Origin: Natronorubrum halalkaliphilum
GTDB taxonomy: Archaea > Halobacteriota > Halobacteria > Halobacteriales > Natrialbaceae
Length of the DNA stretch: 64,000 bases
NCBI RefSeq assembly: GCF_009834785.1
Contig: NZ_WUYX01000042.1
Location: 11,733 to 75,732, forward strand
Reading direction: 5' to 3'
In this document: positions 1-64,000 of the stretch, in pieces
Layout of the letters: every line of letters begins with the position of its first letter
How positions within the stretch are numbered: position 1 is the first letter of the stretch
Translations under genes and position numbers: made by a program
Notes under the pieces: model-generated
Database searches by the model: none
The model's input: only the letters and a program-made list of their open reading frames with translations
Told to the model about the DNA's origin: nothing

Positions 1-141
1 TGGCCGCAGTAGTGCGACCGATCTTCGAATCGTTCTGTCCGGCAGTATCAGAGACGGACACTAACGTCGAGCGAAATTAGGATTCAAATCGAAACGGAAA
101 CGGAAACCGAGCCCCGGGCCCCAAGCCTCGAGCCCGAGTTC

Positions 142-1176
142 CTACAGGTACCCGTTCTCGAGCAGCAGTTCCCCGTTCAGGACGCTCGCGCCGGCGGCAC
201 CGCGGATGGTGTTGTGGGCGAGGCAGTTGTACTGCAGGCCGAAGGGCGATTCGCGCAGACCGCCCGCGGCGATGGCCATCCCGTCACCCAGCGTGCGGTC
301 CATCCGTGGCTGTGGCCGGTCGGGTTCGTCGAAGACGTGAATGAGCGGATCGGGCGAGGATCGAAGCTCGAGCGAGGGGTACTCCCGCATCGCGTCGGCG
401 GCCGCGTCGGCCGTCAGGTCCTTTTCGGTTTCGACCCAGACGTTCTCGAGGTGGCCGTCGATCGTCGGAATGCGGTTACAGGAGGCCGCGACCTCCACCC
501 CGTTGTGGCTCAGTTCGGCGCCGTCGAACTCGCCGAGGAGTTTCCGGGATTCGGTCTCGAGTTTGTCCTCCTCGCTGCCGATGTAGGGGATGGCGTTGTC
601 GATGATCTCCATCGAACTCACGCCGTCGTATCCCGCACCGGAGACAGCCTGCAAGGTCGCAACGTGGACCTTCTCGAGACCGTACTCCGCAAGCGCCGCG
701 AGGGTCGGGACGAAGGTGATCGTCGAACAGTTGGGGTTCTTGACCATCGCGCCGTCCCAGCCGCGCCGATCACGCTGGACCTCGAGCAGGTCGAGGTGGT
801 CGGCGTTGACCTCGGGGATGACGAGCGGGATGTCGTCGTCCATCCGTCCGTTCGAGGAGTTCGAGGAGACGACGTAACCGGCCTCACAGAAGCCGGGTTC
901 GACCGCCTCGCCGATGCTCGAGGGGAGCGACGAGAAGATGAGATCGACGTCGTTCGGCACGTCGTCGGGATCGGTCTCCCCGACGGTCATATCCGCGACG
1001 TCGTCGGGGATCGGGCTGTCGACGCGCCATTTCGCGGCCTGCCGGTACGTCTTGCCGGCGCTCGATTCGCTCGCGGTCAGTGCGGCGATCTCGAATTCCG
1101 GATGCGGTTCGAGAAGTTGAATTAGTCGTTGTCCGACGGCACCGGTCGCGCCGAGGACGCCTGCTCGTACTGCCAT
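142..1176 (-). CDS. asd: Aspartate-semialdehyde dehydrogenase
   Basis: This 344-residue enzyme reduces aspartyl phosphate to aspartate semialdehyde, the branch point to lysine, threonine and methionine. The N-terminus has the dinucleotide-binding GATGAVGQRL motif (residues 9-18). The active-site cysteine lies in KNPNCSTI near residue 150, and the conserved SGAGYDGVS and RIP segments follow. Its length is normal for the archaeal/fungal type of the family. The ATG at 1176 is the first codon before the Rossmann motif. It lies just downstream of rps17e on the same strand. I recall this pairing from other haloarchaea, so they may be co-transcribed. Confidence 0.95.
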   Translation of the reverse strand: MAVRAGVLGATGAVGQRLIQLLEPHPEFEIAALTASESSAGKTYRQAAKWRVDSPIPDDVADMTVGETDPDDVPNDVDLIFSSLPSSIGEAVEPGFCEAGYVVSSNSSNGRMDDDIPLVIPEVNADHLDLLEVQRDRRGWDGAMVKNPNCSTITFVPTLAALAEYGLEKVHVATLQAVSGAGYDGVSSMEIIDNAIPYIGSEEDKLETESRKLLGEFDGAELSHNGVEVAASCNRIPTIDGHLENVWVETEKDLTADAAADAMREYPSLELRSSPDPLIHVFDEPDRPQPRMDRTLGDGMAIAAGGLRESPFGLQYNCLAHNTIRGAAGASVLNGELLLENGYL

Positions 1177-1312
1177 TTTCCGGCACTCGGAGTCGTGTCC
1201 GCAAAACGGTTTGGGTTTTGGTCAATGCTGCCCTCGTCGCGACCACGCCACGACCGTAAGTGCTGGTCCTGTCGCTCACGATTATTCGGCGAACTCGGGG
1301 GAGAACGTCGGC

Positions 1313-1507
1313 TTATGCAGTCGCCTGCGCGCTGCTCTTTTTGCGGGTAACGTAGCCCGCGATGCGGTTGCGTACACCCTTGGATTCGACGTTGGTGAGT
1401 TTGGTGACGCTGTCTTTGTTCTGTTCGAAATCGGTCGTGAACGCGTCCGGGTACCGTTCCAGGAGGAGGTTCCCGGTCTTCTTGACGTAGGCCGGTTTGA
1501 TTGCCAT
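1313..1507 (-). CDS. rps17e: 30S ribosomal protein S17e
   Basis: This 64-residue protein belongs to the archaeal/eukaryotic S17e family of the small ribosomal subunit. It begins [12 protein letters not shown] and contains the typical [19 protein letters not shown] segment, with a lysine-rich tail. A longer open frame runs upstream to 2047, but the ATG at 1507 starts exactly at the conserved family N-terminus. The upstream part is antisense-like arginine-rich sequence that overlaps the next gene, so the short start is correct. Confidence 0.95.
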
Positions 1508-1605
1508 ACAGAAAGGTTCCGTCCAGAGGCTCTTAATCCCTTTCGCTTCGGTTCTCCGAGAGAACAGTCGATACGACTCGCTCCCGAACGGACTCGAGAA
1601 CGTCC

Positions 1606-2610
1606 TCAGGCGCTCTTCCCGGGAACCGGTTGTTCGCCGGGCTGTCGGGGCTGTTCTGCGGGAGTGTCGTCCTCGTCCTCGCCCTCGTCCGCGTCGGCTT
1701 TGGCCACGAGTTCCTGAAACCGATCGGATCGCGCTTCGATTCGCGTCATCGTTTCGCTGTCGGGCGTCTGATCTCGTGACTCGACGAGGAACGTCGTGAT
1801 GACGACGGTTTTGACCCACGGCTTGAGAAATCCGGTGTAGAGGGTCAGGAACAGCCCGGCGACGACGATCCAGGCACCGGCCTCGAGCGTGGTCGAGAGT
1901 CCGCTCAGAACGCTCGCGATCGGTGTCAATGCCAGCAGGAGGACAAACGCACTCGCGTACAGACCGAGCACGATGGCCATGGTCGATCCGAGTACGGGTT
2001 TCCAGTTCTTCCCGTACAGGACGACGCCGTCCCTGGCCGACCGCCACGGGTTGTCATCGTCGCTGATGAACATATGCGCGATGATCGCTTCGTCGATATA
2101 GCTCGCCGCGATCGCGACGGCTTTGCCGACCAGCCGGAGCAGCTTCTGCAGACTCGGGACCGCGCCGAACAGTTTCGAGAACGAGACGACCCCGCTGTTG
2201 AACTGTTTGACGACGGCTTTGATCACCTGATCGACGGCGAACAGGGCGCTCGCTTCGGTAAACCGCTCCGTCACCTGGTCTTTTCCGTACTGTACCTGAT
2301 CCGCCGGGACGTCGCCGGTTTCGACGATGTGAGCGATGACGGCGATATGGGCCGCTTTGATCAGATAGAGCACGTATCTGCTGAACAGCCGCCAGGCCCA
2401 GGCGAACAGGCCGATCGAGAGCAGTATTCCGAACGCTGCGATCCACCCGGAAATCGTCCCGGAATCGAGGAGCCGGTAGCCGACCCAGCCGACGAATCCG
2501 AAGTAGAGGATACTGAGTACCCCGAGCAGCAGTCCAACACCCAGTCGAAGTAGTACGAACGGCATCGTCTTTCGGAACACGCTCGTCGCGTGCCTGAAGT
2601 GGAGTCCCAT
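1606..2610 (-). CDS. Multi-pass membrane protein, haloarchaeal conserved, function unknown
   Basis: This 334-residue protein has about six hydrophobic segments. Two lie in the first 90 residues, one at '[20 protein letters not shown]', and a cluster at roughly 215-290. An acidic cytoplasmic tail follows ([10 protein letters not shown]) and ends in proline/glutamine-rich sequence. The middle contains an amphipathic stretch typical of bacterial and archaeal YIP1/DUF-type integral membrane proteins, but I cannot name the family. The ATG at 2610 precedes '[14 protein letters not shown]', a positively charged N-terminus that favours cytoplasmic insertion. No catalytic motif is visible. It is probably transcribed separately from rps17e (about 100 bases lie between them). 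Confidence 0.75.
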
Positions 2611-2739
2611 GTAGCCCCGCTTGGCCTCGGCTTTCCATTTAAAACCGCGCCGATCCGACGGTAGTGGTCACCAGCTTGAACTGTCACTCCGACTCATCAC
2701 TCCGGCGCTGCCGTGTAGTATCACTGCCGCCGCTTCGGA

Positions 2740-3444
2740 TCACCATTCCGAACGGTCGCGCACGAGCTCGAGCGCGTCCCGCTCCCGCGGCCCCCCGGCA
2801 CGGTCGACGACCGATGCGTAGTACTCGAGACGATCGCGAAGCTGTCTGTCGTCGTATCCCGGGATCCCAAGACGGGACGCGGCGACGGTCGCCTCAACGA
2901 CGGCGCCGAAGCCACGGTCGATCGTCGGCACAGTTTCGGCCTCGATTTCGGCCTCGAGGGGGCAAAGCGTCCACTCTTCCCACTCCGTTCCGTCGTCGGT
3001 CCCCGAATCGATCCGTTCGACGGAGACGCGGACCCAGGCGTTCGCGGACTCGAGGACCGGTTCCTCGCGTTCGACGATCGAGAGCGCCGCGTCGGCGAAG
3101 GTCACGGGATCGTCGACGAACTGGACGTAACCCTGGCCCTGTCGGTGAAAGTTGCGCCGAGTCCGGGTGTTACCCCACGTGCGCGCGGTGATGGATGTGT
3201 CGTCGTCGCCGGCGAAGAGACCGAGTGCGGCGGCGTTCCACAGGCCGTTGGGCCCGAGCGTCGTTACGACGGTTTCGGTGACGCCGGAGAGGGCGACGGG
3301 CCACGGTGGGTTTGTTTCCGCGTCCGTATCTGTGTCCGTACCTGTCTCCGTATTCGTATCCACGTCTGCGTCCGCGTCCGTGTCCACACCCATCGCTCTA
3401 TCCGCGTCTCTCTCCCGACCGGGTCCGACACCGTCCCCGCTCAT
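2740..3444 (-). CDS. DUF447 family protein
   Basis: The coding sequence encodes about 234 residues. After an acidic low-complexity leader (residues about 15-48, repeated Asp/Thr) comes a domain that starts WPVALSGVTETVVTTLGPNGLWNAAALGL, with WGNTRTRRNFHRQGQGYVQFVDDP further on. This matches my knowledge of the DUF447 family (FMN-binding split-barrel type), which occurs in archaea and methylotrophs beside one-carbon-carrier genes. The ATG at 3444 overlaps the stop of the CitG-like gene by four bases (ATGA), which shows translational coupling. The upstream open frame is arginine-rich and not protein-like. The Asp/Thr leader looks like an expanded repeat and is not part of the conserved domain. 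Confidence 0.85.
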   Translation of the reverse strand: MSGDGVGPGRERDADRAMGVDTDADADVDTNTETGTDTDTDAETNPPWPVALSGVTETVVTTLGPNGLWNAAALGLFAGDDDTSITARTWGNTRTRRNFHRQGQGYVQFVDDPVTFADAALSIVEREEPVLESANAWVRVSVERIDSGTDDGTEWEEWTLCPLEAEIEAETVPTIDRGFGAVVEATVAASRLGIPGYDDRQLRDRLEYYASVVDRAGGPRERDALELVRDRSEW

Positions 3445-4292
3445 ACCGTCACCGCCTCGTGCTCGAGCGCGATGAACAGCCCGGCCGCCGTGATATCCGC
3501 CGTCGTCCCCGGGTTGACGCCGCGGGCGACGAGGTCGTCGGCGAAGGCCTCGACCGACTCCCGGTCGGTCTCGAGGGCGTCCCGTGCGACCAGTTCCCCG
3601 GCGCGCTCGGTTACCTCCCGTGCGACGGCCTCGCCGTGGCGGTTCGCGACGAGGGTATCGGGTCGCTCGGCGAGCAGGGAGAGGAAGACCGCCGCGGCGC
3701 GGTCCGTCAACGGTCCGTCGGCGTCGGCGAGACGCTCCGCGGCGGTAAAGGACCGGTCGAACCCGCGGACCCACTCGCGGGCGACGTCGTCACCCGGGAC
3801 GCTGCGATCCATGATATCGAGCAGCGTCAGCCCGCGGTCCTCGAGTGTCGGAATCGCGTCGCTTCCTCGGCGGACGTCGAGCGGTTCCATCTCCGCGGGC
3901 GGGTCGGCCACAAAGACGTCAACGTGCTCGAAGGCTCGGTAGAAGCCGGCCGCGTCGGCGACCGTGGTCTCCTCGCAGACGGCCTCGACGACCGGCTGCG
4001 ACAGGTCGTCGCGGGCGGCCCGAACCAGCGGGACGAGCAACAGGAGCGCACCGAACTGGGTGTTGCCGCCACCCTGTTCGGCCATCCCTTCGACGGCTCG
4101 TTCGAAGGCTGGTCCGACCGAACCGCCGTTTGCCGCCAACTCAAGGCCGTCTCGAGAGCCGACGGTCCCCGCGAGAAAGTGTTCGAATCGGAGATCCTCG
4201 AGATCGCGGTGGCGGTCGACGTTCCCCGGCTTGGGGGTGCCCGCGACCTCGAGGAGGAGTGCCAGTTCCGCGTTCTGGGCCGGCGTTCGCAT
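3441..4292 (-). CDS. CitG-like triphosphoribosyl-dephospho-CoA synthase family protein
   Basis: This 283-residue protein is related to CitG/MdcB, which make the triphosphoribosyl-dephospho-CoA precursor of citrate or malonate lyase. It has the family landmarks LLLEVAGTPKPGNVDRH, GGNTQFGALLLLVPL and the C-terminal VARGVNPGTTADITAAGLFIAL. No citrate lyase genes are nearby. Archaeal and methylotroph homologues sit beside DUF447, as here, and have been linked to tetrahydromethanopterin-type pathways, so the exact substrate is uncertain. Its stop overlaps the start of the DUF447 gene by four bases. Confidence 0.85.
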   Translation of the reverse strand: MRTPAQNAELALLLEVAGTPKPGNVDRHRDLEDLRFEHFLAGTVGSRDGLELAANGGSVGPAFERAVEGMAEQGGGNTQFGALLLLVPLVRAARDDLSQPVVEAVCEETTVADAAGFYRAFEHVDVFVADPPAEMEPLDVRRGSDAIPTLEDRGLTLLDIMDRSVPGDDVAREWVRGFDRSFTAAERLADADGPLTDRAAAVFLSLLAERPDTLVANRHGEAVAREVTERAGELVARDALETDRESVEAFADDLVARGVNPGTTADITAAGLFIALEHEAVTV

Positions 4293-4386
4293 GGCTCCGA
4301 CTACGATCCGGGCGGATTAATGACTGTGCATTTGGGTATCGGAGTCGTTCAAGGAGTCGGGCGAGATCGTCGATACTCGCCGACGA

Positions 4387-4608
4387 TCAGCGGTACACGT
4401 TCTGATACGCCTCGCGAAACTCCCGGAGCGCGATCCGGGCTCGGCGGCGAGACGTGAAGCCGAATCCGACCGATCCACACCGTTCGTTCGAACACTCCCA
4501 TCGGAACGTCTCCGAATCGGGGTCTCTGGAAACCGTCGCTTCCGTCTCGCATCGCGGGCAGTTCCAGCCCCACCGCGTATCGCCTGCGTACTCGTTCGGG
4601 TGACCCAT
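4387..4608 (-). CDS. Small zinc-ribbon protein
   Basis: The product has 73 residues. A CPRC pair near residue 17 and a C-N-E-R-C pair near residue 39 form a four-cysteine zinc ribbon. A basic helical tail follows (SRRRARIALREFREAYQNVYR), which could contact nucleic acid. The start MGHPNEYAGD at 4608 is the only sensible one, because an alternative reading frame over the same bases is rich in arginine and proline. The gene stands alone between the CitG-like gene and the Dus-like gene. Function is unknown. Confidence 0.8.
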   Translation of the reverse strand: MGHPNEYAGDTRWGWNCPRCETEATVSRDPDSETFRWECSNERCGSVGFGFTSRRRARIALREFREAYQNVYR

Positions 4609-4722
4609 ACTGGTTCTACGTCGAGATTGTAGCCGGGACTGAAAAGAGGCCGTCTACACGTATCGATCGTTTATACCGGAACCGACGGTCGACGGAGCTA
4701 CAGATTTGCTGTTTTTCGGTGC

Positions 4723-5481
4723 CTACGGCGTTGATTCAGCCTCGAGTCCGAAACGCCGATCGACGGCGTCACGGACCCGCTCGAGCACGACCGGATTGTC
4801 GCTCGGCCGCCCGACGCTGACCGCGTCGGCACCGTACTCGACGTACGCTCTGACGCTGTCGTCGTCGCGAACGCCGTTGTTGGCGATGACGAACAGGTCG
4901 GTTGCGTCGACGACGTCGCGAACGATCGACTCGGTGTCCATCGCGTCGATGTGCACGAACGACGCGCCCGCGTCTTCGATGTCCTGTGTGAGTTCCGGCA
5001 GGTCGACGTCGGGGAGCTCTGCGCGGACCTTCACGCCGACAATTGCACCGGTGTCGGCCGCCCGTTCAACGTACTCACGGAGTCGTTCGCGGTCTCGCAG
5101 GAGCGTTTCGCCGCAGCCGACGGCACACAGTTCGTCCTGTCGACAGTGGGCGTTGACTTCGAGAAACGCATCCCGGTCCCGGCAGATCCGCGCTGCCTCG
5201 GGGATCGGATCAGCTGTCGCACTCCGGACGTTGAACGCGGGCTGGATGGGCGCGTCCTCGAGTGTGGCGAGTTGTCGGTCGATGAAGGCGAGTGGATCGT
5301 CGGGGAGAAACTCCGTGCGATCGCGTTCGACGAGTTCTCGCGCGGCCGCTCTCGAGTCGTCGTCGATGGCGATGCCGCCGAGAAACGCCGCACCGGCGTA
5401 CTCCGCACCGGAACGGGCCCAGTCGGCGTCCGCTTCACCGCTGAGACTCGCGAGCGCGAGGGGCGGTGTGAACAGGGACAT
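4723..5481 (-). CDS. Dihydrouridine-synthase-like TIM-barrel flavoprotein
   Basis: This protein of about 252 residues resembles the tRNA-dihydrouridine synthase / dihydropyrimidine dehydrogenase superfamily. It has an N-terminal PPLALASLSG, the central EVNAHCRQDELCAVGCGETLL (Dus-like, with the cysteine that acts as proton donor in that family), GVKVRAEL, and a C-terminal phosphate-binding GADAVSVGRPSDN. The open frame begins at a TTG at 5487, but the ATG at 5481 places MSLFTPP at the barrel start and is preferred. It is three bases from the cofD stop, so it is probably co-transcribed with cofD. Whether it modifies tRNA is not shown; haloarchaeal members are usually named only by similarity. 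Confidence 0.75.
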   Translation of the reverse strand: MSLFTPPLALASLSGEADADWARSGAEYAGAAFLGGIAIDDDSRAAARELVERDRTEFLPDDPLAFIDRQLATLEDAPIQPAFNVRSATADPIPEAARICRDRDAFLEVNAHCRQDELCAVGCGETLLRDRERLREYVERAADTGAIVGVKVRAELPDVDLPELTQDIEDAGASFVHIDAMDTESIVRDVVDATDLFVIANNGVRDDDSVRAYVEYGADAVSVGRPSDNPVVLERVRDAVDRRFGLEAESTP

Positions 5482-5483
5482 AA

Positions 5484-6476
5484 TCAACTGACGATGTCGA
5501 TCGCTTCGTTCACCGCGCGAGCGACTCGCGCGGCGTCTTCGGGGGAGTCGATGCTGATATCCGTCTGGATCGCCGGCCGATCGAACTCGGCGTCGTCGGC
5601 GTCGCCGATGATGAACGCATCGGCGAACGGATACGCCGTAGCGAGCCCGTCGGTGCTCGGCTCCGCGTTGACCGCTTGCATCAGGTCTGCCGCGGGTCCT
5701 GAGAACGCGTCGTCGCCGAGGAACGGCGAGACCGCGACGACGGTCGTCTGGGCGAGCGTGTCGGCGACGCCCGGCAGCGTGAGCATCGGTCCGATGCTGG
5801 TGACCGGATTCGACGGGCCGATAACGACCGTGTCCTCGAGCGCGTCGATGACGCCTGGTGCGGGTTCGGCGTTCGAGGATCCCCGGAATTCGACGGTTTC
5901 GACGGCCGGTTCGCCGCGGTTGGCGACCCAGTACTCCTGAAAGTGCATCATCCCCTCGTCGGTGTGGACGAGGCTGGCGATGGGATCGTTACTCATCGGC
6001 AGCAAATCGATCGTCAGTCCAAACGCGTCGGCGAGTCGCTGCGTTGCCTCGCTCAGTGTCTGCCCCTGATCGATCAGGCTCGTTCGCGTGATGTGGACGG
6101 CCCGGTCGCGGTCGCCGATCGTCATGAACTCGGCGGTGCCGGAGAACCGCCGCCAGTTGGCGAGTTCCCGACCGGCCGTCTGCTTCGATTCGGGAAGGTA
6201 CTGCGGGCCGTCGGGCAGTCCGGCAGCCGAGGCGATATCCGATAGCGCGGCGTTGGTTCGGTGCGTATCGCCGTCGATACCCCACCACGTCTCGCGATCG
6301 AGAACGCCACCACCCTGAAAGAGTAGCGTATCGACGTCCGGCGAGACGAACAGCCCGCCGAGTTCGATGTCGTCGCCGGTGTTGGCGACAACGGTGGTTT
6401 CCTCCGGCGAGAACGCGGCGGCAGCACCGTCTAACAGCTTCGGCGTTCCGGTGCCCCCGGAGAGGAAGGTGACCAT
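5484..6476 (-). CDS. cofD: 2-phospho-L-lactate transferase (F420 biosynthesis)
   Basis: CofD joins the activated three-carbon phosphate (lactyl-2-phospho-guanosine or a phosphoenolpyruvyl equivalent) to the deazaflavin Fo to give F420-0. The 330-residue protein begins [18 protein letters not shown], the family's nucleotide-binding signature. It continues with [19 protein letters not shown] and [13 protein letters not shown], all conserved in CofD. The start ATG at 6476 is immediately before the signature. The downstream Dus-like gene follows with a three-base gap. The fbiB/cofE ligase is not in the window. Confidence 0.95.
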
Positions 6477-6571
6477 ATGGTATCATCTCGAGCGTGGTTA
6501 CTTAATCACTTGCGGCCGTCGATGAATGATTGTCGGTCACGACCCGCCGGAACGACGAAACCAGTTCCCGA

Positions 6572-8080
6572 TCAGTCGTCGCTGACGTTTTCGGTAACGT
6601 CCTCACCGACGCTCTCGTCGTCGAATGACACCTCGTCGGCCAGGCTCTCGTCGAACCAGTCGACCCAGTTGAACCAGGCGTAGGCGATACACCCGCCGAT
6701 AACGGTCGAGACGGCGAACGCGAGCCAGACGCCGTTCGAGCCGAAGTGATCCGCACCGATCCACGCGAGCGGGAACCGGATCACGCCGAGGGTGAGCACG
6801 GAGATCACGGCCGCGATGAGCGTCTTTCCGGCGCCCCGGAAGCCGCCGCTGTAGGCGCGCATCACGCCCATGAAGCCGAACGTCAGTGCGGTGAATCGAA
6901 GGAACGTTGCGCCCTCCTCGACGACCGCGGGATCCGTCGTGAAGACGGAGACGATCGGCGCGGCGGCGAGGAAGACGATCGCGCCGAGACCGGTGAGGGT
7001 GACGGCCAACACCTTCGCCCCGAAGTGGTTCGTCCGATATGCACGCTCTCGCTTGCCGGCGCCGATATTCTGGCCGGTCATCGTCTCGATCCCCTGTGAG
7101 AACGCGATCGCGGGGAGGAAGATGACCGAGAACACTCGCGTTCCGATCCCGAACGCGGCGACGACCGTTTCGGGGAAGATCGCGATGATGACCAACAGCA
7201 GATTGATCGAGAGCGCGCGCGCCGTTCCCTCGACGGACGCCGGCGTCCCGATGTCGACGAGCCGCCGCGCGTAGCCGAGATCGGGTTTCATCTGATTCAG
7301 TCGGATCCGGACGCCGTGGGTTCCGCGGAACATGATCGCGAGGCCGACGGCGAACGCGACCGCTCGAGAGAAGACGGTGGCGATCGCCGCGCCTTCGATC
7401 CCCGACCCGGCGTAGCCGGTGGCCGCGAACAGTTCGGCCTCGAGGCCGCGCAGGCCCAGGTAGCCAAAGAGCGGGTTGCTCTCGAACCCGAAGATGAGGA
7501 ACGGATCGAGGACGATGTTAAGCACGACCGAGCCGAACATCACGAGCATCGGCGTGACCGTGTCGCCGTAGCCCCGCATGAGCGCGAGGAAGACGAAGAA
7601 GCCGAAGACCGCGACCAGCCCGATCGAGTACACCTCCATGTAGGCGGCGACCAGCGGCGCGACGTCTTCGGAAGCGCCGAGTAATGCGATGGCGTCCTCG
7701 GCGAAGACGTAGCCGACCGCGCCGAGGGCGACCGAGGCGATGACCGAGTACGCGATCGTCTGGGAAGCAGCGTACTCGGCCTCTTTTTCCTCGTCAGCGC
7801 CGGTGTACTGGGCGACGAGGACGCTTCCGGCCACCGAGACGCCCAGCGCGAGCGCGATGAGGAAGAACACCATCGGGAACGCGAAGCTGATCGCCGCGAG
7901 CGAGGTCGTGCTGTGCTGGCCGAGCCAGAACGTATCCGCGAGGTTGTAGGTGACCTGCAGCAGGTTCGTGATAATGAGCGGAATCGAGAGGTAGATCAGC
8001 GGTTTCGCGATGCCGCCCGAGGTGAGATCGAGGTCGTCCGGCGATTTGAAGATCGCGTCGAGGTGGTCACGGACCGTCAC
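6572..8080 (-). CDS. MATE family multidrug/cation exporter
   Basis: This 502-residue protein has about twelve hydrophobic segments in two similar halves, beginning GGIAKPLIYLSIPLIITNLLQVTYNLADTFWLGQHST. That is the MatE domain signature, and the second half repeats it from about residue 270. MATE proteins export cationic or organic compounds in exchange for Na+ or H+. The start is a GTG at 8080 that overlaps the tetR stop (GTGA), so translation is coupled. The C-terminus is acidic. With the upstream TetR regulator it forms a compact drug-response operon; the substrate is unknown. Confidence 0.92.
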   Translation of the reverse strand: MTVRDHLDAIFKSPDDLDLTSGGIAKPLIYLSIPLIITNLLQVTYNLADTFWLGQHSTTSLAAISFAFPMVFFLIALALGVSVAGSVLVAQYTGADEEKEAEYAASQTIAYSVIASVALGAVGYVFAEDAIALLGASEDVAPLVAAYMEVYSIGLVAVFGFFVFLALMRGYGDTVTPMLVMFGSVVLNIVLDPFLIFGFESNPLFGYLGLRGLEAELFAATGYAGSGIEGAAIATVFSRAVAFAVGLAIMFRGTHGVRIRLNQMKPDLGYARRLVDIGTPASVEGTARALSINLLLVIIAIFPETVVAAFGIGTRVFSVIFLPAIAFSQGIETMTGQNIGAGKRERAYRTNHFGAKVLAVTLTGLGAIVFLAAAPIVSVFTTDPAVVEEGATFLRFTALTFGFMGVMRAYSGGFRGAGKTLIAAVISVLTLGVIRFPLAWIGADHFGSNGVWLAFAVSTVIGGCIAYAWFNWVDWFDESLADEVSFDDESVGEDVTENVSDD

Positions 8081-8682
8081 TCGAGTCCGACCTCCGTCGG
8101 AGTCGCGTCCTCTGCGAGCAGTTCGCGAGTGACGTACGTCTCGAGCATCGCGTACGTTTGATCAGTCGGATGATCGACGGCCACGTGGCGCGTCTGTGCA
8201 CCGTTTAGCACCGTGGTGATGAACTCAGCCGTCTCGTCGGGATCGATATCTCGACGCACGATTCCATCCGCCTGACCGGCCTCGAGCAGCGACCGAATGC
8301 GGCCGTGGAGCAATCGATCGAACTCCGTGAGCTCCGCCCGGAACCGATCGTCGTACGGTCCCTGGGCCTTGATCTCGAGCAGCGCCGTTCGGAACTCCTC
8401 GCGGGCATCGTCTTCGCCCGGCGAGAGGTAGTGTTCGACGAGCGAGAGCAACTGGTCGGCCGGCGTCTCGCCCTCGAGGGTCTCGATTCGCTCGGCGAAG
8501 GAGTCGGTGAGATAGTCGAGTAGCGCGTAGAGGAGCGCCTGTTTGCTCTCGTAGTGGTAGTGAAGCGTCGCCTTGCTCTTCGATGATTCATCCGCGATAT
8601 CTTGCATGCGAAGCGACGCGTAGCCGTGTTTACACAACGCGGCGTACGTCGCCTCCATGAGTTCGTCGAGCGTGTCGGTCAT
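8077..8682 (-). CDS. TetR/AcrR family transcriptional regulator
   Basis: This 201-residue protein has an N-terminal TetR helix-turn-helix (residues about 8-55: LMEATYAALCKHGYASLRMQDIADESSKSKATLHYHYESKQAL). An all-helical ligand-binding/dimerisation domain follows. It overlaps the MATE exporter gene by four bases and is transcribed before it. Two palindromes of the form CTGACTGGCC(A/G)GTCAG lie 39-85 bases upstream of its start, next to a TATA-like box. It therefore very likely represses itself and the exporter until a ligand binds. The ligand is unknown. Confidence 0.92.
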   Translation of the reverse strand: MTDTLDELMEATYAALCKHGYASLRMQDIADESSKSKATLHYHYESKQALLYALLDYLTDSFAERIETLEGETPADQLLSLVEHYLSPGEDDAREEFRTALLEIKAQGPYDDRFRAELTEFDRLLHGRIRSLLEAGQADGIVRRDIDPDETAEFITTVLNGAQTRHVAVDHPTDQTYAMLETYVTRELLAEDATPTEVGLE

Positions 8683-8720
8683 GTTCCAGTCATCGGGCGT
8701 CGTTGAACGGATGACCGGCC

Positions 8721-8736
8721 CTGACTGGCCGGTCAG
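8721..8736. promoter_or_regulatory. TetR operator, proximal palindrome
   Basis: The 16 bases CTGACTGGCCGGTCAG form an inverted repeat with a single mismatched pair. They sit 39 bases upstream of the tetR start. A further half-site-like ATGACCGGCC precedes it at 8711-8720. It is the same motif as the perfect palindrome at 8752-8767. Confidence 0.75.
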
Positions 8737-8751
8737 TTGTGCTTGTACTAA

Positions 8752-8767
8752 CTGACTGGCCAGTCAG
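8752..8767. promoter_or_regulatory. TetR operator, distal perfect palindrome
   Basis: CTGACTGGCCAGTCAG reads the same on both strands. It is 31 bases (about three helical turns) from the proximal site, measured start to start. A TATA-like element (AAGATATTT on the minus strand, about 8769-8777) lies immediately upstream, so bound repressor would cover the position between the TATA box and the transcription start. Confidence 0.8.
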
Positions 8768-9050
8768 GGAAATATCTTCGGTTCGACTCTAGGCGCTGCC
8801 GTAGTTCCTCGGGAGCGAGGCCGTTTCCGGTTCTGCTTCGGTTGGTGGGTTACGACCCCGCTCTCGAGGGGGAGAACCGGCGGGTGGAATCGTTCTGGGA
8901 CTGTCTCCTAAACTGCTTATAAATCTCGTCGCACAACCGCCGTGCGCTCGAGAATTCGTTCCGCTGACGGGCAGAGCGTCTCTCGTCGGTCGAAGAGGAG
9001 GGAGAGAAAGACAGTCTGACAACCATTTCTAAGAACGGTTCGAGGACCGA
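8768..9050. other. Intergenic region upstream of tetR
   Basis: About 280 bases lie beyond the operators, between tetR and the end of the GCS2-like gene. I see the TATA-like box next to the distal operator and an AT-rich TTATAAAT at about 8916 with no obvious gene to serve. No convincing small gene or RNA is present. Confidence 0.5.
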
Positions 9051-10604
9051 TCAGTCGCCGATCCAGTCGGCGAAACTCCCCTCGAGCAGCGTCCGTTCCT
9101 GCTTGCGAACGTACTCACACTGCATCGTCTCGATCGCGTCGGTGAGAGACGCGCCGTCATCGAGTGCGGCGGCGACCTGCTCGCGCTTCCAGCGTCCGGG
9201 GGTCACCCGCTGGCGGACCCGCCGCCGGAGCGGGTAGAGGTACTTCGCGGCCTGTTCGTCGGTGAGCCCGCGGTTGACCAGCCCGTCTTCGGCGTGGGCG
9301 AGCAGATCCTCGTACAGCGCGAGGCTGTCGGTCGTTTCCTTCCCGTCGTTGGTGATCCACGTCAGGTCCGCCTCGAGGCCGTCGCGCATCGCGCCGTAGA
9401 AGTTCTCCCGGGCGAGTTCCCAGTCGAGTTCGATCACGGGGTGTTCCAGACGGGTCAGACTCTCGAGGACGCCGGCGAAGGCGGCCAGGAAGGCGACCGA
9501 GTCGCGGACGGTCGGCTGAGCCGCGATCGGCCGAAACTCGATGCGGGCGTTGGCGGCCGACCGCGTCGGGCCGCCGAAGACGGGGCGAACCCAGCGCCAG
9601 TAGGTGCCGTGTTTGCGCCGGAAGTGGGGGAACTGGTCGTCGAAGCGCTCCCCGGCTTCGACGGGCATCGGCACCATCGTATCGTCGGCGGCGATTCGGT
9701 CGATGGCCTCCTCGACGGTCTCGAGGTCGCGCGGGAACCTGACTTTCCCCTCGCCGGTCGAGGGATCGTTGAGCACGGTTTCGAAGACGCTGATGCGGTG
9801 TTCCATCCACCCGTCCGCGAGGATTTCTTCGGGCGTCGCGTCTTCGTCGTAGAGATCCGGCGGGAAGAACGGGGAGTTGACGCCCAGTGCGAGGAGGGGA
9901 CCGGCGGCGCGGAGCGCGTAGTTGAAGTAGATCGGGAGATCGGGTGCGTGGGCCACCTGATAGTGCGGTTGGATCGAGGTGATCAGGCTCTCGGGCATGA
10001 CCGTGTCGCCCTGGAGAGCGACGTTCGGCGCGTCGACGCGCATGCCGGCGACGTCGGCCCGATCCGTGTTGGCCATCGCGTGATAGCGAGCCGAGTCGCT
10101 CATGTTGGTCGCGACGCGAAACGATCGATCGGTGCCGTCCCCGGCCGTCGTCGTCCGTTCGACGCTGTCGGTGAGATAGGTCGTCGCATCCTCGCCCTCC
10201 GGCGGAATCGTCCAGAGCGCGTCGCTGACCAGACGCATTCGCTCGGATCGAGTCACTTTCAGGGCGGTCTGCAGGCGAGCCTTGATCTCCGACTCCTGAG
10301 CGGCCAGCCCGTGGGCGTTGAGCGGCTGCGGACTGGTGGTCATCTCCGCGTTGTGCAACCCGAGTTCCTTCTCGAACCCGATGAGTTCGAGGAGCCGGCG
10401 CGGCACCCGTCGGAGCGTGCAGTCGTCGTCTTTGACCGCGTAGAACTCGTATTCGAACCCGACGATCGCCTGCGGGTTGTCGAACACCCCCTCTTCGACG
10501 GCGTCTTTGATCACCTCGGCGTCTTGCTCGGCCCGCTCGCGAAAGTCGTCGGCGTCGACCGCCAACACGTCCGCGACCCGCGCTGCGAGTTCCTCCTCTG
10601 GCAT
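9051..10604 (-). CDS. Glutamate-cysteine ligase (GCS2)-like carboxylate-amine ligase
   Basis: The 517-residue protein has the GCS2-type layout. An early acidic FEYEFYAV metal/ATP-binding motif lies near residue 50. It is followed by HNAEMTTSPQPLNAHGLAAQESE, the central GVNSPFFPPDLYDE and ARIEFRPIAAQPTVRDSVAFLAAFAG. These match glutamate-cysteine ligase-fold enzymes that couple an amino group to a carboxylate using ATP. It is longer than, and distinct from, the gshA in this window (39634-40722), so it probably has a different substrate. It stands alone and is divergent from DNA ligase. Confidence 0.8.
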   Translation of the reverse strand: MPEEELAARVADVLAVDADDFRERAEQDAEVIKDAVEEGVFDNPQAIVGFEYEFYAVKDDDCTLRRVPRRLLELIGFEKELGLHNAEMTTSPQPLNAHGLAAQESEIKARLQTALKVTRSERMRLVSDALWTIPPEGEDATTYLTDSVERTTTAGDGTDRSFRVATNMSDSARYHAMANTDRADVAGMRVDAPNVALQGDTVMPESLITSIQPHYQVAHAPDLPIYFNYALRAAGPLLALGVNSPFFPPDLYDEDATPEEILADGWMEHRISVFETVLNDPSTGEGKVRFPRDLETVEEAIDRIAADDTMVPMPVEAGERFDDQFPHFRRKHGTYWRWVRPVFGGPTRSAANARIEFRPIAAQPTVRDSVAFLAAFAGVLESLTRLEHPVIELDWELARENFYGAMRDGLEADLTWITNDGKETTDSLALYEDLLAHAEDGLVNRGLTDEQAAKYLYPLRRRVRQRVTPGRWKREQVAAALDDGASLTDAIETMQCEYVRKQERTLLEGSFADWIGD

Positions 10605-10744
10605 ACCTCCGAGTGCGGCCCCGTCACGTTTAAAATCCGTCCCTCGAGCCGAGGGTGTTCGTGTGTCTCACGAGGGTGGCCATCTCCCTCGCCGTCTGTC
10701 CGGTCTCAGAACCGTTTTAGTTCCGCCGACGATACACACCGCCG

Positions 10745-12466
10745 ATGGAGTTCGCCACGTTCGCCGACCGCGCCGCCGCGATCGAAGCCGAACCCGCGGA
10801 TCTCGAGATCATCGTTCACGTCAGGGACCTCCTCGAGGACGCGGGTGATGATATCGAGACCGTGTCTCGGTTCGTCCAGGGACGCGTGTTTCCGGCCTGG
10901 CAATCGACGACGCTCGATATCGGACCGAGTACGTGTTACGAGGCGATCGCCCGCGCGGCGGGGACGAACGTGAGCGACGACGACGTGGAGGAGCGACTGG
11001 CTGACGTCGGCGAAATCGGCGAGGTTGCGGCGAGTTACGAGTTCGGCGGCCAGCAGGGGCTGGGCGCGTTTACGGGCGGTGACGATGGCGACGGGGGCTC
11101 CGGCGACGATCTTACCGTACGCGAGGTCGACGAGACGCTCGCGGCGCTCGCCGCCGCCGAGGGGTCGGGCAGTCAGGACCGCAAGACCGACCTCCTCTTC
11201 GGCCTGTTCAACCGCTGCTCGAGCGGGGAGGCCCGCTATCTCGCTCGCTTGGTCCTCTCGGAGATGCGCATCGGGGTCGGCGAGGGTACCGTTCGGGACG
11301 CAATCGGCGAGGCGTTCGACGTCCCCGCGGAGCGCGTCGAGCGTGCTCTGCAGGTCTCGAACGATTATGGCCAGGTCGCACGGGTGGCCCGCGAGGACGG
11401 CGTCAACGGGCTGGACGCGATGGATCTCGAGGTCGGTCGTCCCGTTCAGGCGATGCTCGCCCAGGCCGGCACCGTCACGGATGCCCTCGAGGAGTGGGAG
11501 ACAGCCGCCGTGGAGTGGAAGTACGACGGGGCCAGAATTCAGTTGCACCACGACCCCGTCGCTCGGAGCGAGGGGGCAACCCGCGTCTTCTCGAGGAATA
11601 TGGAGGACGTTACCGGGGCGCTTCCCGAGGTCGTCGAGTTCGCCGACGAAGTGCTCGAGGAGCCCGCGATCCTCGACGGTGAGGTCGTCGCGATCGACGA
11701 GGACGGCGACCCGCTGCCGTTTCAGGCGGTGCTCAAACGCTTCCGGCGCAAGCACGACGTCGAGAAGGCCCGAGAAGACGTCGCCGTGCGCCCGGTCTTC
11801 TTCGACTGTCTGCACGCGGACGGCGATGACCTGCTCGAGGAGCCGTTGACGGCCAGACACAACCGATTGCGGTCGGTTCTCGCGACGGGACCGGATCAGG
11901 CTCCCGACGCGATCGAGGATCTCTCCCTGCTCTGGACCACCGACGACCCCGACGCAATCGAGTCGATCGACGCCGACGCGCTCGAGTCCGGACACGAGGG
12001 TATCATGCTCAAAAATCCCGACTCGACGTACTCGCCGGGGCGCCGCGGCAAACACTGGCGCAAGCGCAAACCCGACGTGGAGACCCTCGACTGCGTCGTC
12101 ACGGGGGCCGAGTGGGGTGAGGGACGACGGGCGACCTTCCTCGGGACGTTCGAACTCGCCGTGCGCGCAGGCCCCGGCGGAGACGACCTCGAGACGGTCG
12201 GCAAGGTCGCGACCGGGATCACCGACGAGAAACTCGCGGAACTGACGGAACTGCTCGAGCCCCACATCGCGGCCGAGGAGGGCCAGGAGGTGGAACTCGA
12301 GCCAGAAATCGTCTTCGAGGTCGGCTACGAGGAGATCCAGTCCTCGCCGACCTACTCGTCGGGCTACGCGCTCCGCTTCCCGCGGTTCCAGGGGGTTCGA
12401 TACGACAAGGATCCAGCGGATGCGGACAGTCTCGAGCGACTCGAGTCGCTTCGAGCGATGCAGTAG
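10745..12466 (+). CDS. lig: ATP-dependent DNA ligase
   Basis: This 573-residue enzyme seals nicks during replication and repair. It has an N-terminal helical DNA-binding domain. The adenylation domain carries motif I EWKYDGARIQ with the catalytic lysine at residue 259, then ILDGEVVAID (motif III) and GHEGIMLKNP (motif IV). The KHWRKRKPD region contains motif V, and a C-terminal OB domain ends FQGVRYDKDPADADSLERL. Residues about 113-121 include a glycine/aspartate-rich loop. Length and order are typical for archaeal LigI-type enzymes. The ATG at 10745 follows a short leader. Confidence 0.96.
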   Translation: MEFATFADRAAAIEAEPADLEIIVHVRDLLEDAGDDIETVSRFVQGRVFPAWQSTTLDIGPSTCYEAIARAAGTNVSDDDVEERLADVGEIGEVAASYEFGGQQGLGAFTGGDDGDGGSGDDLTVREVDETLAALAAAEGSGSQDRKTDLLFGLFNRCSSGEARYLARLVLSEMRIGVGEGTVRDAIGEAFDVPAERVERALQVSNDYGQVARVAREDGVNGLDAMDLEVGRPVQAMLAQAGTVTDALEEWETAAVEWKYDGARIQLHHDPVARSEGATRVFSRNMEDVTGALPEVVEFADEVLEEPAILDGEVVAIDEDGDPLPFQAVLKRFRRKHDVEKAREDVAVRPVFFDCLHADGDDLLEEPLTARHNRLRSVLATGPDQAPDAIEDLSLLWTTDDPDAIESIDADALESGHEGIMLKNPDSTYSPGRRGKHWRKRKPDVETLDCVVTGAEWGEGRRATFLGTFELAVRAGPGGDDLETVGKVATGITDEKLAELTELLEPHIAAEEGQEVELEPEIVFEVGYEEIQSSPTYSSGYALRFPRFQGVRYDKDPADADSLERLESLRAMQ

Positions 12467-12567
12467 CGCCCGCGGGCGGAGTCCGTCGGCGGTCCGCCGT
12501 CGTCGCCGGTCAAACGCCTCTTTGACCTTGCTGAAAGCACTTACGTGTCGTTTCCGTACGGTTGAAT

Positions 12568-13773
12568 ATGGAAGGTACGGACGGTATCGAAGGGGTCACC
12601 CGCCGTCGCGCGCTCCTCTCGGCCGGGTCTATCGGCAGTATCGCCCTCGCCGGCTGTCTCGATGGTGGGAGGACGGATCAGGAAACTGCCAACGGCAACG
12701 GCGACGACGAACGCACCGACGGAGACGTCGCGTACGACGTCTTTCAGCTCGGCTCGTCGTCGTCGCGGCCGGCGTGGGCGGACGGAGACGGCAGCGTCCC
12801 CGGTTTCGTCGCGCTCTTCGAGTCCGAGCGAGCGCTGTCCTGGCTGATCGACGACGCCGACGCGGTCGAGGGGCTCGAGGAGTGGCTCAGCGAGACCGAT
12901 TTCGACGAATCCGTGATCGTCTTCGTCGAGAGCGTCGGTCCGAACACGTGTTACAGCGAGGTGTCGGTGTCGGACGTCGCGATTTCGGCGGCGGCCGTCG
13001 TCGACGGAGACGAAGAGACCGCCGCGATTACGGGAACCGCCGAGGCCGCGGACACGAGCGACGGGACGGCCGTCTGTGGCGACGCCGTGACGTATCCGTC
13101 CGCGTTCGTCCGCGTAACCGGCGACGACCTCCCCGGCGAGGCCGCGTTCAGGATCACGGACGGCTGGGGAGACACGGACGAGGTCGATACGACCGGCGGC
13201 GCGGTCGATCCGGAGACGATACCCGGTTATGTGCGGCCGTCCCACGATCCGCGGACGATTCCCGACGCGCTCGAGTGCGAGAGCGACGAGTTCGAGCGTC
13301 ACTGGTCGCCCGACGACGACGTCGAGTGGGGCGAGGTCACCGACGACGGCGAGCCGACGCTCGCGATGCGTCTCGAGAATCCCCAGTACGACGGAGACGA
13401 CGAGGATCAAGCCCTCGAGTTCGAGCGGGGCGAGGAGGTCCGGATCTCGATGCAGAACGTCTCGAGCGGACCCGTCGATACGGGTAACAGCAACAAGTAC
13501 GGGCTGGAGGTGTTGACGGACGACGGCTGGATGGACGTGCGTGGAACCGGTGACGGGACGCCGGTCGGATACACCGACGAAGCGGTCGTCCACTCGCCCG
13601 GCGAGGGCTTCGACTGGACGTTCGAACTGACCGAAGACGGCGTCCTCGAGGGTCACGCTCACGAGGAGTGGCTCGAGGTCTGCCCCGAACTCCCCGCGGG
13701 CCGCTACCGGTTCGTCTTCTGGGGCGTCATCGGCGACGAGTCGCTGGCCGTCGCGTTCGATTACACGGGCTGA
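12568..13773 (+). CDS. Tat-secreted lipoprotein, function unknown
   Basis: The protein has about 401 residues. It starts MEGTDGIEGVTRRRALLSAG, a twin-arginine signal (TRRRALL), and ends the signal with a lipobox LAGC whose cysteine is residue 30. It should be exported folded and lipid-anchored outside the cell. A second in-frame start (TTG) lies six bases upstream. The mature protein is highly acidic with a central part rich in Asp and Glu. No enzymatic motif is recognised. The C-terminal part (VEWGEVTDDGEPTLAMRLEN to the end) resembles a beta-sandwich with a GRYRFVFWGVIG strand. It stands between lig and hisC. Confidence 0.85.
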   Translation: MEGTDGIEGVTRRRALLSAGSIGSIALAGCLDGGRTDQETANGNGDDERTDGDVAYDVFQLGSSSSRPAWADGDGSVPGFVALFESERALSWLIDDADAVEGLEEWLSETDFDESVIVFVESVGPNTCYSEVSVSDVAISAAAVVDGDEETAAITGTAEAADTSDGTAVCGDAVTYPSAFVRVTGDDLPGEAAFRITDGWGDTDEVDTTGGAVDPETIPGYVRPSHDPRTIPDALECESDEFERHWSPDDDVEWGEVTDDGEPTLAMRLENPQYDGDDEDQALEFERGEEVRISMQNVSSGPVDTGNSNKYGLEVLTDDGWMDVRGTGDGTPVGYTDEAVVHSPGEGFDWTFELTEDGVLEGHAHEEWLEVCPELPAGRYRFVFWGVIGDESLAVAFDYTG

Positions 13774-13889
13774 AGGGGAGAGGGCGGTTGTGACCGCTAC
13801 TAACCGAGCGGTCATCCAAACGACCGACCGACGAGCACGCACGGAGACAGGTAAGCACTCTTAAGAGCCGTCGCAAACTGGATTCCCGT

Positions 13890-15062
13890 ATGCAACCGCG
13901 CGACCTGTCCGATCACGTCGCCTACGAGGCGGGTCGAGGGATCGAGGAAGTCGCCCGTCAACTCGGGCGCGATCCCTCCGAGTTCGTCAAACTCGCCTCG
14001 AACGAGAACCCTCACGGCCCCTCTCCCGCCGCGGCCGTGGCCATCCGTGAAACCGCCTCGAGCGTCAGCTCCTACCCGAAAGCAGCCCACGCCGACCTCG
14101 CCGCCGCCATCGCCAACCGCTGGGCCGTCGACGACGAGCAGGTCTGGCTGGCAAACGGCGGCGACGGGGCGATCGACTACCTTTCCCGGGCCACCCTCGA
14201 GCCCGACGACACCATCCTCGTCCCGAGCCCCGGCTTCGCCTACTACGGGATGAGCGCCCGATTCCACCACGGCGACGTTCGGGAGTACGCCCTCGAGCGC
14301 GAGGACGACTTCGCCCAGACCGCCGAAACCGTGCTCTCGGCCTACGACGGCGACCGGATCGTCTATCTCACCAGTCCGCACAATCCGTCTGGATCGACGA
14401 TCGCACTCGAGGCTATTGCGGAGATCGCGGCCGAAACCGACGACGACACGCTGGTCGTCGTCGACGAAGCCTACGGCGAGTTCGCCGACCGCGACAGCGC
14501 GCTCGCCCTGATCGAGGGGCGGAACGGGTTCGACGCCCGGGACGACGTCGCCGTCCTGCGGACGTTTTCGAAGGCCTACGGGCTGGCCGGCGTGCGACTC
14601 GGTTACGCCGTCGTCCCCGACGAGTGGGCCGACGCCTATGCTCGGGTGAACACGCCGTTCGCGGCGAGCGAACTCGCCTGCCGGGCCGGCCTCGCCGCGA
14701 TCGACGACGACGAACACGTCGAACGGACCGTCGAGACGACCCTCGAGTCTCGCGCGTACATGCGTGAACACATCGACACCCACGTCTGGGAGAGCGAGGG
14801 GAACTTCGTTCTCGTCGACGTCGACGACGCGTCGACCGTCGCCGAAGCGATGCAGGAACGCGGCGTCATCGTCCGCGACTGCACGAGTTTCGGCCTGCCG
14901 GGCTGTATTCGCATCACCTGCGGGACCGACGACGAGACCGAACGAGCCGTCGAGACGCTCAACGCCGTCCTCGAGGACCTCGAGATCGAGTGCGAGGGCG
15001 ACGGTGACCGCGAGGGAGACGGAAACGAAGACGAAACCGAAACGGAGGTGGCCGACACGTGA
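13890..15062 (+). CDS. hisC: Histidinol-phosphate aminotransferase
   Basis: HisC transfers an amino group from glutamate to imidazole-acetol phosphate in histidine biosynthesis. The 390-residue PLP enzyme of fold type I has KLASNENPHGPSP near residue 35, SPHNPSGS, VVVDEAYGEF, and the PLP-binding lysine at residue 228 in RTFSKAYGLAGVRLGY. The C-terminus carries a dispensable acidic tail. The stop overlaps the GTG start of the AK6-like gene by four bases, so it leads a three-gene operon. Confidence 0.95.
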   Translation: MQPRDLSDHVAYEAGRGIEEVARQLGRDPSEFVKLASNENPHGPSPAAAVAIRETASSVSSYPKAAHADLAAAIANRWAVDDEQVWLANGGDGAIDYLSRATLEPDDTILVPSPGFAYYGMSARFHHGDVREYALEREDDFAQTAETVLSAYDGDRIVYLTSPHNPSGSTIALEAIAEIAAETDDDTLVVVDEAYGEFADRDSALALIEGRNGFDARDDVAVLRTFSKAYGLAGVRLGYAVVPDEWADAYARVNTPFAASELACRAGLAAIDDDEHVERTVETTLESRAYMREHIDTHVWESEGNFVLVDVDDASTVAEAMQERGVIVRDCTSFGLPGCIRITCGTDDETERAVETLNAVLEDLEIECEGDGDREGDGNEDETETEVADT

Positions 15063-15664
15063 GACTTGCCGTCACCGGCACCCCGGGTACCGGGAAGACG
15101 ACCGCGACGGAGCGCCTCGAGTCGCGACTGGCGGACGGCGACGCCAACGTCAACGCGGACGCGGACGCGAACGATTCCGATGCTGACTCGCCGTCGGCCT
15201 CGAACCTGGACCCGAACCCGGACCTCGACGTAATCCACCTCAACACGGTCCTCGAGGAGGAGCGTCTCTACACCGAAGTCGACGCCGACCGGGAGAGCAA
15301 AGTCGCCGACCTCGACGGGCTCGCCGACTGGCTCGCCGACCGCCAGGATATCGTGATCGAGTCCCACCTCGCCCACCACTTCGACGCGGATCGGGTCGCC
15401 GTCCTCCGCTGTGCACCCGAGACTCTCGAGGAGCGCTTGCTCGAGCGCGGCGAGACCGAGGCGAAGGCCGCGGAGAACGCGGAGAGCGAGGCGCTCGACG
15501 TCATCCTCTCGGAAGCGGTCGACGAACACGGCCTCGAGTCGGTCTACGAGATCGATACGACCGATCGCGATCCGGACGACGTCGCAGACGCACTCGAGGC
15601 GGTCGCGACGGGGGAACGAGCGCCGAGCGCCGGAGACGTGGACTTCATGGGGTATCTGACATGA
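15059..15664 (+). CDS. AK6/Fap7-type adenylate kinase
   Basis: This 201-residue P-loop kinase (GTPGTGKTT at residues 7-15) belongs to the adenylate-kinase isoenzyme 6 / Fap7 group. In eukaryotes and archaea that group acts in 40S/30S ribosome maturation and has weak AMP kinase activity. Residues about 27-60 are an Ala/Asp/Asn-rich insertion that is absent from ordinary members. VIESHLAHHFDADRVAVLRCAPETLEERL is the conserved central part. Translation begins at a GTG that overlaps the hisC stop, and its own stop overlaps the next start (ATGA). Confidence 0.9.
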   Translation: MRLAVTGTPGTGKTTATERLESRLADGDANVNADADANDSDADSPSASNLDPNPDLDVIHLNTVLEEERLYTEVDADRESKVADLDGLADWLADRQDIVIESHLAHHFDADRVAVLRCAPETLEERLLERGETEAKAAENAESEALDVILSEAVDEHGLESVYEIDTTDRDPDDVADALEAVATGERAPSAGDVDFMGYLT

Positions 15665-16275
15665 CGCTCGACAAGTTCCGGCCGTACATCTCCCGCTTTC
15701 TCGATCCGTTCGTCAAGGGGTTCGACCGCGTCGGCATGACGCCCGACAGCGTGAGCGTGCTGGCGTTTGGGATGGCGATTCTGGCGGCCATCGCCTTCCT
15801 CCTGGGAGGCCGGGCAGATCCGATCTGGTACGTCGCGGCCGCGACGCTGGTCTTTCTCAACGGGTGGCTCGACATCGTCGACGGCGCGCTCGCGCGCGAA
15901 CAAGAGGTCGCCTCCGCCGGCGGTGACCTCCTCGATCACGTTCTCGACCGGTACGCGGACATCGTCATCATCGGCGGACTGGCTGCGGGCATCGGAGACT
16001 ACTTCCTCGGCTTTCTCGCCGTGACCGGCGTCGTGATGACCTCGTATCTCGGCACGCAGGCCCAGGCCGTCGGCCTCGACCGCGTCTACGGCGGGCTCGT
16101 CGGTCGCGCGGATCGGCTGGCGATCATCGGCATCGTCGGCTTTCTCGCGTATCCGCTGTCGGGAACGGACCCCGGCGGGTTCACGGTAATCGGGTGGCTG
16201 CTCGTCTTTCTCGCCTTCGTCGGGCACCTCACTGCACTCCAGCGATTCTTCTACTCCTGGTCGGCGCTGGACTGA
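15661..16275 (+). CDS. CDP-alcohol phosphatidyltransferase family membrane enzyme
   Basis: The 204-residue membrane protein catalyses transfer between CDP-archaeol and an alcohol (or a similar reaction). It carries the family motif: D71, D74-G75, AR at 78-79, G-G at about 87-88, D92 and D96, in NGWLDIVDGALAR and GGDLLDHVLDRYAD. About six transmembrane segments follow. The substrate alcohol (glycerol phosphate, inositol phosphate or serine) cannot be told from sequence. It is the last gene of the coupled hisC operon (ATGA overlap). Confidence 0.92.
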   Translation: MTLDKFRPYISRFLDPFVKGFDRVGMTPDSVSVLAFGMAILAAIAFLLGGRADPIWYVAAATLVFLNGWLDIVDGALAREQEVASAGGDLLDHVLDRYADIVIIGGLAAGIGDYFLGFLAVTGVVMTSYLGTQAQAVGLDRVYGGLVGRADRLAIIGIVGFLAYPLSGTDPGGFTVIGWLLVFLAFVGHLTALQRFFYSWSALD

Positions 16276-16334
16276 CCGTCGGTCGCCCGTTCGGCCGGCT
16301 TCCGTTCAGCAGACCGTTCGACAGCGCGCCGCAT

Positions 16335-16343
16335 GGTTTATCA
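16335..16343 (+). promoter_or_regulatory. TATA-like box of mbf1
   Basis: GGTTTATCA is centred about 28 bases before the ATG at 16367. This fits the normal haloarchaeal arrangement in which a leaderless transcript starts at or just before the start codon. Confidence 0.5.
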
Positions 16344-16366
16344 CTCGCCGCGATATACGTTCCTTC

Positions 16367-16918
16367 ATGGTCCAGTGCGAGATGTGTGGCGACGAGACGT
16401 CGTCTCCGAAGACAATCAAGGTCGAGGGTGCGAAACTAGACGTGTGTTCGAACTGTACTGACTTCGGTACCGAAGTCAAACAGCCCTCGAGTTCGAGTTC
16501 CTCGTCGAAGTACTCGACCAGTTCGAGTTCATCGTCGTCTTCGAGTTCGAGCGGGAGCGCAGGCCAATCGAGTTCGAGCGGGGGGACGAGCTCCGGCGGC
16601 TCGAGCTCCCGCCCGTCCGATATGTTCGACGACATGGACGAACTCGCCACCGATTACGACGACCGCGTCCGCAAGGCCCGCGAGAAAAAGGGGCTCAGCC
16701 AGTCGGATCTCGCCAACGAACTCAACGAGAAGGCGAGCCTGATTCGGAAGATCGAACGCGGAGATACGCTTCCCAGCGATCGGGTCCAGTCGAAACTCGA
16801 GAACTTCCTCGAGATCAACCTGAACGCGGAGGGTGGCTCTACCGATGATCCGGAGTGGTCGGGCGGTTCCTCGTCGGGCAGTTACACACTCGGTGACGTC
16901 GTCAAGCGGAAGGACTGA
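16367..16918 (+). CDS. mbf1: Archaeal multiprotein bridging factor 1 (MBF1)
   Basis: The 183-residue protein has an N-terminal zinc ribbon (Cys 4, 7, 27 and 30) and a C-terminal cro-like helix-turn-helix (residues about 95-145: RKAREKKGLSQSDLANELNEKASLIRKIE). MBF1 bridges TBP and gene-specific regulators and also associates with the ribosome in archaea. Between the two domains (about 45-85) lies an unusually long serine-rich linker that is almost pure Ser with a few Gly. The start at 16367 directly precedes MVQCEMCGDE, the conserved N-terminus. Confidence 0.95.
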   Translation: MVQCEMCGDETSSPKTIKVEGAKLDVCSNCTDFGTEVKQPSSSSSSSKYSTSSSSSSSSSSSGSAGQSSSSGGTSSGGSSSRPSDMFDDMDELATDYDDRVRKAREKKGLSQSDLANELNEKASLIRKIERGDTLPSDRVQSKLENFLEINLNAEGGSTDDPEWSGGSSSGSYTLGDVVKRKD

Positions 16919-17117
16919 CTCGTCTCGAAATCACGACGGGCCGGACTCCGTTGACCGTTGTCCGTTTCCCGTTGTTCGTTTCCCATCGCTTGTCGCTTCG
17001 TTTGCTGCCGTTTACCGTCCGGCGAGCCCGCCGGATCGGCTAAATCCGCCGAATCCGCCGCAGTGATGTTCGGAACAACTCGCAAGCTATTTCTTCCGGG
17101 CGGATGGCTGTGCTGAT

Positions 17118-17762
17118 ATGTTCGTCCTCGTCAACCTGAAGACGTACCCGTGTGATCCGGTCGCCGTCGCGGAGGCCGTCCGCGACGTCAACGAAGATAC
17201 CGACGCTCGCGTCGCCGTCGCCCCGCAGGCGACCCACATCGAACGCGTCGCCGAGACGGGGGCGGAGACGTGGGCCCAGCACGTCGACCCCATCGAGCAC
17301 GGGAGCAACACCGGTCACACGATCGCCGAAAGCGTCGCCGACGCGGGTGCGATCGGCACGCTAATCAACCACTCCGAGCAGCGCCGGAAACTGGCCGACA
17401 TCGACGGAGCCGTCCAAGCGGCCCAGCGGGCCGACCTCGAGACGGTCGTCTGTGCTAACAATCCGGCCCAGATCGGCGCGGCGGCGGCGCTCGGGCCCGA
17501 CGCGGTCGCCGTCGAGCCGCCGGCACTCATCGGCACCGGCACGCCGGTCAGTCAGGCCGATCCGGATATCGTTGAAGACGCTGTCGAGGCCGCCGAAAAC
17601 GTCGACTCGGACGTCTCGGTCCTCTGTGGCGCCGGTATCAGTACCGGCGACGACGTGGTCGCCGCGGGCGACCTCGGTGCTGAGGGTGTCCTGCTCGCCA
17701 GCGGCGTCGCGAAGGCGGACGATCCGCAGGCGGCCCTCGAGGATCTGGTCGAACCGCTCTGA
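17118..17762 (+). CDS. tpiA: Triose-phosphate isomerase
   Basis: TpiA interconverts glyceraldehyde 3-phosphate and dihydroxyacetone phosphate. The 214-residue archaeal short form has the substrate lysine in VNLKTY (N6, K8), the electrophilic histidine at 85 in LINHSEQRR and the catalytic base E133 in [11 protein letters not shown]. The phosphate loop is CGAGIST and LASGVAKAD. It is shorter than bacterial enzymes (about 250), as is usual for archaea. It stands as a single gene with its own TATA-like CTATTTCT at about 17090. Confidence 0.96.
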
Positions 17763-17822
17763 CGTCCACGCCTCACACCCACCGACCAACGACTTTTCTT
17801 CCCGGTCGTCGTATCACCCGTC

Positions 17823-18269
17823 ATGACCGACCAGCATCCCGTCGGCGTCGCGCTCGAGAACCGACTCATGAGCCACGGGATCTACGTGACCGACTGGACG
17901 CGGCAAGCAAACGGGGCGAACGACTCGTCGAACGAATCCGCAGACGCCGACCGCGGCGACGACGCCACCGTTCCGGACGGAACGGATTTGGTCCTCGAGT
18001 ACGAGACGGTCTCCGAACACTCGTCCGTCGATAGCAACGAAGTCGGGGCCGTCGTCCGAGCGCTCCTTTCGATCGCTGACGAGCGCGAGTGGACGCCCGG
18101 CCGACTCGAGGTGACCTCGCTGACGACCGACGGCGACGTCCGCGGGCACTGGCACGTCGAGCGGGCGTGGTTCGAGGCGCTGGGAACCGACATCGACGAC
18201 CTCGAGTTCTCACAGCGCGTCCTCGAGACGGTCCGATCGACACGCGTCGATGAGTCCGGCCGGCACTGA
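17823..18269 (+). CDS. Acidic protein of unknown function
   Basis: This 148-residue protein begins MTDQHPVGVALENRLMSHGIYVTDWTRQ and has two parts. The first is an acidic linker, rich in Asp, Ser and Asn (about 33-50). The second is a compact alpha/beta stretch, VLEYETVSEHSSVDSNEVGAVVRALLSIADEREWTPGRLEVTSLTTDGDVRGHW, then WFEALGTDIDDLEFSQRVLETVRST. There is no signal, membrane segment or known catalytic motif. The codon use and acidity are typical of the host, so it is not recently acquired. It is probably a haloarchaea-specific conserved protein. Confidence 0.75.
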   Translation: MTDQHPVGVALENRLMSHGIYVTDWTRQANGANDSSNESADADRGDDATVPDGTDLVLEYETVSEHSSVDSNEVGAVVRALLSIADEREWTPGRLEVTSLTTDGDVRGHWHVERAWFEALGTDIDDLEFSQRVLETVRSTRVDESGRH

Positions 18270-18391
18270 CGGGTGGGCCGTGCTCGGCCTGGCGATATGG
18301 AAACGGAACCAATGAGGGACAATTGGTCGCGACGATACGACGATAGGTAGATTAATACTGTCTCACAAACGCACTCGTTGTAGAACCGCAG

Positions 18392-19003
18392 ATGTCCGGA
18401 GAACAGCTCTACGTCTCACATGCGCCCGCCGATCTCGAACTCGTCCAGGAACTGTTCTCCACGGTGAAGAACTTCCCGTTTGGCGTCCACATCGCCCACG
18501 AGGAGGTTGAATCCGGCCGGTCTCGGAAACGACTCGAGGGTAGACTCTCGAACAGCGACGTCGTGGTCGCGGTGCTAACCGACGCGTCGGCCGACAGCCA
18601 GTGGATCAATCAGGAGATCGGTTATACGCTGGCCAAGGGCATCCCCGTCGTTCCGCTGTACGACGACGAGGACCACCGCGGTGGGTTTATCGACGACGCC
18701 GAAGGCGTACGGATCAACCGTCAGGACCTGACGAAGACGATTTTCGATCTATTGAGCCGTCTTCGGAGCGAACTCGCGCCCCTCGGTGCGCTTTCGGTGC
18801 CGAACTGGTACATTCGGTTTCCCTGTACGATTCCGGACTGCGACCAGCCAGTTACCCTCGAGATCGAACAGAGCCAGCGGACGCTCTGGAAGCGTTCCAG
18901 GCACCGAAAGCTGCTGACGACGTCGTGTGAAGAATGCGAATCGACGTACTACTTCGAACCCGGGACGATTGGGTACGTTCGTCGTGAAGACGGGTTCCGG
19001 TGA
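18392..19003 (+). CDS. TIR-like domain protein with C-terminal zinc-ribbon-like module
   Basis: The 203-residue protein begins EQLYVSHAPADLELVQELF, the betaA strand and AA loop of a TIR fold. It continues SNSDVVVAVLTDASADSQWINQEIGYTLAKGIPVVPLYDDE. The glutamate E75 in W-I-N-Q-E-I-G is at the position of the catalytic glutamate of NAD-cleaving TIR enzymes. The C-terminal half has CTIPDC and CEEC pairs, a probable zinc ribbon. Such TIR proteins in archaea and bacteria are often defence effectors (for example Thoeris ThsB) but others act in signalling. No ThsA, SIR2 or Cas-like partner is next to it. The function is an inference. Confidence 0.75.
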   Translation: MSGEQLYVSHAPADLELVQELFSTVKNFPFGVHIAHEEVESGRSRKRLEGRLSNSDVVVAVLTDASADSQWINQEIGYTLAKGIPVVPLYDDEDHRGGFIDDAEGVRINRQDLTKTIFDLLSRLRSELAPLGALSVPNWYIRFPCTIPDCDQPVTLEIEQSQRTLWKRSRHRKLLTTSCEECESTYYFEPGTIGYVRREDGFR

Positions 19004-19025
19004 CTCGGTACTGGTACTGGTACTA

Positions 19026-19820
19026 TTACTCATCTTGGAGCCGTTCGTAGGCGCCAGTCACGAGCTGGAACGCAGACTTGCTGCCGCTTTGTTGGTCGGG
19101 ATGAGCACGCTTGACCTGCTGGTGAAAGGCCGCCCGAATCTCCTCGTCGCTCGCGCCTTTCTCGACGCCGAGTACCTCCCGAGCCTTCGTTTTCCGGATT
19201 TCGACCTCTCGGATGATCCCGTTCTCCTCAGCGGAATCCTTACACGGCGGACACAGTCGCTCGGTTCGGTCGTCGATGGTGGTCACCTGAAACAGTTCGG
19301 GGGTGACACACTCGTTGCACTGCGTGCAGAGATTGGTGTCGTCGGTTGAGGTCGTGTCGGTCCCGTCCGTGTTCGTGACCGTCGTCTCGGCGTCGGGTCT
19401 CGAGCCGTCTGCCCCCGAAACTGCTCCTGTTCCTGTCGCTGCCCCCGTCCCTGACTCAGTTCCAGTTCCAGTTCCAGTTCCAGTTCCAGTTCCAGTTCCA
19501 GTTCCAGTTCTAGTTCTAGTCTTTGTACCCTGATCCGGCGCTTCCGCCGCACACGACGGACAGCAGGTAAAGACGGTGCCGTCGTTCAGGACCACGTCCT
19601 CGAGTTCGGCCTCGAGGTAGGTTCCGGTACAGCCATCACAGCTGCCACGTCGCTGGTCGAGCGAAGAGCACTTCCGTGCGGCTTCGCGGGCGTGTGGCTC
19701 ACAGCGCGGACAACACGCGACCTGCTCGCCGTCCGGCATCGTCACTGCCGTGAGTTCCTCGAGCCGAACCGTTCGGCCACATCCATCGCAGCCAGCGTGA
19801 CGGTCATCGGCCACAGCCAT
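19026..19820 (-). CDS. J-domain protein with zinc-finger repeats
   Basis: The protein has about 264 residues. It has three similar four-cysteine modules (HAGCDGCGRTVRL, RGSCDGCTGTYLE, NLCTQCNECVTPE, each with a distal CxxC) and then a C-terminal J domain (residues about 212-264, with the HPD motif in VKRAHPDQQSG). J domains stimulate Hsp70/DnaK. Between the second and third zinc modules is a Gly-Thr dipeptide tract caused by a hexanucleotide repeat (19457-19516). The preferred start is the ATG at 19820; a longer frame starts at 19841. It converges on the TIR-like gene. Confidence 0.85.
   Translation of the reverse strand: MAVADDRHAGCDGCGRTVRLEELTAVTMPDGEQVACCPRCEPHAREAARKCSSLDQRRGSCDGCTGTYLEAELEDVVLNDGTVFTCCPSCAAEAPDQGTKTRTRTGTGTGTGTGTGTGTGTESGTGAATGTGAVSGADGSRPDAETTVTNTDGTDTTSTDDTNLCTQCNECVTPELFQVTTIDDRTERLCPPCKDSAEENGIIREVEIRKTKAREVLGVEKGASDEEIRAAFHQQVKRAHPDQQSGSKSAFQLVTGAYERLQDE
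19457..19516. repeat. Hexanucleotide tandem repeat inside the J-domain gene
   Basis: Nine identical copies of CAGTTC (19457-19510) are followed by one TAGTTC variant; a partial copy continues after it. On the minus strand this reads GAACTG and encodes a Gly-Thr tract. The unit is six bases, so a change in copy number keeps the reading frame. Confidence 0.95.
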
Positions 19821-19841
19821 TATCCACCCCTTTGTATTCAT

Positions 19842-20035
19842 CCCTCATTAGTTCTTCTTTTGACAAGGGACGGATAAGTGAGTCCTCGAACTGGCACCCG
19901 CGAGCGGTACACCGGCGTTCGACGATTCGGTATTTCACCGAAATAGTACTGTCAGGTGTCCGCACTTATTTAGCCGAGCAGAACGTGTGACAGTGCAGTC
20001 GCTCGCTGTCCACCGTACAGACGGTGGCTCTCTGG
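19842..20035. other. Intergenic region with 7-bp inverted repeat
   Basis: The stretch is AT-richer than its surroundings. ACTGTCA (19948-19954) pairs with TGACAGT (19988-19994) over a 33-base interval that contains TTATTTAG. No gene is visible. It may be a protein-binding site or chance. Confidence 0.4.
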
Positions 20036-20263
20036 TCAGTCTCGGTCGGTCTTGCTCCAGTCGCAGTCCTGGCATTTCCACCCGGTGACGAACTCGGTGA
20101 CCGACGGCATGTAACCGACCGCCAGGACGTCCCCACCACAGTCGGGACAGTCCCTATCGGCGTCTTCGATCGACTCCGCCTCCATCACCGAGTCGTCCTC
20201 GATCAGTTCGGCGAGTTTCTTGCCCGTGACCATTCGCCCCTGGACGACGCGATTTTCGCTCAC
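20036..20263 (-). CDS. Small zinc-ribbon protein (DUF5795-like)
   Basis: The 75-residue protein starts at a GTG (20263), with the text SENRVVQGRMVTGKKLAELIEDD. It carries a CPDC pair near residue 40 and a CQDC pair near residue 66, giving a four-cysteine zinc ribbon. I recall that haloarchaeal proteins of the DUF5795 family have this N-terminus, so the GTG is preferred to the internal ATG at 20233. A longer open frame extends upstream through the tRNA region, which is clearly not coding. Function is unknown. Confidence 0.8.
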   Translation of the reverse strand: MSENRVVQGRMVTGKKLAELIEDDSVMEAESIEDADRDCPDCGGDVLAVGYMPSVTEFVTGWKCQDCDWSKTDRD

Positions 20264-20435
20264 ACTCGAGCTATCGGGCGGGTCCCTCCTAAGCGTTTTC
20301 AGGTCAGTTCGTGTGTTCCTCGAGGTTCCCGGTTCGGGTGCGGTCTCGAGGGGCGCTGACCGGAACTGAGACTCCGGAGGCGGGAAGCGAAAATCGGACG
20401 ATTTAACCCGGTAAGGCGGTAACCCAGTACTGCGT

Positions 20436-20518
20436 GCGAGGGTAGCCAAGCGGCCAACGGCGGCGGACTCAAGATCCGCTCTCGTAGGAGTTCGTGGGTT
20501 CGATTCCCTCCCCTCGCA
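20436..20518 (+). tRNA. tRNA-Leu (anticodon CAA)
   Basis: The acceptor stem GCGAGGG (20436-20442) pairs perfectly with CCCTCGC (20511-20517), and A20518 is the discriminator. The anticodon stem GCGGA/TCCGC encloses CTCAAGA, giving anticodon CAA for codon UUG. The T loop is TTCGATT in a GTGGG/CCCTC stem with one U-U mismatch. The long variable arm and 83-base length fit a type II leucine tRNA. CCA is not encoded. No intron is seen. Confidence 0.93.
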
Positions 20519-20963
20519 CTGGCAACCAGTGCGGCAAGAGAGCATCTCTTGCCCTCGCAACACTTCTACCAACCCGCCATCCTCTGATACGGATTGCTGT
20601 AACTATGTACCGCCGATCACCAGGGATGGGGTCGGTGATCGGCGGTAATTGGCTACAGTAAACCGTATGAGCGCGGTGTCCGGAACGATGACCGCGAGTT
20701 TTCCTGCGGCCTCCGGAACATCGGTACGGGTGACCACATCTGCCTACGACATACCGGTATCCCGAAAGGCGAACGGTGTGTTCGGGTGAGAATCCGGAGG
20801 TATATCCGTCCGAGGACCGACCGTTCGAGCAACCGAAAGACGCGCTGTCTTTCACATGGTGTTTCGGAGCCGTAAACGGTGATCCGTTTGCGCCTTTCGA
20901 CTCATTCTTGCTGCAGTGTCGACTGCCGCGTTGTGTGAACGGGCTGCTATGATCGGCCTTCCT
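20519..20963. other. Intergenic region between tRNA-Leu and RNase J
   Basis: The first part contains the 82-bp palindromic element described separately. The remainder (20669-20963) has no convincing gene. Two in-frame start codons lie upstream of the RNase J start, but the conserved N-terminus starts at 20964. Confidence 0.6.
20587..20668. repeat. 82-bp palindromic MITE/REP-like element
   Basis: The outer ends ATACGG (20587-20592) and CCGTAT (20663-20668) are inverted. The terminal 17 bases match imperfectly (14 of 17), and the core has a perfect 13-bp inverted repeat, ACCGCCGATCACC (20609-20621) and GGTGATCGGCGGT (20634-20646), around a 12-base loop. The first 15 bases of the element (18 bases counting the flanking CTG) recur at 39509, which suggests a dispersed family. 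It would fold as a long hairpin in RNA or single-stranded DNA. Confidence 0.75.
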
Positions 20964-22313
20964 ATGGAAATCGAAATCGCAACAATCGGCGGCTACGAGG
21001 AAGTCGGGCGGCAGATGACTGCCGTTCGTGCTGGTACCGACATCGTCATCTTCGATATGGGGCTGAACCTCTCGAAGGTGCTGATCCACGACAACATCCG
21101 CACGGAGAGCATGCACAGTCTCGACCTGATCGACATGGGCGCGATCCCCGACGACCGGGTCATGAGCGACCTCGAGGGCGACGTGAAAGCGATCGTCCCG
21201 ACGCACGGTCACTTAGACCACATCGGGGCGATCTCCAAACTGGCTCACCGCTACGATGCCCCCGTCGTCGCGACGCCGTTTACGAACGCACTCGTCGAGC
21301 AAGAGCTACAGGATGAGCAGAAGTTCGGATCGGACAGCGAGTTGATCACGATGGACTCCGGCGAGACGATGTCCATCGGCGACTCCGGCACGGTCGACCT
21401 CGAGTTCGTCAACGTCACCCACTCGATCATCGATGCGATCAATCCCGTCCTCCACACGCCCGAAGGTGCGGTCGTCTACGGGCTGGACAAACGGATGGAC
21501 CACACGCCCGTTATCGGCGATCCGATCGACATGAAACGATTTCGCGAGATCGGTCGCGAGGGCGAGGGGGTCCTCTGTTACATCGAGGACTGTACGAACG
21601 CGAACAAGAAGGGGCGCACTCCCTCCGAGAACGTCGCTCGAGAACACCTCCGCGACGTCATCTACAGTATGGAGGACTACGACGGCGGGATCGTCGCCAC
21701 CACCTTCTCGAGCCACATCGCCCGCGTGAAGAGCCTCGTCGAGTTCGCCGACGATATCGGCCGTCAGCCGGTCCTCCTCGGTCGCTCGATGGAGAAGTAC
21801 TCCGGAACCGCAGAGCGACTCGACTTCGTCGACTTCCCCGACGACCTCGGCATGTTTGGCCACCGAAACTCCGTCGACAGTTCGTTCAACCGGATCATGA
21901 ACGAGGGCAAGGAGAACTTCCTGCCCATCGTTACCGGTCACCAGGGCGAGCCCCGCGCCATGCTGACTCGGATGGGACGCGGCGAGACGCCGTACGAACT
22001 GGACGACGGTGACAAGGTCGTCTTCTCCGCACGCGTCATTCCGGAACCCACGAACGAGGGCCAGCGCTACCAGGCCGAAAAGCTGCTCGGCATGCAGGGC
22101 GCGCGCGTCTACGACGACATCCACGTTTCGGGCCACCTCTGCCAGGAGGGCCACTACGAGATGCTCGACGCGCTCCAGCCCCAGCACATCATCCCAGCTC
22201 ACCAGAACATGAAGGGGCTGTCGGGCTACGTTGACCTCACGACGAACCAGGGCTACAAACTCGGTCGTGACGTCCACGTTTCGTCGAACGGCAACATCAT
22301 CCAGCTCGTCTGA
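20964..22313 (+). CDS. rnj: Ribonuclease J (5'-3' exoribonuclease)
   Basis: The protein has about 449 residues and belongs to the metallo-beta-lactamase/beta-CASP group. It begins [18 protein letters not shown] and has the HxHxDH motif in [10 protein letters not shown], motif III in VTHSIIDA, and the beta-CASP signatures [10 protein letters not shown] and [11 protein letters not shown]. The C-terminus [16 protein letters not shown] is also typical. Archaeal RNase J degrades RNA from the 5' end. The start at 20964 gives the conserved N-terminus; starts at 20949 and 20916 would add a poor extension. It stands alone. Confidence 0.95.
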
Positions 22314-22518
22314 ACGGCACCGTTCGCTTTTCTGCCCTCAGAGTCTGCTCTTCGAATTACCGTCGCTCTCGAGCTCAACGGGCCGGAAGAGCGATCAGCA
22401 CCTATCGCAATCGCTGAACCGAGTTCCACACCACTCGAGGCGGACGGCGGTCGGCGAACGCGCCGCCGTCGGGTACAGTAGTCAAGCAACAGCCCACGAT
22501 ATCAGCCGGCGGCGGTCG

Positions 22519-23295
22519 TCAAGCCGACAACCGCGTCCGAAGCCGCGCACCCAGCGCGACCAGCAGGAGTACGACGGCCAGGAGTGCGGGGCCGATGCCG
22601 AAGCCCGGGATGGGAATATCGTCTTTAAAGTTCGACCCGACGTCGTCCACGACGTTCACGCTCCCGACGGGTTCGCCGTCCGCGTCGTGTACGTCTACCG
22701 TCAGTTCGTGACCGGCCTCGAGTTCGATATCGACGGTCTGGTCCGCCTCGACGACGCGTTCGAACGACGCGAGATCAACCGTCGAGGTGTCGACCTCGAG
22801 CAGGACGGCGTTCGTGAGCCAGAACTGATTGCGAACCGTTACGCCGTCGGTCGTTTCGGCGTAGGTGACGATCGCTTCTTGGCTCTCTGCGGCGTGGCGT
22901 TTGAGCGCGTCGGTGATTCGATCGGGAGATGCAGGTCCAGGTGCAGACGAGGACTCGGACTCGAGTTCGGGCCCGAATTCGAACTCGGAGTCGCTGTCAC
23001 CGACGTCGGCTTCGGCGAGACGAACGATGACCTCGACGGTTCCGCCGTTCGCATCGGTCGACTCGAGCGCGGAATCGATCGTCACGCCGTCGGAGGCGGC
23101 ACCCGGTTCGGCCGTCTCAGTAGTCGGTTTTTCGGTGGTCGGTTTTTCGGTGGTGGCCTCGGTAGTCGGTTTCTCCTCGGCCGTCGTCGTACCGATCCCG
23201 CCCGCGGCGGGGATTGCCACGAGGCTCGCACAAAGAAGCAGACAGCAGACGAGACCGATTCCCACCCTCCGGTCGGTCCCGCCGCGGCCAGACAT
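22519..23295 (-). CDS. Secreted PGF-CTERM protein with protease-propeptide-like domain
   Basis: The protein has 258 residues. An N-terminal signal peptide (residues about 8-30) is followed by a TTEKP-type repeat. The middle (VEVIVRLAEADV to WLTNAVLLEVDTSTVDLASFERVVEADQTVDIELE) looks like the inhibitor I9 propeptide of subtilisin-type proteases. There is no Asp/His/Ser protease domain. The C-terminus is PGFGIGPALLAVVLLLVALGARLRTR, a PGF-CTERM signal for archaeosortase-dependent lipid anchoring. The ATG at 23295 gives the signal peptide; the frame upstream lacks one. It could be a stand-alone protease inhibitor or chaperone on the cell surface. Confidence 0.8.
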   Translation of the reverse strand: MSGRGGTDRRVGIGLVCCLLLCASLVAIPAAGGIGTTTAEEKPTTEATTEKPTTEKPTTETAEPGAASDGVTIDSALESTDANGGTVEVIVRLAEADVGDSDSEFEFGPELESESSSAPGPASPDRITDALKRHAAESQEAIVTYAETTDGVTVRNQFWLTNAVLLEVDTSTVDLASFERVVEADQTVDIELEAGHELTVDVHDADGEPVGSVNVVDDVGSNFKDDIPIPGFGIGPALLAVVLLLVALGARLRTRLSA

Positions 23296-23493
23296 ACCTT
23301 TGAAGTGGAGAGTACGCCCGTAAATACATTGACCTGATACTGTCACTCTGTTATTAGCGACAGTCCGAATTTCAAATATTATCTGACCGGTGGCGTACTG
23401 CGGACGAAGCGTGGACGTGGAATCGCTCGGTGAGTGACTCTCAGCGGGGCCGGATGCGACCCCTTTTCACGCGTGCGCGGTTGATGACTCGTA

Positions 23494-24306
23494 ATGAACG
23501 AACGCGACGCGGACGATCGGCGAGCGGACGTTGCTGTGCGTGCAGCCGCGGCGGGCGCGGAGCTTGCGGCGGACTCGTTCCGATCGGAGCTCGAGGTCGA
23601 ACGAAAGGACGGCAAGACGGACGTCGTCACGCAGGTCGATCGGAACGCCCAGACACGGGTTATCGACGTCATCGGCGACGCGTTTCCGGCCGATCCGATC
23701 GTTGGCGAGGAAGCCGACGCGCTGAAACGGGTGCCGGAGACGGGGCCGGCCTGGATCGTCGACCCCATTGACGGGACGAACAACTACGTTAACGAGATCC
23801 GCGCGTTCGGGACGGCCGTCGCCGCAGTCCACGACGGAGAGCCCGTCGGTGCGGCGACCGTCTGTCCCGCGCTGGACGACACCTACCGGGCCGGCTCCGA
23901 TGGTGCCGTCCGCAACGGCGATCCGCTCTCGGTCAGCGACTGCGGCGACCCCGAGGCGGCGACCGTCTGTCCCACCTTCTGGTGGAACTTCGACCAACGG
24001 GACCAGTACGCCGCGGCGTCGCGAGCCATCGTCGACCGGTTCGGCGACATGCGCCGCTTTGGCTGTGCCCAACTCGAGCTCGCGATGGTCGCCTCGGGCG
24101 CGCTCGAGGGGACGATGACGAACCTGCGGACCAATCCATGGGATTCCGTCGCCGGCGTGTACCTGATCCGCGAGGCCGGCGGAACCGTCACCGACCTCGA
24201 GGGGGACCGATGGCGTCACGATAGCGAGGGGCTGGTGGCCTCGAACGGGGCGATCCACGAGGACCTCCTGGCGGCCACTCGAGAGATCGAGAGCGCCATC
24301 GAGTGA
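23494..24306 (+). CDS. Inositol monophosphatase family phosphatase
   Basis: The 270-residue protein is a Mg2+- or Li+-sensitive sugar-phosphate phosphatase. It has EEADALKR and the metal-binding WIVDPIDGTNNYVN (D..DGT) near residue 88, plus the C-terminal NPWDSVAGVYLIREAGG motif. Archaeal members act on inositol 1-phosphate or fructose 1,6-bisphosphate, and the substrate cannot be fixed here. The ATG at 23494 is the first start. It lies divergent from the PGF-CTERM gene, with 198 bases between their starts. Confidence 0.92.
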   Translation: MNERDADDRRADVAVRAAAAGAELAADSFRSELEVERKDGKTDVVTQVDRNAQTRVIDVIGDAFPADPIVGEEADALKRVPETGPAWIVDPIDGTNNYVNEIRAFGTAVAAVHDGEPVGAATVCPALDDTYRAGSDGAVRNGDPLSVSDCGDPEAATVCPTFWWNFDQRDQYAAASRAIVDRFGDMRRFGCAQLELAMVASGALEGTMTNLRTNPWDSVAGVYLIREAGGTVTDLEGDRWRHDSEGLVASNGAIHEDLLAATREIESAIE

Positions 24307-24381
24307 CGGTCTTCGATCCTCGACTGTCACGGACTGCAGAAAATCGGAAACGGTAAGCGGCCGCCGTTCCGGATATCGGTT

Positions 24382-25506
24382 ATGGACGAGTATATCGAAC
24401 GGTACGGGGCCGAGAGAGTCTGGGCCGCGACCGTTGTCCTCCTCGCCGCTGGCGTGACACTCGCCGCCCTGCTGTTTCCCCAGCGCGTGTACGTCGACCT
24501 CATCTGGCAGTACTACTGGGGGCCGGTCGTCGCCGACGCACACGGGTGGGGCTGTATCGCGTGGGCGGGTGGCGAACAGGTCCACTGCAACAACGCGGCC
24601 GCCGACGCCGGGCCGACCGCCGCACCCGGCTACACGTTCGTCTCTTATGCCGGCTACATCCCGACGCTGATCCTGTTCGTCATCGGGATCCTGTTCCTGA
24701 TTCGGCGTCTCGAGATCGAACGCTACCGCGCGGGCTTTTACGCGCTGTTCCCGTTCATGCTCTTCGGCGGCGCCCTTCGGACCGTCGAGGACGCGAACGT
24801 CGCCGCCTACCGCGACACCGGTGAACTCGCGATCGAGTTGCCGTGGTCCGGGTTCTTGATCAGTCCGCTGATCTACTTCACCGTCGCTGCCCTCGCGGTG
24901 ATCGCGGTCTTCGTGTCGGTCTGGCTCGATCGGAACGACCACGTTTCAGGATACGAGTATCCCCTGGCTGCGATTGGGACGGGATACCTCGCGCTCACGC
25001 TCGCGTATCTCGGGTACGCGGCGACCCAGGAGTACGCGACGTTCTATCCGTGGCTGCTGATTACGACGCTGGTCGGGGCCACCATCGCGACGGGACTCAC
25101 CTGGGTCGCGATCGAGCGGTTCGCGCCCGATATCAACGCGGGGACCCGGTACATGGGGCTCGTGGTCATCTGGGCCCACGCGGTCGACGGCGTCGCGAAC
25201 GTTATCGGCCTCGACTGGGCGACCGCCTTCGGCCACGCACAGAACCTCTCGCCGAAACACCCCGTCAACGAGGCGATCGTCAACGTTACGGGCTCCATGC
25301 TCCCCGCGAACATCGTCGAGGTGACCGGGCAGGCCTGGCCGTTCCTGCTCGTGAAACTCGCCGCGGCCGTCTTCGTCGTCTGGATTTTCAACGAGGAAAT
25401 CTTCGACGAGAATCCACGCTTTGCAATCTTGATGTTGATCACCGTCGTCGCCGTCGGACTCGGCCCCGGTACCCGCGACATGCTCCGGGCGACCTTCGGC
25501 ATCTGA
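24382..25506 (+). CDS. DUF63 family membrane protein
   Basis: The 374-residue protein has about eight to nine transmembrane segments. It carries DUF63 features, including the early [22 protein letters not shown], the charged loop [15 protein letters not shown] and the late [22 protein letters not shown]. The family is conserved in Euryarchaeota but its role is unknown. A stop-proximal hairpin GCCGA-TTTTG-TCGGC (25529-25543) may end transcription. It may be co-transcribed with the phosphatase (76-base gap). Confidence 0.88.
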
Positions 25507-26128
25507 GACGGACGATTTGCCGTCGGCGGCCGATTTTGTCGGCGTACACGGCGAGACTGAAAGCAAAAGTTAACGACAACGACAACGACGATGGTAAAAA
25601 CAAAGAGAAAGCGACGACTCGCTCTTCCTCAAAAGTTGACCACCGCGAGGAATTCTTCACCCGACATCGGGTTGGTGTACGCCATTGGCAGAGCAGGCCG
25701 AATACCGTAAGGTCAGACGAAAGCCCTCTGGCCGTCCGTGGTTGCGAGAGGACGACGGGTTCTCGAGCCACTTGGCGAGGCGGCCACGATCGATGCGATC
25801 CAGTAGCGATGGCGACTGGAACGCCAGACGACACGATGGTGTCGTTGCGATCGCGGGAAACCGTGAATTTCCGGGAAACACGGACTATCGTTCGTGAAAA
25901 ACTGATGAGCGTCGAACGAACCAGTTAAGCGGAAGGTCCCATATTGGCCCACTATGTGTGAAAAGAGACTCGGACAGCTACAACTCTCCGCTCGATATCG
26001 TGTCCTGGTTGCATCCGGATACAGCATCGGTGAGGGGTAACCGACATGTTCGTTCGACACCATCGACGGAAGTCAACAGTAACCGCACAGCAGATTGATT
26101 CTGTGAGACGAGCAACGAGGGGAGACCG
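25507..26128. other. 622-bp intergenic region, no gene seen
   Basis: The region has lower GC than its surroundings and a stop-proximal hairpin (25529-25543). Several open frames cross it, but they are arginine- or serine-rich with no protein-like composition. CCATATTGGC at about 25940 is a possible regulatory or TATA-like site for the permease gene. I see no RNA gene. Confidence 0.5.
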
Positions 26129-28492
26129 ATGACCGGAAGCGACGAAGAACTCGCCAAGGACCTCGGCCTGATCTCGGCCCTCGCGATCGGTATCGGGACG
26201 ATGATCGGCGCGGGAATTTTCGTGCTCCCGGGCGTCGCTGCGCAGGAAGCGGGCCCGGCTGTCGTCCTCTCGTTTATCATCGGCGGCATGATCGCCATGA
26301 TAAACGCGTTTTCGGTAAGCGAACTCGGGACGGCGATGCCGAAAGCCGGCGGCGCATACTACTACATTAATCGTGCACTCGGACCGTTGTTCGGCTCGAT
26401 TTCGGGAATGGGTGACTGGATCGGGCTCGCCTTTGCGAGCGCGTTCTACGCCATCGGCTTCGGCGGGTATCTCGCCGACTTGCTCGACGGCGTCGTCGTT
26501 CCGATTCCGGGACTCGGCGAATTCGCGCTCCTCCCGACCATCGCGCTCGGTCCGCTCGTCCTCACCGAGATTCAGATCGGCGCGGTGCTCGCCGGAACCG
26601 TGTTCGTCGGCGTCAACTACATGGGCGCAAAGGAAACGGGTGGTATCCAGACCGCCATCGTCACAATCCTGCTCGGCATCCTCACGATCTTCGCCATCGT
26701 CGGCTTCTTCTCGTTCGACTGGGGAACCGTCACCGTCGACGGCAGCTACACCCCCGAGGGGACGGCGGCGATCCTGCCAGGTGCGGCGCTCGTGTTCGTC
26801 TCCTACCTGGGCTACGCAAAGATCGCGACGATCGGAGAGGAACTCAAGAACCCCGGCCGAAACCTCCCCATCGCGATTATCGGCAGCGTCGGTATCGTGA
26901 TGGTCATCTACACGATCCTCGTCGGCCTCCTGATGGGGCTGATCCCACACGAGGAGTTCTTCCTCGAGACGGTCGAGAACGCGCCGATGTCCTACGCCGC
27001 CGAGGTCGTGTTCGACTACCAGTTCGCGGTCGTCGGCTTCGAGATTCCGATTCTCGGCATCGGCGTGACGTCGATCACGCTCGCGGCGCTTCTCGCGACC
27101 GCCTCGAGTGCGAACGCCTCGATTCTCGCCTCTGCCCGAATCAACTTCGCGATGGGCCGGGACAAGATCGTCACCCCGAAACTCAACGAGATCCACCCGC
27201 GGTTTGCAACGCCGTACCGATCGATCGCCGTCACTGGCGGCATGATCATCGTCTTTATCATTGGTCTCGGGGAAACCGTTGAGATCCTCTCGAGTGCCGC
27301 GAGCGTGCTTCATCTGGTCGTCTACGCGCTGATCAACGCCTCGCTGATCGTCTTTCGCGAGACGAACCCGCCGGAGTACGATCCCGACTTCGAGGTGCCG
27401 TTCTATCCGGCCACGCCGATCGCCGGCTTCGTTCTCTCGCTCGCGCTGATCTACTTCATGGATCCGCTCGCGACCGCGATCAGCGTGGTTTTCGTCGTCT
27501 TCGCGATCGTCTGGTACTTCACCTACGCGCGAACCAAGACCGACCGCGAGGGCATTCTGAGCGACTACATCCTCTCGCGATCCGAAGAGATGCCCGACGC
27601 CGCCGTATCGGCTGCGAACGTCGCGAAACCGTCCAAAGAGGAGGAATACACCGTCGTCGTGCCGGTCTCGAACCCGCGGACGGAATCCCGCCTGCTCTCG
27701 CTGGCGAGTGTCGTCGCGAAAGCGAACGACGGCGTCGTGCAGGCCGTCCACATCGTCGAAGTTCCGGACCAGACACCGCTCGAGGAGGGGTCGGAACACA
27801 TGCGGCGGATCGACGACGAATCCCAGCGGCTGATGAGCCAGGTCCGAGAGAGTACGGAGACGCTCGACGTCCCCGTCGACATCCGGACGGTCGTCTCCCA
27901 CCGCTCGTTCGAAGAGGTGTTCAACGTGGCCCAACGCGAACAGGCCGACACCGTCGTCATGGGCTGGGGCCCCGGCCGTCCGTGGACCGCTGGGCGGGCG
28001 GAACGACCGCTCGACGAGCTCACGCACGACCTGCCGTGTGACTTCCTCGTCTTCAACGACCGCGGCCTCGAGACCGACCGCGTACTGGTTCCGACCGCCG
28101 GCGGTCCCGACTCCGATCTCAGCGCCGAGGTGGCCCGGTACATGCGCGACCAACTCGGCTCCGATATCACGCTCTTGCACATCGTCGACGAGGGTGAAGA
28201 GGCCGAGGGCGAAGCGTTCATGACGGAGTGGGCCGCGGACCACGCCCTCGAGGATGCGAACATCAGGGTCGACGTTTCGGACGATGTCGAGGCGACGATC
28301 GCGGCAGTAGCCAGCGACCACTCCCTGCTCATCCTCGGAGCGACCGAACGCGGGCTGCTCTCGCGGCTGCTCCGTGGCTCGCTTGCCTACAGCGTCGTCA
28401 ACGAAGTCGAGTGTTCGGTGCTGCTGGCCGAACGGCCGACGAAACGATCGCTCCGGGAGCGACTGTTCGGAAGCGGCCCCGACGATGACTGA
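26129..28492 (+). CDS. Amino-acid permease (APC) fused to two UspA domains
   Basis: The 787-residue protein starts with an APC-superfamily transporter of about 12 transmembrane segments. It begins LALAIGIGTMIGAGIFVLPGVAA and has the internal GGAYYYINRALGP typical of the family. From about residue 500 two universal-stress-protein (UspA) domains follow, YTVVVPVSNPRTESRLLSLA and RVLVPTAGGPDSDLSAEVA. Each carries a C-terminal nucleotide-loop-like motif (VVMGWGPGR, LLILGATERGLLSRLLRGS). The UspA parts probably sense energy or stress and regulate uptake. The ATG at 26129 is the first sensible start. Confidence 0.93.
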   Translation: MTGSDEELAKDLGLISALAIGIGTMIGAGIFVLPGVAAQEAGPAVVLSFIIGGMIAMINAFSVSELGTAMPKAGGAYYYINRALGPLFGSISGMGDWIGLAFASAFYAIGFGGYLADLLDGVVVPIPGLGEFALLPTIALGPLVLTEIQIGAVLAGTVFVGVNYMGAKETGGIQTAIVTILLGILTIFAIVGFFSFDWGTVTVDGSYTPEGTAAILPGAALVFVSYLGYAKIATIGEELKNPGRNLPIAIIGSVGIVMVIYTILVGLLMGLIPHEEFFLETVENAPMSYAAEVVFDYQFAVVGFEIPILGIGVTSITLAALLATASSANASILASARINFAMGRDKIVTPKLNEIHPRFATPYRSIAVTGGMIIVFIIGLGETVEILSSAASVLHLVVYALINASLIVFRETNPPEYDPDFEVPFYPATPIAGFVLSLALIYFMDPLATAISVVFVVFAIVWYFTYARTKTDREGILSDYILSRSEEMPDAAVSAANVAKPSKEEEYTVVVPVSNPRTESRLLSLASVVAKANDGVVQAVHIVEVPDQTPLEEGSEHMRRIDDESQRLMSQVRESTETLDVPVDIRTVVSHRSFEEVFNVAQREQADTVVMGWGPGRPWTAGRAERPLDELTHDLPCDFLVFNDRGLETDRVLVPTAGGPDSDLSAEVARYMRDQLGSDITLLHIVDEGEEAEGEAFMTEWAADHALEDANIRVDVSDDVEATIAAVASDHSLLILGATERGLLSRLLRGSLAYSVVNEVECSVLLAERPTKRSLRERLFGSGPDDD

Positions 28493-28685
28493 CCGGTATC
28501 CATAGGACGGGTCTATCGGGCGGTCTTGAACAGTCTCTTGGTTGGTTCAAGTTACACGATGTACCGATGCCGGGTTCGGTGAGTGTTCTTCGAGACATCG
28601 ATCGGCAACTGTCGACCGCCGATCGTCGATAGCCGAAAACAGGCTGCTCGAGAATGGGCTGTATTCCGACGTCAGTGCCGCCGCG

Positions 28686-29240
28686 TTAGCGCTCCAGCCG
28701 TTGGATCAACGCCTGCCGGAACGTCCGCGGCGCGCATTGTTCGCTGCGAGCCATCACGACCGTCCCGTCGCTCTGCTGAACGATACGCTGTGGGATCGAG
28801 CCGTACAGCGCCTGCGCGACGGTGCTGGTCCCCGTTGCACCGACGATGACGGTATCGTACTCGCTGACGGCATCGACGAGCGTTTCGCGAACGTCGTCGG
28901 CAACGATGACGCGAGCGTCGTACTCGTCGTCTGCCAGTTCCGCGTCCTCGGCGACGGCAGCGATCGTGTCTCGCCCGATCGCTTTCGGATCGATCGGGGT
29001 CTGCTCGTCCGTGTCCTCGTCGCCGCCTTCCGCCGGTGACGATTGGACGTTCAAAAGCGTCACCGTACTGTCCGCGAACGCTCGCCGGAACTCGCCCGCT
29101 CGTCGCGCGGACGTTGCGGCGTGGGGACCGGTACCCGCGAGCGTTACGATGTTCCCCGGCGATTCGGACGGGTTCTTGACCAGCGTCACGTCACACGGGG
29201 CTCGCTCGAGGAGCGGAGCGATCGTCGATCCGAAGAGCAC
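28686..29240 (-). pseudogene. 5'-truncated UspA-domain gene
   Basis: The reading frame (184 residues from a GTG) starts inside a UspA domain: VLFGSTIAPLLERAPCDVTLVKNP is the end of one domain. A complete second UspA domain then follows (GNIVTLAGTGPHAATSARRAG to TVIVGATGTSTVAQALYG). The first domain, and any transporter part, are missing. On the other side of the break lies the end of trkH on the opposite strand. It may still be translated but is a remnant of a longer gene. The homologous frame seems to reach about 29258. Confidence 0.75.
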
Positions 29241-29258
29241 GTCCCGACGGCGGCGTTC

Positions 29259-29387
29259 GCCGGTCCGGAGATGCCCGAGGTGGCGAAGGTCATGCTGATC
29301 TTCAACATGTGGATCGGTCGCCTGGAGATCATCCCGGTCGCGGTGTTGCTCGGTGTGACCTTCCGGTCACTCAACCTCTACCGATAG
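29259..29387 (+). pseudogene. trkH: 3' remnant of a TrkH potassium transporter gene
   Basis: The last 42 codons read GPEMPEVAKVMLIFNMWIGRLEIIP and then VAVLLGVTFRSLNLYR, ending in TAG. The segment IFNMWIGRLEIIP is the conserved final transmembrane helix of TrkH/KtrB channels. No upstream TrkH sequence precedes it; on the other side is the truncated UspA gene on the opposite strand. The fragment sits next to an intact trkA, the normal regulatory partner. Confidence 0.88.
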
Positions 29388-29544
29388 CCCAACAACTGCG
29401 GGTTGCCGTATCGATTTCTCGGCCTAACCGGACAGACACGGGAGCGCCGGCGACGGCTGACTGCGGTCCCCAGAAACGAGTTCCGCACCGATCAGACGGG
29501 TGTCGGACGAACGGGTCCGTATGAACGGTCGACAGGGACGATGC

Positions 29545-30879
29545 TCAGAGCACCGCCGAAACCTCGTCCAGCACGGTCGCGTCAACGAAAAGGACGACGT
29601 GATCGCCGGGCCGGGGAACCGTCGTCCCCCGTGGGGTGACGAGTTCGCCCTGTCGAGAGATCGCGCCGATGACGACGCAGTCGGGAAGATCGGCCATCGA
29701 ATCCGCGATCTGTCGTCCCGTCAGGGCGCTTTCCGCCCCGAGTTCGACCTCGATGACCTCGGCCCGGTCGTGTTCGAGCATCGCGATCTTCTCGGTCTGG
29801 TTGGTTCGGGTGAATCGGATGATCTCCTCGGCGGTCTCCTCGCGAGGGTTGATCGCGACGTCGATGCCGACGGTCTCGAAGAGGTCGGCGTACTCCGTGC
29901 TCTCGATGATCGCGACCGTTCGGTCGACGCCCACTCGACGCGCGAGCAGGGACACAAGCAGGTTCTTCTCGTCGCTGTCGAGGGCGGCGACGACGATATC
30001 GGCCTCGTCGATGTGTTCCCGTACGAGAAACTCCGTATCGGTCGCGTCGTACTCCATCACGAACGTGTGCGGAAGCGCTTCGGCGATCTCGCGTGCGCGG
30101 TCGTGATCCCGTTCGACCAGCCGCGGCTCGAATCCGTGTGCTTCGAACTCTCGAGCTGTCTGGAAGCCGATCTCGCTCCCGCCGACGATGACTACGTCGT
30201 CCGTACTCGAGGTCGTATCGCAAACGGTCGCCATGGCGAACTCCTTGACAGAGGTGGGGCTGCCGATGACGACGATCCGATCGCCGGCCTGAAAGACCGT
30301 CTCACCCTGGGCGACGATCATCTCGTCGCCCCGGAAGACGCCGGCGAACGTCATCGAATCGTACTGGTCGGCGTCCATGACGCGCCGTCCGACGAGCGGG
30401 CTGTCGGCTCCGATATCGAACTCGGCCATCCTGACGAGTCCGCCGGCAAATATTTCGACGTCTTGGGCCTGCGGAAATCCCGAAATCCGGAAGATCGTCT
30501 GTGCAACCAGCAGGTCGGTACAGACCATGAAGTCGACGCCGAACGCGCCCTGGGACCCCTCCCACGTGTTCAACAGCGTGCGCTGGCGGACGCGTGCGAT
30601 CGTAAACGCATCGCTCGCGGTTTTGGCGGTTCCGCAGACGACGATGTTCGTCTCGTCGCTGTCGGTACACGCGACGACCAGATCCGCTCGCTCGAGTCCC
30701 GCCTCCCGGAGCGTCTCGAGTTCCGTCCCGTCGCCCTCGACCGAGAGGACGTCGAACGAGTAGGTGATCTCTTCGGCGACCTCCGAATCGCGTTCGACGA
30801 CCGCGACGTCGTGTGAATTCTCGAGGTTCGAGGCGATCATCTTCCCGACTTGCCCCGCGCCGACGATCAGTACGTACAT
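29545..30879 (-). CDS. trkA: Trk potassium-uptake regulatory subunit
   Basis: The protein has 444 residues and four parts: TrkA-N, TrkA-C, TrkA-N and TrkA-C. The first NAD-binding loop is MYVLIVGAGQVGKMIASNLENS; the second appears near residue 225 (VVIVGGSEIGFQTARE). TrkA binds NAD(H) and gates the TrkH/KtrB channel. The preferred start is the ATG at 30879, since the frame upstream to 30957 is not conserved. The partner gene is only a 3' fragment (29259-29387), so this TrkA may serve another channel elsewhere. Confidence 0.95.
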   Translation of the reverse strand: MYVLIVGAGQVGKMIASNLENSHDVAVVERDSEVAEEITYSFDVLSVEGDGTELETLREAGLERADLVVACTDSDETNIVVCGTAKTASDAFTIARVRQRTLLNTWEGSQGAFGVDFMVCTDLLVAQTIFRISGFPQAQDVEIFAGGLVRMAEFDIGADSPLVGRRVMDADQYDSMTFAGVFRGDEMIVAQGETVFQAGDRIVVIGSPTSVKEFAMATVCDTTSSTDDVVIVGGSEIGFQTAREFEAHGFEPRLVERDHDRAREIAEALPHTFVMEYDATDTEFLVREHIDEADIVVAALDSDEKNLLVSLLARRVGVDRTVAIIESTEYADLFETVGIDVAINPREETAEEIIRFTRTNQTEKIAMLEHDRAEVIEVELGAESALTGRQIADSMADLPDCVVIGAISRQGELVTPRGTTVPRPGDHVVLFVDATVLDEVSAVL

Positions 30880-31048
30880 TAGTGGTTGCGCCTCCCGAGA
30901 GCCATTTCGTACCGTCGATTCGAGCGGGAGATCGAAAGGCGTTACGACGCTTTGCATCGGCCGTTCGTTCGATTCTCGTTTCGCCTGCTATCGTAGCCAC
31001 TGGAAGTCAGTGCACACCCGATCGCACGATGGGAACAGTGTCTGCGGG

Positions 31049-31057
31049 ATTTATAAG
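31049..31057 (+). promoter_or_regulatory. TATA box upstream of membrane-protein pair
   Basis: ATTTATAAG is centred 28 bases before the ATG at 31081, as expected for a leaderless transcript. This favours 31081 over a GTG at 31060. Confidence 0.6.
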
Positions 31058-31080
31058 ACGTGAGCCAAATCCATCACGGC

Positions 31081-31746
31081 ATGCAAAACGACGGCACCGA
31101 GCGGAGACCCACTTTCGACGAGCCCGAAGACGTGCTCGAGCGGCTGTTCCGAAGCGGCCGGACCAACGCGCTCATCTCGTGGGTGCTCGTCGGAATTCTC
31201 TGTCTGGTGTTCCTCGAGAGCGTTCTCGATGCCGATACACTGTGGATCGTCTTCGTCGCGGCGACGGCGGCAATCGTCCTCGCTCCGCCCGTCGCCTACT
31301 GGGACTGGCGGATGATGCTTCCGTGGGAACTGCTCGTGGTGGCCTTGCTCCCGATTCTCGTCCGAGCGCTGTTCGGCGGCGAACTCGGAACGTTCGGCTA
31401 CTATCTGTCGGTCGCCGGATTGGCGCTGCTTCTTACCGTCGAGTTCCACATGTTCACCGTCAGCAACCTTCGGCTGAACCATGCGGCCGCCGTCACGTCC
31501 GTCGTCCTGACGACGATGGCCTCGGCCGCCGCGTGGGCGATCGTTCGGTGGAATATGGACAGGCAGTTAGGAACCTCGTTCCTGATCGAACCGGGCGTGT
31601 CACAGGACGCGGCGAACGAGGCGCTGATGATCGAGTTCCTGTGGGTTACCCTCGCCGGACTCGCCGCCGGGGTCCTCTTCGATGCGTACTTCAGACGTCG
31701 CGGTCGTCGTCTTCGCCATCGGCTCTGGCAGGTGGTGCGTCGATGA
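31081..31746 (+). CDS. Small membrane protein, function unknown
   Basis: The protein has about 221 residues with six predicted transmembrane segments, beginning after an acidic N-terminus (TFDEPEDVLERLF). It has no recognisable catalytic motif. A GTG at 31060 would give seven more residues, but the TATA box supports the ATG. The C-terminus is arginine-rich (DAYFRRRGRRLRHRLWQ), which places it in the cytoplasm. Its stop overlaps the next start by four bases (ATGA), so the two are coupled. Confidence 0.75.
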   Translation: MQNDGTERRPTFDEPEDVLERLFRSGRTNALISWVLVGILCLVFLESVLDADTLWIVFVAATAAIVLAPPVAYWDWRMMLPWELLVVALLPILVRALFGGELGTFGYYLSVAGLALLLTVEFHMFTVSNLRLNHAAAVTSVVLTTMASAAAWAIVRWNMDRQLGTSFLIEPGVSQDAANEALMIEFLWVTLAGLAAGVLFDAYFRRRGRRLRHRLWQVVRR

Positions 31747-32372
31747 CGCTCCTCCCGCGCCCCTCGCTGCGAACCCAGCGCCGACTCACTCGCGGGATGC
31801 AAGTGTTGCTGGTCGCGATCATCGGCTACGGCGTGGTCTTCGCACAGCCCAAGGCGGTCATGAACGGCGCTATCGCGCTGGCGATCACGTTCGCTCCGGC
31901 AGTACTCGAGAAAAACTACGATCTGCCGCTCGATCCGTGGCTCGGGCTCTGGATCACCCTCGCGGTCTTCTTACACACGATGGGGTCCGCCGGACTGTAC
32001 GGCGCTATCGGCTGGTGGGACCACCTGACACACGCCACGTCGGCGTCGCTCGTCGCCGGGATCGGCTACACGTTCGTCCGGGCCGTCGACCTCCACAGCG
32101 ATCAGATCCGGATTCCGAGCCGATTCGCGTTCGTCGCCATTCTGATCGTCGTGATGGCCTTCGGCGTCATCTGGGAACTGTTCGAGTTCGGGTTAGACGT
32201 CGCCGCTCAATCGACGGGGATCACCATGCCGCTGTCCCAGCACGGTCTCGACGATACCGTCCGCGACATGATGTTCAACATGCTGGGTGCGATCGTCGTC
32301 GCCACGTTCGGACAGGTCCACCTCTCGGGCGTCGCCGAAACCGTCAGAGAGAGTCTGTTGTCCGCCGACTAG
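31743..32372 (+). CDS. Membrane protein, YjdF/DUF2238-like
   Basis: The 209-residue protein has six or more transmembrane segments. Conserved polar residues include GWWDHLTHATSASLVAGIGY, VIWELFEFGLDV and LDDTVRDMMFNMLGAIVVATFG, which resemble the DUF2238/YjdF family. A longer frame reaches upstream, but the ATG at 31743 overlaps the previous stop and begins TLLPRPSLRTQRRL, a typical positive N-terminus. It forms an operon with the preceding membrane gene. Function is unknown. Confidence 0.75.
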   Translation: MTLLPRPSLRTQRRLTRGMQVLLVAIIGYGVVFAQPKAVMNGAIALAITFAPAVLEKNYDLPLDPWLGLWITLAVFLHTMGSAGLYGAIGWWDHLTHATSASLVAGIGYTFVRAVDLHSDQIRIPSRFAFVAILIVVMAFGVIWELFEFGLDVAAQSTGITMPLSQHGLDDTVRDMMFNMLGAIVVATFGQVHLSGVAETVRESLLSAD

Positions 32373-32743
32373 GCCGTTCTGTTCGATCGTCTCGAACGGC
32401 CTTGTTGAAAGCCTCGACGTTCGATAGGTTTCAACGAGCCCCTAAATACAGGGCGCAAATGTGGTACTGTGTGAGTACCGATCAACACGGAAAGTCGAGC
32501 GGTCAGTACAGAACAAGCAGGTAACGGAGAGACGATCAATCCCTCCGATAGCTGTCAAAGACCGTCTGCTGAATATAGAGGATGAGCCTTATTTAGACGC
32601 AGCGGAGACTGGCTCTAGCGCTTCGTTCTCGAAGTACGAAACCACACCGTGGGGAACTCACTACGGGATTCTGTTCAGTTGAACTGGCTCCTGATCCGCC
32701 CGTTCTGAAGCGTCCAAACAAGGCCCTCAGTCTGTATTCACCT
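32373..32743. other. AT-rich intergenic region left of the IS110 element
   Basis: The stretch has lower GC than the host average and no codon bias like its neighbours. One open frame (32461-32682) is not convincing. It could be the remains of another insertion sequence. I see nothing else. Confidence 0.4.
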
Positions 32744-32926
32744 ATGGAAATTCTGCTGACTGACCAAACCACGCTTGCCAAGATAATTTTTCGGGCGACG
32801 AGGACTTGCTGTAGTTTTCGAGCGTAGAATCGACAGCCGGCGAACCGATGACTACTGAAACAGCTATCAGGCGGAAGACTTCTTGTTAGCGAGAGTAGTT
32901 ACTCACGCTGCCACCAACATGCCAAT

Positions 32927-32948
32927 GAGCGCCGCCGGGGCGGCGCTC
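32927..32948. terminator. Perfect 10-bp stem-loop at the end of the transposase gene
   Basis: GAGCGCCGCC (32927-32936) pairs with GGCGGCGCTC (32939-32948) around a two-base loop. The hairpin touches the stop codon of the transposase. It is a plausible transcription end or mRNA-stabilising structure, or part of the element's right non-coding region. Confidence 0.55.
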
Positions 32949-33945
32949 AGGCACTCACCCCTGGTGGATCGTACACTTCCTCACGGTCCAGCATGTGATA
33001 CATTGAAACCAGCAGCTTCCGGGCGGTTGCTACGATCGCTGTTTTCGAGTTCTTCTTCCGAGCTAACCGGTTGTAGAACCGGCTGAGATACTCGTCTTCG
33101 CACGTATGAACCGCTGAGTACGACGCTTGAACGAGCAACCATCGGACTCGTCCTGATCCTCGCTTCGAGATGCTTCCCTCAAACCGCGAGTCACCAGACT
33201 CGCGGATTATCGGGTTCAGTCCAACGTAACTGACGACCTCTTTGGCCCGGTCAAACCGGTCGATCTCTCCCAACTCCGCGTAAATCGTCAATGCCGTAAA
33301 GTAACTCACGCCTGGAATTGTCATCAGGAGCTGGGTCTCCTTCAGAGACCCAGCCCGTTCCTCAATCTCAGCTTCCAACGACTCCATCTGCTCGGTGAGC
33401 ACTTGAATGAGTTCCAGATACGATTCCAACAACGCATCCCACGGTGCCGGGAGCGAGAGTTCCACCAGGAACTCTCGTCCCTTCACACTCAGTGGTTTTA
33501 CTTTCTGAGTGATCCCGTGATCACTCAACAAGCCATGGATCTTGTTCGCGTACTCGGTCCGGTTCTCGACCAGCTTCTGGCGCCCGCGCACAAGTGCGCG
33601 GGCTTGCCGAATCTCGTCGGTTGGAACGTAACTTTCAGGAACCGATCCCAACCGAACCATCCGAGCGAGTTGTTTCGCGTCAACGCGGTCAGTTTTCTTG
33701 TCTGAGTCAGAGATCAGTTTTAATTCGCCTGGGTTGGCAACGGTCACATCCAGATACTCTGAAAGAGTATCATGGATGTGATAGTAGTTAGTGGTGGCTT
33801 CAAGTGCGGCTTTGGACCCAGCGTACTGCTGGGCGAAGTCGTCGAGGTTCGCGTTTTCGACGCGAACCTCTTCGACGATCTCACCATTTTCGTCCAATAC
33901 TGCGACTTGTGAGTACCGCTTGTGTACGTCGATTCCAATGAACAT
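32947..33945 (-). CDS. IS110-family DEDD recombinase (transposase)
   Basis: The 332-residue protein starts MFIGIDVHKRYSQVAVLDENG, the conserved RuvC-like N-terminus of the family. It continues with AALEATTNYYH and KTDRVDAKQLARMVR, which supply the acidic D-E-D-D residues. The C-terminal Tnp_20 domain has YVGLNPIIRESGDSRFEG and SKRGSGRVRWLLVQASY, which carries the catalytic serine region. It is full length, so the element may be active. A frame upstream to 33987 adds a short non-conserved extension; the ATG at 33945 is preferred. Confidence 0.93.
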   Translation of the reverse strand: MFIGIDVHKRYSQVAVLDENGEIVEEVRVENANLDDFAQQYAGSKAALEATTNYYHIHDTLSEYLDVTVANPGELKLISDSDKKTDRVDAKQLARMVRLGSVPESYVPTDEIRQARALVRGRQKLVENRTEYANKIHGLLSDHGITQKVKPLSVKGREFLVELSLPAPWDALLESYLELIQVLTEQMESLEAEIEERAGSLKETQLLMTIPGVSYFTALTIYAELGEIDRFDRAKEVVSYVGLNPIIRESGDSRFEGSISKRGSGRVRWLLVQASYSAVHTCEDEYLSRFYNRLARKKNSKTAIVATARKLLVSMYHMLDREEVYDPPGVSA

Positions 33946-33968
33946 TGGCCTCACCTTGGAACGCCGGT

Positions 33969-34136
33969 GCGTGAAACAGAGATTCACCTATACGGGCTTT
34001 CCCGACTGCCGCCAGGAGCGGCAGTCGGGCTGTGATGCCCAGGACTCGGCTTCCTACGCACTCGGACCAGTCAGCACCACGTGTTCTCGGACACGGAATA
34101 CAGCTCGGTCTCTTGCGTCCCATACTTGTTTCACGC
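33969..34136 (-). ncRNA. Candidate bridge RNA of the IS110 element
   Basis: The non-coding segment directly upstream of the recombinase is closed by a perfect 10-bp inverted repeat, GCGTGAAACA (33969-33978) and TGTTTCACGC (34127-34136). It contains a strong 11-bp hairpin CCCGACTGCCG (34001-34011) and CGGCAGTCGGG (34019-34029), and a shorter CGTGT-TCTCGG-ACACG hairpin (about 34079-34095). At 168 nt its size and place fit the bridge RNAs of IS110 elements (IS621 type), which guide target and donor choice. The guide loops have not been matched to the flanks. Confidence 0.45.
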
Positions 34137-34161
34137 TCTCATGGGATAGCAGAATTTCCAT

Positions 34162-34279
34162 CGAGTCAGCACGCTATTCCTATCACGTTCTGAGGGTTTA
34201 ACAGAGCCTCTCGGGCACGTTTTCTACCGACACGCGCCATCGAGAACGCATAAACGAGTAGAGGGTCTTAGAGACAGCT
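34162..34279. other. Region between IS110 and nop5
   Basis: About 120 bases. No gene is visible. It must contain the nop5 promoter; a clear TATA box is not evident. Confidence 0.4.
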
Positions 34280-35167
34280 ATGGATGAAAACGCCTCCGTC
34301 ACGGGAGGGTGGTTCGCCGATATCGAACCGGGGGACGTCGACGCCGCGAGCGACGCGATTACTGGCGGCAGCGCCGAGACGCCACGGGACTGGCCCGAAC
34401 TGGCAGTCGAAAGCGGCTACGCCGATTCTATGGGGGCCTACTACGACCGCCTCTCCGAGATGACGACGGAGGCGACGCGCCGAGAAGTCGCCGAACGGGA
34501 AGCGGCCGACGACCGCCAACTCGTCCACGCGGTGCGGGCGATGGACGACTGTACTCGAACGGCGAACGAACTCGCGGAACGCCTCGCCGAGTGGGCCGGC
34601 ACCGTCGACCCGGACGCCGGAACCGGCGTCGACTACGCTCGAGAACTCGCGACTCGACCGGCCGATCCCGAGCCAGACGAACGGGCTATGGTCTCGCTCG
34701 CCGAGCGCGTTGCGGGACTCGCGGACGAGGCCGACGATCTGCGCGAACTGGTCGAACGACAAACGCCGACCGTCGCGCCGAATCTGTCGGCGCTCGCTGG
34801 GCCGATCCTCGCGGCCAGACTGATTTCGTTGGCTGGCGGCCTCGAGGCCCTCGCCAAGAAACCCAGCGGCACGGTGCAGGTGTTGGGCGCCGAAGACGCG
34901 CTGTTTGCCCACCTGCGCGGCCACGCGCCATCGCCCAAGCACGGGATCATCTTCACCCACGACGCGATCCGGGGAACCCACCCCGACGAGCGGGGGTCGG
35001 CGGCGCGTGCGCTCGCCGGCAAACTCGCCATCGCCGCCCGCGTCGACCACTATTCGGGCGAGCGAAAGCCCGAACTCGACGCCGAACTCGCGGATCGGAT
35101 CGAGACGATTCAGGCTCGGACGGAGGACGACAGCGCCGGACGCGACGGCGGTGATGACGGTGAGTGA
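34280..35167 (+). CDS. nop5: Nop5 (Nop56/58) rRNA-modification scaffold protein
   Basis: Nop5 is the core scaffold of archaeal box C/D RNPs, which place 2'-O-methyl groups on rRNA and tRNA using fibrillarin. The 295-residue protein has the coiled-coil middle part and the NOP domain: VAPNLSALAGPILAARLISLAGGLEALAKKPSGTVQVLGAEDALFAHLRG, with HGIIFTHDAIRGTHPDERGSAARALAGKLAIAARVDHYSG near the end. Its 3' end overlaps flpA by 14 bases. Confidence 0.95.
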   Translation: MDENASVTGGWFADIEPGDVDAASDAITGGSAETPRDWPELAVESGYADSMGAYYDRLSEMTTEATRREVAEREAADDRQLVHAVRAMDDCTRTANELAERLAEWAGTVDPDAGTGVDYARELATRPADPEPDERAMVSLAERVAGLADEADDLRELVERQTPTVAPNLSALAGPILAARLISLAGGLEALAKKPSGTVQVLGAEDALFAHLRGHAPSPKHGIIFTHDAIRGTHPDERGSAARALAGKLAIAARVDHYSGERKPELDAELADRIETIQARTEDDSAGRDGGDDGE

Positions 35168-35804
35168 CGGATCGCCTTCGCTGCCCGCCGGCGTCGAACG
35201 GCACGCGTTCGACGGCACCGAGCGTCTCGCCACCCGCGGCGACCCCGTCTACGGCGAGCCGACCGACGGCCCGTGGCGGGCGTGGAATCCCCACCGCTCG
35301 AAGCTCGGAGCGATGCTCGAACTCGAGATGGCGACCGGGCTCGAGGGCGGCGAAACGGTCCTCTACCTCGGAGCGGCAAGCGGCACGACGGCGAGCCACG
35401 TCGCCGATTTCGCCGGGCCGACGTACGCCGTCGAGTTCGCCGCGCGGCCGGCCCGGGACCTGCTCGAGGCCGCCGAATCGCGACCGCGGCTCTTCCCGCT
35501 GCTTAAGGACGCCCGGAAACCCGAAACGTACGCACACGTCGTCGAATCGGGCGTCGACGTAATCGTCCAGGACGTCGCGACGCGCGGTCAGGCCCGCGTC
35601 GCTCTCGAAAACTCGCGGTTCCTCGCCGACGACGGGCGACTCCTGTTGGCGGTCAAGGCCCGAAGCGAGGACGTCACGCGCGATCCCGCGGCCGTCTTCG
35701 AGGACGTACAGTCGGAACTCGAGTCGGGGTACGAGGTGCTCGAGACGCGGAAACTCGAGGCCTATCACGCGGACCATCTCGGCGTCGTCGCCCGACCTCG
35801 CTAG
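35154..35804 (+). CDS. flpA: Fibrillarin (2'-O-methyltransferase of box C/D RNP)
   Basis: The 216-residue methyltransferase has the AdoMet-binding TVLYLGAASGTTASHVAD and TYAVEFAARPARDLLE, VDVIVQDVA and LLAVKARSEDV. It also carries the family N-terminus PVYGEPTDGPWRAWNPHRSKLGAML. The start (ATG at 35154) overlaps the nop5 stop. Fibrillarin and Nop5 work as one complex with C/D guide RNAs in the cytoplasm. No guide RNA gene is recognised in the window. Confidence 0.95.
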   Translation: MTVSDGSPSLPAGVERHAFDGTERLATRGDPVYGEPTDGPWRAWNPHRSKLGAMLELEMATGLEGGETVLYLGAASGTTASHVADFAGPTYAVEFAARPARDLLEAAESRPRLFPLLKDARKPETYAHVVESGVDVIVQDVATRGQARVALENSRFLADDGRLLLAVKARSEDVTRDPAAVFEDVQSELESGYEVLETRKLEAYHADHLGVVARPR

Positions 35805-35848
35805 CGGCCCCGAAACCGACAGCGGCAATCTTCCCGTCGCTCGATAAC

Positions 35849-35857
35849 AATTATATG
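35849..35857 (+). promoter_or_regulatory. TATA box of acyl-CoA synthetase gene
   Basis: AATTATATG is centred about 29 bases before the ATG at 35883, the usual distance for a leaderless haloarchaeal transcript. Confidence 0.6.
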
Positions 35858-35882
35858 GCGATCTGTCGTATCGGATCACGGC

Positions 35883-37469
35883 ATGTCAGCGCACCCCACG
35901 ATAGCCGACACGCTCGAGCAGACGGTCGATCGACACCCCAATCGGGACGCGATCATCTACCCGCGGAAGGACCAGCGGTGGAGCTACGCGGAGTTCGACG
36001 AGCGGGTCAATCGGCTGGCGACGGCGTTGCTCGACGCCGGAATCGAGAAGGGAGACAGGGTGGCGACGGTCCTGCACAACGGGTCGGAGATGGCGCTGAC
36101 CGTCTACGCCTGCGCCAAGATCGGGGCCGTCTTCACCCCACTGAACTTTCGCCTGCCGGCGGGTGAGATCGAGTATATCGTCAACGACGCCGAGGCGGAT
36201 CTACTGCTCTTCGAGGCCGAAACGCAGGCGGCGGTCGAGGGCGCTCGCTCCTCGCTCGAAACTGTCGAGGAGTACGTCTATATCGACGACGACGTTCCGG
36301 CGTACGCGAGCGGGTTCTACAACCTGCTCGAGTCGAGTCCCGCCGAACGACCCGACGTCGCAGTCACGGAGGACGACGCGTACGCGTTCATCTACACCTC
36401 CGGGACGACGGGTCGGCCGAAGGGGGTGGTCCACGAACACCGGAGCATGGTCGAACACAACCTCCTGTGTATCGCGGAGATGAACGTCACCCGCGACGAC
36501 GTCGGACTGTCGATGATGCCGCTCTATCACTGCGCCGAACTCCACTGCAATCTGTTCCCGCGAGTCCACCGGGGTGCGGCGACCGTTATTCACCACGAGT
36601 TCGAACCGGAAGCCGCGCTCGAGGCGATCGACGAGTACGACGTTAGCGTGCTGTTCGCCGCGCCGACCGCCTGGAACGCGCTGTCGCTTTCGGCGGCCGA
36701 GTCGGACGTCGACGTTTCCTCGCTCCGACTCGGGCTGTACGGGGCGGCGCCGATGCCCGAACAGGTACTCGACAACTGTAGAGAACACCTCTGCGAGGAC
36801 TACGTGCAGGCCTACGGCATGACGGAGATCGGTCCCGCAGGGGTCTTCCAGCCGCCGGAAGATCAGGTTTCGAAGCAGGGATCGGCCGGGTTGCCGGCGC
36901 TCAACCACGAAATACGCGTCGTCGAACCCGACGCGGATCCCGACCGGACGGTCGAAGGCGGCGAGATCGGCGAAATCCTGATCGCCGGTCCGTGTACGAT
37001 GCGCGAGTACTGGAACCGTCCCGAGGCGACCGAACGGTCCTTGCGTGAGGCCGACGGGACCACGTGGTACTACACCGGCGACCTCGGCTATCGCGACGAC
37101 GACGGCTACCTCTACGTCGTCGACCGGAAAGACGACATGATCGTCTCCGGCGGCGAGAACATCTATCCCGCGGAGGTCGAAGACGCCCTGTTCTCCCACG
37201 AGGCCGTCGAAGAAGCGGCCGTCGTCGGCGAACCCGACGAGGAGTGGGGCGAACTGGTCGTCGCCTACGTCGTCGCCGACGAGACGGTCTCCGCGGACGA
37301 ACTGGACTCGTTCGTCGTCGAAAGCGACCGGCTCGCCGACTTCAAGCGCCCTCGAGCGTACTACTTCGTCGACGAACTCCCGAAGAACCCCAGCGGCAAG
37401 ATCCAGAAGTTCAAGCTCCGGGACGACGAGGGAGACGTCGATTCGGAGGCCGAAACCGTCGCGTCTTGA
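35883..37469 (+). CDS. AMP-binding acyl-CoA synthetase
   Basis: The 528-residue ANL-superfamily enzyme activates a carboxylic acid to acyl-AMP and then acyl-CoA. It has the P-loop-like YTSGTTGRPKGVVHEH, the YGMTEIGPAG motif, YYTGDLGYRDDDGYLYVVDRKDDMI with the hinge, and the C-terminal KNPSGKIQKFKLRD with the catalytic lysine. It is closest in general features to medium- or long-chain fatty-acid ligases; the acid is not known. It begins at the ATG at 35883 and has its own promoter. Confidence 0.93.
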   Translation: MSAHPTIADTLEQTVDRHPNRDAIIYPRKDQRWSYAEFDERVNRLATALLDAGIEKGDRVATVLHNGSEMALTVYACAKIGAVFTPLNFRLPAGEIEYIVNDAEADLLLFEAETQAAVEGARSSLETVEEYVYIDDDVPAYASGFYNLLESSPAERPDVAVTEDDAYAFIYTSGTTGRPKGVVHEHRSMVEHNLLCIAEMNVTRDDVGLSMMPLYHCAELHCNLFPRVHRGAATVIHHEFEPEAALEAIDEYDVSVLFAAPTAWNALSLSAAESDVDVSSLRLGLYGAAPMPEQVLDNCREHLCEDYVQAYGMTEIGPAGVFQPPEDQVSKQGSAGLPALNHEIRVVEPDADPDRTVEGGEIGEILIAGPCTMREYWNRPEATERSLREADGTTWYYTGDLGYRDDDGYLYVVDRKDDMIVSGGENIYPAEVEDALFSHEAVEEAAVVGEPDEEWGELVVAYVVADETVSADELDSFVVESDRLADFKRPRAYYFVDELPKNPSGKIQKFKLRDDEGDVDSEAETVAS

Positions 37470-37520
37470 TCGGCGGCTGACGATCGAATTCCGTCTTTCG
37501 GTGTCCGAGATCGGAATCGG

Positions 37521-38054
37521 CTACGTTCCCCGAAGCCCGCCGTAGATCGACTGGCTGAGGCGGGGAAACGCGAGCGTCGACCCGGCGGCAACGACGAACG
37601 CAACGATCAGCGAGAGCGGCGCGATACCGGCCGCATTCGCCATCGCTACGCCGCCGAAGACCGCGATCCCCAACGCTAAATTGTAGTAGACGAGTCGCAG
37701 GGCGACCAGCGACGGCGTCACTGCGACCCAGCCGAGCGTCTCGGTCGCGGGTGGTCTGATCCAACCGCCGCGAATCGCCGTCCCGATGAGGACCATCGTC
37801 GTCCACGCGAGGAGTCCGGCGGCGGTCGCGTCGAAGGCTCCGGCCCCGGGCGCCGCCATGATCGCGAACAACACCGGAAGCGACAGACTCGAGATATCGC
37901 CGAAGACGTAACTGCAGTCGTGGAGGAACCGCCCGAACCCGCTCTTCTCGACGCGGGCGCGTTTTCCGTACCCGTACCAGGTTCGACGCGTGGCGCTGTG
38001 AGCGGGGCGGGTCTGGCGTCCGGGAACGCGTTCGTGACCGCTGTCCCGTCTCAT
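37521..38054 (-). CDS. Membrane protein, function unknown
   Basis: The product has about 177 residues if the ATG at 38054 is used. It has a basic N-terminus, then a conserved-looking VEKSGFGRFLHDCSYVFGDIS and four to five transmembrane helices. The frame continues to an ATG at 38081, but a TATA-like TATTTATG on the minus strand near 38079-38087 predicts a leaderless start at 38054. No motif is recognised. It is divergent from the hybrid-cluster protein gene. Confidence 0.65.
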   Translation of the reverse strand: MRRDSGHERVPGRQTRPAHSATRRTWYGYGKRARVEKSGFGRFLHDCSYVFGDISSLSLPVLFAIMAAPGAGAFDATAAGLLAWTTMVLIGTAIRGGWIRPPATETLGWVAVTPSLVALRLVYYNLALGIAVFGGVAMANAAGIAPLSLIVAFVVAAGSTLAFPRLSQSIYGGLRGT

Positions 38055-38078
38055 GATATCACCCACCACGAAGCCGAA

Positions 38079-38087
38079 CATAAATAC
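38079..38087. promoter_or_regulatory. TATA-like box between the divergent membrane gene and hcp
   Basis: The sequence CATAAATAC reads GTATTTATG on the minus strand. It is centred 29 bases before the minus-strand start at 38054. It may also serve the plus strand, but hcp starts at 38172, too far for a leaderless start. Confidence 0.45.
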
Positions 38088-38171
38088 TGCCGCACGAACG
38101 TCTTCCCCGTCGTTGCGACGTGGTGGGAATTACTGTACCCCCTTATCGACCGCTCGCCGCTCGTCTCGAGT

Positions 38172-39509
38172 ATGAACTGCAACCAGTGTGAGCAAACTCC
38201 CGACGGCGGCTGTACGACCGTCGGCGTCTGTGGCAAGGAACCGGATCTCAACGGCCTCCAGGAACTCGTCATCTACGGCCTCAAGGGAATCTCCGCGTAC
38301 GCGACCCACGCTCGAGACATGGGGTATCGCGACCCCGATGTCGACGGCTACGTCCACGAGGCGCTGTACTCGACGCTGACGAACGTCAACTTCAGCATGG
38401 ACGATCACATCGATCTCGCGATGCGGGCTGGCAACGCGGCCGTCGACGTGATGGAACTGCTCGATACCGCCCACACGAACGAACTCGGCGTCCCCGAGCC
38501 GACCGAGGTCCCGCAGAACGACGTCGAGGGGAAGTCGATTCTGGTCACGGGCCACGACCTCTACGGTCTAAAACAGCTTCTCGAGCAGGTCGAGTCCGAA
38601 GACGAGCGGATCAACGTCTACACGCACTCGGAGATGCTGCCGGCCCACGGCTACCCCGAACTCGCGAAATTCGACAGTCTGAAGGGTAACGTCGGCGGCG
38701 CGTGGCACGATCAGCGGATCCTGTTCGCGGACTTCCCCGGCGCGATTATCGGCACGACGAACTGCGTCCAGCCGCCGCGAGACGAGTACCGCGACCGGTT
38801 CTTCACGACCGGGCTCGCCGGCCTCGAGAACGTACAGTCCCTCGACGACTACGACTTCGAGCCGGTGATCGAGAAAGCAAAAGCGCTGCCGGAAGCCGAC
38901 TGGGACCAGGAGGGGACCGTGACGACGGGGTATCACCACGAACCGGTCCTCGACCGACTCGACGAAATCGTCGATGCCGTCGAATCCGGAAAGCTGCGTC
39001 AGTTCTTCGTCGTCGCGGGCTGTGACGGGCCGACGCCCGGCCGCGATTACTACCGCGAACTGGTCAAACAGGTCCCCGAGGACTGCGTCGTCATGACAAC
39101 TTCGTGTGGCAAGTTCCGGTTCAACGACCTCGAGATGGGCACTGTTCCGGGGACGGACATTCCGCGCTACATCGACCTCGGCCAGTGTAACAACTCGATC
39201 TCGACGGTGAAGATCGCGGCCGAACTCGCCGACGCCTTCGACTGTGCGGTCAACGAACTGCCGCTCAACGTCGTGCTCTCGTGGTTCGAACAGAAGGCGA
39301 TCGCCGTCCTGCTCGGCCTGCTCAGCCTCGGCGTCGAGGACATCCGTCTCGGGCCGACCGTTCCCGACTTCCTCACGCCCGAGATCGTCGACCTGCTCAA
39401 CGCCGAGTTCGGCCTTCAGCCGATCGACGAACCCGAACGCGACCTCCGGGAGATGCTCGGCGAACCGGAGCCCGCTGTCGCGGCTAAAGCGGAACCGGCC
39501 GACGACTGA
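38172..39509 (+). CDS. hcp: Hybrid-cluster protein (Hcp; hydroxylamine reductase family)
   Basis: The protein has about 445 residues. The N-terminal cysteines Cys3, Cys6, Cys14 and Cys20 (MNCNQCEQTPDGGC) bind the cubane cluster. Later cysteines in VVAGCDGPTPGR, TTSCGKFRFN and GQCNNSIS bind the hybrid 4Fe-2O-2S cluster. It is about 100 residues shorter than bacterial Hcp (about 550), as expected for the class III form that lacks the second helical part. Hcp reduces NO or hydroxylamine in nitrosative stress. An upstream in-frame extension to 37920 is arginine-rich and not conserved, so the ATG at 38172 is used. Confidence 0.93.
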   Translation: MNCNQCEQTPDGGCTTVGVCGKEPDLNGLQELVIYGLKGISAYATHARDMGYRDPDVDGYVHEALYSTLTNVNFSMDDHIDLAMRAGNAAVDVMELLDTAHTNELGVPEPTEVPQNDVEGKSILVTGHDLYGLKQLLEQVESEDERINVYTHSEMLPAHGYPELAKFDSLKGNVGGAWHDQRILFADFPGAIIGTTNCVQPPRDEYRDRFFTTGLAGLENVQSLDDYDFEPVIEKAKALPEADWDQEGTVTTGYHHEPVLDRLDEIVDAVESGKLRQFFVVAGCDGPTPGRDYYRELVKQVPEDCVVMTTSCGKFRFNDLEMGTVPGTDIPRYIDLGQCNNSISTVKIAAELADAFDCAVNELPLNVVLSWFEQKAIAVLLGLLSLGVEDIRLGPTVPDFLTPEIVDLLNAEFGLQPIDEPERDLREMLGEPEPAVAAKAEPADD

Positions 39510-39525
39510 TACGGATTGCTGTATC
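39508..39525. repeat. Half-copy of the palindromic element terminus
   Basis: CTGATACGGATTGCTGTA matches the left end of the element at 20587 including its flanking CTG (18 bases, about 39506-39523). It overlaps the hcp stop codon (TGA at 39507-39509). No matching right end is seen, so it is either a degraded copy or a separate short repeat. Confidence 0.6.
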
Positions 39526-39633
39526 GACGATTGAACCCGATTTCGAACTGCCACGCCCCGACCGATTGCAACCGATCCCGCCAGTCTGCCGAGTCCAAAC
39601 GGTATTTACCACCGCAGACGAAAACGGGAGACG

Positions 39634-40722
39634 ATGGAACGCGGGTCCCGGGATTCGTTTACGCGCATGGGCACGCTGGGGATCGAAGAGGAGTGTTTCG
39701 TCGTCGACGAAACGGGCCGTCCCACGAGCGGCACCGATGAACTCGTCTACGAGCACGACCCTCCCGAACTCCTCACCGACCGCCTCGATCACGAACTGTT
39801 CAAGTTCGTCATCGAGACCCAGACGCCGCTGATCGAGGACCCCGGCGACGCCCGCGAGTCGCTGCTCGAGATCCGCCGGGCGCTGGTCGACCACGCCACC
39901 GAGCACGGCTACGGAATCGCCGCGGCCGGGCTACACCCGCTGGCGAAGTGGCGCGAACTCGAGCACGCCGAAAAGCCTCGCTACCGCTCGCAACTCGACC
40001 GCATTCAGTACCCACAGCACCGGAACACGACGGCCGGAGTCCACGTCCACGTCGGCGTCGACGACGCGGACAAGGCCGTCTGGATCGCCAACGAACTGCG
40101 GTGGTACGTCCCAGTCATGCTCGCGCTCTCCGCGAACTCGCCGTACTGGGACGGGTTCGACACCGGCCTCCAGTCCGCCCGCGCAAAGATTTTCGAAGGG
40201 CTACCGAACACGGGAATGCCGACCTACTTCGAGGACTACGCGGCCTTCGATCGGTTCGAACGTCGGATGCTCGAGACCGAGTCGATCGAGGATCGCGGCG
40301 AACTCTGGTACGACGTGCGACCCCACACAGCCCACGGCACCGTCGAACTGCGTACGCCGGACGGGCAGGCCGATCCTGATATCGTCCTCGCGTTCGTCGA
40401 ATATGCACACGCGCTCGTCGAAGCGCTGGCCGAGGAGTACGAAGACGGCGCGAGCGGATACGGCCGTACCCATCGGCGCGAACTCCTCGACGAGAACAAG
40501 TGGCGGGCGATCCGCCACGGCCACGAGGCCAGCTTCATCGACCGCGAGATGGCGGGGACGGTCGACCTGGGCGAACTCGTCGACCGAGAGTGCGAACGGC
40601 TGGGGATCGACGGCATCAAACGGGTCTACGAGGCCGAAAGCGGCGCGGACAAACAGCGCCGACTGCTCGAGGAAGCGGGCGCCGACGCCCTCTGTTCGTC
40701 GCTACTTCTCGGCGTCGAGTGA
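39634..40722 (+). CDS. gshA: Glutamate-cysteine ligase (gamma-glutamylcysteine synthesis)
   Basis: The 362-residue GCS2/YbdK-type enzyme forms gamma-glutamylcysteine, the main low-molecular-weight thiol of haloarchaea. It starts [26 protein letters not shown], with the metal-binding GIEEE. Further landmarks are [73 protein letters not shown] and the C-terminal [16 protein letters not shown]. The longer start at 39634 gives the N-terminus I associate with the haloarchaeal GshA group. It lies next to hcp, with which it may cooperate in redox stress. Confidence 0.93.
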
Positions 40723-40883
40723 GGCAGTCGGTAGCGGTGGCAGTCGTGTACCGTCTCCGGAGACGGGTGACCACGTCCGAGTGCTACCGGGGAGATTCAC
40801 GCGGGCTGTCGTGAGAGAACGGCAAACAGCACACCCCGCAAAGGTTTACTTTCGCGCGAACCGTTGTCTCTACGAGAAGACAC

Positions 40884-41618
40884 ATGGCTTCAGATGATAC
40901 CGACGAGCGCCGGGTAGACGATGGTGACCGTGAGGGTGACGGTGAGGGTGAAGGATACGAGTACGAACCCGACGAGCGAGTCGACGAGACGGAGACGCTC
41001 GAGGCGCTCGATGCGCTCGATGCGCTCGAAGACGACGGTGACAACGACGGCGTCCGGACCGCAGCCGTCGAGGAAGTCGATCAGCGCATCGTCGACCTCC
41101 TGTCGTGGATTCTCGACACGGAGACCCGTGCGAAGATTTACGTCCACCTGCTGGCCCATCCCGGCAGCACCTCCGAGGAGGTCGCACAGGGAACCGGACT
41201 CTATCCGAGCACCGTCCGCGAAGCGCTCGCCGAACTCCACGAGGAAGACCGCGTCACGCGGGAAAAGCGAGCCAGCGAGGGGGCCGGAAACAACCCCTAC
41301 GAGTACACCGCCATCCAGCCCAGCGAACTCGTCGGCGGCGTCGTCGATCAGGTCCAGCAGGAGCTCAACACTATCTTCACGCTCGATCGCGTCCTCGATC
41401 GGCAGTCCGAGTCGGCCTCTGAAACGGAACTCGAGGGTGATGCCGAACCGGTGACAATCACCGTCGACGATACCGAGCCACCGGAACCCGACGCCGCTGA
41501 CGAAGCCCCAGCGGACGATGTCGACGACGAACCGCCCGAGAACGCGTCGGATCGGACGGACATCGAACTCGTCGGTGAGAACGATCCCGAAGCGCCGGAC
41601 GGAGACGACGAACAGTAG
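40884..41618 (+). CDS. Winged-helix transcriptional regulator (TrmB/MarR-like)
   Basis: The 244-residue protein has a disordered acidic N-terminus (residues 1-60). A winged helix-turn-helix follows at about 75-140 (VDLLSWILDTETRAKIYVHLLAHPGSTSEEVAQGTGLYPSTVREALAELHEEDRVTREKR). The C-terminus is again acidic and low-complexity. The HTH resembles TrmB- or ArsR-type archaeal regulators. Its target is unknown; gshA immediately upstream is a natural candidate, since they share an orientation. A T-rich tract downstream ends the transcript. Confidence 0.88.
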   Translation: MASDDTDERRVDDGDREGDGEGEGYEYEPDERVDETETLEALDALDALEDDGDNDGVRTAAVEEVDQRIVDLLSWILDTETRAKIYVHLLAHPGSTSEEVAQGTGLYPSTVREALAELHEEDRVTREKRASEGAGNNPYEYTAIQPSELVGGVVDQVQQELNTIFTLDRVLDRQSESASETELEGDAEPVTITVDDTEPPEPDAADEAPADDVDDEPPENASDRTDIELVGENDPEAPDGDDEQ

Positions 41619-41660
41619 CCGCCGTATCGATCACCGTCTCCGTCACCCGGCTCGCCGTCG

Positions 41661-41684
41661 GTTTCGTTTTGTTTTTGTTTCGTT
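41661..41684 (+). terminator. T-rich terminator-like tract
   Basis: GTTTCGTTTTGTTTTTGTTTC lies 43 bases after the HTH stop, between two convergent genes. Archaeal RNA polymerase ends at such runs of T, so it is likely the terminator of the HTH gene. Confidence 0.65.
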
Positions 41685-41720
41685 ACTGGTGCGGATTCAG
41701 CCTCGAGTCCCGCCCGCTCG

Positions 41721-42842
41721 TCAGTCCTCGAGCCCGAGCACCGCCGGCCGCTCGAGTTCGAGTTCCAGATCGTCGCCGACGGCCTCGACGCTCGTCGTCG
41801 GCCAGTCGTCCGTCGTCGTGAGCGACTCGATATCGTCCGCGGTGACAAGTGCGGTATCTTCGCTTTTCGCCCCCTGAACGGTCGGATTCCACGCGTAGGC
41901 CATCGGCGCGGTGATCGGTGCGCCGTGGTCGGGCGTGGCGATCCACTCTCGGCCCGCGAAGCCGGCAGCGCCGCCCTGATGGTGGTGTTCCCACTCGCCG
42001 TCGTAGCCGAGCGCGTCGTAGGCGTCCTGAATCGCCTCGAAAATGTCGCCAGCCGTTCCCGTTCCGTCGCCGGTCGCCGCTTCCCGCGTCGCCGCGAGCG
42101 CCGTCGTCTCGACGCGGGCTGCAACTGCGTGTCGCTCCTCGAGCCACGAGGGCGGATCGAAGGCGACGGTCCGGGTACAGCTCGCGTGAAGACCCGCACG
42201 CTGGGTCGTCACCGAGACGAGCGCGTACTCGCCGAGTTCGGACTGGGTCGGGGTGTAATGGCGGTACTGCTGGGCTCGCTCTGCCCCGCCCACGAGGACG
42301 ACGGGAGCTTCGATATCGCGCGCCGAAAGCGCGACGCGCAGCGCAGACGCCACCTCGTGCTCGCTGTCTTCGGCGCGAAGCTCTCGACAGACCGACTCGA
42401 CCGCGGCGGCGGTCTCCTGACCCAGCCGACGGTACCGTTCGCGGTCACGTTCGGTCAACGGCTGCCGAAGCGGCGTCGGGTCGACTCGATCGAACCCCGC
42501 GATTTCGATGTCCGCGGCGGCCCGTTCGTCCGCGTCGACGCGCGCTTCGATGGCGTCGCCGAGCGACGACGCGTACCACGGGAACGTCTCGAGCGAGACA
42601 TCCTCGCGCTCGAGGTCCGGTATCTCCTCGGCGGCGATGCGATCGGCTTCGATGGTGTTCGCGACGAGCCGAACGTCGGCGCCGTCGTAGCCGACGGCGG
42701 CGACCCCGGCCTCCGCCTCGCGGTCGACGACGTTGTTCCCGCCGGTCAGCCAGCCGAAGGCGTTCGGCCGGGCGAACCAGACCGAATCGAGCCCTTCGGA
42801 CTCGAGGTAGGTCTCGAGTCGTTCGCGTTTGTTCTTGTTCAT
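41721..42842 (-). CDS. M24-fold protein lacking the usual metal ligands
   Basis: This 373-residue protein (start ATG at 42842) has an N-terminal creatinase-like domain. The C-terminal pita-bread domain recalls Xaa-Pro aminopeptidase (YALVSVTTQRAGLHASCTRTVAF; WEHHHQGGAAGFAGREW; NPTVQGAKSEDTALV). The residues that are normally the two metal-binding aspartates (the D-x-G-A and the D of the D-x-T-R-T motif) are Thr/Gln and Ser/Cys here, while the late glutamate remains. It is probably not a working aminopeptidase. Relatives without metal can act as binding or chaperone modules. A longer frame reaches 42857. Confidence 0.78.
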   Translation of the reverse strand: MNKNKRERLETYLESEGLDSVWFARPNAFGWLTGGNNVVDREAEAGVAAVGYDGADVRLVANTIEADRIAAEEIPDLEREDVSLETFPWYASSLGDAIEARVDADERAAADIEIAGFDRVDPTPLRQPLTERDRERYRRLGQETAAAVESVCRELRAEDSEHEVASALRVALSARDIEAPVVLVGGAERAQQYRHYTPTQSELGEYALVSVTTQRAGLHASCTRTVAFDPPSWLEERHAVAARVETTALAATREAATGDGTGTAGDIFEAIQDAYDALGYDGEWEHHHQGGAAGFAGREWIATPDHGAPITAPMAYAWNPTVQGAKSEDTALVTADDIESLTTTDDWPTTSVEAVGDDLELELERPAVLGLED

Positions 42843-43022
42843 GCCGGGTGCTGGCACGGCCGACTCTTGAATGCGACGAACGCGAAGTCGTCGGTTGCGA
42901 TGACTGTCGGCGAAAGGAGTCGCTAGTCGCCACCGACGGCCGGTCAGGTGACCGATTCCAACCCAGTAAGAACGACTCGGGTAACCTAAGTACAGCTGGT
43001 CCTAACCCTCGCCCGAACGCCT

Positions 43023-43907
43023 GTGTCGACCGATAGTCACACTTCCCGTCCGGTAGTTCGTCCGTTGATCGAACGGTTCGGCTTTCCACACCTCCTCGCG
43101 ACGACGCTCGTGCTGGTCGCGGCGACCATCTTACTCGGCGTTGCCGCGAAAGCGACGGGGTCGGGACTGGCCTGCGAGGCGAACTGGCCCCAGTGTGACG
43201 CCGGCCCGTTTAACCTGCTTCCGGCGAATCTCCCGAGTTTCTACGAGTGGTTCCACCGCTTCGTCGCCATGTTCGCCGGGTTCGCCATCATCGGGACCGC
43301 TATCGCGGCGGTCCGCTTCCCGAACATCGACAAGCGCGTGGCCGCCCTCGTCGTGGCCGGGATGATCCTGACCCCGATTCAGGTCGTCCTCGGGCGCGAA
43401 ACCGTCACGAAGTACACGATGGACATTCTGGCGCTGCACTTCTGGACGGCCGTCCTCATCTTCGTCCTGTTCGTCGTCGCGACCGTGCTCGTCTGGGCAC
43501 CGCGACTGACGGCCACTCACGTCATCGGCGCGCTCGCACTCGGTGCCGTTTCGCTGCCGTTCCACGTCGCTCTCAGCCCGCTCGTGATCGGCGACATCAC
43601 CGACTACAGCGCGTCCATGCAGATGGCACAGTACGGCGTCACCCTCGCGTTGCTCGCCGCCGTCATCGTCGCGACGATGGTCGGTCGCCGCCGGTTCGAG
43701 AGGGATCGATTGACGGCCCTCCTGAGCGGCACTGCGGTGCTTGCGCTGCTCGTCGTCTTTCTCGGTCGACGGGCCGTGATGACGTTCAACCCCGTTCTCG
43801 ACGACCTCTACGTCGGCGCAGCCGCGTTGCTCTTCGTGGCGTTCGTGGTCGGCATTCGATTGGTCCAAACCGCGTCGAGCGAATCGGTCGATGCGCTTTC
43901 GCCGTAG
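43023..43907 (+). CDS. ctaA: Heme A synthase (CtaA/Cox15-like)
   Basis: The 294-residue protein has eight transmembrane helices and conserved histidines typical of the family. These include the first extracellular loop TGSGLACEANWPQCDAGPFNLLPANLPSFYEWFHRFVAM (with a paired cysteine and histidine), ALHFWTA and the late helices. It oxidises heme O to heme A for aa3/ba3-type terminal oxidases. Translation starts at a GTG at 43023. No ctaB is adjacent. Confidence 0.9.
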   Translation: MSTDSHTSRPVVRPLIERFGFPHLLATTLVLVAATILLGVAAKATGSGLACEANWPQCDAGPFNLLPANLPSFYEWFHRFVAMFAGFAIIGTAIAAVRFPNIDKRVAALVVAGMILTPIQVVLGRETVTKYTMDILALHFWTAVLIFVLFVVATVLVWAPRLTATHVIGALALGAVSLPFHVALSPLVIGDITDYSASMQMAQYGVTLALLAAVIVATMVGRRRFERDRLTALLSGTAVLALLVVFLGRRAVMTFNPVLDDLYVGAAALLFVAFVVGIRLVQTASSESVDALSP

Positions 43908-44002
43908 TCACGGCTCCTATTGGTTTCTGGTGCTGGTACCGGGACGCGTTTCCTGCGCAGAGTCCCCATCGCGTTCGGTCGACTGCGGCCACCGCGACAC
44001 GC

Positions 44003-44494
44003 TCAGCCGAGTACGGCTACGACCGTAACGCCGACGAGAATCGCACCGACGCCGATACCGAACAAGACGTAGTTCGCGAGCGGGTTCGCCGCCGGCGTCA
44101 CGGAGAGCGTGTAGTGTCGATTCGAGAGCGGCCAGAACGGTCGGATTCCCATCGGCGTCAGCGCGTCCGCGAGGAGGTGTGAGACGATCGACAGCGTCCC
44201 GACGACGAAGGCGAAGGCGACGAACCCGACGTCGACGAGCGGGGACGCGGCATCGATGAGAACCGCGGTAACCGCGGCGAGGCCGGCACCGACGAAAAGC
44301 GCGAACGCGAGGGAGTGGGTCGGGCCGCGGTGCTCGAGCATCGGGATTCGATGATCGCAGTCGGGGAGCGTCGAGAGGGCGACACAGACGAGTGCGCCGA
44401 CGATCGCCACCGTTTCGTAGCCGCCGAGGGCGATCACCGTTCCGAGTGGTGTATACGCGAGCAACGCGGCACCGTAGTGGCCCACCTGATACAT
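44003..44494 (-). CDS. DUF457 membrane-bound metal-dependent hydrolase
   Basis: The 163-residue protein has four to five transmembrane segments and conserved metal-binding residues: the N-terminal YQVGHYG, the CDHRIPMLEHRGPTHSLAF block (H-R-x-x-T-H) and a late LLADALTPMG with a histidine or aspartate. These are shared by the YdjM/DUF457 family, membrane-bound hydrolases that include phosphatase-like enzymes. The substrate is unknown. The start ATG at 44494 is followed by MYQVGHYGAALLAY. Confidence 0.85.
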   Translation of the reverse strand: MYQVGHYGAALLAYTPLGTVIALGGYETVAIVGALVCVALSTLPDCDHRIPMLEHRGPTHSLAFALFVGAGLAAVTAVLIDAASPLVDVGFVAFAFVVGTLSIVSHLLADALTPMGIRPFWPLSNRHYTLSVTPAANPLANYVLFGIGVGAILVGVTVVAVLG

Positions 44495-44661
44495 CTATGG
44501 GACGCGATTCGGTACCGAGATATAAACACACCGTAATCTACCTATCAGTTTATTTGAGAGGCGTTGACGGTGACGAGTCGAGTCACCGACGGAACGATCG
44601 GTCACCGCTCCTGACGGCCGCGACCGCTGGACCTTTTTCGTTTCCGAGCGAACGGATAGCT

Positions 44662-45084
44662 ATGCGAACGAGCCTCAATATTCCCGAAGCGATGCTGTCC
44701 GAATTCGACCGGACCTGGCAGGCCGAGGGGCTGGATTCTCGCTCCCGTGCGCTCCGAGAGGCGATCCAGGAGTACGTCGAGTCACACCACCGTCTGGAAC
44801 AGGCCCGCGGAACGGTCGCGGCGACGATCGTCTTCGACTACGTCCACGAGGAAATCATCGAAGAACTCCACGAGGTACAACACGAGTTTCAGTCCGAAAT
44901 CGATACGACCTGTCACGTCCACCACGGCGAGTGGTGTCTCGAGGCCGTCTTCTGTCACGGCTCGGCCGACCGAGTCCGAAATTTCGTCTACCGATTGAAG
45001 GACTTCGACGCCGTCGAACGCGTTTCGGTGACCTTGCTGCGTGCGGATTCCGCGTCCGGCCACGAGCACTCCGGTCACCACTGA
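44662..45084 (+). CDS. nikR: Nickel-responsive regulator NikR
   Basis: The 140-residue protein has an N-terminal ribbon-helix-helix DNA-binding domain (MRTSLNIPEAMLSEFDRTW, residues 1-45) and a C-terminal ACT-like Ni-binding domain. The Ni ligands match the E. coli pattern H76/H87/H89/C95: here H74, H85, H87 and C92 (in VQHEF and CHVHHGEWC). Histidines also end the protein (HEHSGHH). With Ni it should repress nickel-uptake genes. No nickel transporter, urease or hydrogenase gene lies in the window. Confidence 0.95.
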   Translation: MRTSLNIPEAMLSEFDRTWQAEGLDSRSRALREAIQEYVESHHRLEQARGTVAATIVFDYVHEEIIEELHEVQHEFQSEIDTTCHVHHGEWCLEAVFCHGSADRVRNFVYRLKDFDAVERVSVTLLRADSASGHEHSGHH

Positions 45085-45240
45085 CAATCAATTCGTAGCT
45101 CCGCGTGTATTCTGCCGATTCGACGACGTATCGGGGGGACCCGACGCCGACACTACCTCGACACTGACGCGCAGTCGGGTCGGGAGACCGCGGCGACTGA
45201 CAGCGAACAGTATTTGCTTCTCGACGGTCTTCCCACGGGC

Positions 45241-45873
45241 GTGAAGAACGTCACCGAGAGGACGAGCAACCCGTTCGGACTGCGACCGCCGTTCGACCGT
45301 ACCGGTCCCGACGAGCCAACCGCCGCCTTCGGCTACGGTGACGCCAACGCCGACTTCCACGTGATCGGCGACTACCCCGGCGTCCACGGCGGGAACGCCA
45401 CCGGCGTGCCGTTCACCGAAACCGAGGCCGGGCTGGCCGTCCAGGACGCGCTTCGCGAAGTCGGGTTCGCGAGCGGGCCGCGGGATCGGCCGGTCCTCGA
45501 GAACTGTTTTGCGAGCTACATTCACATGTGCTGTCTTCCGGCCGGGGAGACGCCGACCGACGCGTCCTACGCCGATCTGGAACGCTACTTCGACGCGGAG
45601 CTCCGGGCGATCAACGCCCACATCCTCCTCCCGGTCGGCGAGCAGGCGACCGATCACGTTCTTCGCGAGTACACGACCCAGCGGAACCGACTCGAGCTCG
45701 ATATGACCGCGTTGCACGCCAGCGAGATCCGCGGTCGCGGCTTCATGGTCGTCCCGATCGCCGACCCCGCCGACTGGGTGGACAGCGACGAGGAGCGACT
45801 CGTCTCGCGGCTCGAGGCGATCCTCGCGAGCGATTATCGACAGACGAAAGGCGTCGCGACGACGGTCGGCTGA
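45241..45873 (+). CDS. Uracil-DNA-glycosylase-superfamily-like protein
   Basis: The 210-residue protein begins with a GTG at 45241. It has HVIGDYPGVHGGNATGVPFT, similar to motif 1 of UDG families (G-E-A-P-G type, here G-D-Y-P-G). NCFASYIHMCCLPAGETPTDASY then resembles motif 2, and LLPVGEQATDHVL is the following strand. The C-terminal motif with His (HPSP) is not clearly present; HASEIRG occurs near residue 160. It is thus a divergent member of the superfamily, and glycosylase activity is not certain. Confidence 0.7.
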   Translation: MKNVTERTSNPFGLRPPFDRTGPDEPTAAFGYGDANADFHVIGDYPGVHGGNATGVPFTETEAGLAVQDALREVGFASGPRDRPVLENCFASYIHMCCLPAGETPTDASYADLERYFDAELRAINAHILLPVGEQATDHVLREYTTQRNRLELDMTALHASEIRGRGFMVVPIADPADWVDSDEERLVSRLEAILASDYRQTKGVATTVG

Positions 45874-45889
45874 AATCGTCTCCGGTAAT

Positions 45890-47296
45890 TCACCGGCCGA
45901 AATGCTTTCTGATAGTCGCCCGCAGCGGCAGCCCCAGCGCGCCCGCGATCGGCAGGAGAACGAACGCGAAGAGATCGACCGGTAGCGTCGCGTACCCGCC
46001 CGCTGCGGCGGCAAAGCCCGCCGCCGGAGCCAGCACCGGAACGACGTACAGATACGACGGGGTCCACCCCGGGCCGCGTCTGGTGTGGTGGACGACGACG
46101 CCGAACAGGCACGGCATGAGAACCGCCCCGGCAAGCAGCGGGCCGCCGACCAGCGTCGTCGTAACCCCGAGCGCGAGGGCGACGACGATCGTCTCGTCGA
46201 TCGTCACCGGCCCCCAACTATCCCCGTCCCGGAGCAGACGAACTCCCAGCACGCCCGCGAGTGTGAACGCGACGACGCCGGCTAACGCGGCGTACCACTG
46301 CGTCGGCTCGAGCGGCGGGGCGACGAGGTCGACGCTCGCCAGAAACCCGGTCGTCGTCTCGAGTCCGTGGCGACCGCTCGAGAGCACGGCCCAGACGGCG
46401 TCGAGGTCGGTCCCGGCGGCGCGTAACTCCGTCGAGAGCGTTTCGAGCCCGGCGTCGTTCTCGAGGGCAAAGTGGCCGAGCCCGGCGACGTAGAGACAGA
46501 CCGACAGCCAAATCAACGGGAGCGAGAAGTTCTGTCGACGCCACCATCGAACGAGCGGGTTGTCGGTGACGCCGCCGGAACGCGACCGAGAACCGGATCC
46601 GGTTTTCGATCCCGCGGATCCGCGGGCCGTACCGGTGCCGGTTCCAGTGCCGGTACCGGTCGAACCGGTATTAGGACCGTCGTTCGCCGCGGCTCCGGTT
46701 CCGGTCGGTCCGGTCGTCCCGGTCGCTCTACTGGATCCAGTTGCCCCCGCCGTACCTGCGCTTCCCGTTGTCGTCCTCGAGCCAGTTGCCGACGTCGACG
46801 TTGACGTTCCTCCCGAGGCCGTTGCGCCGGCTGCCGACGCCGTCTTCGATCGTCCCGACGTCTTCGATTTAGCGGAGTCGTTCGTACTCGAGGAACTGGA
46901 ATGAGAACGAGAACGAGAACTGGACGCATTCGACGAGTACGTAAACGTCTTGTCGCCGTCGGTCTCGCTCGATTGTGACTCAGTTGACCCCGCCGTCTCT
47001 GCGGCGTTCGACGCGGACTCGCCGTCGTCGCTGCTCTTCCAGACGTCGGGCGAGGGGATGCCGCTGGTTCGCTTTGCGACGTAGTCTTTGTGCCCCATCC
47101 GGTCGTAGGCCTGGCGTTCGACGGGATCGCCGAGGATGTCGTACGCCTTTTTGACCGCGGTAAACTGCGCTCGAGCGCGGTCGTCGTCGTTCAGATCGGG
47201 GTGATAGACCCGCACCTGTTCCCGGTAGGCGTCCTTGATCTCGTCCTGAGAGGCGTCGGAGGGAATGTCGAGCAGGTCGTAGAAATCCTCAGTCAT
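45890..47296 (-). CDS. Membrane-anchored J-domain protein
   Basis: The 468-residue protein has an N-terminal J domain (residues 1-68, with HPD in VRVYHPDLNDDDRARAQF). A long disordered Ser/Thr/Gly-rich part (90-240, with a GTGTG tract) follows, and the C-terminal half contains about six transmembrane helices. It thus anchors a DnaJ-like function to the membrane and would recruit DnaK there. Repeated Gly-Thr and Ser tracts are coded by simple repeats. Start ATG at 47296. Confidence 0.9.
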   Translation of the reverse strand: MTEDFYDLLDIPSDASQDEIKDAYREQVRVYHPDLNDDDRARAQFTAVKKAYDILGDPVERQAYDRMGHKDYVAKRTSGIPSPDVWKSSDDGESASNAAETAGSTESQSSETDGDKTFTYSSNASSSRSRSHSSSSSTNDSAKSKTSGRSKTASAAGATASGGTSTSTSATGSRTTTGSAGTAGATGSSRATGTTGPTGTGAAANDGPNTGSTGTGTGTGTGTARGSAGSKTGSGSRSRSGGVTDNPLVRWWRRQNFSLPLIWLSVCLYVAGLGHFALENDAGLETLSTELRAAGTDLDAVWAVLSSGRHGLETTTGFLASVDLVAPPLEPTQWYAALAGVVAFTLAGVLGVRLLRDGDSWGPVTIDETIVVALALGVTTTLVGGPLLAGAVLMPCLFGVVVHHTRRGPGWTPSYLYVVPVLAPAAGFAAAAGGYATLPVDLFAFVLLPIAGALGLPLRATIRKHFGR

Positions 47297-47473
47297 GGAA
47301 GCGTAGATCGACTCGTTTCGTATGGGTTGTGATCGAGGGGTTATAATTACGATGTTCTATCCGATCCGGTCTATTCCCATCGTCGTTCGAGGTAGTTGAC
47401 TATTTCGGCTGTAGGCGGGCGCCGGTACCGAACTCCCGTCTGACGAACCTCGCGAGCGGCAGACGCGCGGGAC

Positions 47474-48790
47474 TCACGGTCCCGAGAAGTCGGTTAACGA
47501 CGACTGACCCTCAGTGGGGCCGTGTTGGCTGTGTGTCGTCGACTCGGACTCGGGCTCCGGATCCGGTTCCGGTTCGTCGGCTGCTGACTCACCGCCGTCG
47601 GCCCGCTGTTCGTCGCCACTCTCGCCGCCGGCCCCTTCCCAGCTATCCAGGCTGGCCTGATCGGCCGTCGCGAACTCGAGGTTCGCCACCCGCACGCCGA
47701 GTTTACGGACGGCTTCGTCTTCGAACTCCGTGAACAGGTCGCGAGCGATACGCTCGACGAGGTCGGGGTCGTCTACGGGCCCCGAAAGCGACTGCTCCCG
47801 AGTGTTGACGTCGTACGGCGGCGTGACGGCCTTGACGCCGATGGTTCGGTAGAGTGCTCCCTCTCGCCGGGCGCGGTCGGCGACGGCGGCCGCGAGGGTC
47901 TCGACCTGTTCGTACTTCGGCTCCGGTTTCTCGACGGGGTCGGCGAACGCGGACTCCCGCGAGAAGCTCTTCGGATCGCCCTTCGGCTCGACACGACGGT
48001 CGTCGTCGCCGCGGGCGCGGTCGTACAGGTCTCGGCCGCGTTCGCCGAACCGTTCGACCAGCGGCTCCGGGTCGGCCGCGGCGACGTCGCGAGCCGTCTC
48101 GAGCCCCATCTCCCGAAGTTCGCGAGCCGTGACGGGACCGACGCCGTGGAGCAGGTCGACCTCGAGCGGGGCCAGAAACGCTTGGACGTCGCCGGGTTCG
48201 ACGACGGTTAGCCCGTCGGGTTTGTCGAAATCGCTCGCGATCTTGGCCGCGCTCATCGTCGGCGCGACGCCGACGCTGACGGTGACGCCGACCTCGCGGC
48301 GGATCCGGTCTCGAACGTGGCGGGCGAAGCCGTCCGCAACCTCCCAGGCGGTTCGCTCGGTGACGTCTAAATACGCCTCGTCGATGCTCACCTCCCGCAC
48401 GACGTCGGCACAGTCGTGGAGGATCTCGCGGACCTCCGCGGCGACCGACTCGTAGTAGTCCATGTCGACGGGCCGGTAGAATCCGGTCTCCTCGCGTGTC
48501 AGCTCCGGATCGTGGTCCGCGGCGCGTCTCGGCAGGCGCTCGAGCGCGCTCGAGATGGCCTGGGCGCTCTCGACGCCGAACTCGCGGGCCTCGTAGCTGG
48601 CGGTGGCGACGGCCCCTACGGTCTTGCCGGGTTCGTATCCCATGCCGACGACGACGGGCTCGTCGCGGAGTTCGGGCTCGCGAAGCCGCTCACACGACGC
48701 GTAGAAGCAGTCCGCGTCGACGTGACAGACGATCCGCTCTTCCTCGTCGTCGTCCGTTTCGACGCCCGGCAGCACTGGCCCGTCGGACAT
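47474..48790 (-). CDS. dinB: DNA polymerase IV (Y-family, DinB)
   Basis: The 438-residue translesion polymerase has the catalytic acidic motifs VCHVDADCFYASCERL and VSIDEAYLDVTER. It also has the thumb helix-hairpin-helix DLLHGVGPVTARELREMGLETARDVAAADP and the little-finger domain. Residues about 378-430 are an acidic linker. The C-terminal QSSLTDFSGP resembles a PCNA-binding (PIP) motif, so the polymerase likely binds the sliding clamp. Confidence 0.96.
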   Translation of the reverse strand: MSDGPVLPGVETDDDEEERIVCHVDADCFYASCERLREPELRDEPVVVGMGYEPGKTVGAVATASYEAREFGVESAQAISSALERLPRRAADHDPELTREETGFYRPVDMDYYESVAAEVREILHDCADVVREVSIDEAYLDVTERTAWEVADGFARHVRDRIRREVGVTVSVGVAPTMSAAKIASDFDKPDGLTVVEPGDVQAFLAPLEVDLLHGVGPVTARELREMGLETARDVAAADPEPLVERFGERGRDLYDRARGDDDRRVEPKGDPKSFSRESAFADPVEKPEPKYEQVETLAAAVADRARREGALYRTIGVKAVTPPYDVNTREQSLSGPVDDPDLVERIARDLFTEFEDEAVRKLGVRVANLEFATADQASLDSWEGAGGESGDEQRADGGESAADEPEPDPEPESESTTHSQHGPTEGQSSLTDFSGP

Positions 48791-49036
48791 TCGTCTACTG
48801 ATCGGTTCGCGCGAATCGTTGTGAACGTTTTGTCCGGGGTCGTCCGCTTTTGCTGATCGTCACACTGGGTCAATGGGTCCACCGTTCCAGTCGTTGGGAG
48901 TGCGTTTTCGGCGTCCGAGACCGTCCGGAAAACTCGCGTTCAGTGGAGCGGAGAAGCGTGTACGTGCCGCGAGCGAACGGCGCAAGCAGGCCGACGACCT
49001 CCCGGAGAGCGCGACGCAACGCGGAAGGTCGTTCTT

Positions 49037-49366
49037 TCAGTTGTAGCCGCGCCACCGCTTCCCGCACTCGGTGCACTTGAAGAACCGCGTCGGCGGTTCG
49101 TCCGCGGACGCCGTCTGTTTGAGCGTGTACCACGCCTCTTGATTCCCGCAGTCGTCACAGACCACGTCCGTGGCCTTCGGTTTCCCCTCGAAATTCGCGT
49201 TCGCGTCCGACTCGATCACGTCGTCGTCGGTCTGTGACTCGGTCGAGACGAACGCGTCCTCTTGCTCTCGGTCGCGCTCGCTCGAGCCACCGCAGTCGTC
49301 GTTCGTACAGACCATGCGGTCGCCTTCGGCTTTCATCATCGAACCGCAGTCGTCGCAAAACTGCAT
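49037..49366 (-). CDS. tfs: Transcription factor S (TFS/RpoM-like)
   Basis: The 109-residue protein has an N-terminal zinc ribbon (C4, C7, C20, C25) and a C-terminal TFIIS-type ribbon (CDDCGNQEAWYTLKQT and FFKCTECGKRWRGY). The TFIIS-type acidic loop is SADEPPT. TFS restarts backtracked RNA polymerase by stimulating cleavage. A longer frame upstream is arginine-rich, so MQFCDDCG at 49366 is the real start. It runs in the same direction as mptG, 71 bases downstream of it. Confidence 0.95.
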   Translation of the reverse strand: MQFCDDCGSMMKAEGDRMVCTNDDCGGSSERDREQEDAFVSTESQTDDDVIESDANANFEGKPKATDVVCDDCGNQEAWYTLKQTASADEPPTRFFKCTECGKRWRGYN

Positions 49367-49437
49367 AGCCGGCCGTACGCGATCAGCCCGCAAAAGTACT
49401 CCTCTCCCGAACGGAAGCGATCGCGTGGCGATCCGTC

Positions 49438-50415
49438 TCAGTGTCCGGACCGCACCCGGGCCCCCGTCGCGTCCGGCGCGGCCAAAATAACCCGGCCCTC
49501 GAGCCCGTTGTCGGACAGCGCGTCGCGAGCTGCCGTCTCCGCTTCGTCGGCGTGATCCCGATCCGTCACGCCGTAGACGACGGGCCCCCACGAGGACTGT
49601 CCGATGCCGGTACAGACCGGACACTCCTCGAGGGTTTCGACGAGCGTTCCCGCCGGCGGCCGGAAGACGCCACCTTGCGCGTCGGTGTACCAGACGCCGT
49701 TCTTCCGGCCGATTTCGGCGATCGCGTTGCCGAAGGCCTCGAGCCGACCTTCCGCCGCGGCCGGTAACAGCTTGCGGGTGACGACGCCGGCGATTTCGTC
49801 GGCGACGGCCGGATCGGCGCGCTCGACGACCGTGCGCATACTGGCGTCCTCGTCGGTGCCGCTGCGGCCGGGGTCGGCCTCGGGGACGACGACGAGGAAT
49901 CGCCAGTCGTCGGGCAGGTCGTGCCGGGCGACGACCGGAGGAACCGTCCAGTCGCCCTCCGCCGGGGGCTCCGTGGTAAAGCGGTTCGTCGGATGGCCGG
50001 CGTCGACGACGAAGCCGCCGTCCTCGAAGGTCGCGACGCCGACGCCGCTGCGGCCGCCCCGGCCCATCGCCGGCGCGTGCGCTCGAACGCGGGGCTCGAG
50101 GCCGTGTGCCCGCGCCGTCGCGACGAGCACCGACAGGGCGAGCTGGGTGCCGCTGCCGAGGCCGACGTGACGCGGCAGCCGTTCCTCGACCGTCACCGCG
50201 ACCCCGGAGACGCCCAGCGCGTCGACCGCGCGAGACGCGTACTCCCGGACCAGCGAGTCGTCGCTCTCGACGCCGGCTGCGGGCTCGGCGGTGACCGTCA
50301 CGCGGGGCTCCTCGAGGCCGACGCCGATGCCGCCGTAGAGTCGTCTGCGAGCGAGCGAGAGGTTCTGGAAGCCGACGTGGAGTCTGGCCCCCGCGCTGAC
50401 GGTCGCGAGCGTCAT
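49438..50415 (-). CDS. mptG: Beta-ribofuranosylaminobenzene 5'-phosphate synthase-like GHMP protein
   Basis: The 325-residue protein starts MTLATVSAGARLHVGFQNLSLARRRLYGGIGV. It has the GHMP-kinase ATP loop RHVGLGSGTQLALSVL and a C-terminal QSSWGPVVYGVTDRDHADEAE. This is the layout of beta-RFAP synthase, which joins p-aminobenzoate (or a hydroxybenzoate) to PRPP in tetrahydromethanopterin synthesis. The same fold in haloarchaea may make a related pterin carrier. The frame extends upstream, but the ATG at 50415 fits the conserved start. The CitG-like/DUF447 pair (2740-4292) may belong to the same pathway. Confidence 0.88.
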   Translation of the reverse strand: MTLATVSAGARLHVGFQNLSLARRRLYGGIGVGLEEPRVTVTAEPAAGVESDDSLVREYASRAVDALGVSGVAVTVEERLPRHVGLGSGTQLALSVLVATARAHGLEPRVRAHAPAMGRGGRSGVGVATFEDGGFVVDAGHPTNRFTTEPPAEGDWTVPPVVARHDLPDDWRFLVVVPEADPGRSGTDEDASMRTVVERADPAVADEIAGVVTRKLLPAAAEGRLEAFGNAIAEIGRKNGVWYTDAQGGVFRPPAGTLVETLEECPVCTGIGQSSWGPVVYGVTDRDHADEAETAARDALSDNGLEGRVILAAPDATGARVRSGH

Positions 50416-50556
50416 GGCTGGCGTTAGGCAACCCCCCGGCAAGGGGGTTTCGACGGTGGCAACGCCTGTCGTCACGAGTGCTGTCGGCGTCGGCGTCGAT
50501 GTCACCAGGACCCCGCCCACCAGTGGCTCTTTTTTCTCGCTCGTCGTACCGAGGAT

Positions 50557-51306
50557 ATGGAACTGAGACGCGCGCTCGAGGCCGACGCCGCCCTCACCTG
50601 CGTCGTCGGTGCCGGCGGCAAGAAAACGACATTGTACGAACTCGCTGGCCGGCTGGAGCGCGCGGTCCTCACGGCGACCGTTCGCATTCCGATCTTCGAC
50701 CGACAGGTGGCAGCGGTACGGGTAACTGAAGAGCCGGTGGCAGCCCTCGAGGGGAACGACGACCTCGAGTGGCCCCTCGGGCTGGTTCCAGCGCGGGAAC
50801 GCGAGGATCGGTATCTGGGATACGATCCGGCGGTCGTCGATCGGATCGCGGCGGTTCCGGACGTCGATTGCATCCTCGTTAAAGCCGACGGCGCGCGAAC
50901 CCGACTGCTGAAAGCGCCGGCCGAGCACGAACCCCAGCTACCCGACAGCGTCGAGACGGTGATCGCGATCGCCAGCGTCGACGCGGTCGGTCGGCCGCTC
51001 GCGGACGACGTCGTCCACCGGCCCGAGCGCGTGTCCGCTGTGACTGGACGACATATCGGCGAGCCCATCGAACCCGCAGACATCGCGACGATGCTGACGA
51101 GCCCCGAGGGTGGGTTGAAGGCCGTTCCCGCGTCCGCCACGTACGTCCCGCTGCTCAATATGGTCGACGACGCGGCCGACCGCTCGGTCGCTCGCGATAT
51201 CGCCGCGACAGTACTCGATCGGAGCGCGAATACGCACGACCGCGTCCGTCGAGTCGTGCTGACGAGCATGATCGCCGACCAACCGCTGGTCGACATGCTC
51301 GAGTGA
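50557..51306 (+). CDS. yqeC: YqeC-like P-loop protein
   Basis: The 249-residue protein has an N-terminal P-loop (TCVVGAGGKKTTLYELAGRL) and the family landmarks VKADGARTRLLKAPAEHEPQLPDSVETVIAIASVDAVGRPL and HRPERVSAVTG. In bacteria YqeC homologues accompany genes of selenium-dependent molybdenum hydroxylases. Haloarchaea are not known for that system. Its neighbours here are a molybdenum oxidoreductase and mobA, so a role in molybdenum cofactor handling is likely. It is probably co-transcribed with the downstream gene (73-base gap). Confidence 0.85.
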   Translation: MELRRALEADAALTCVVGAGGKKTTLYELAGRLERAVLTATVRIPIFDRQVAAVRVTEEPVAALEGNDDLEWPLGLVPAREREDRYLGYDPAVVDRIAAVPDVDCILVKADGARTRLLKAPAEHEPQLPDSVETVIAIASVDAVGRPLADDVVHRPERVSAVTGRHIGEPIEPADIATMLTSPEGGLKAVPASATYVPLLNMVDDAADRSVARDIAATVLDRSANTHDRVRRVVLTSMIADQPLVDMLE

Positions 51307-51379
51307 CGCGGCTGGCGACCGATGACCGATCAACTCGAGCCGGACAAAGACCTAAATGTGAATTGGTAGCAATAGCCGT

Positions 51380-53485
51380 ATGAGCACCGACGACGACGGC
51401 GTCAACACGATCTGTCCGTACTGCGGCGTCGGCTGCGGTCTCAGCCTCGAGTCGGGCGAGGCCGCGGGCGACGTGACCATCAAGCCATGGTTCGACGCGC
51501 CGGTTAACGAAGGCGCACTCTGTGTCAAAGGCGGGGCGTCGACCGAGGTCGTCGCCCACGAGGACCGCCTGACGAGTCCGCTGATCCGTGAGGACGGAGC
51601 GCTCCGGGAGGCCACGTGGGACGAGGCGCTCGAGCACGTCGTCGACGAACTCGAGCGGATCCGCGACACCTACGGTCCGGACGCGACGGGGTTTTTCGCT
51701 TCCTCGAAGGTGATGAACGAGGAGAACTACCTGCTACAGAAACTCGCTCGCCGGTACGGGACTAACAACGTCGACAACTGCACGCGGATGTGTCACGCCT
51801 CGACGGTCTATACCCTTCGGAACAGCCTGGGAGCGGGGGCGATGACCAACAGCATGGCCGACCTCCGCGACCATGGCGACGTGCTCTGGATACAGGGGGC
51901 GAACCCGGCCGAACAGCACGTCATCGCCCACAGCCACTACTTCCGGCAAGCGGCCCGCGACGGCGCGACGCTGATTCAGATCGATCCGCACGCGAACAAG
52001 ACGACGAAGGACGTCGACCGCCACCTCCAGCTCGAGCCCGGAACCGACATTCCGCTGCTCAACGTTGTCCTCGAAACGATCCTCGAGGAGGGACGACTTG
52101 ACGAGGCGTTCGTCGCCGAACGAACCCGGGGAATCGATCATCTGAAGGCGACGCTCGCCGACTTCGACGCCGAAGCGGCGGCCGAAACCTGCGGCGTCCC
52201 TCTCGAAGACATCCGCGAAGCGGCTCGGATCTACGCCGAGGCGGGCAACGCCGCCATCTTTACCGGGATGGGGATGAGCCAGCACCGCTGTGGCGTCGAC
52301 AACGTCCAGAACGAGGTCAACCTCGCCTTGCTCACCGGCAACATCGGACGACCCGGGACGGGCGTGAACCCGCTTCGCGGCCAGAACAACGTGCAGGGGA
52401 CCTGCGACGTGGGCGCGATGCCGAACGTCCTGCCGGGCTACCGCGAAGTCGACGACGACGAGGCCCGCTCGAGCGTCGAAGACGTCTGGGGATTCGAGAT
52501 CCCGTCCGAACCCGGTCTGACGAACGTCGAAATCTCGAACGCCAGCGGCGACTCGGTCCACGGGCTGTATGTCGTCGGCGAGAATCCGGTGATGAGCGAA
52601 CCGGACGCCACCGAGGTCGAAACCCGCCTGTCCGACCTCGAGTTCCTCGTCGTCCAGGACATCTTCATGACCGACACCGCCGAGTTCGCTGACGTCGTCC
52701 TGCCCGCCACGTCGTGGGCCGAACGCGGCGGCACCGTCACCAACACCGACCGTCGAGTGCAACTGATGCGGCCGGCGACGGACGTGCCGGGGAACACGCG
52801 CCACGACCTCGAGATCCTTTGCGAGGTCGGGACGCGGCTGTTCGGCGACGCCGCGGGCTTCGACTTCGACGGCCCGGAGGCCGTCTTCGAGGAACTCACC
52901 GCGGTCGCACCGATCTACCACGGACTGAGCTACGAGCGACTCGGACGCGAAGGCGTTCAATGGCCTTGCTACGAGCCGGGCGACGAGGGCGACCAGTATC
53001 TCTACGCGGAGACGTTCGACACCAACGACGGACGAGGCGTCATTCGCGGCGTTCGACACACCGAGCCCGCGGAAGGACCGGACGAGGAGTATCCGCTCGT
53101 CCTCACCACGGCGCGCCTCGAAGAACATTACAACACCGGGACGATGAGCACCCGCTCACCCACGCTGCGCCGTCGGACACCCGAGAACTTCGTCGACATC
53201 CACCCCGAGGACGCCGCCGACCGGGGTATCGAGGACGGCGACTACGTACGGCTTCGCTCCCGACGGGGCGAAATCGTCCTCAAGGCGAGCGTCACCGAGG
53301 ACATCAAAGCGGGCTCGGTTTGGACGACACCCCACTTCTCGGACGCGCGTGCGAACACGATCACGAACGACGTGCTCGACCCGCTGGCGAAGATTCCGGA
53401 ATACAAGGCCGCAGCGGCGGCTGTCGAGCGCGTCGAGGACGGCCCGGCGAGTGACGGCGAGATGGACGGCGAAACGCCCGACTGA
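51380..53485 (+). CDS. Formate-dehydrogenase-like bis-MGD oxidoreductase
   Basis: The 701-residue protein of the DMSO-reductase family has an N-terminal 4Fe-4S motif (C12, C15, C19, C48) and the molybdenum-ligand region NNVDNCTRMCHASTVYT, where C138 replaces selenocysteine. It continues VLWIQGANPAEQHVIAHSHYF, GTGVNPLRGQNNVQGTCDVGAMPNVLPGYRE, characteristic of FdhF-type enzymes, and ends in a MopB C-terminal barrel (HFSDARANTITNDVLDP). There is no beta subunit, hydrogenase or NAD subunit nearby, so its redox partner (perhaps ferredoxin) is unknown. It is flanked by yqeC and mobA. Confidence 0.92.
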   Translation: MSTDDDGVNTICPYCGVGCGLSLESGEAAGDVTIKPWFDAPVNEGALCVKGGASTEVVAHEDRLTSPLIREDGALREATWDEALEHVVDELERIRDTYGPDATGFFASSKVMNEENYLLQKLARRYGTNNVDNCTRMCHASTVYTLRNSLGAGAMTNSMADLRDHGDVLWIQGANPAEQHVIAHSHYFRQAARDGATLIQIDPHANKTTKDVDRHLQLEPGTDIPLLNVVLETILEEGRLDEAFVAERTRGIDHLKATLADFDAEAAAETCGVPLEDIREAARIYAEAGNAAIFTGMGMSQHRCGVDNVQNEVNLALLTGNIGRPGTGVNPLRGQNNVQGTCDVGAMPNVLPGYREVDDDEARSSVEDVWGFEIPSEPGLTNVEISNASGDSVHGLYVVGENPVMSEPDATEVETRLSDLEFLVVQDIFMTDTAEFADVVLPATSWAERGGTVTNTDRRVQLMRPATDVPGNTRHDLEILCEVGTRLFGDAAGFDFDGPEAVFEELTAVAPIYHGLSYERLGREGVQWPCYEPGDEGDQYLYAETFDTNDGRGVIRGVRHTEPAEGPDEEYPLVLTTARLEEHYNTGTMSTRSPTLRRRTPENFVDIHPEDAADRGIEDGDYVRLRSRRGEIVLKASVTEDIKAGSVWTTPHFSDARANTITNDVLDPLAKIPEYKAAAAAVERVEDGPASDGEMDGETPD

Positions 53486-53586
53486 TCGCCGGTGACCGTT
53501 CGTCCGGCACTTCGTCTCGGAGGGTTCTCCTACCGGCTGGGAAGCCCGCTGGCGATTTATAGGGGCAGAATCCGTAGCGATGATAC

Positions 53587-54222
53587 GTGACAGCCGACGA
53601 CTCATTCGGCGGCGTCGTCCTCGCCGGCGGCTACTCGACGCGCTTCGGCGAGACCGACAAGGCCGTCGCCGAACTCGCCGGGACGCCCATGATCCGCCGC
53701 GTCGCCGAGCGAGTGGCGACGGTCGCCGACGACCTCGTAATTAACTGCCGGGACGAACAATCCGAGGCGATTCGGGCCGCCCTGTCGGAAAGCGACTGTG
53801 ATCCCCGCTACGCGACCGACCCCGTGCCCGACCGGGGGCCGCTAGCCGGGATTCAGGTCGGCCTCGAAGCCGTCGACAGGGAGCACGCTGCCGTCGTCGC
53901 CTGCGACATGCCGTTCGTGGACCCGACCCTCCTCGAGACGCTCCACGAGCGTTCCCGCGGCCACGACGGGACCGTCGTCCGCCTTGCGGACGGCTGGTAC
54001 CAGACGACACAGGCGGTCTACCGGACCGATGCGATGACAGTCGCCTGTGAAGACGCGCTCGCCTCCGAGGACGGACGGATCGTCGCCGCCCTCGAGCAAC
54101 TCGATATCGTCGAGATGTGTGCGGACGACCTCGAGGACGTCTCCGAGTGGACATTCGAGAGTATCGATACGCCGGACGCGCTGCTTGAGGCCGAGCGCTG
54201 GCTCGCGGAAACGGAACCGTAA
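53587..54222 (+). CDS. mobA: Molybdenum cofactor guanylyltransferase
   Basis: MobA transfers GMP to molybdopterin to make the MGD cofactor for enzymes such as the formate dehydrogenase upstream. The 211-residue protein has the signature VVLAGGYSTRFGETDKAVAELAGTPMI near the start, and DPVPDRGPLAGIQVGLEA and VACDMPFVDP in the middle. It starts with a GTG at 53587, about 100 bases after the oxidoreductase. It is short but complete; the ATP-binding MobB is not in the window. Confidence 0.95.
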   Translation: MTADDSFGGVVLAGGYSTRFGETDKAVAELAGTPMIRRVAERVATVADDLVINCRDEQSEAIRAALSESDCDPRYATDPVPDRGPLAGIQVGLEAVDREHAAVVACDMPFVDPTLLETLHERSRGHDGTVVRLADGWYQTTQAVYRTDAMTVACEDALASEDGRIVAALEQLDIVEMCADDLEDVSEWTFESIDTPDALLEAERWLAETEP

Positions 54223-54248
54223 ACGACCGATCGAAACCGGGCCGTTAC

Positions 54249-55985
54249 TCACTCCTGCTTCGCGCCGGGGTTCGTCACCGCACCGTTGGCCGCGGAGTCA
54301 AACGTCTGGCCGTACTTCGCCAGCACGCCGCTCGTGTAGTTGGGTTCGGGCAGGTCGCGTTCCGCGAGTCGCCGCTCGAGTTCGTCGTCGGAAAGGTCCA
54401 CCGACAGTTCGAGTTCGTCGATATCGATGGTGACGGTGTCGCCGTCCTGGAGTGCCGCGATGGGGCCGCCGACGTAGGCTTCGGGCGCGACGTGGCCGAT
54501 GGAGAACCCGCGGGTAGCGCCGGAGAATCGGCCGTCGGTAAAGAGCGCCACGTCCTCGGCGTGGCCCTGGCCGGCGACCGCGCTCGTGACGCCGAGCATC
54601 TCCCGCATGCCGGGGCCGCCCTGGGGGCCCTCGTTGCGGATACAGAGCACGTCGCCGGAGTCGACGCGGCCCTCCTGGACGTACGCCATCGCGTTCTCTT
54701 CCTCCTCGAAGACGCGGACTGGTCCCTCGTGACGGAGGTGGTCCTCGCCGGTGATCTTGATGACCGCGCCGTCGGGCGCGAGGTTCCCCGTGAGGATGCG
54801 GATGGCACCGCGCTCGTGGATCGGGTCGTCGACGGTGTGCAGGAAGTCGGTGTCGAGGTCCGCGATTCGTGGCGGATCGATGCGCTCGAGGGCTTCAGCC
54901 ATCGTCTCGCCGGTGACCGTCAGCGCGTCGCCGTGGAGCAGGTCGGCCTCGAGGAGTTCCCGGAGGACGACGGGGACGCCGCCGACCTCGTGGAGATCGT
55001 TCATTACGCGCGCGCCGCTCGGCTGAAGCTTGGCGATCTTCGGCGTGCGAGCGCTGATCTCGTTGAAGTCCTCGATATCGAGCTCGATGCCGGCCTCGGC
55101 GGCCATCGCGAGCAGGTGAAGCACGGCGTTGGTTGAGCCGCCGATGGCCACCTGCAGGGCGATGGCGTTCTCGAACGACTCGCTCGAGAGGAACTCCGAA
55201 GGCCTTCGTTGCTCTCGGACGACCTCGACGGCGAGTTCGCCGCTCTCGCGGGCGACGTCGTACCGTTCCTCGTCCTCGGCGGGCGGGGAGGACGAACCGA
55301 GCGGTGCGAAGCCGATCGTCTCGGAGATCGAGGCCATCGTGTTGGCGGTGAACATTCCGCCACAGGAGCCGGCACCGGGGCAGGCGTTGCGCTCCATCTC
55401 GTCGAGTTCGTCCTCGGACATCTCGCCTTCGGCGACGGCACCGACGCCCTCGAAGACGTTCTGGACTGTGATCTCTCGGCCCTCGTGCTCGCCGGGCATG
55501 ATGGAGCCGCCGTAGAGGAAGACGCTCGGGAGATCGGTTCGGATGGCGGCCATCATCATCCCCGGCATGTTCTTGTCGCAGCCGCCGATGGTGACGAGGC
55601 CGTCCATGCGCTCGCCGAATGCGACCAGTTCGACGGAGTCAGCGATGACCTCCCGCGAGATCAACGAGGCCTTCATTCCTTCCGTTCCCATCGAGATGGC
55701 GTCGGAGATGGTGATGGTTCCGAACTCGATCGGCATCCCGTCGGCCTCGTCGACGGCGTCGTAGGCCGATTGGGCCACGTCGTCCAGATGGACGTTACAG
55801 GGCGTGATATCCGCGGCGGGGTTCGCGACGCCGATCATCGGCGAGGAGAGATCCTCGTCGTCGTATCCCATCGCGCGGAACATCGCGCGGTGGGGGGCTC
55901 GTTCGGTTCCCTCCGTGACCTCCTTGCTCGGCAGGTCGTCGGGTTTGCCATCCGCTGGCGATCGCTGTTCGGGGTGTTGGCTCAT
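54249..55985 (-). CDS. ilvD: Dihydroxy-acid dehydratase
   Basis: The 578-residue enzyme catalyses the fourth step in valine and isoleucine biosynthesis. It has the conserved N-terminal [25 protein letters not shown], the cluster-binding [16 protein letters not shown] and [19 protein letters not shown], and the C-terminal [18 protein letters not shown]. It is the usual length. It converges on mobA. Confidence 0.97.
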
Positions 55986-56239
55986 ACCGTGGAGTTGCCT
56001 CGTCGGCGCTTAAAAGCCTCGGATACCGGCACCAGCACCTGATACGTCGCAGTCGAACACCTTCGGTCGACTGCCGCAGACGACGCCGCTCCGGTCTCGC
56101 CTCGCCGTAACTCTTCACCCGCTCAAGAACAACGGCTCTCTCCAACACATGCCGTTCGGCGCCCTGCACACGCCCGCCCCTTCGATTTCCTGCACCGGCC
56201 TTTCCCGACCCTGTCACAGAGTGACTGACAGAGCAACGA
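55986..56239. other. Short intergenic region, no gene seen
   Basis: Arginine- and proline-rich open frames cross it, but they are shadows of the surrounding GC content. The 3' end leads into the 51-residue protein. Confidence 0.4.
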
Positions 56240-56395
56240 ATGTGTAAGTACTGTCTCGAATGTGACTGGCGGGCCAGTACCGCCGACGGCTACACGGAAG
56301 CCGAGGTGTCGAAGAAAGCGATCGAACATTTCGTCGAGACAGGCCACACTGTCGATTCGTTACGGCTACCGCCGCCGGTGATTATCGAAAACTGA
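56240..56395 (+). CDS. 51-residue C2H2-type mini-protein
   Basis: The reading frame ATG-TGT-AAG-TAC-TGT... codes 51 residues beginning MCKYCLECDWRASTADGYTE and ending with TGA. Cys5 and Cys8 with His30 and His36 (FVETGHT) match a single C2H2 zinc finger; Cys2 is an extra cysteine. The codon use is host-like. Haloarchaea carry many such tiny zinc-finger proteins, mostly of unknown role. No Shine-Dalgarno is obvious, as expected for a leaderless gene. Confidence 0.75.
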   Translation: MCKYCLECDWRASTADGYTEAEVSKKAIEHFVETGHTVDSLRLPPPVIIEN

Positions 56396-56511
56396 CACGG
56401 TCGGTTGGACCTATTTACCGGCACAATCGCAAGGTGGTTCGGGGTTGCTCCCGGGATGACCTCCGACCGACCGTACGGGCCGCGAATCGAGTCGTTCAGG
56501 TGCCGATCGGA

Positions 56512-57858
56512 TCAGAACGGCGGCGAGTTCGGAATCTCGGTGTCGTACTCGCCGATCGGTCGGACGCCGAGGCCGTGGAAGTCCGGCGTCGGGGTCTCGT
56601 CGTCGTCGAGTTCGTCCTCGGAGTAGTCGTCGATCGGATCGGGTTCGACCGTCGTCACGATGTCTCGGCTCTCAACGTCGAGAACCGAGAAGCCGGGCGT
56701 GACACCGGTCGCGGCGTGGGGGTCACCCGACTGCGGCGCGGGGCCGCGCAGGGTGACGAACATGTACTCGCCGTCCGGCGAACTCCACATGATGTCCGGG
56801 GAGTCGCGCTCTTCGGGCTCTTCGGACTGGTGTTCGCCGTACGCGTCGATCTCGTCGATGACGTCGTCGGTCTCGGGGTCGACGACGACGCCGTCGTTGG
56901 TTTCGCGGTTGAGCACCCACAGCTCCTCGCCGTCGGGCGTGAACCAGAAGCCGTGCGCGTCGATCCCTTCCGTGCTTTCGCCGTCGACGATAACCTCGTC
57001 CTCCGCGGTGTCGTAGACGTAGTAGTCGCCGACGCCCTCGTCGTCGCTGGACGGCAGTCCGGCGGTGAGGTAGAACTTCTCTTCCGTCGGGTGTGGCATC
57101 GTCCCGCAGTTCGTCGGCAGTTCGTCGCCGGAAACCGCGTGGTCGACGGTGAAGTCGTCGTGGTCGACGACGACGAGCGCGCCGTCGTGATAGCTCGGGC
57201 CGAGCGTGTGCAGCGAGCGCCCGTCGTGGGCGTACTGGTGACAGATCGGTGCCCCCTCTTCGATTCCAGCGTCGAGGACCGTCTCGTTCTCGCGCAGGTC
57301 GATTTCGTCGGTAACATCGAACTCCTCGCTCTCGAGGTCGGCCTCGACGCGGACGATGGCTTCCTCGCCGATCGCGTCGACGTGGATGTAGTCGTCGTCG
57401 GGCGAGAACGCAGCCATGTGTGAGCCGGCGCCGGTGTCGATGTCGGCGACCAGTTCGTGATCCTCGGTTCGGAAGACGAGCGTCCGCGCGCCGGCCGTAC
57501 AGGCGATGGCGGCGTACTCGTAGTCCGAACTGTAGTCGATCATGTGCGGGACGATCCCCTCGTCCGGGAGCCCCTCGAGTCCGTTCAGGTCGATGGATTC
57601 GGTCTGGTCGAACTCGTCGTTGCCCTCGCCGGGTTCGTAGATGTGGACGTTGTCCCGGCCCTGATCGAGCGCCCAGATTTCGTAACTGAGTTCTTCGGTT
57701 TCGCCGTTTTCGCCGCCGTTTTCGTCGCCGTTCTCCTCGCCGTTTTCGTCGCCGTTCACGTCCTCGTCATCGCCGTCCCCAGCACAGCCGGCGAGTGCGA
57801 CTGCGCCAGCAGTAGCACTTCCCATCAGGAACATTCTGCGAGTTGCGTCTGTTGGCAT
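56512..57858 (-). CDS. Tat-secreted lipoprotein with beta-propeller repeats
   Basis: The protein has 448 residues. The N-terminus MPTDATRRMFLMGSATAGAV with LAGC (Cys25) is a twin-arginine signal and lipobox. An acidic Glu/Asn/Gly spacer (25-53) leads to a domain with several blades: HMAAFSPDDDYIHVDAIGEEAI, AHGFWFTPDGEELWVLNRET and IMWSSPDGEYMFVTLRGP. These resemble YncE/40-residue YVTN-type propeller repeats. It may bind a substrate or metal outside the cell. It has no obvious transporter neighbour. Confidence 0.88.
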   Translation of the reverse strand: MPTDATRRMFLMGSATAGAVALAGCAGDGDDEDVNGDENGEENGDENGGENGETEELSYEIWALDQGRDNVHIYEPGEGNDEFDQTESIDLNGLEGLPDEGIVPHMIDYSSDYEYAAIACTAGARTLVFRTEDHELVADIDTGAGSHMAAFSPDDDYIHVDAIGEEAIVRVEADLESEEFDVTDEIDLRENETVLDAGIEEGAPICHQYAHDGRSLHTLGPSYHDGALVVVDHDDFTVDHAVSGDELPTNCGTMPHPTEEKFYLTAGLPSSDDEGVGDYYVYDTAEDEVIVDGESTEGIDAHGFWFTPDGEELWVLNRETNDGVVVDPETDDVIDEIDAYGEHQSEEPEERDSPDIMWSSPDGEYMFVTLRGPAPQSGDPHAATGVTPGFSVLDVESRDIVTTVEPDPIDDYSEDELDDDETPTPDFHGLGVRPIGEYDTEIPNSPPF

Positions 57859-58220
57859 ATGGTTATACTCCGAACTGCTTCCCCAAAAGTTTGCGGGTTT
57901 CAGGCCTTCTCCGTGCTGAATTCGGCGTTTGGACTATAGACTCAGGCAACAATTGACTCCGTTTTCGACGGCGGGAACGCCGTTCCGTTAGCTCCGGCCG
58001 TTCCCCGACATATCACGGCGCTTTATCAACGAATATGGGGATTATATTGCCGCTATCTATGTCGCCGCCAACGTGATAGATATCTCTCCCTTTCATCTTC
58101 CACCCGTTATCTCACAGTAACAGTTGACCTCGTGACTTCGAAGCACAAAACCACAATTAGCCGCTCTGGTGTGCGCGATCGCGGGGATACTCAATTAACG
58201 GCTTTCATCCACTGGGCCCG
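57859..58220. other. 362-bp AT-rich intergenic region
   Basis: The GC content is clearly lower than its surroundings. GGTTATACTCC at about 57864 is close to the start of the lipoprotein gene. A short hairpin ACGGCG-GGAA-CGCCGT lies near 57968-57983. No gene or RNA is convincing. Confidence 0.45.
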
Positions 58221-58652
58221 TCACCCTCGTCGCTCGAGAATCCGATCGATGATATGTCTCGTCGACAGTATCTCGTCCTCGCCGGTCGGTTCGCGTCCGC
58301 TCGCGCGTTCGACCGCACAATCGATGCCGCGGCGCTCGAGTTCCGTCTCGATTGCCTCGGCGTCGTGGTGCTGATCGTGGCCCAGCGCGATCACGTCGGG
58401 GTCGATTTCTTCGATCGGAACGAAGATGTCCGCCTCGTGGCCGAGGATCGCCTCGTCGACGGCCTGGAGTGCGCCGACGACGTCCCGCCGCTGCGTCGCG
58501 GGACAGATCGGTGCTTCCTTGTGGTCGACGTTCGCCTTGCGCGCGACGATGACGTACAGTTCGTCGCCCATCGCCGCGGCCTCCTCGAGATAGTGTACGT
58601 GGCCGGGATGGAGGATGTCGAAGGTCCCCTGGGCGATAACGGTTCGAGTCAT
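58221..58652 (-). CDS. ribL: FAD synthase (RibL-like)
   Basis: The 143-residue nucleotidyltransferase has the HxGH-type motif in [16 protein letters not shown], the second conserved [23 protein letters not shown], and [14 protein letters not shown]. It ends with [10 protein letters not shown] (variant of the ISSTR motif). RibL of methanogens adenylates FMN to FAD. The start is the ATG at 58652; the preceding 200 bases contain another open frame of doubtful status. It lies downstream of the JAMM gene. Confidence 0.93.
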
Positions 58653-58850
58653 TCGCGCCTCCCGGGTGCGGCCGCGTTCATCGGCGACCAGTTTTTCGCG
58701 GGGACGGTTGGGGATTCCGTTCTCGTTGCTGTCGTCGCTGTTGTCGCTGCCGGCGTTATCGCCGCTATCGCCGCTGTCGGCCGATCGGTCTCGGCGCTCG
58801 GTCTCATCGTCGTTTCACGGATCGTGCCGGTAGTCGTCTCGAGCATCATA

Positions 58851-59348
58851 CTATCGTCGGAGGTCGTCGTCGATGTCCGCCTGCGTGAAATCGAAGAAAT
58901 CCTCGGTCTCGGGGAGCTCTACGTCCATCACGTTCAGCTGCGTGCGCTTGCCCTGTGAATCGAAGGCCTGCCAGTCGCTCCGTCGGTAGGGTGCCCCGAT
59001 GATGATGTGGACGCTGCCTCGACCGAATGTTTCCAGATCCGCGTCGCTCGGTCTGATAACCCCGTTCGGGTGGGAGTGGACGCTGCCGAGTGCCTTCACG
59101 TCGTTCGGGATCTGACTCGTCTTGACCGTCGCACTGACGCTGTTTGCTTCGGTGCCGGGAACCACGAGGATATCCGTGATGACCAGCCCCTCTCGCTCGA
59201 GTCCCAGTCGGTCCGCCTCGGTGCCGCGGAGAAACCCCATGTACTCGTTCGGGTGGGACGCCTCCGAGGACTCGATGGCGAACTCGAGCGTCTCCTCGGC
59301 GATCCCGAGAATCTCACTCGAGCGAAACAGCGCGTCGAACAGCCCCAT
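58851..59348 (-). CDS. JAMM/MPN-domain metalloprotease-like protein
   Basis: The 165-residue protein has the JAMM motif: the glutamate in HPNEYMGFLRG and H-S-H-P followed by D, in SVHSHPNGVIRPSDADLETF. These bind catalytic zinc. Archaeal JAMM proteins remove SAMP (ubiquitin-like) tags from targets or sulphur carriers. It could be such a desampylase, but the particular type is not settled by sequence. It is upstream of ribL on the same strand. Confidence 0.92.
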   Translation of the reverse strand: MGLFDALFRSSEILGIAEETLEFAIESSEASHPNEYMGFLRGTEADRLGLEREGLVITDILVVPGTEANSVSATVKTSQIPNDVKALGSVHSHPNGVIRPSDADLETFGRGSVHIIIGAPYRRSDWQAFDSQGKRTQLNVMDVELPETEDFFDFTQADIDDDLRR

Positions 59349-59680
59349 ATCACGACCTGCGGGCTTGCGGTTGCTAAACGTTCCGATAGGGGTGGCTGAG
59401 CTGGCGAGTGTATGCGGGCGGCTGAGCTGGTAGCGATACCTGGTGTGTCGGAGGGGGCCGACAGGAATACGCGGCTGGCTGAGACGGCAGGACTATCTAG
59501 CACACAATCAAGATAATTGAAACGTCAGCCCGCTCAAGGACGCCCCGCGGTTACGTCCCGAATGCTCCCCTCTCACTATCGTAATTATCAATGATTGATT
59601 CCGGCAGTCACGCGGCCGTCCGGATCCGCTCAACGCATCATTGCGGGGCGCTTTTCCGGGGGCTGTTCGTAGTCGAATAC
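59349..59680. other. 332-bp intergenic region between divergent genes
   Basis: It must carry the promoters of the JAMM gene and malic enzyme. The AT-rich stretches AAGATAATTG (about 59511) and TAATTATCAATGATTG (about 59582) are partly inverted copies of each other. No gene is seen. Confidence 0.45.
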
Positions 59681-61933
59681 ATGTCATTAGACGATGATTC
59701 GCTGGCGTATCACAGCGACGATCCACCCGGAAAAATCGAGATCCGGACGACGAAATCGACGAGCACGCAGCGGGATCTCTCGCTCGCCTACTCGCCCGGC
59801 GTCGCCGCCCCGTGTCGAGAAATCGCGGAGCGGTCGAACGACGCCTACCAGTACACGGCGAAGGGGAACCTCGTTGGCGTCGTCTCGAACGGCTCTGCCG
59901 TCCTCGGACTCGGCGATATCGGTGCCCAGGCATCCAAACCCGTCATGGAGGGGAAAGGCGTGCTGTTCAAACGCTTCGCCGACATCGACGTCTTCGACAT
60001 CGAACTGGACCACGACGACCCCGACGCGTTCGTCGAGTCGGTCGCGGGCATGGGGCCGACCTTCGGCGGGATCAACCTCGAGGACATCACCGCGCCGGAC
60101 TGTTTTCGAATCGAAGAACGGCTGCGCGAGCGCATGGACATCCCGGTCTTCCACGACGACCAGCACGGCACCGCGATCATCACCGGCGCGGCGCTGTTGA
60201 ACGCCGCCGAAATCGCCGGGAAGGACCTCGAGTCGCTCTCCGTGACGTTTGCCGGCGCCGGTGCGGCAGCCATCGCGACGGCGCGGTTCTTCGTTTCCCT
60301 CGGCGTTCGAAAAGAGAAGATCACGATGGTCGATGTCGACGGGATCCTGACCGAGGAGCGCGCGGACCGCGGCGATCTCGACCCCTACAGCCGCGAGTTC
60401 GCTCGCGACGTCCCCGAGGGGGAACTGGCGGACGCGATGGTGGACGCGGACGCGTTCGTCGGGCTCTCGGTCGGCGGCATCGTCTCGACGGAGATGGTCC
60501 AATCCATGGCCGGCGATCCGATCGTCTTCGCGATGGCCAACCCCGACCCCGAGATCGACTACGAGACGGCGAAGGCCGCACGCGACGATACGGTCATCAT
60601 GGCGACCGGTCGGTCTGACTACCCGAATCAGGTCAACAACGTCCTCGGTTTCCCCTTCATCTTCCGCGGCGCACTCGACGTCCGGGCGGCAGAGATCAAC
60701 GAGGCGATGAAGGTCGCAGCGGCGGAGGCTATCGCGGAACTCGCCAGACAGGACGTCCCGGACGCCGTTCGCAAGGCCTACGGCGACCAGCCGCTCCAGT
60801 TCGGCCCGGAGTACATCATTCCGAAGCCGCTCGATCCGCGGGTGCTGTTTGAGGTGGCACCCGCGGTCGCACGGGCGGCCGTCGACAGCGGTGCCGCCCG
60901 AACCGAGATCGACCTCGACGCGTACGTCGAGCGCCTCGAGGCCCGGCTCGGCAAGTCCCGCGAGATGATGCGGACCGTCTTCAACAAAGCCCAGAACGAG
61001 CCGAAGCGGCTCGCGCTGGCCGAAGGCGGCAACGAGCGAATCATCCGGGCGGCGGCCCAGATCGAGGAGCGAGGGATCGCCCGACCGGTGCTGATCGGCG
61101 ACGAAGACGAGATCAGGCGGACGGTCGCGAATCTCGGTCTCGAGTTCGTCCCCGAGGTCGTCGATCCGAGCGCGGGGGAGTACGACCACTACACCGAATC
61201 GCTCTACGAGCGCCGCCAGCGCAAGGGGATTACGCGCACCGAAGCGGCGGAACGGATCCGGGACAGCAACTACTTCGCGTCGGTGATGGTCGATCAGGGT
61301 GACGCCGACGCGATGTTGACCGGGCTGACGAATCACTACCCCTCCGCACTGCGACCGCCGCTGCAGGTGATCGGCACCGCGCCGGACACCGACTACGCCG
61401 CGGGAGTCTACATGCTCACGTTCAAGAACCGCGTCGTCTTCCTCGCGGACGCGACGGTCAATCAGGATCCGGACGAGGACGTCCTGGCCGAAATCACGTG
61501 CCACACCGCGGATCTCGCCCGACAGTTCAACGTCGAACCCCGCGCCGCGTTGCTCTCTTACTCCGACTTCGGGAGCGTCGACAACGAGGGCACCCGGAAG
61601 CCTCGCCGAGCGGCCCAGCGGCTTCGCGAGGACTCGAGCGTCGAGTTCCCGGCCGATGGCGAGATGCAGGCCGACACCGCGGTCGTCGAGGAGATGCTCG
61701 AGGGCAGCTACGAGTTCTCCGAGTTAGACGAACCGGCGAACGTCCTCGTCCTGCCGAACCTCGAGGCGGGTAACATCTGCTACAAACTCCTCCAGCGCCT
61801 CGGCGGGGCCGAAGCGATCGGGCCGATGCTCGTCGGGATGGATCGCCCGGTCCACGTGCTGCAACGCGACGACGAGGTCAAAGACATCGTCAATCTGGCA
61901 GCCGTCGCGACCGTCGACGCCCAGAACGAGTGA
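59681..61933 (+). CDS. maeB: NADP-dependent malic enzyme with phosphotransacetylase-like domain
   Basis: The 750-residue protein decarboxylates malate to pyruvate and makes NAD(P)H. The N-terminal malic enzyme half has [37 protein letters not shown] and [21 protein letters not shown] (the NAD-binding fold). The C-terminal half (from about 430) is homologous to phosphotransacetylase and often regulates the enzyme ([45 protein letters not shown]). The ATG at 59681 matches the usual N-terminus; the frame upstream is not conserved. Confidence 0.95.
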
Positions 61934-62142
61934 TCCTCCCGGTCGGGCCGATGTGAAGGCCGGTCGTGCTGTTGGGCCCGTCATCGTCGGAGACGTCCGC
62001 AGAACCCATGCGTTCTGCCGGGCAGCACAACCCGGTGATTCCCTCGACGGCCGCGAATTTGCGACCGATTTTCTCGTGACTGCTGTCCGATAGCAGAACC
62101 GACGACTGGGGCCGGTTCGTCCACCGTTCGTTCTTGACAAGG

Positions 62143-62150
62143 GTTATACG
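62143..62150 (+). promoter_or_regulatory. TATA-like box of the DHH nuclease gene
   Basis: GTTATACG is centred about 29 bases before the ATG at 62176, fitting a leaderless start. Confidence 0.55.
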
Positions 62151-62175
62151 CGACCGTCCCAAACTACGGTTCAAG

Positions 62176-64000
62176 ATGACACGTGAGTCCGCCGGGGAAC
62201 CCGGCGCAGACGACGGGGATTCCGTCGTCTACGATCTCGCTGCTGAGTGTACTGCAGAAGATGTTGAACACGATCGGTCGTATCTCGCCGAAATCAACGG
62301 CATCGTCGACTACGGTGTCTTCGTCGATCTCTCCGAATCGGTTTCCGGTCTCGTCCACGAGTCGGTCCTCGAGGGCACCTTCGCCGTCGGCGACGAACTC
62401 GTGGTCGAACTCGAGAGCGTCCGTGACAACGGCGACATGGCCTTCGAGCCGGTCGATGTCGACGACTACTCCCTCGAAGCGGTCGCCCACGATTACAGCC
62501 TGACCGGTACGGACCGGCTCAAGGCGAACATCGGCGACCAGATCCACCTCGAGGGCGAGGTCGTCCAGGTCAAACAGACCGGCGGCCCGACGATCTTCCA
62601 CATCGCTGATGAGTACGGCGTCGTGCCGTGTGCCGCCTTCGAGGAGGCCGGCGTCCGCGCCTATCCGTCCGTCGAAGTCGGCGACATCGTCCGCGTCACC
62701 GGCACGCCCGAACGCCGCGAGGGCTCGGTCCAGATCGAAGTTGACGGCCTCTCGAAACTCGAGGGCGACGACGCCGAAGAGGCCCGGGAGCGACTCGAGG
62801 CGGCCCTCGAGAAGCGCGCCGAGCCCCACGACGTCGAACCGCTGATCGACTGGCCGGCGTTCGAGAAGCTTCGACCCAACCTCCAGGAGGTCGCGAAGCT
62901 GCTCCGTCGGACCGTCCTCGAAGGGCGGCCGATCCGCGTGCGCCACCACGCCGACGGCGACGGCATGTGCGCCGCGGTCCCCGTCCAGATCGCACTGCAG
63001 CGATTCATCGCCGACGTTCACGAGGACGAGGACGCGCCGCGACACCTGATCAAGCGTCTCCCCGCGAAGGCGCCGTTCTACGAGATGGAAGATGCGACCC
63101 GTGACCTCAACTTCGCGCTCGAGGACCGCGAGAAACACGGCCAGCAACTGCCGCTGTTGCTCATGCTGGACAACGGCTCGACGGCCGAGGACGTCCCGGC
63201 CTACGAGACGCTGGCCCACTACGACATCCCGATCGCGGTCGTCGACCACCACCACCCCGACCCCGAGGCCGTCGAGGACTTACTCGACGCCCACGTCAAC
63301 CCTTACCTCCACGACGAGGACTACCGGATTACGACGGGGATGCTCTGCGTGGAACTCGCGCGGATGATCGACCCCGAAATCACCGACGAACTCCGCCACG
63401 TCCCCGCGGTCGCCGGGCTCTCGGACCGCTCGAAGGCCGACGCGATGGACGACTACCTCGCACTCGCCGACGAGGAGGGGTACGACGAGGATCGCCTGCA
63501 GGACCTCAGCGAGGCGCTGGATTACGCCGCCTTCTGGCTGCGCTACAACTCCGGCGATCAACTGATTCAGGACCTGCTCCAGATCGACTCGAACGACGAG
63601 GATCGCCACCGGGAACTCGTCTCCTTCTTCGCCGACCGCGCCGGCGAGGAGGTCGACGAACAACTCGACGCCGCAATGTCCCACCTCGAGCACGAGGACC
63701 TGGACAACGGCGCTCACCTCTACCGGATCGACGTTGAGAACTACGCGCACCGATTCACCTACCCCGCACCCGGCAAGACGACCGGCGAGATCCACGACCG
63801 CAAGATCGAGGAGACCGGCGACCCGGTCATCACGGTCGGCTACGGCCCCGACTTCGCCGTCCTCCGATCCGACGGCGTCAGACTGGATATCCCGCAGATG
63901 GTTTCGGAGCTCGAGGAAGAGATCCCCGGCGGCGGCGTCTCCGGCGGCGGCCACCTCGTCGTCGGCTCGATCAAGTTCGTCAAGGGCAAACGCGAGGAAG
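62176..64000 (+). CDS. DHH-family (RecJ/GAN-like) single-strand nuclease with S1 and OB domains, partial
   Basis: The protein begins MTRESAGEPGADDGDSVVYD and runs 608 codons to the window edge without a stop. Residues about 35-95 form an S1 domain (YLAEINGIVDYGVFVDLSESVSGLVHES). An OB-like part (about 115-190) follows, and then the DHH phosphoesterase with RVRHHADGDGMCAAVPVQI (the DHH-like DAD region), LLMLDNGSTAED, AVVDHHHPDPEAV and a C-terminal DHHA1-like GGGVSGGGHLVVGSIKF. It is a RecJ-like exonuclease or nanoRNase type of archaea. The C-terminus is outside the window. Confidence 0.92.
   Translation, partial: MTRESAGEPGADDGDSVVYDLAAECTAEDVEHDRSYLAEINGIVDYGVFVDLSESVSGLVHESVLEGTFAVGDELVVELESVRDNGDMAFEPVDVDDYSLEAVAHDYSLTGTDRLKANIGDQIHLEGEVVQVKQTGGPTIFHIADEYGVVPCAAFEEAGVRAYPSVEVGDIVRVTGTPERREGSVQIEVDGLSKLEGDDAEEARERLEAALEKRAEPHDVEPLIDWPAFEKLRPNLQEVAKLLRRTVLEGRPIRVRHHADGDGMCAAVPVQIALQRFIADVHEDEDAPRHLIKRLPAKAPFYEMEDATRDLNFALEDREKHGQQLPLLLMLDNGSTAEDVPAYETLAHYDIPIAVVDHHHPDPEAVEDLLDAHVNPYLHDEDYRITTGMLCVELARMIDPEITDELRHVPAVAGLSDRSKADAMDDYLALADEEGYDEDRLQDLSEALDYAAFWLRYNSGDQLIQDLLQIDSNDEDRHRELVSFFADRAGEEVDEQLDAAMSHLEHEDLDNGAHLYRIDVENYAHRFTYPAPGKTTGEIHDRKIEETGDPVITVGYGPDFAVLRSDGVRLDIPQMVSELEEEIPGGGVSGGGHLVVGSIKFVKGKREE

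Follow-up and report, generated by a model that had tools for sequence, protein, structure and literature searches.

A probable bridge RNA upstream of the recombinase gene in a haloarchaeal IS110-family element with mixed IS110 and IS1111 features

The best-described relatives of the element reported here are IS621, of the IS110 group, and the seekRNA-carrying elements of the IS1111 group. The handshake bases of IS621 come after the right guides, and their pairing partner is the top strand (PMC11208158). The hallmarks of IS1111 elements are subterminal repeats with 7-nt and 3-nt extensions, and their seekRNA lies downstream of the gene, with noted exceptions that have upstream or double non-coding regions (PMC11187229). 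Two diverged IS1111-type elements, ISHvo10 (a name that suggests an origin in Haloferax volcanii) and ISAcp5, have long non-coding regions on both sides, with no RNA, guide, or target described for them in that source (PMC11187229). The existence of elements with two long non-coding regions was thus already known from ISHvo10.

Here, we analyzed a 64,000-nt stretch of Natronorubrum halalkaliphilum (the window; contig NZ_WUYX01000042.1), in which an earlier note had singled out a non-coding segment as a bridge RNA candidate. That candidacy is supported by a fold that covaries and by loops that match both the target flanks and the element junction, and the segment stood up to all checks for a bridge RNA that could be made on sequence. 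Based on these sequence comparisons, we are highly confident that window positions 33966-34140 (minus strand) encode the bridge RNA that serves a mobile element of the IS110 family, and this conserved upstream RNA very probably tells the recombinase where to insert. By sequence, the RNA comprises an outer stem and two arms, each with a split guide that meets at the TG core and gives the complement of the right half-site first, then a copy of the left half-site. One arm matches the genomic target ..GTGC-TG-AATACAG.., and the other the joined element ends ..ATAGG-TG-ACTCG... The element and its ends are as follows.

32741..34168, minus strand: whole element, TG...AGG, 1428 bp, with junctions set by comparing ~40 insertions in different flanks
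34167..34168, minus strand: left-junction core dinucleotide TG, common to both junctions (AG in the divergent member L253)
32739..32740, minus strand: right-junction core dinucleotide TG
34148..34161, minus strand: left subterminal inverted repeat ATGGAAATTCTGCT, 7 nt from the element end
32744..32757, minus strand: right subterminal inverted repeat AGCAGAATTTCCAT, 3 nt from the element end
34169..34172, minus strand: left target GTGC, same letters as the left target guide
32732..32738, minus strand: right target AATACAG, complementary to the right target guide

Comparison of insertions in unrelated flanks gave a left junction that reads ..GTGC-TGACTCG-ATGGAAATTCTGCT.. and a right junction that reads ..AGCAGAATTTCCAT-AGG-TGAATACAG... 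The subterminal repeats are perfect over 14 bp, and their extensions to the ends measure 7 nt (left) and 3 nt (right). Within the same genome, DNA searches recovered a second full copy of the element (~93% identity) along with fragments; other genomes of the host family yielded ~20 full copies (91-94% identity) and more divergent ones. The named near relatives of the element are Natrialbaceae, e.g., Natribaculum, Natrinema, and Natrarchaeobius; at the sequence level, all near relatives with organism names are Halobacteria, except one binned contig labelled Nitriliruptoraceae. No relatives were found in IMG/VR. The core dinucleotide varies among divergent members, being AG in L253 and TG and TA at the two junctions of L254. 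Near the right end, we also observed a ~143-bp MITE-like repeat (window 32583-32725, ends GGCCTTGTTTGGACGC / GCGTCTAAATAAGGC) with a second copy (99%) in the same genome (G000:C31:116318-116460), and an unoccupied near match to the element's own target, TGCTGAATATAGAGG (window 32567-32581, ~160 bp from the right end).

32947..33945, minus strand: IS110-family DEDD recombinase, 332 aa, identified by Pfam, NCBIfam, and fold match

The encoded recombinase is of the IS110 type, as first proposed, and contains both IS110 Pfam domains, PF01548 (DEDD_Tnp_IS110; E 4.3e-19) and PF02371 (Transposase_20; E 1.5e-23). It also matches NCBIfam NF033542 (E 6.7e-80; 268.8 bits, cut-off 140), and residues D6, E49, D86, D89, S250, and S253 are invariant in a ten-row alignment. 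The AlphaFold2 model is of moderate confidence only (pLDDT 71); the closest folds to this predicted structure, and its best PDB matches, are the bridge RNA complexes of IS621 and ISCro4, followed by TIGR-Tas. The protein is ~25-27% identical to the recombinases of IS4321/IS5075, and a 20-row tree, with supports of 57/71 on the deep branch, leaves placement in the IS1111 clade undecided. A GTG start at 33987 was rejected, as it falls within the left donor guide and the ATG at 33945 is where alignment with relatives begins.

33966..34140, minus strand: bridge RNA domain, outer stem 34127-34136 / 33969-33978, supported by a 73-relative alignment, covariation, and a covariance model
34065..34110, minus strand: target-binding loop, stem 34106-34110 / 34065-34069, apical hairpin 34091-34094 / 34081-34084
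34001..34029, minus strand: terminal hairpin of the donor-loop arm, 12 bp, 97.5% paired, 5 pairs changed on both sides

Most of the architecture described earlier was reproduced: a perfect 10-bp inverted repeat closes the segment (GCGTGAAACA at 33969-33978, TGTTTCACGC at 34127-34136), a smaller hairpin is present at about 34081-34094, and exactly 23 bases separate the segment end from the recombinase ATG at 33945. The larger perfect hairpin also exists, but spans 12 bp (CCCGACTGCCGC / GCGGCAGTCGGG, 34001-34012 / 34018-34029) rather than the 11 bp first given. Folding of 216 nt gave z = -2.8 (2/200 shuffles equally stable), and folding of the 175-nt domain gave z = -5.1, with relatives at -3.8 to -5.6 (60 shuffles each).

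The structure is conserved among copies, a check proposed in the earlier note, with a covarying fold in 73 relatives and a calibrated covariance model that recovers divergent members. Across the 73 aligned relatives, 96.3% of cells are paired, all helices together, and pairing falls to 22-43% when partner columns are slid by 1-3. Changes on both sides affect 15 of the 38 pairs (shuffled mean, 7.6) and 122 cells. None of these three values, the 96.3% included, was reached in 500 shuffles, a control that leaves relatedness in and is thus supportive, not to be taken as a probability. The terminal hairpin, in which two pairs reach 29 and 36 double changes, shows the strongest covariation together with the outer stem and the stems of the target arm; the target-arm stem and apical hairpin are 98.3% and 99.3% paired, with compensatory changes in both. 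A further inner helix, pairing alignment columns 27-30 and 87-90, was rejected for little covariation support. An RNAalifold helix (86-90/180-184) that rivals the outer stem was also set aside, since the outer stem has more compensatory pairs; both could form. Searches of Rfam returned nothing at the gathering threshold and nothing credible at E up to 5. The covariance model, R1, matched 15 of 295 phylum-wide genomes, all in the window's order (Infernal, stricter filters).

34096..34103, minus strand: right target guide CUGUAUUC, complementary to right-flank GAATACAG
34072..34077, minus strand: left target guide GUGCUG, same letters as left target plus core

The target-loop and donor-loop reading came from an early fold, and an unbiased scan was made only later as a check. 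The scan, run on 45 distinct insertions with 500 permutations, compared all RNA columns with all flank positions, which avoids choice by eye. Among the top complement results, target positions +1 to +7 faced RNA positions 65 to 59 (34097-34103) in strictly antiparallel order; all seven scored z 5.2-8.1, and the top six of the 1845 complement scores belong to this set. Target positions -4 to -1 matched RNA positions 85 to 88 (34074-34077) by identity, at z 7.1-9.0, the four highest of 1845 identity scores. These z-scores are raised by relatedness; neither the confinement of both signals to exactly two diagonals nor the evidence of the held-out cases below rests on the scores. Mean guide match was 5.98/7 (right) and 4.19/5 (left) in 42 deduplicated pairs, compared with permutation maxima of 4.14 and 3.00. 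The guide base at 34095, opposite the core T, is unpaired.

Guides appear in naturally reprogrammed forms, including AUCUGAA for TTCAGAT, AGGGUUU for AAACCCT, and CCCCUUU for AAAGGGG, and copies with guides far from the window's fit their own targets, not that of the window guide. A few copies match poorly (L106 at 2/7, two others at 1-3/7). R1 was built from the 73 relatives, and the divergent members it found were not among these; read by eye at R1-assigned positions, their right guides match their own flanks at 10/10 (L254), 8/8 (L251), 7/8 (L253), and 6/8 (L249). The left guides of L249, L251, and L254, also read by eye, fit their junctions, and that of L253 fits poorly. The proposal that one loop matches the target flanks was therefore upheld both by the unbiased scan over 45 insertions and in held-out members.

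34043..34048, minus strand: right donor guide CGAGUC, complementary to the left-end letters GACTCG
33985..33991, minus strand: left donor guide AUAGGUG, same letters as right end ATAGGTG
34070..34071, minus strand: putative handshake bases AC, equal to the first right-donor bases after the core
33983..33984, minus strand: putative handshake bases AA, which track target +1 and +2

The second loop fits the joined element ends and tracks natural donor changes, bearing out the idea that a loop would match the element junction. Left donor guide positions 172 and 174 track LD-4 and LD-2 in 44/44, and a donor change at RD+2 is tracked in 43/44. By eye, L253, with core AG, pairs a donor guide AUAGGAG with an element end ATAGGAG. 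Donor variation is small (~5 lineages), making the donor-guide evidence weaker than the target evidence. Single 6-mers such as GTGCTG and CGAGTC do arise by chance in shuffled RNA (~12% each), yet none of 20000 shuffles held all four guides together. That the matches reflect chance, DNA-level palindromes, or target-site homology brought along by the element is barely credible, given also that the guides keep their places in the fold, in held-out members too, and that no target duplication reaches into the loops.

Signals were also detected next to the guides. In the left donor guide, the base that follows the core (RNA position 178) is the same as target +1 in 41 of 45 insertions (z 6.5), and position 92 equals RD+2 in 44/44; position 91 gave no signal above shuffles. 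Within the RNA, pair 65:178 is complementary in 75/83 (shuffled maximum, 65), pair 64:179 in 72/83 (maximum, 67), and pair 117:92 in 77/83 (shuffled mean, 70.6; maximum, 75). None of the neighboring control pairs 65:179, 65:177, and 66:178 rose above its own shuffles, and control pair 64:178 was raised yet inside the shuffled range (64/83; maximum, 67).

32758..32946, minus strand: second non-coding block, on the 3' side, in which a covarying hairpin directly follows the stop codon; no target guide
32783..32793, minus strand: CGAAAAATTAT, possible archaeal BRE/TATA promoter, conserved in right ends (we only infer its promoter role)

The 3' block is conserved in its last 50-60 nt, including the promoter-like CGAAAAATTAT, and its hairpin shows compensated changes. 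It is also kept in recombinase-less mini elements, of which we identified 11 (L112, L113, L120, L121, L126, L129, L130, L132, L136, L137, and L138). These are 451-547 bp long, retain the RNA, both repeats, and the 3' block, and have no open frame of >137 codons. A search with one of them gave full-length matches at 11 places in 10 genomes, one of which (G420) also carries an intact full-length element (L106). The mini elements may have moved in trans, and they suggest natural two-component, in-trans bridge RNA systems. In the literature searched, whose coverage is incomplete, we found no report of a non-autonomous IS110 element with a guide RNA.

An IS1111-type arrangement, with the 3' block (32758-32946) supplying the functional guide RNA and the upstream segment acting as just a 5' leader, would fit the 14-bp subterminal repeats with 7/3-nt extensions, which are IS1111 hallmarks (PMC11187229), and the conservation, partial structure, and retention of the 3' block in recombinase-less elements. 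We nevertheless consider it very unlikely, because the scan used for the upstream RNA, which there gave both diagonals, yielded only scattered scores over the 3' block (at most z 5.1) and no diagonal. Similarly, the strong folding of the upstream segment and its end 23 nt before the start codon could indicate a structured mRNA leader that regulates recombinase translation and holds no guide. This is extremely improbable: a leader has no reason to copy each insertion's genomic flanks, the guide letters follow the flank, and the segment persists where the recombinase gene is absent. As a bridge RNA, the segment may serve as guide and leader both.

The motif read by the window-type guide, GTGCTGAATANA..GCGCGAATNTNGCAC, is intergenic and dispersed. 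Of 125 genomes of the family, 43 contain it and none the reversed control pattern. The motif GTGCTGAATACAnAGCGCGAATGTnGCAC occurs in these 43/125 Natrialbaceae-type genomes at sites such as L156-L165. Some guide variants seem directed against other insertion sequences, much as ISEc21 and IS4321 use other mobile elements as insertion sites. Of the reprogrammed copies, L060 lies inside a DDE transposase gene, and L048 and L068 lie beside one. Loci L060, L115, L048, and L068 are all inside or adjoining DDE_Tnp_1 transposase genes.

We propose that the element would be excised as a circle and that CGAAAAATTAT may act as a right-end promoter reading across the joined ends, which would yield both the RNA and the recombinase mRNA. 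The DEDD/serine recombinase would then bind the RNA, join target with donor, and exchange strands at the core. The position of the putative handshake bases, past the core on the left guides, suggests that exchange may begin with the bottom strands, a mirror of IS621. Tentatively, and with somewhat less than even confidence, we suggest a haloarchaeal lineage of bridge recombinases with ends and guide order of the IS1111 type, an upstream RNA, left-guide handshakes implying bottom-first exchange, and non-autonomous elements of ~450-550 bp mobilized in trans with their own RNA. For the guides, targets, handshake positions, and mini elements, no published description was found in the literature searched. 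The results would provide a fully defined archaeal bridge RNA family from high-salt hosts, with guide, core, donor, and target letters, and would extend bridge RNA-guided recombination to archaea in an unusual layout. They would also break the published correlation of RNA position with IS110/IS1111 type and open the testable question of whether strand-exchange order mirrors guide order.

Like IS621 (IS110 group; PMC11208160, PMC11208158), the element has a DEDD recombinase with DEDD_Tnp_IS110 and Transposase_20 domains, an RNA in the left end upstream of the recombinase gene, a target loop and a donor loop, both with split guides whose halves meet at a core dinucleotide, and handshake-like positions; IS621 is also the closest solved fold. 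Unlike IS621, its guide order is reversed in both loops, with the right guide first (left first in the IS110 group), and its handshake-like bases come after the left guides rather than the right ones. Its repeats are 14-bp and subterminal (2-3 bp in IS621; absent or very short across the IS110 group), its core is TG (CT in IS621), and it has a long 3' block and haloarchaeal hosts.

With the IS1111 group and its seekRNAs (ISEc11, ISKpn4, ISPa11, and IS4321/IS5075; PMC11187229), it shares subterminal repeats with 7-nt/3-nt extensions, guides in which the top-strand complement precedes the bottom-strand match, lack of target duplication, natural reprogramming, and insertion near or in other mobile elements. 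In contrast to the downstream seekRNA, the RNA here lies upstream of the gene, with none in the 3' block. ISHvo10 and ISAcp5, likened by description only, also have long non-coding regions flanking the gene on both sides. The earlier placement in the IS110 subgroup therefore holds for the upstream position of the RNA and fails for the 14-bp subterminal repeats and guide order, which are IS1111-like. Because the ends and order are of IS1111 type and the RNA position of IS110 type, with one departure from each group and the tree undecided, we file the segment as an IS110-family bridge RNA of mixed, haloarchaeal type.
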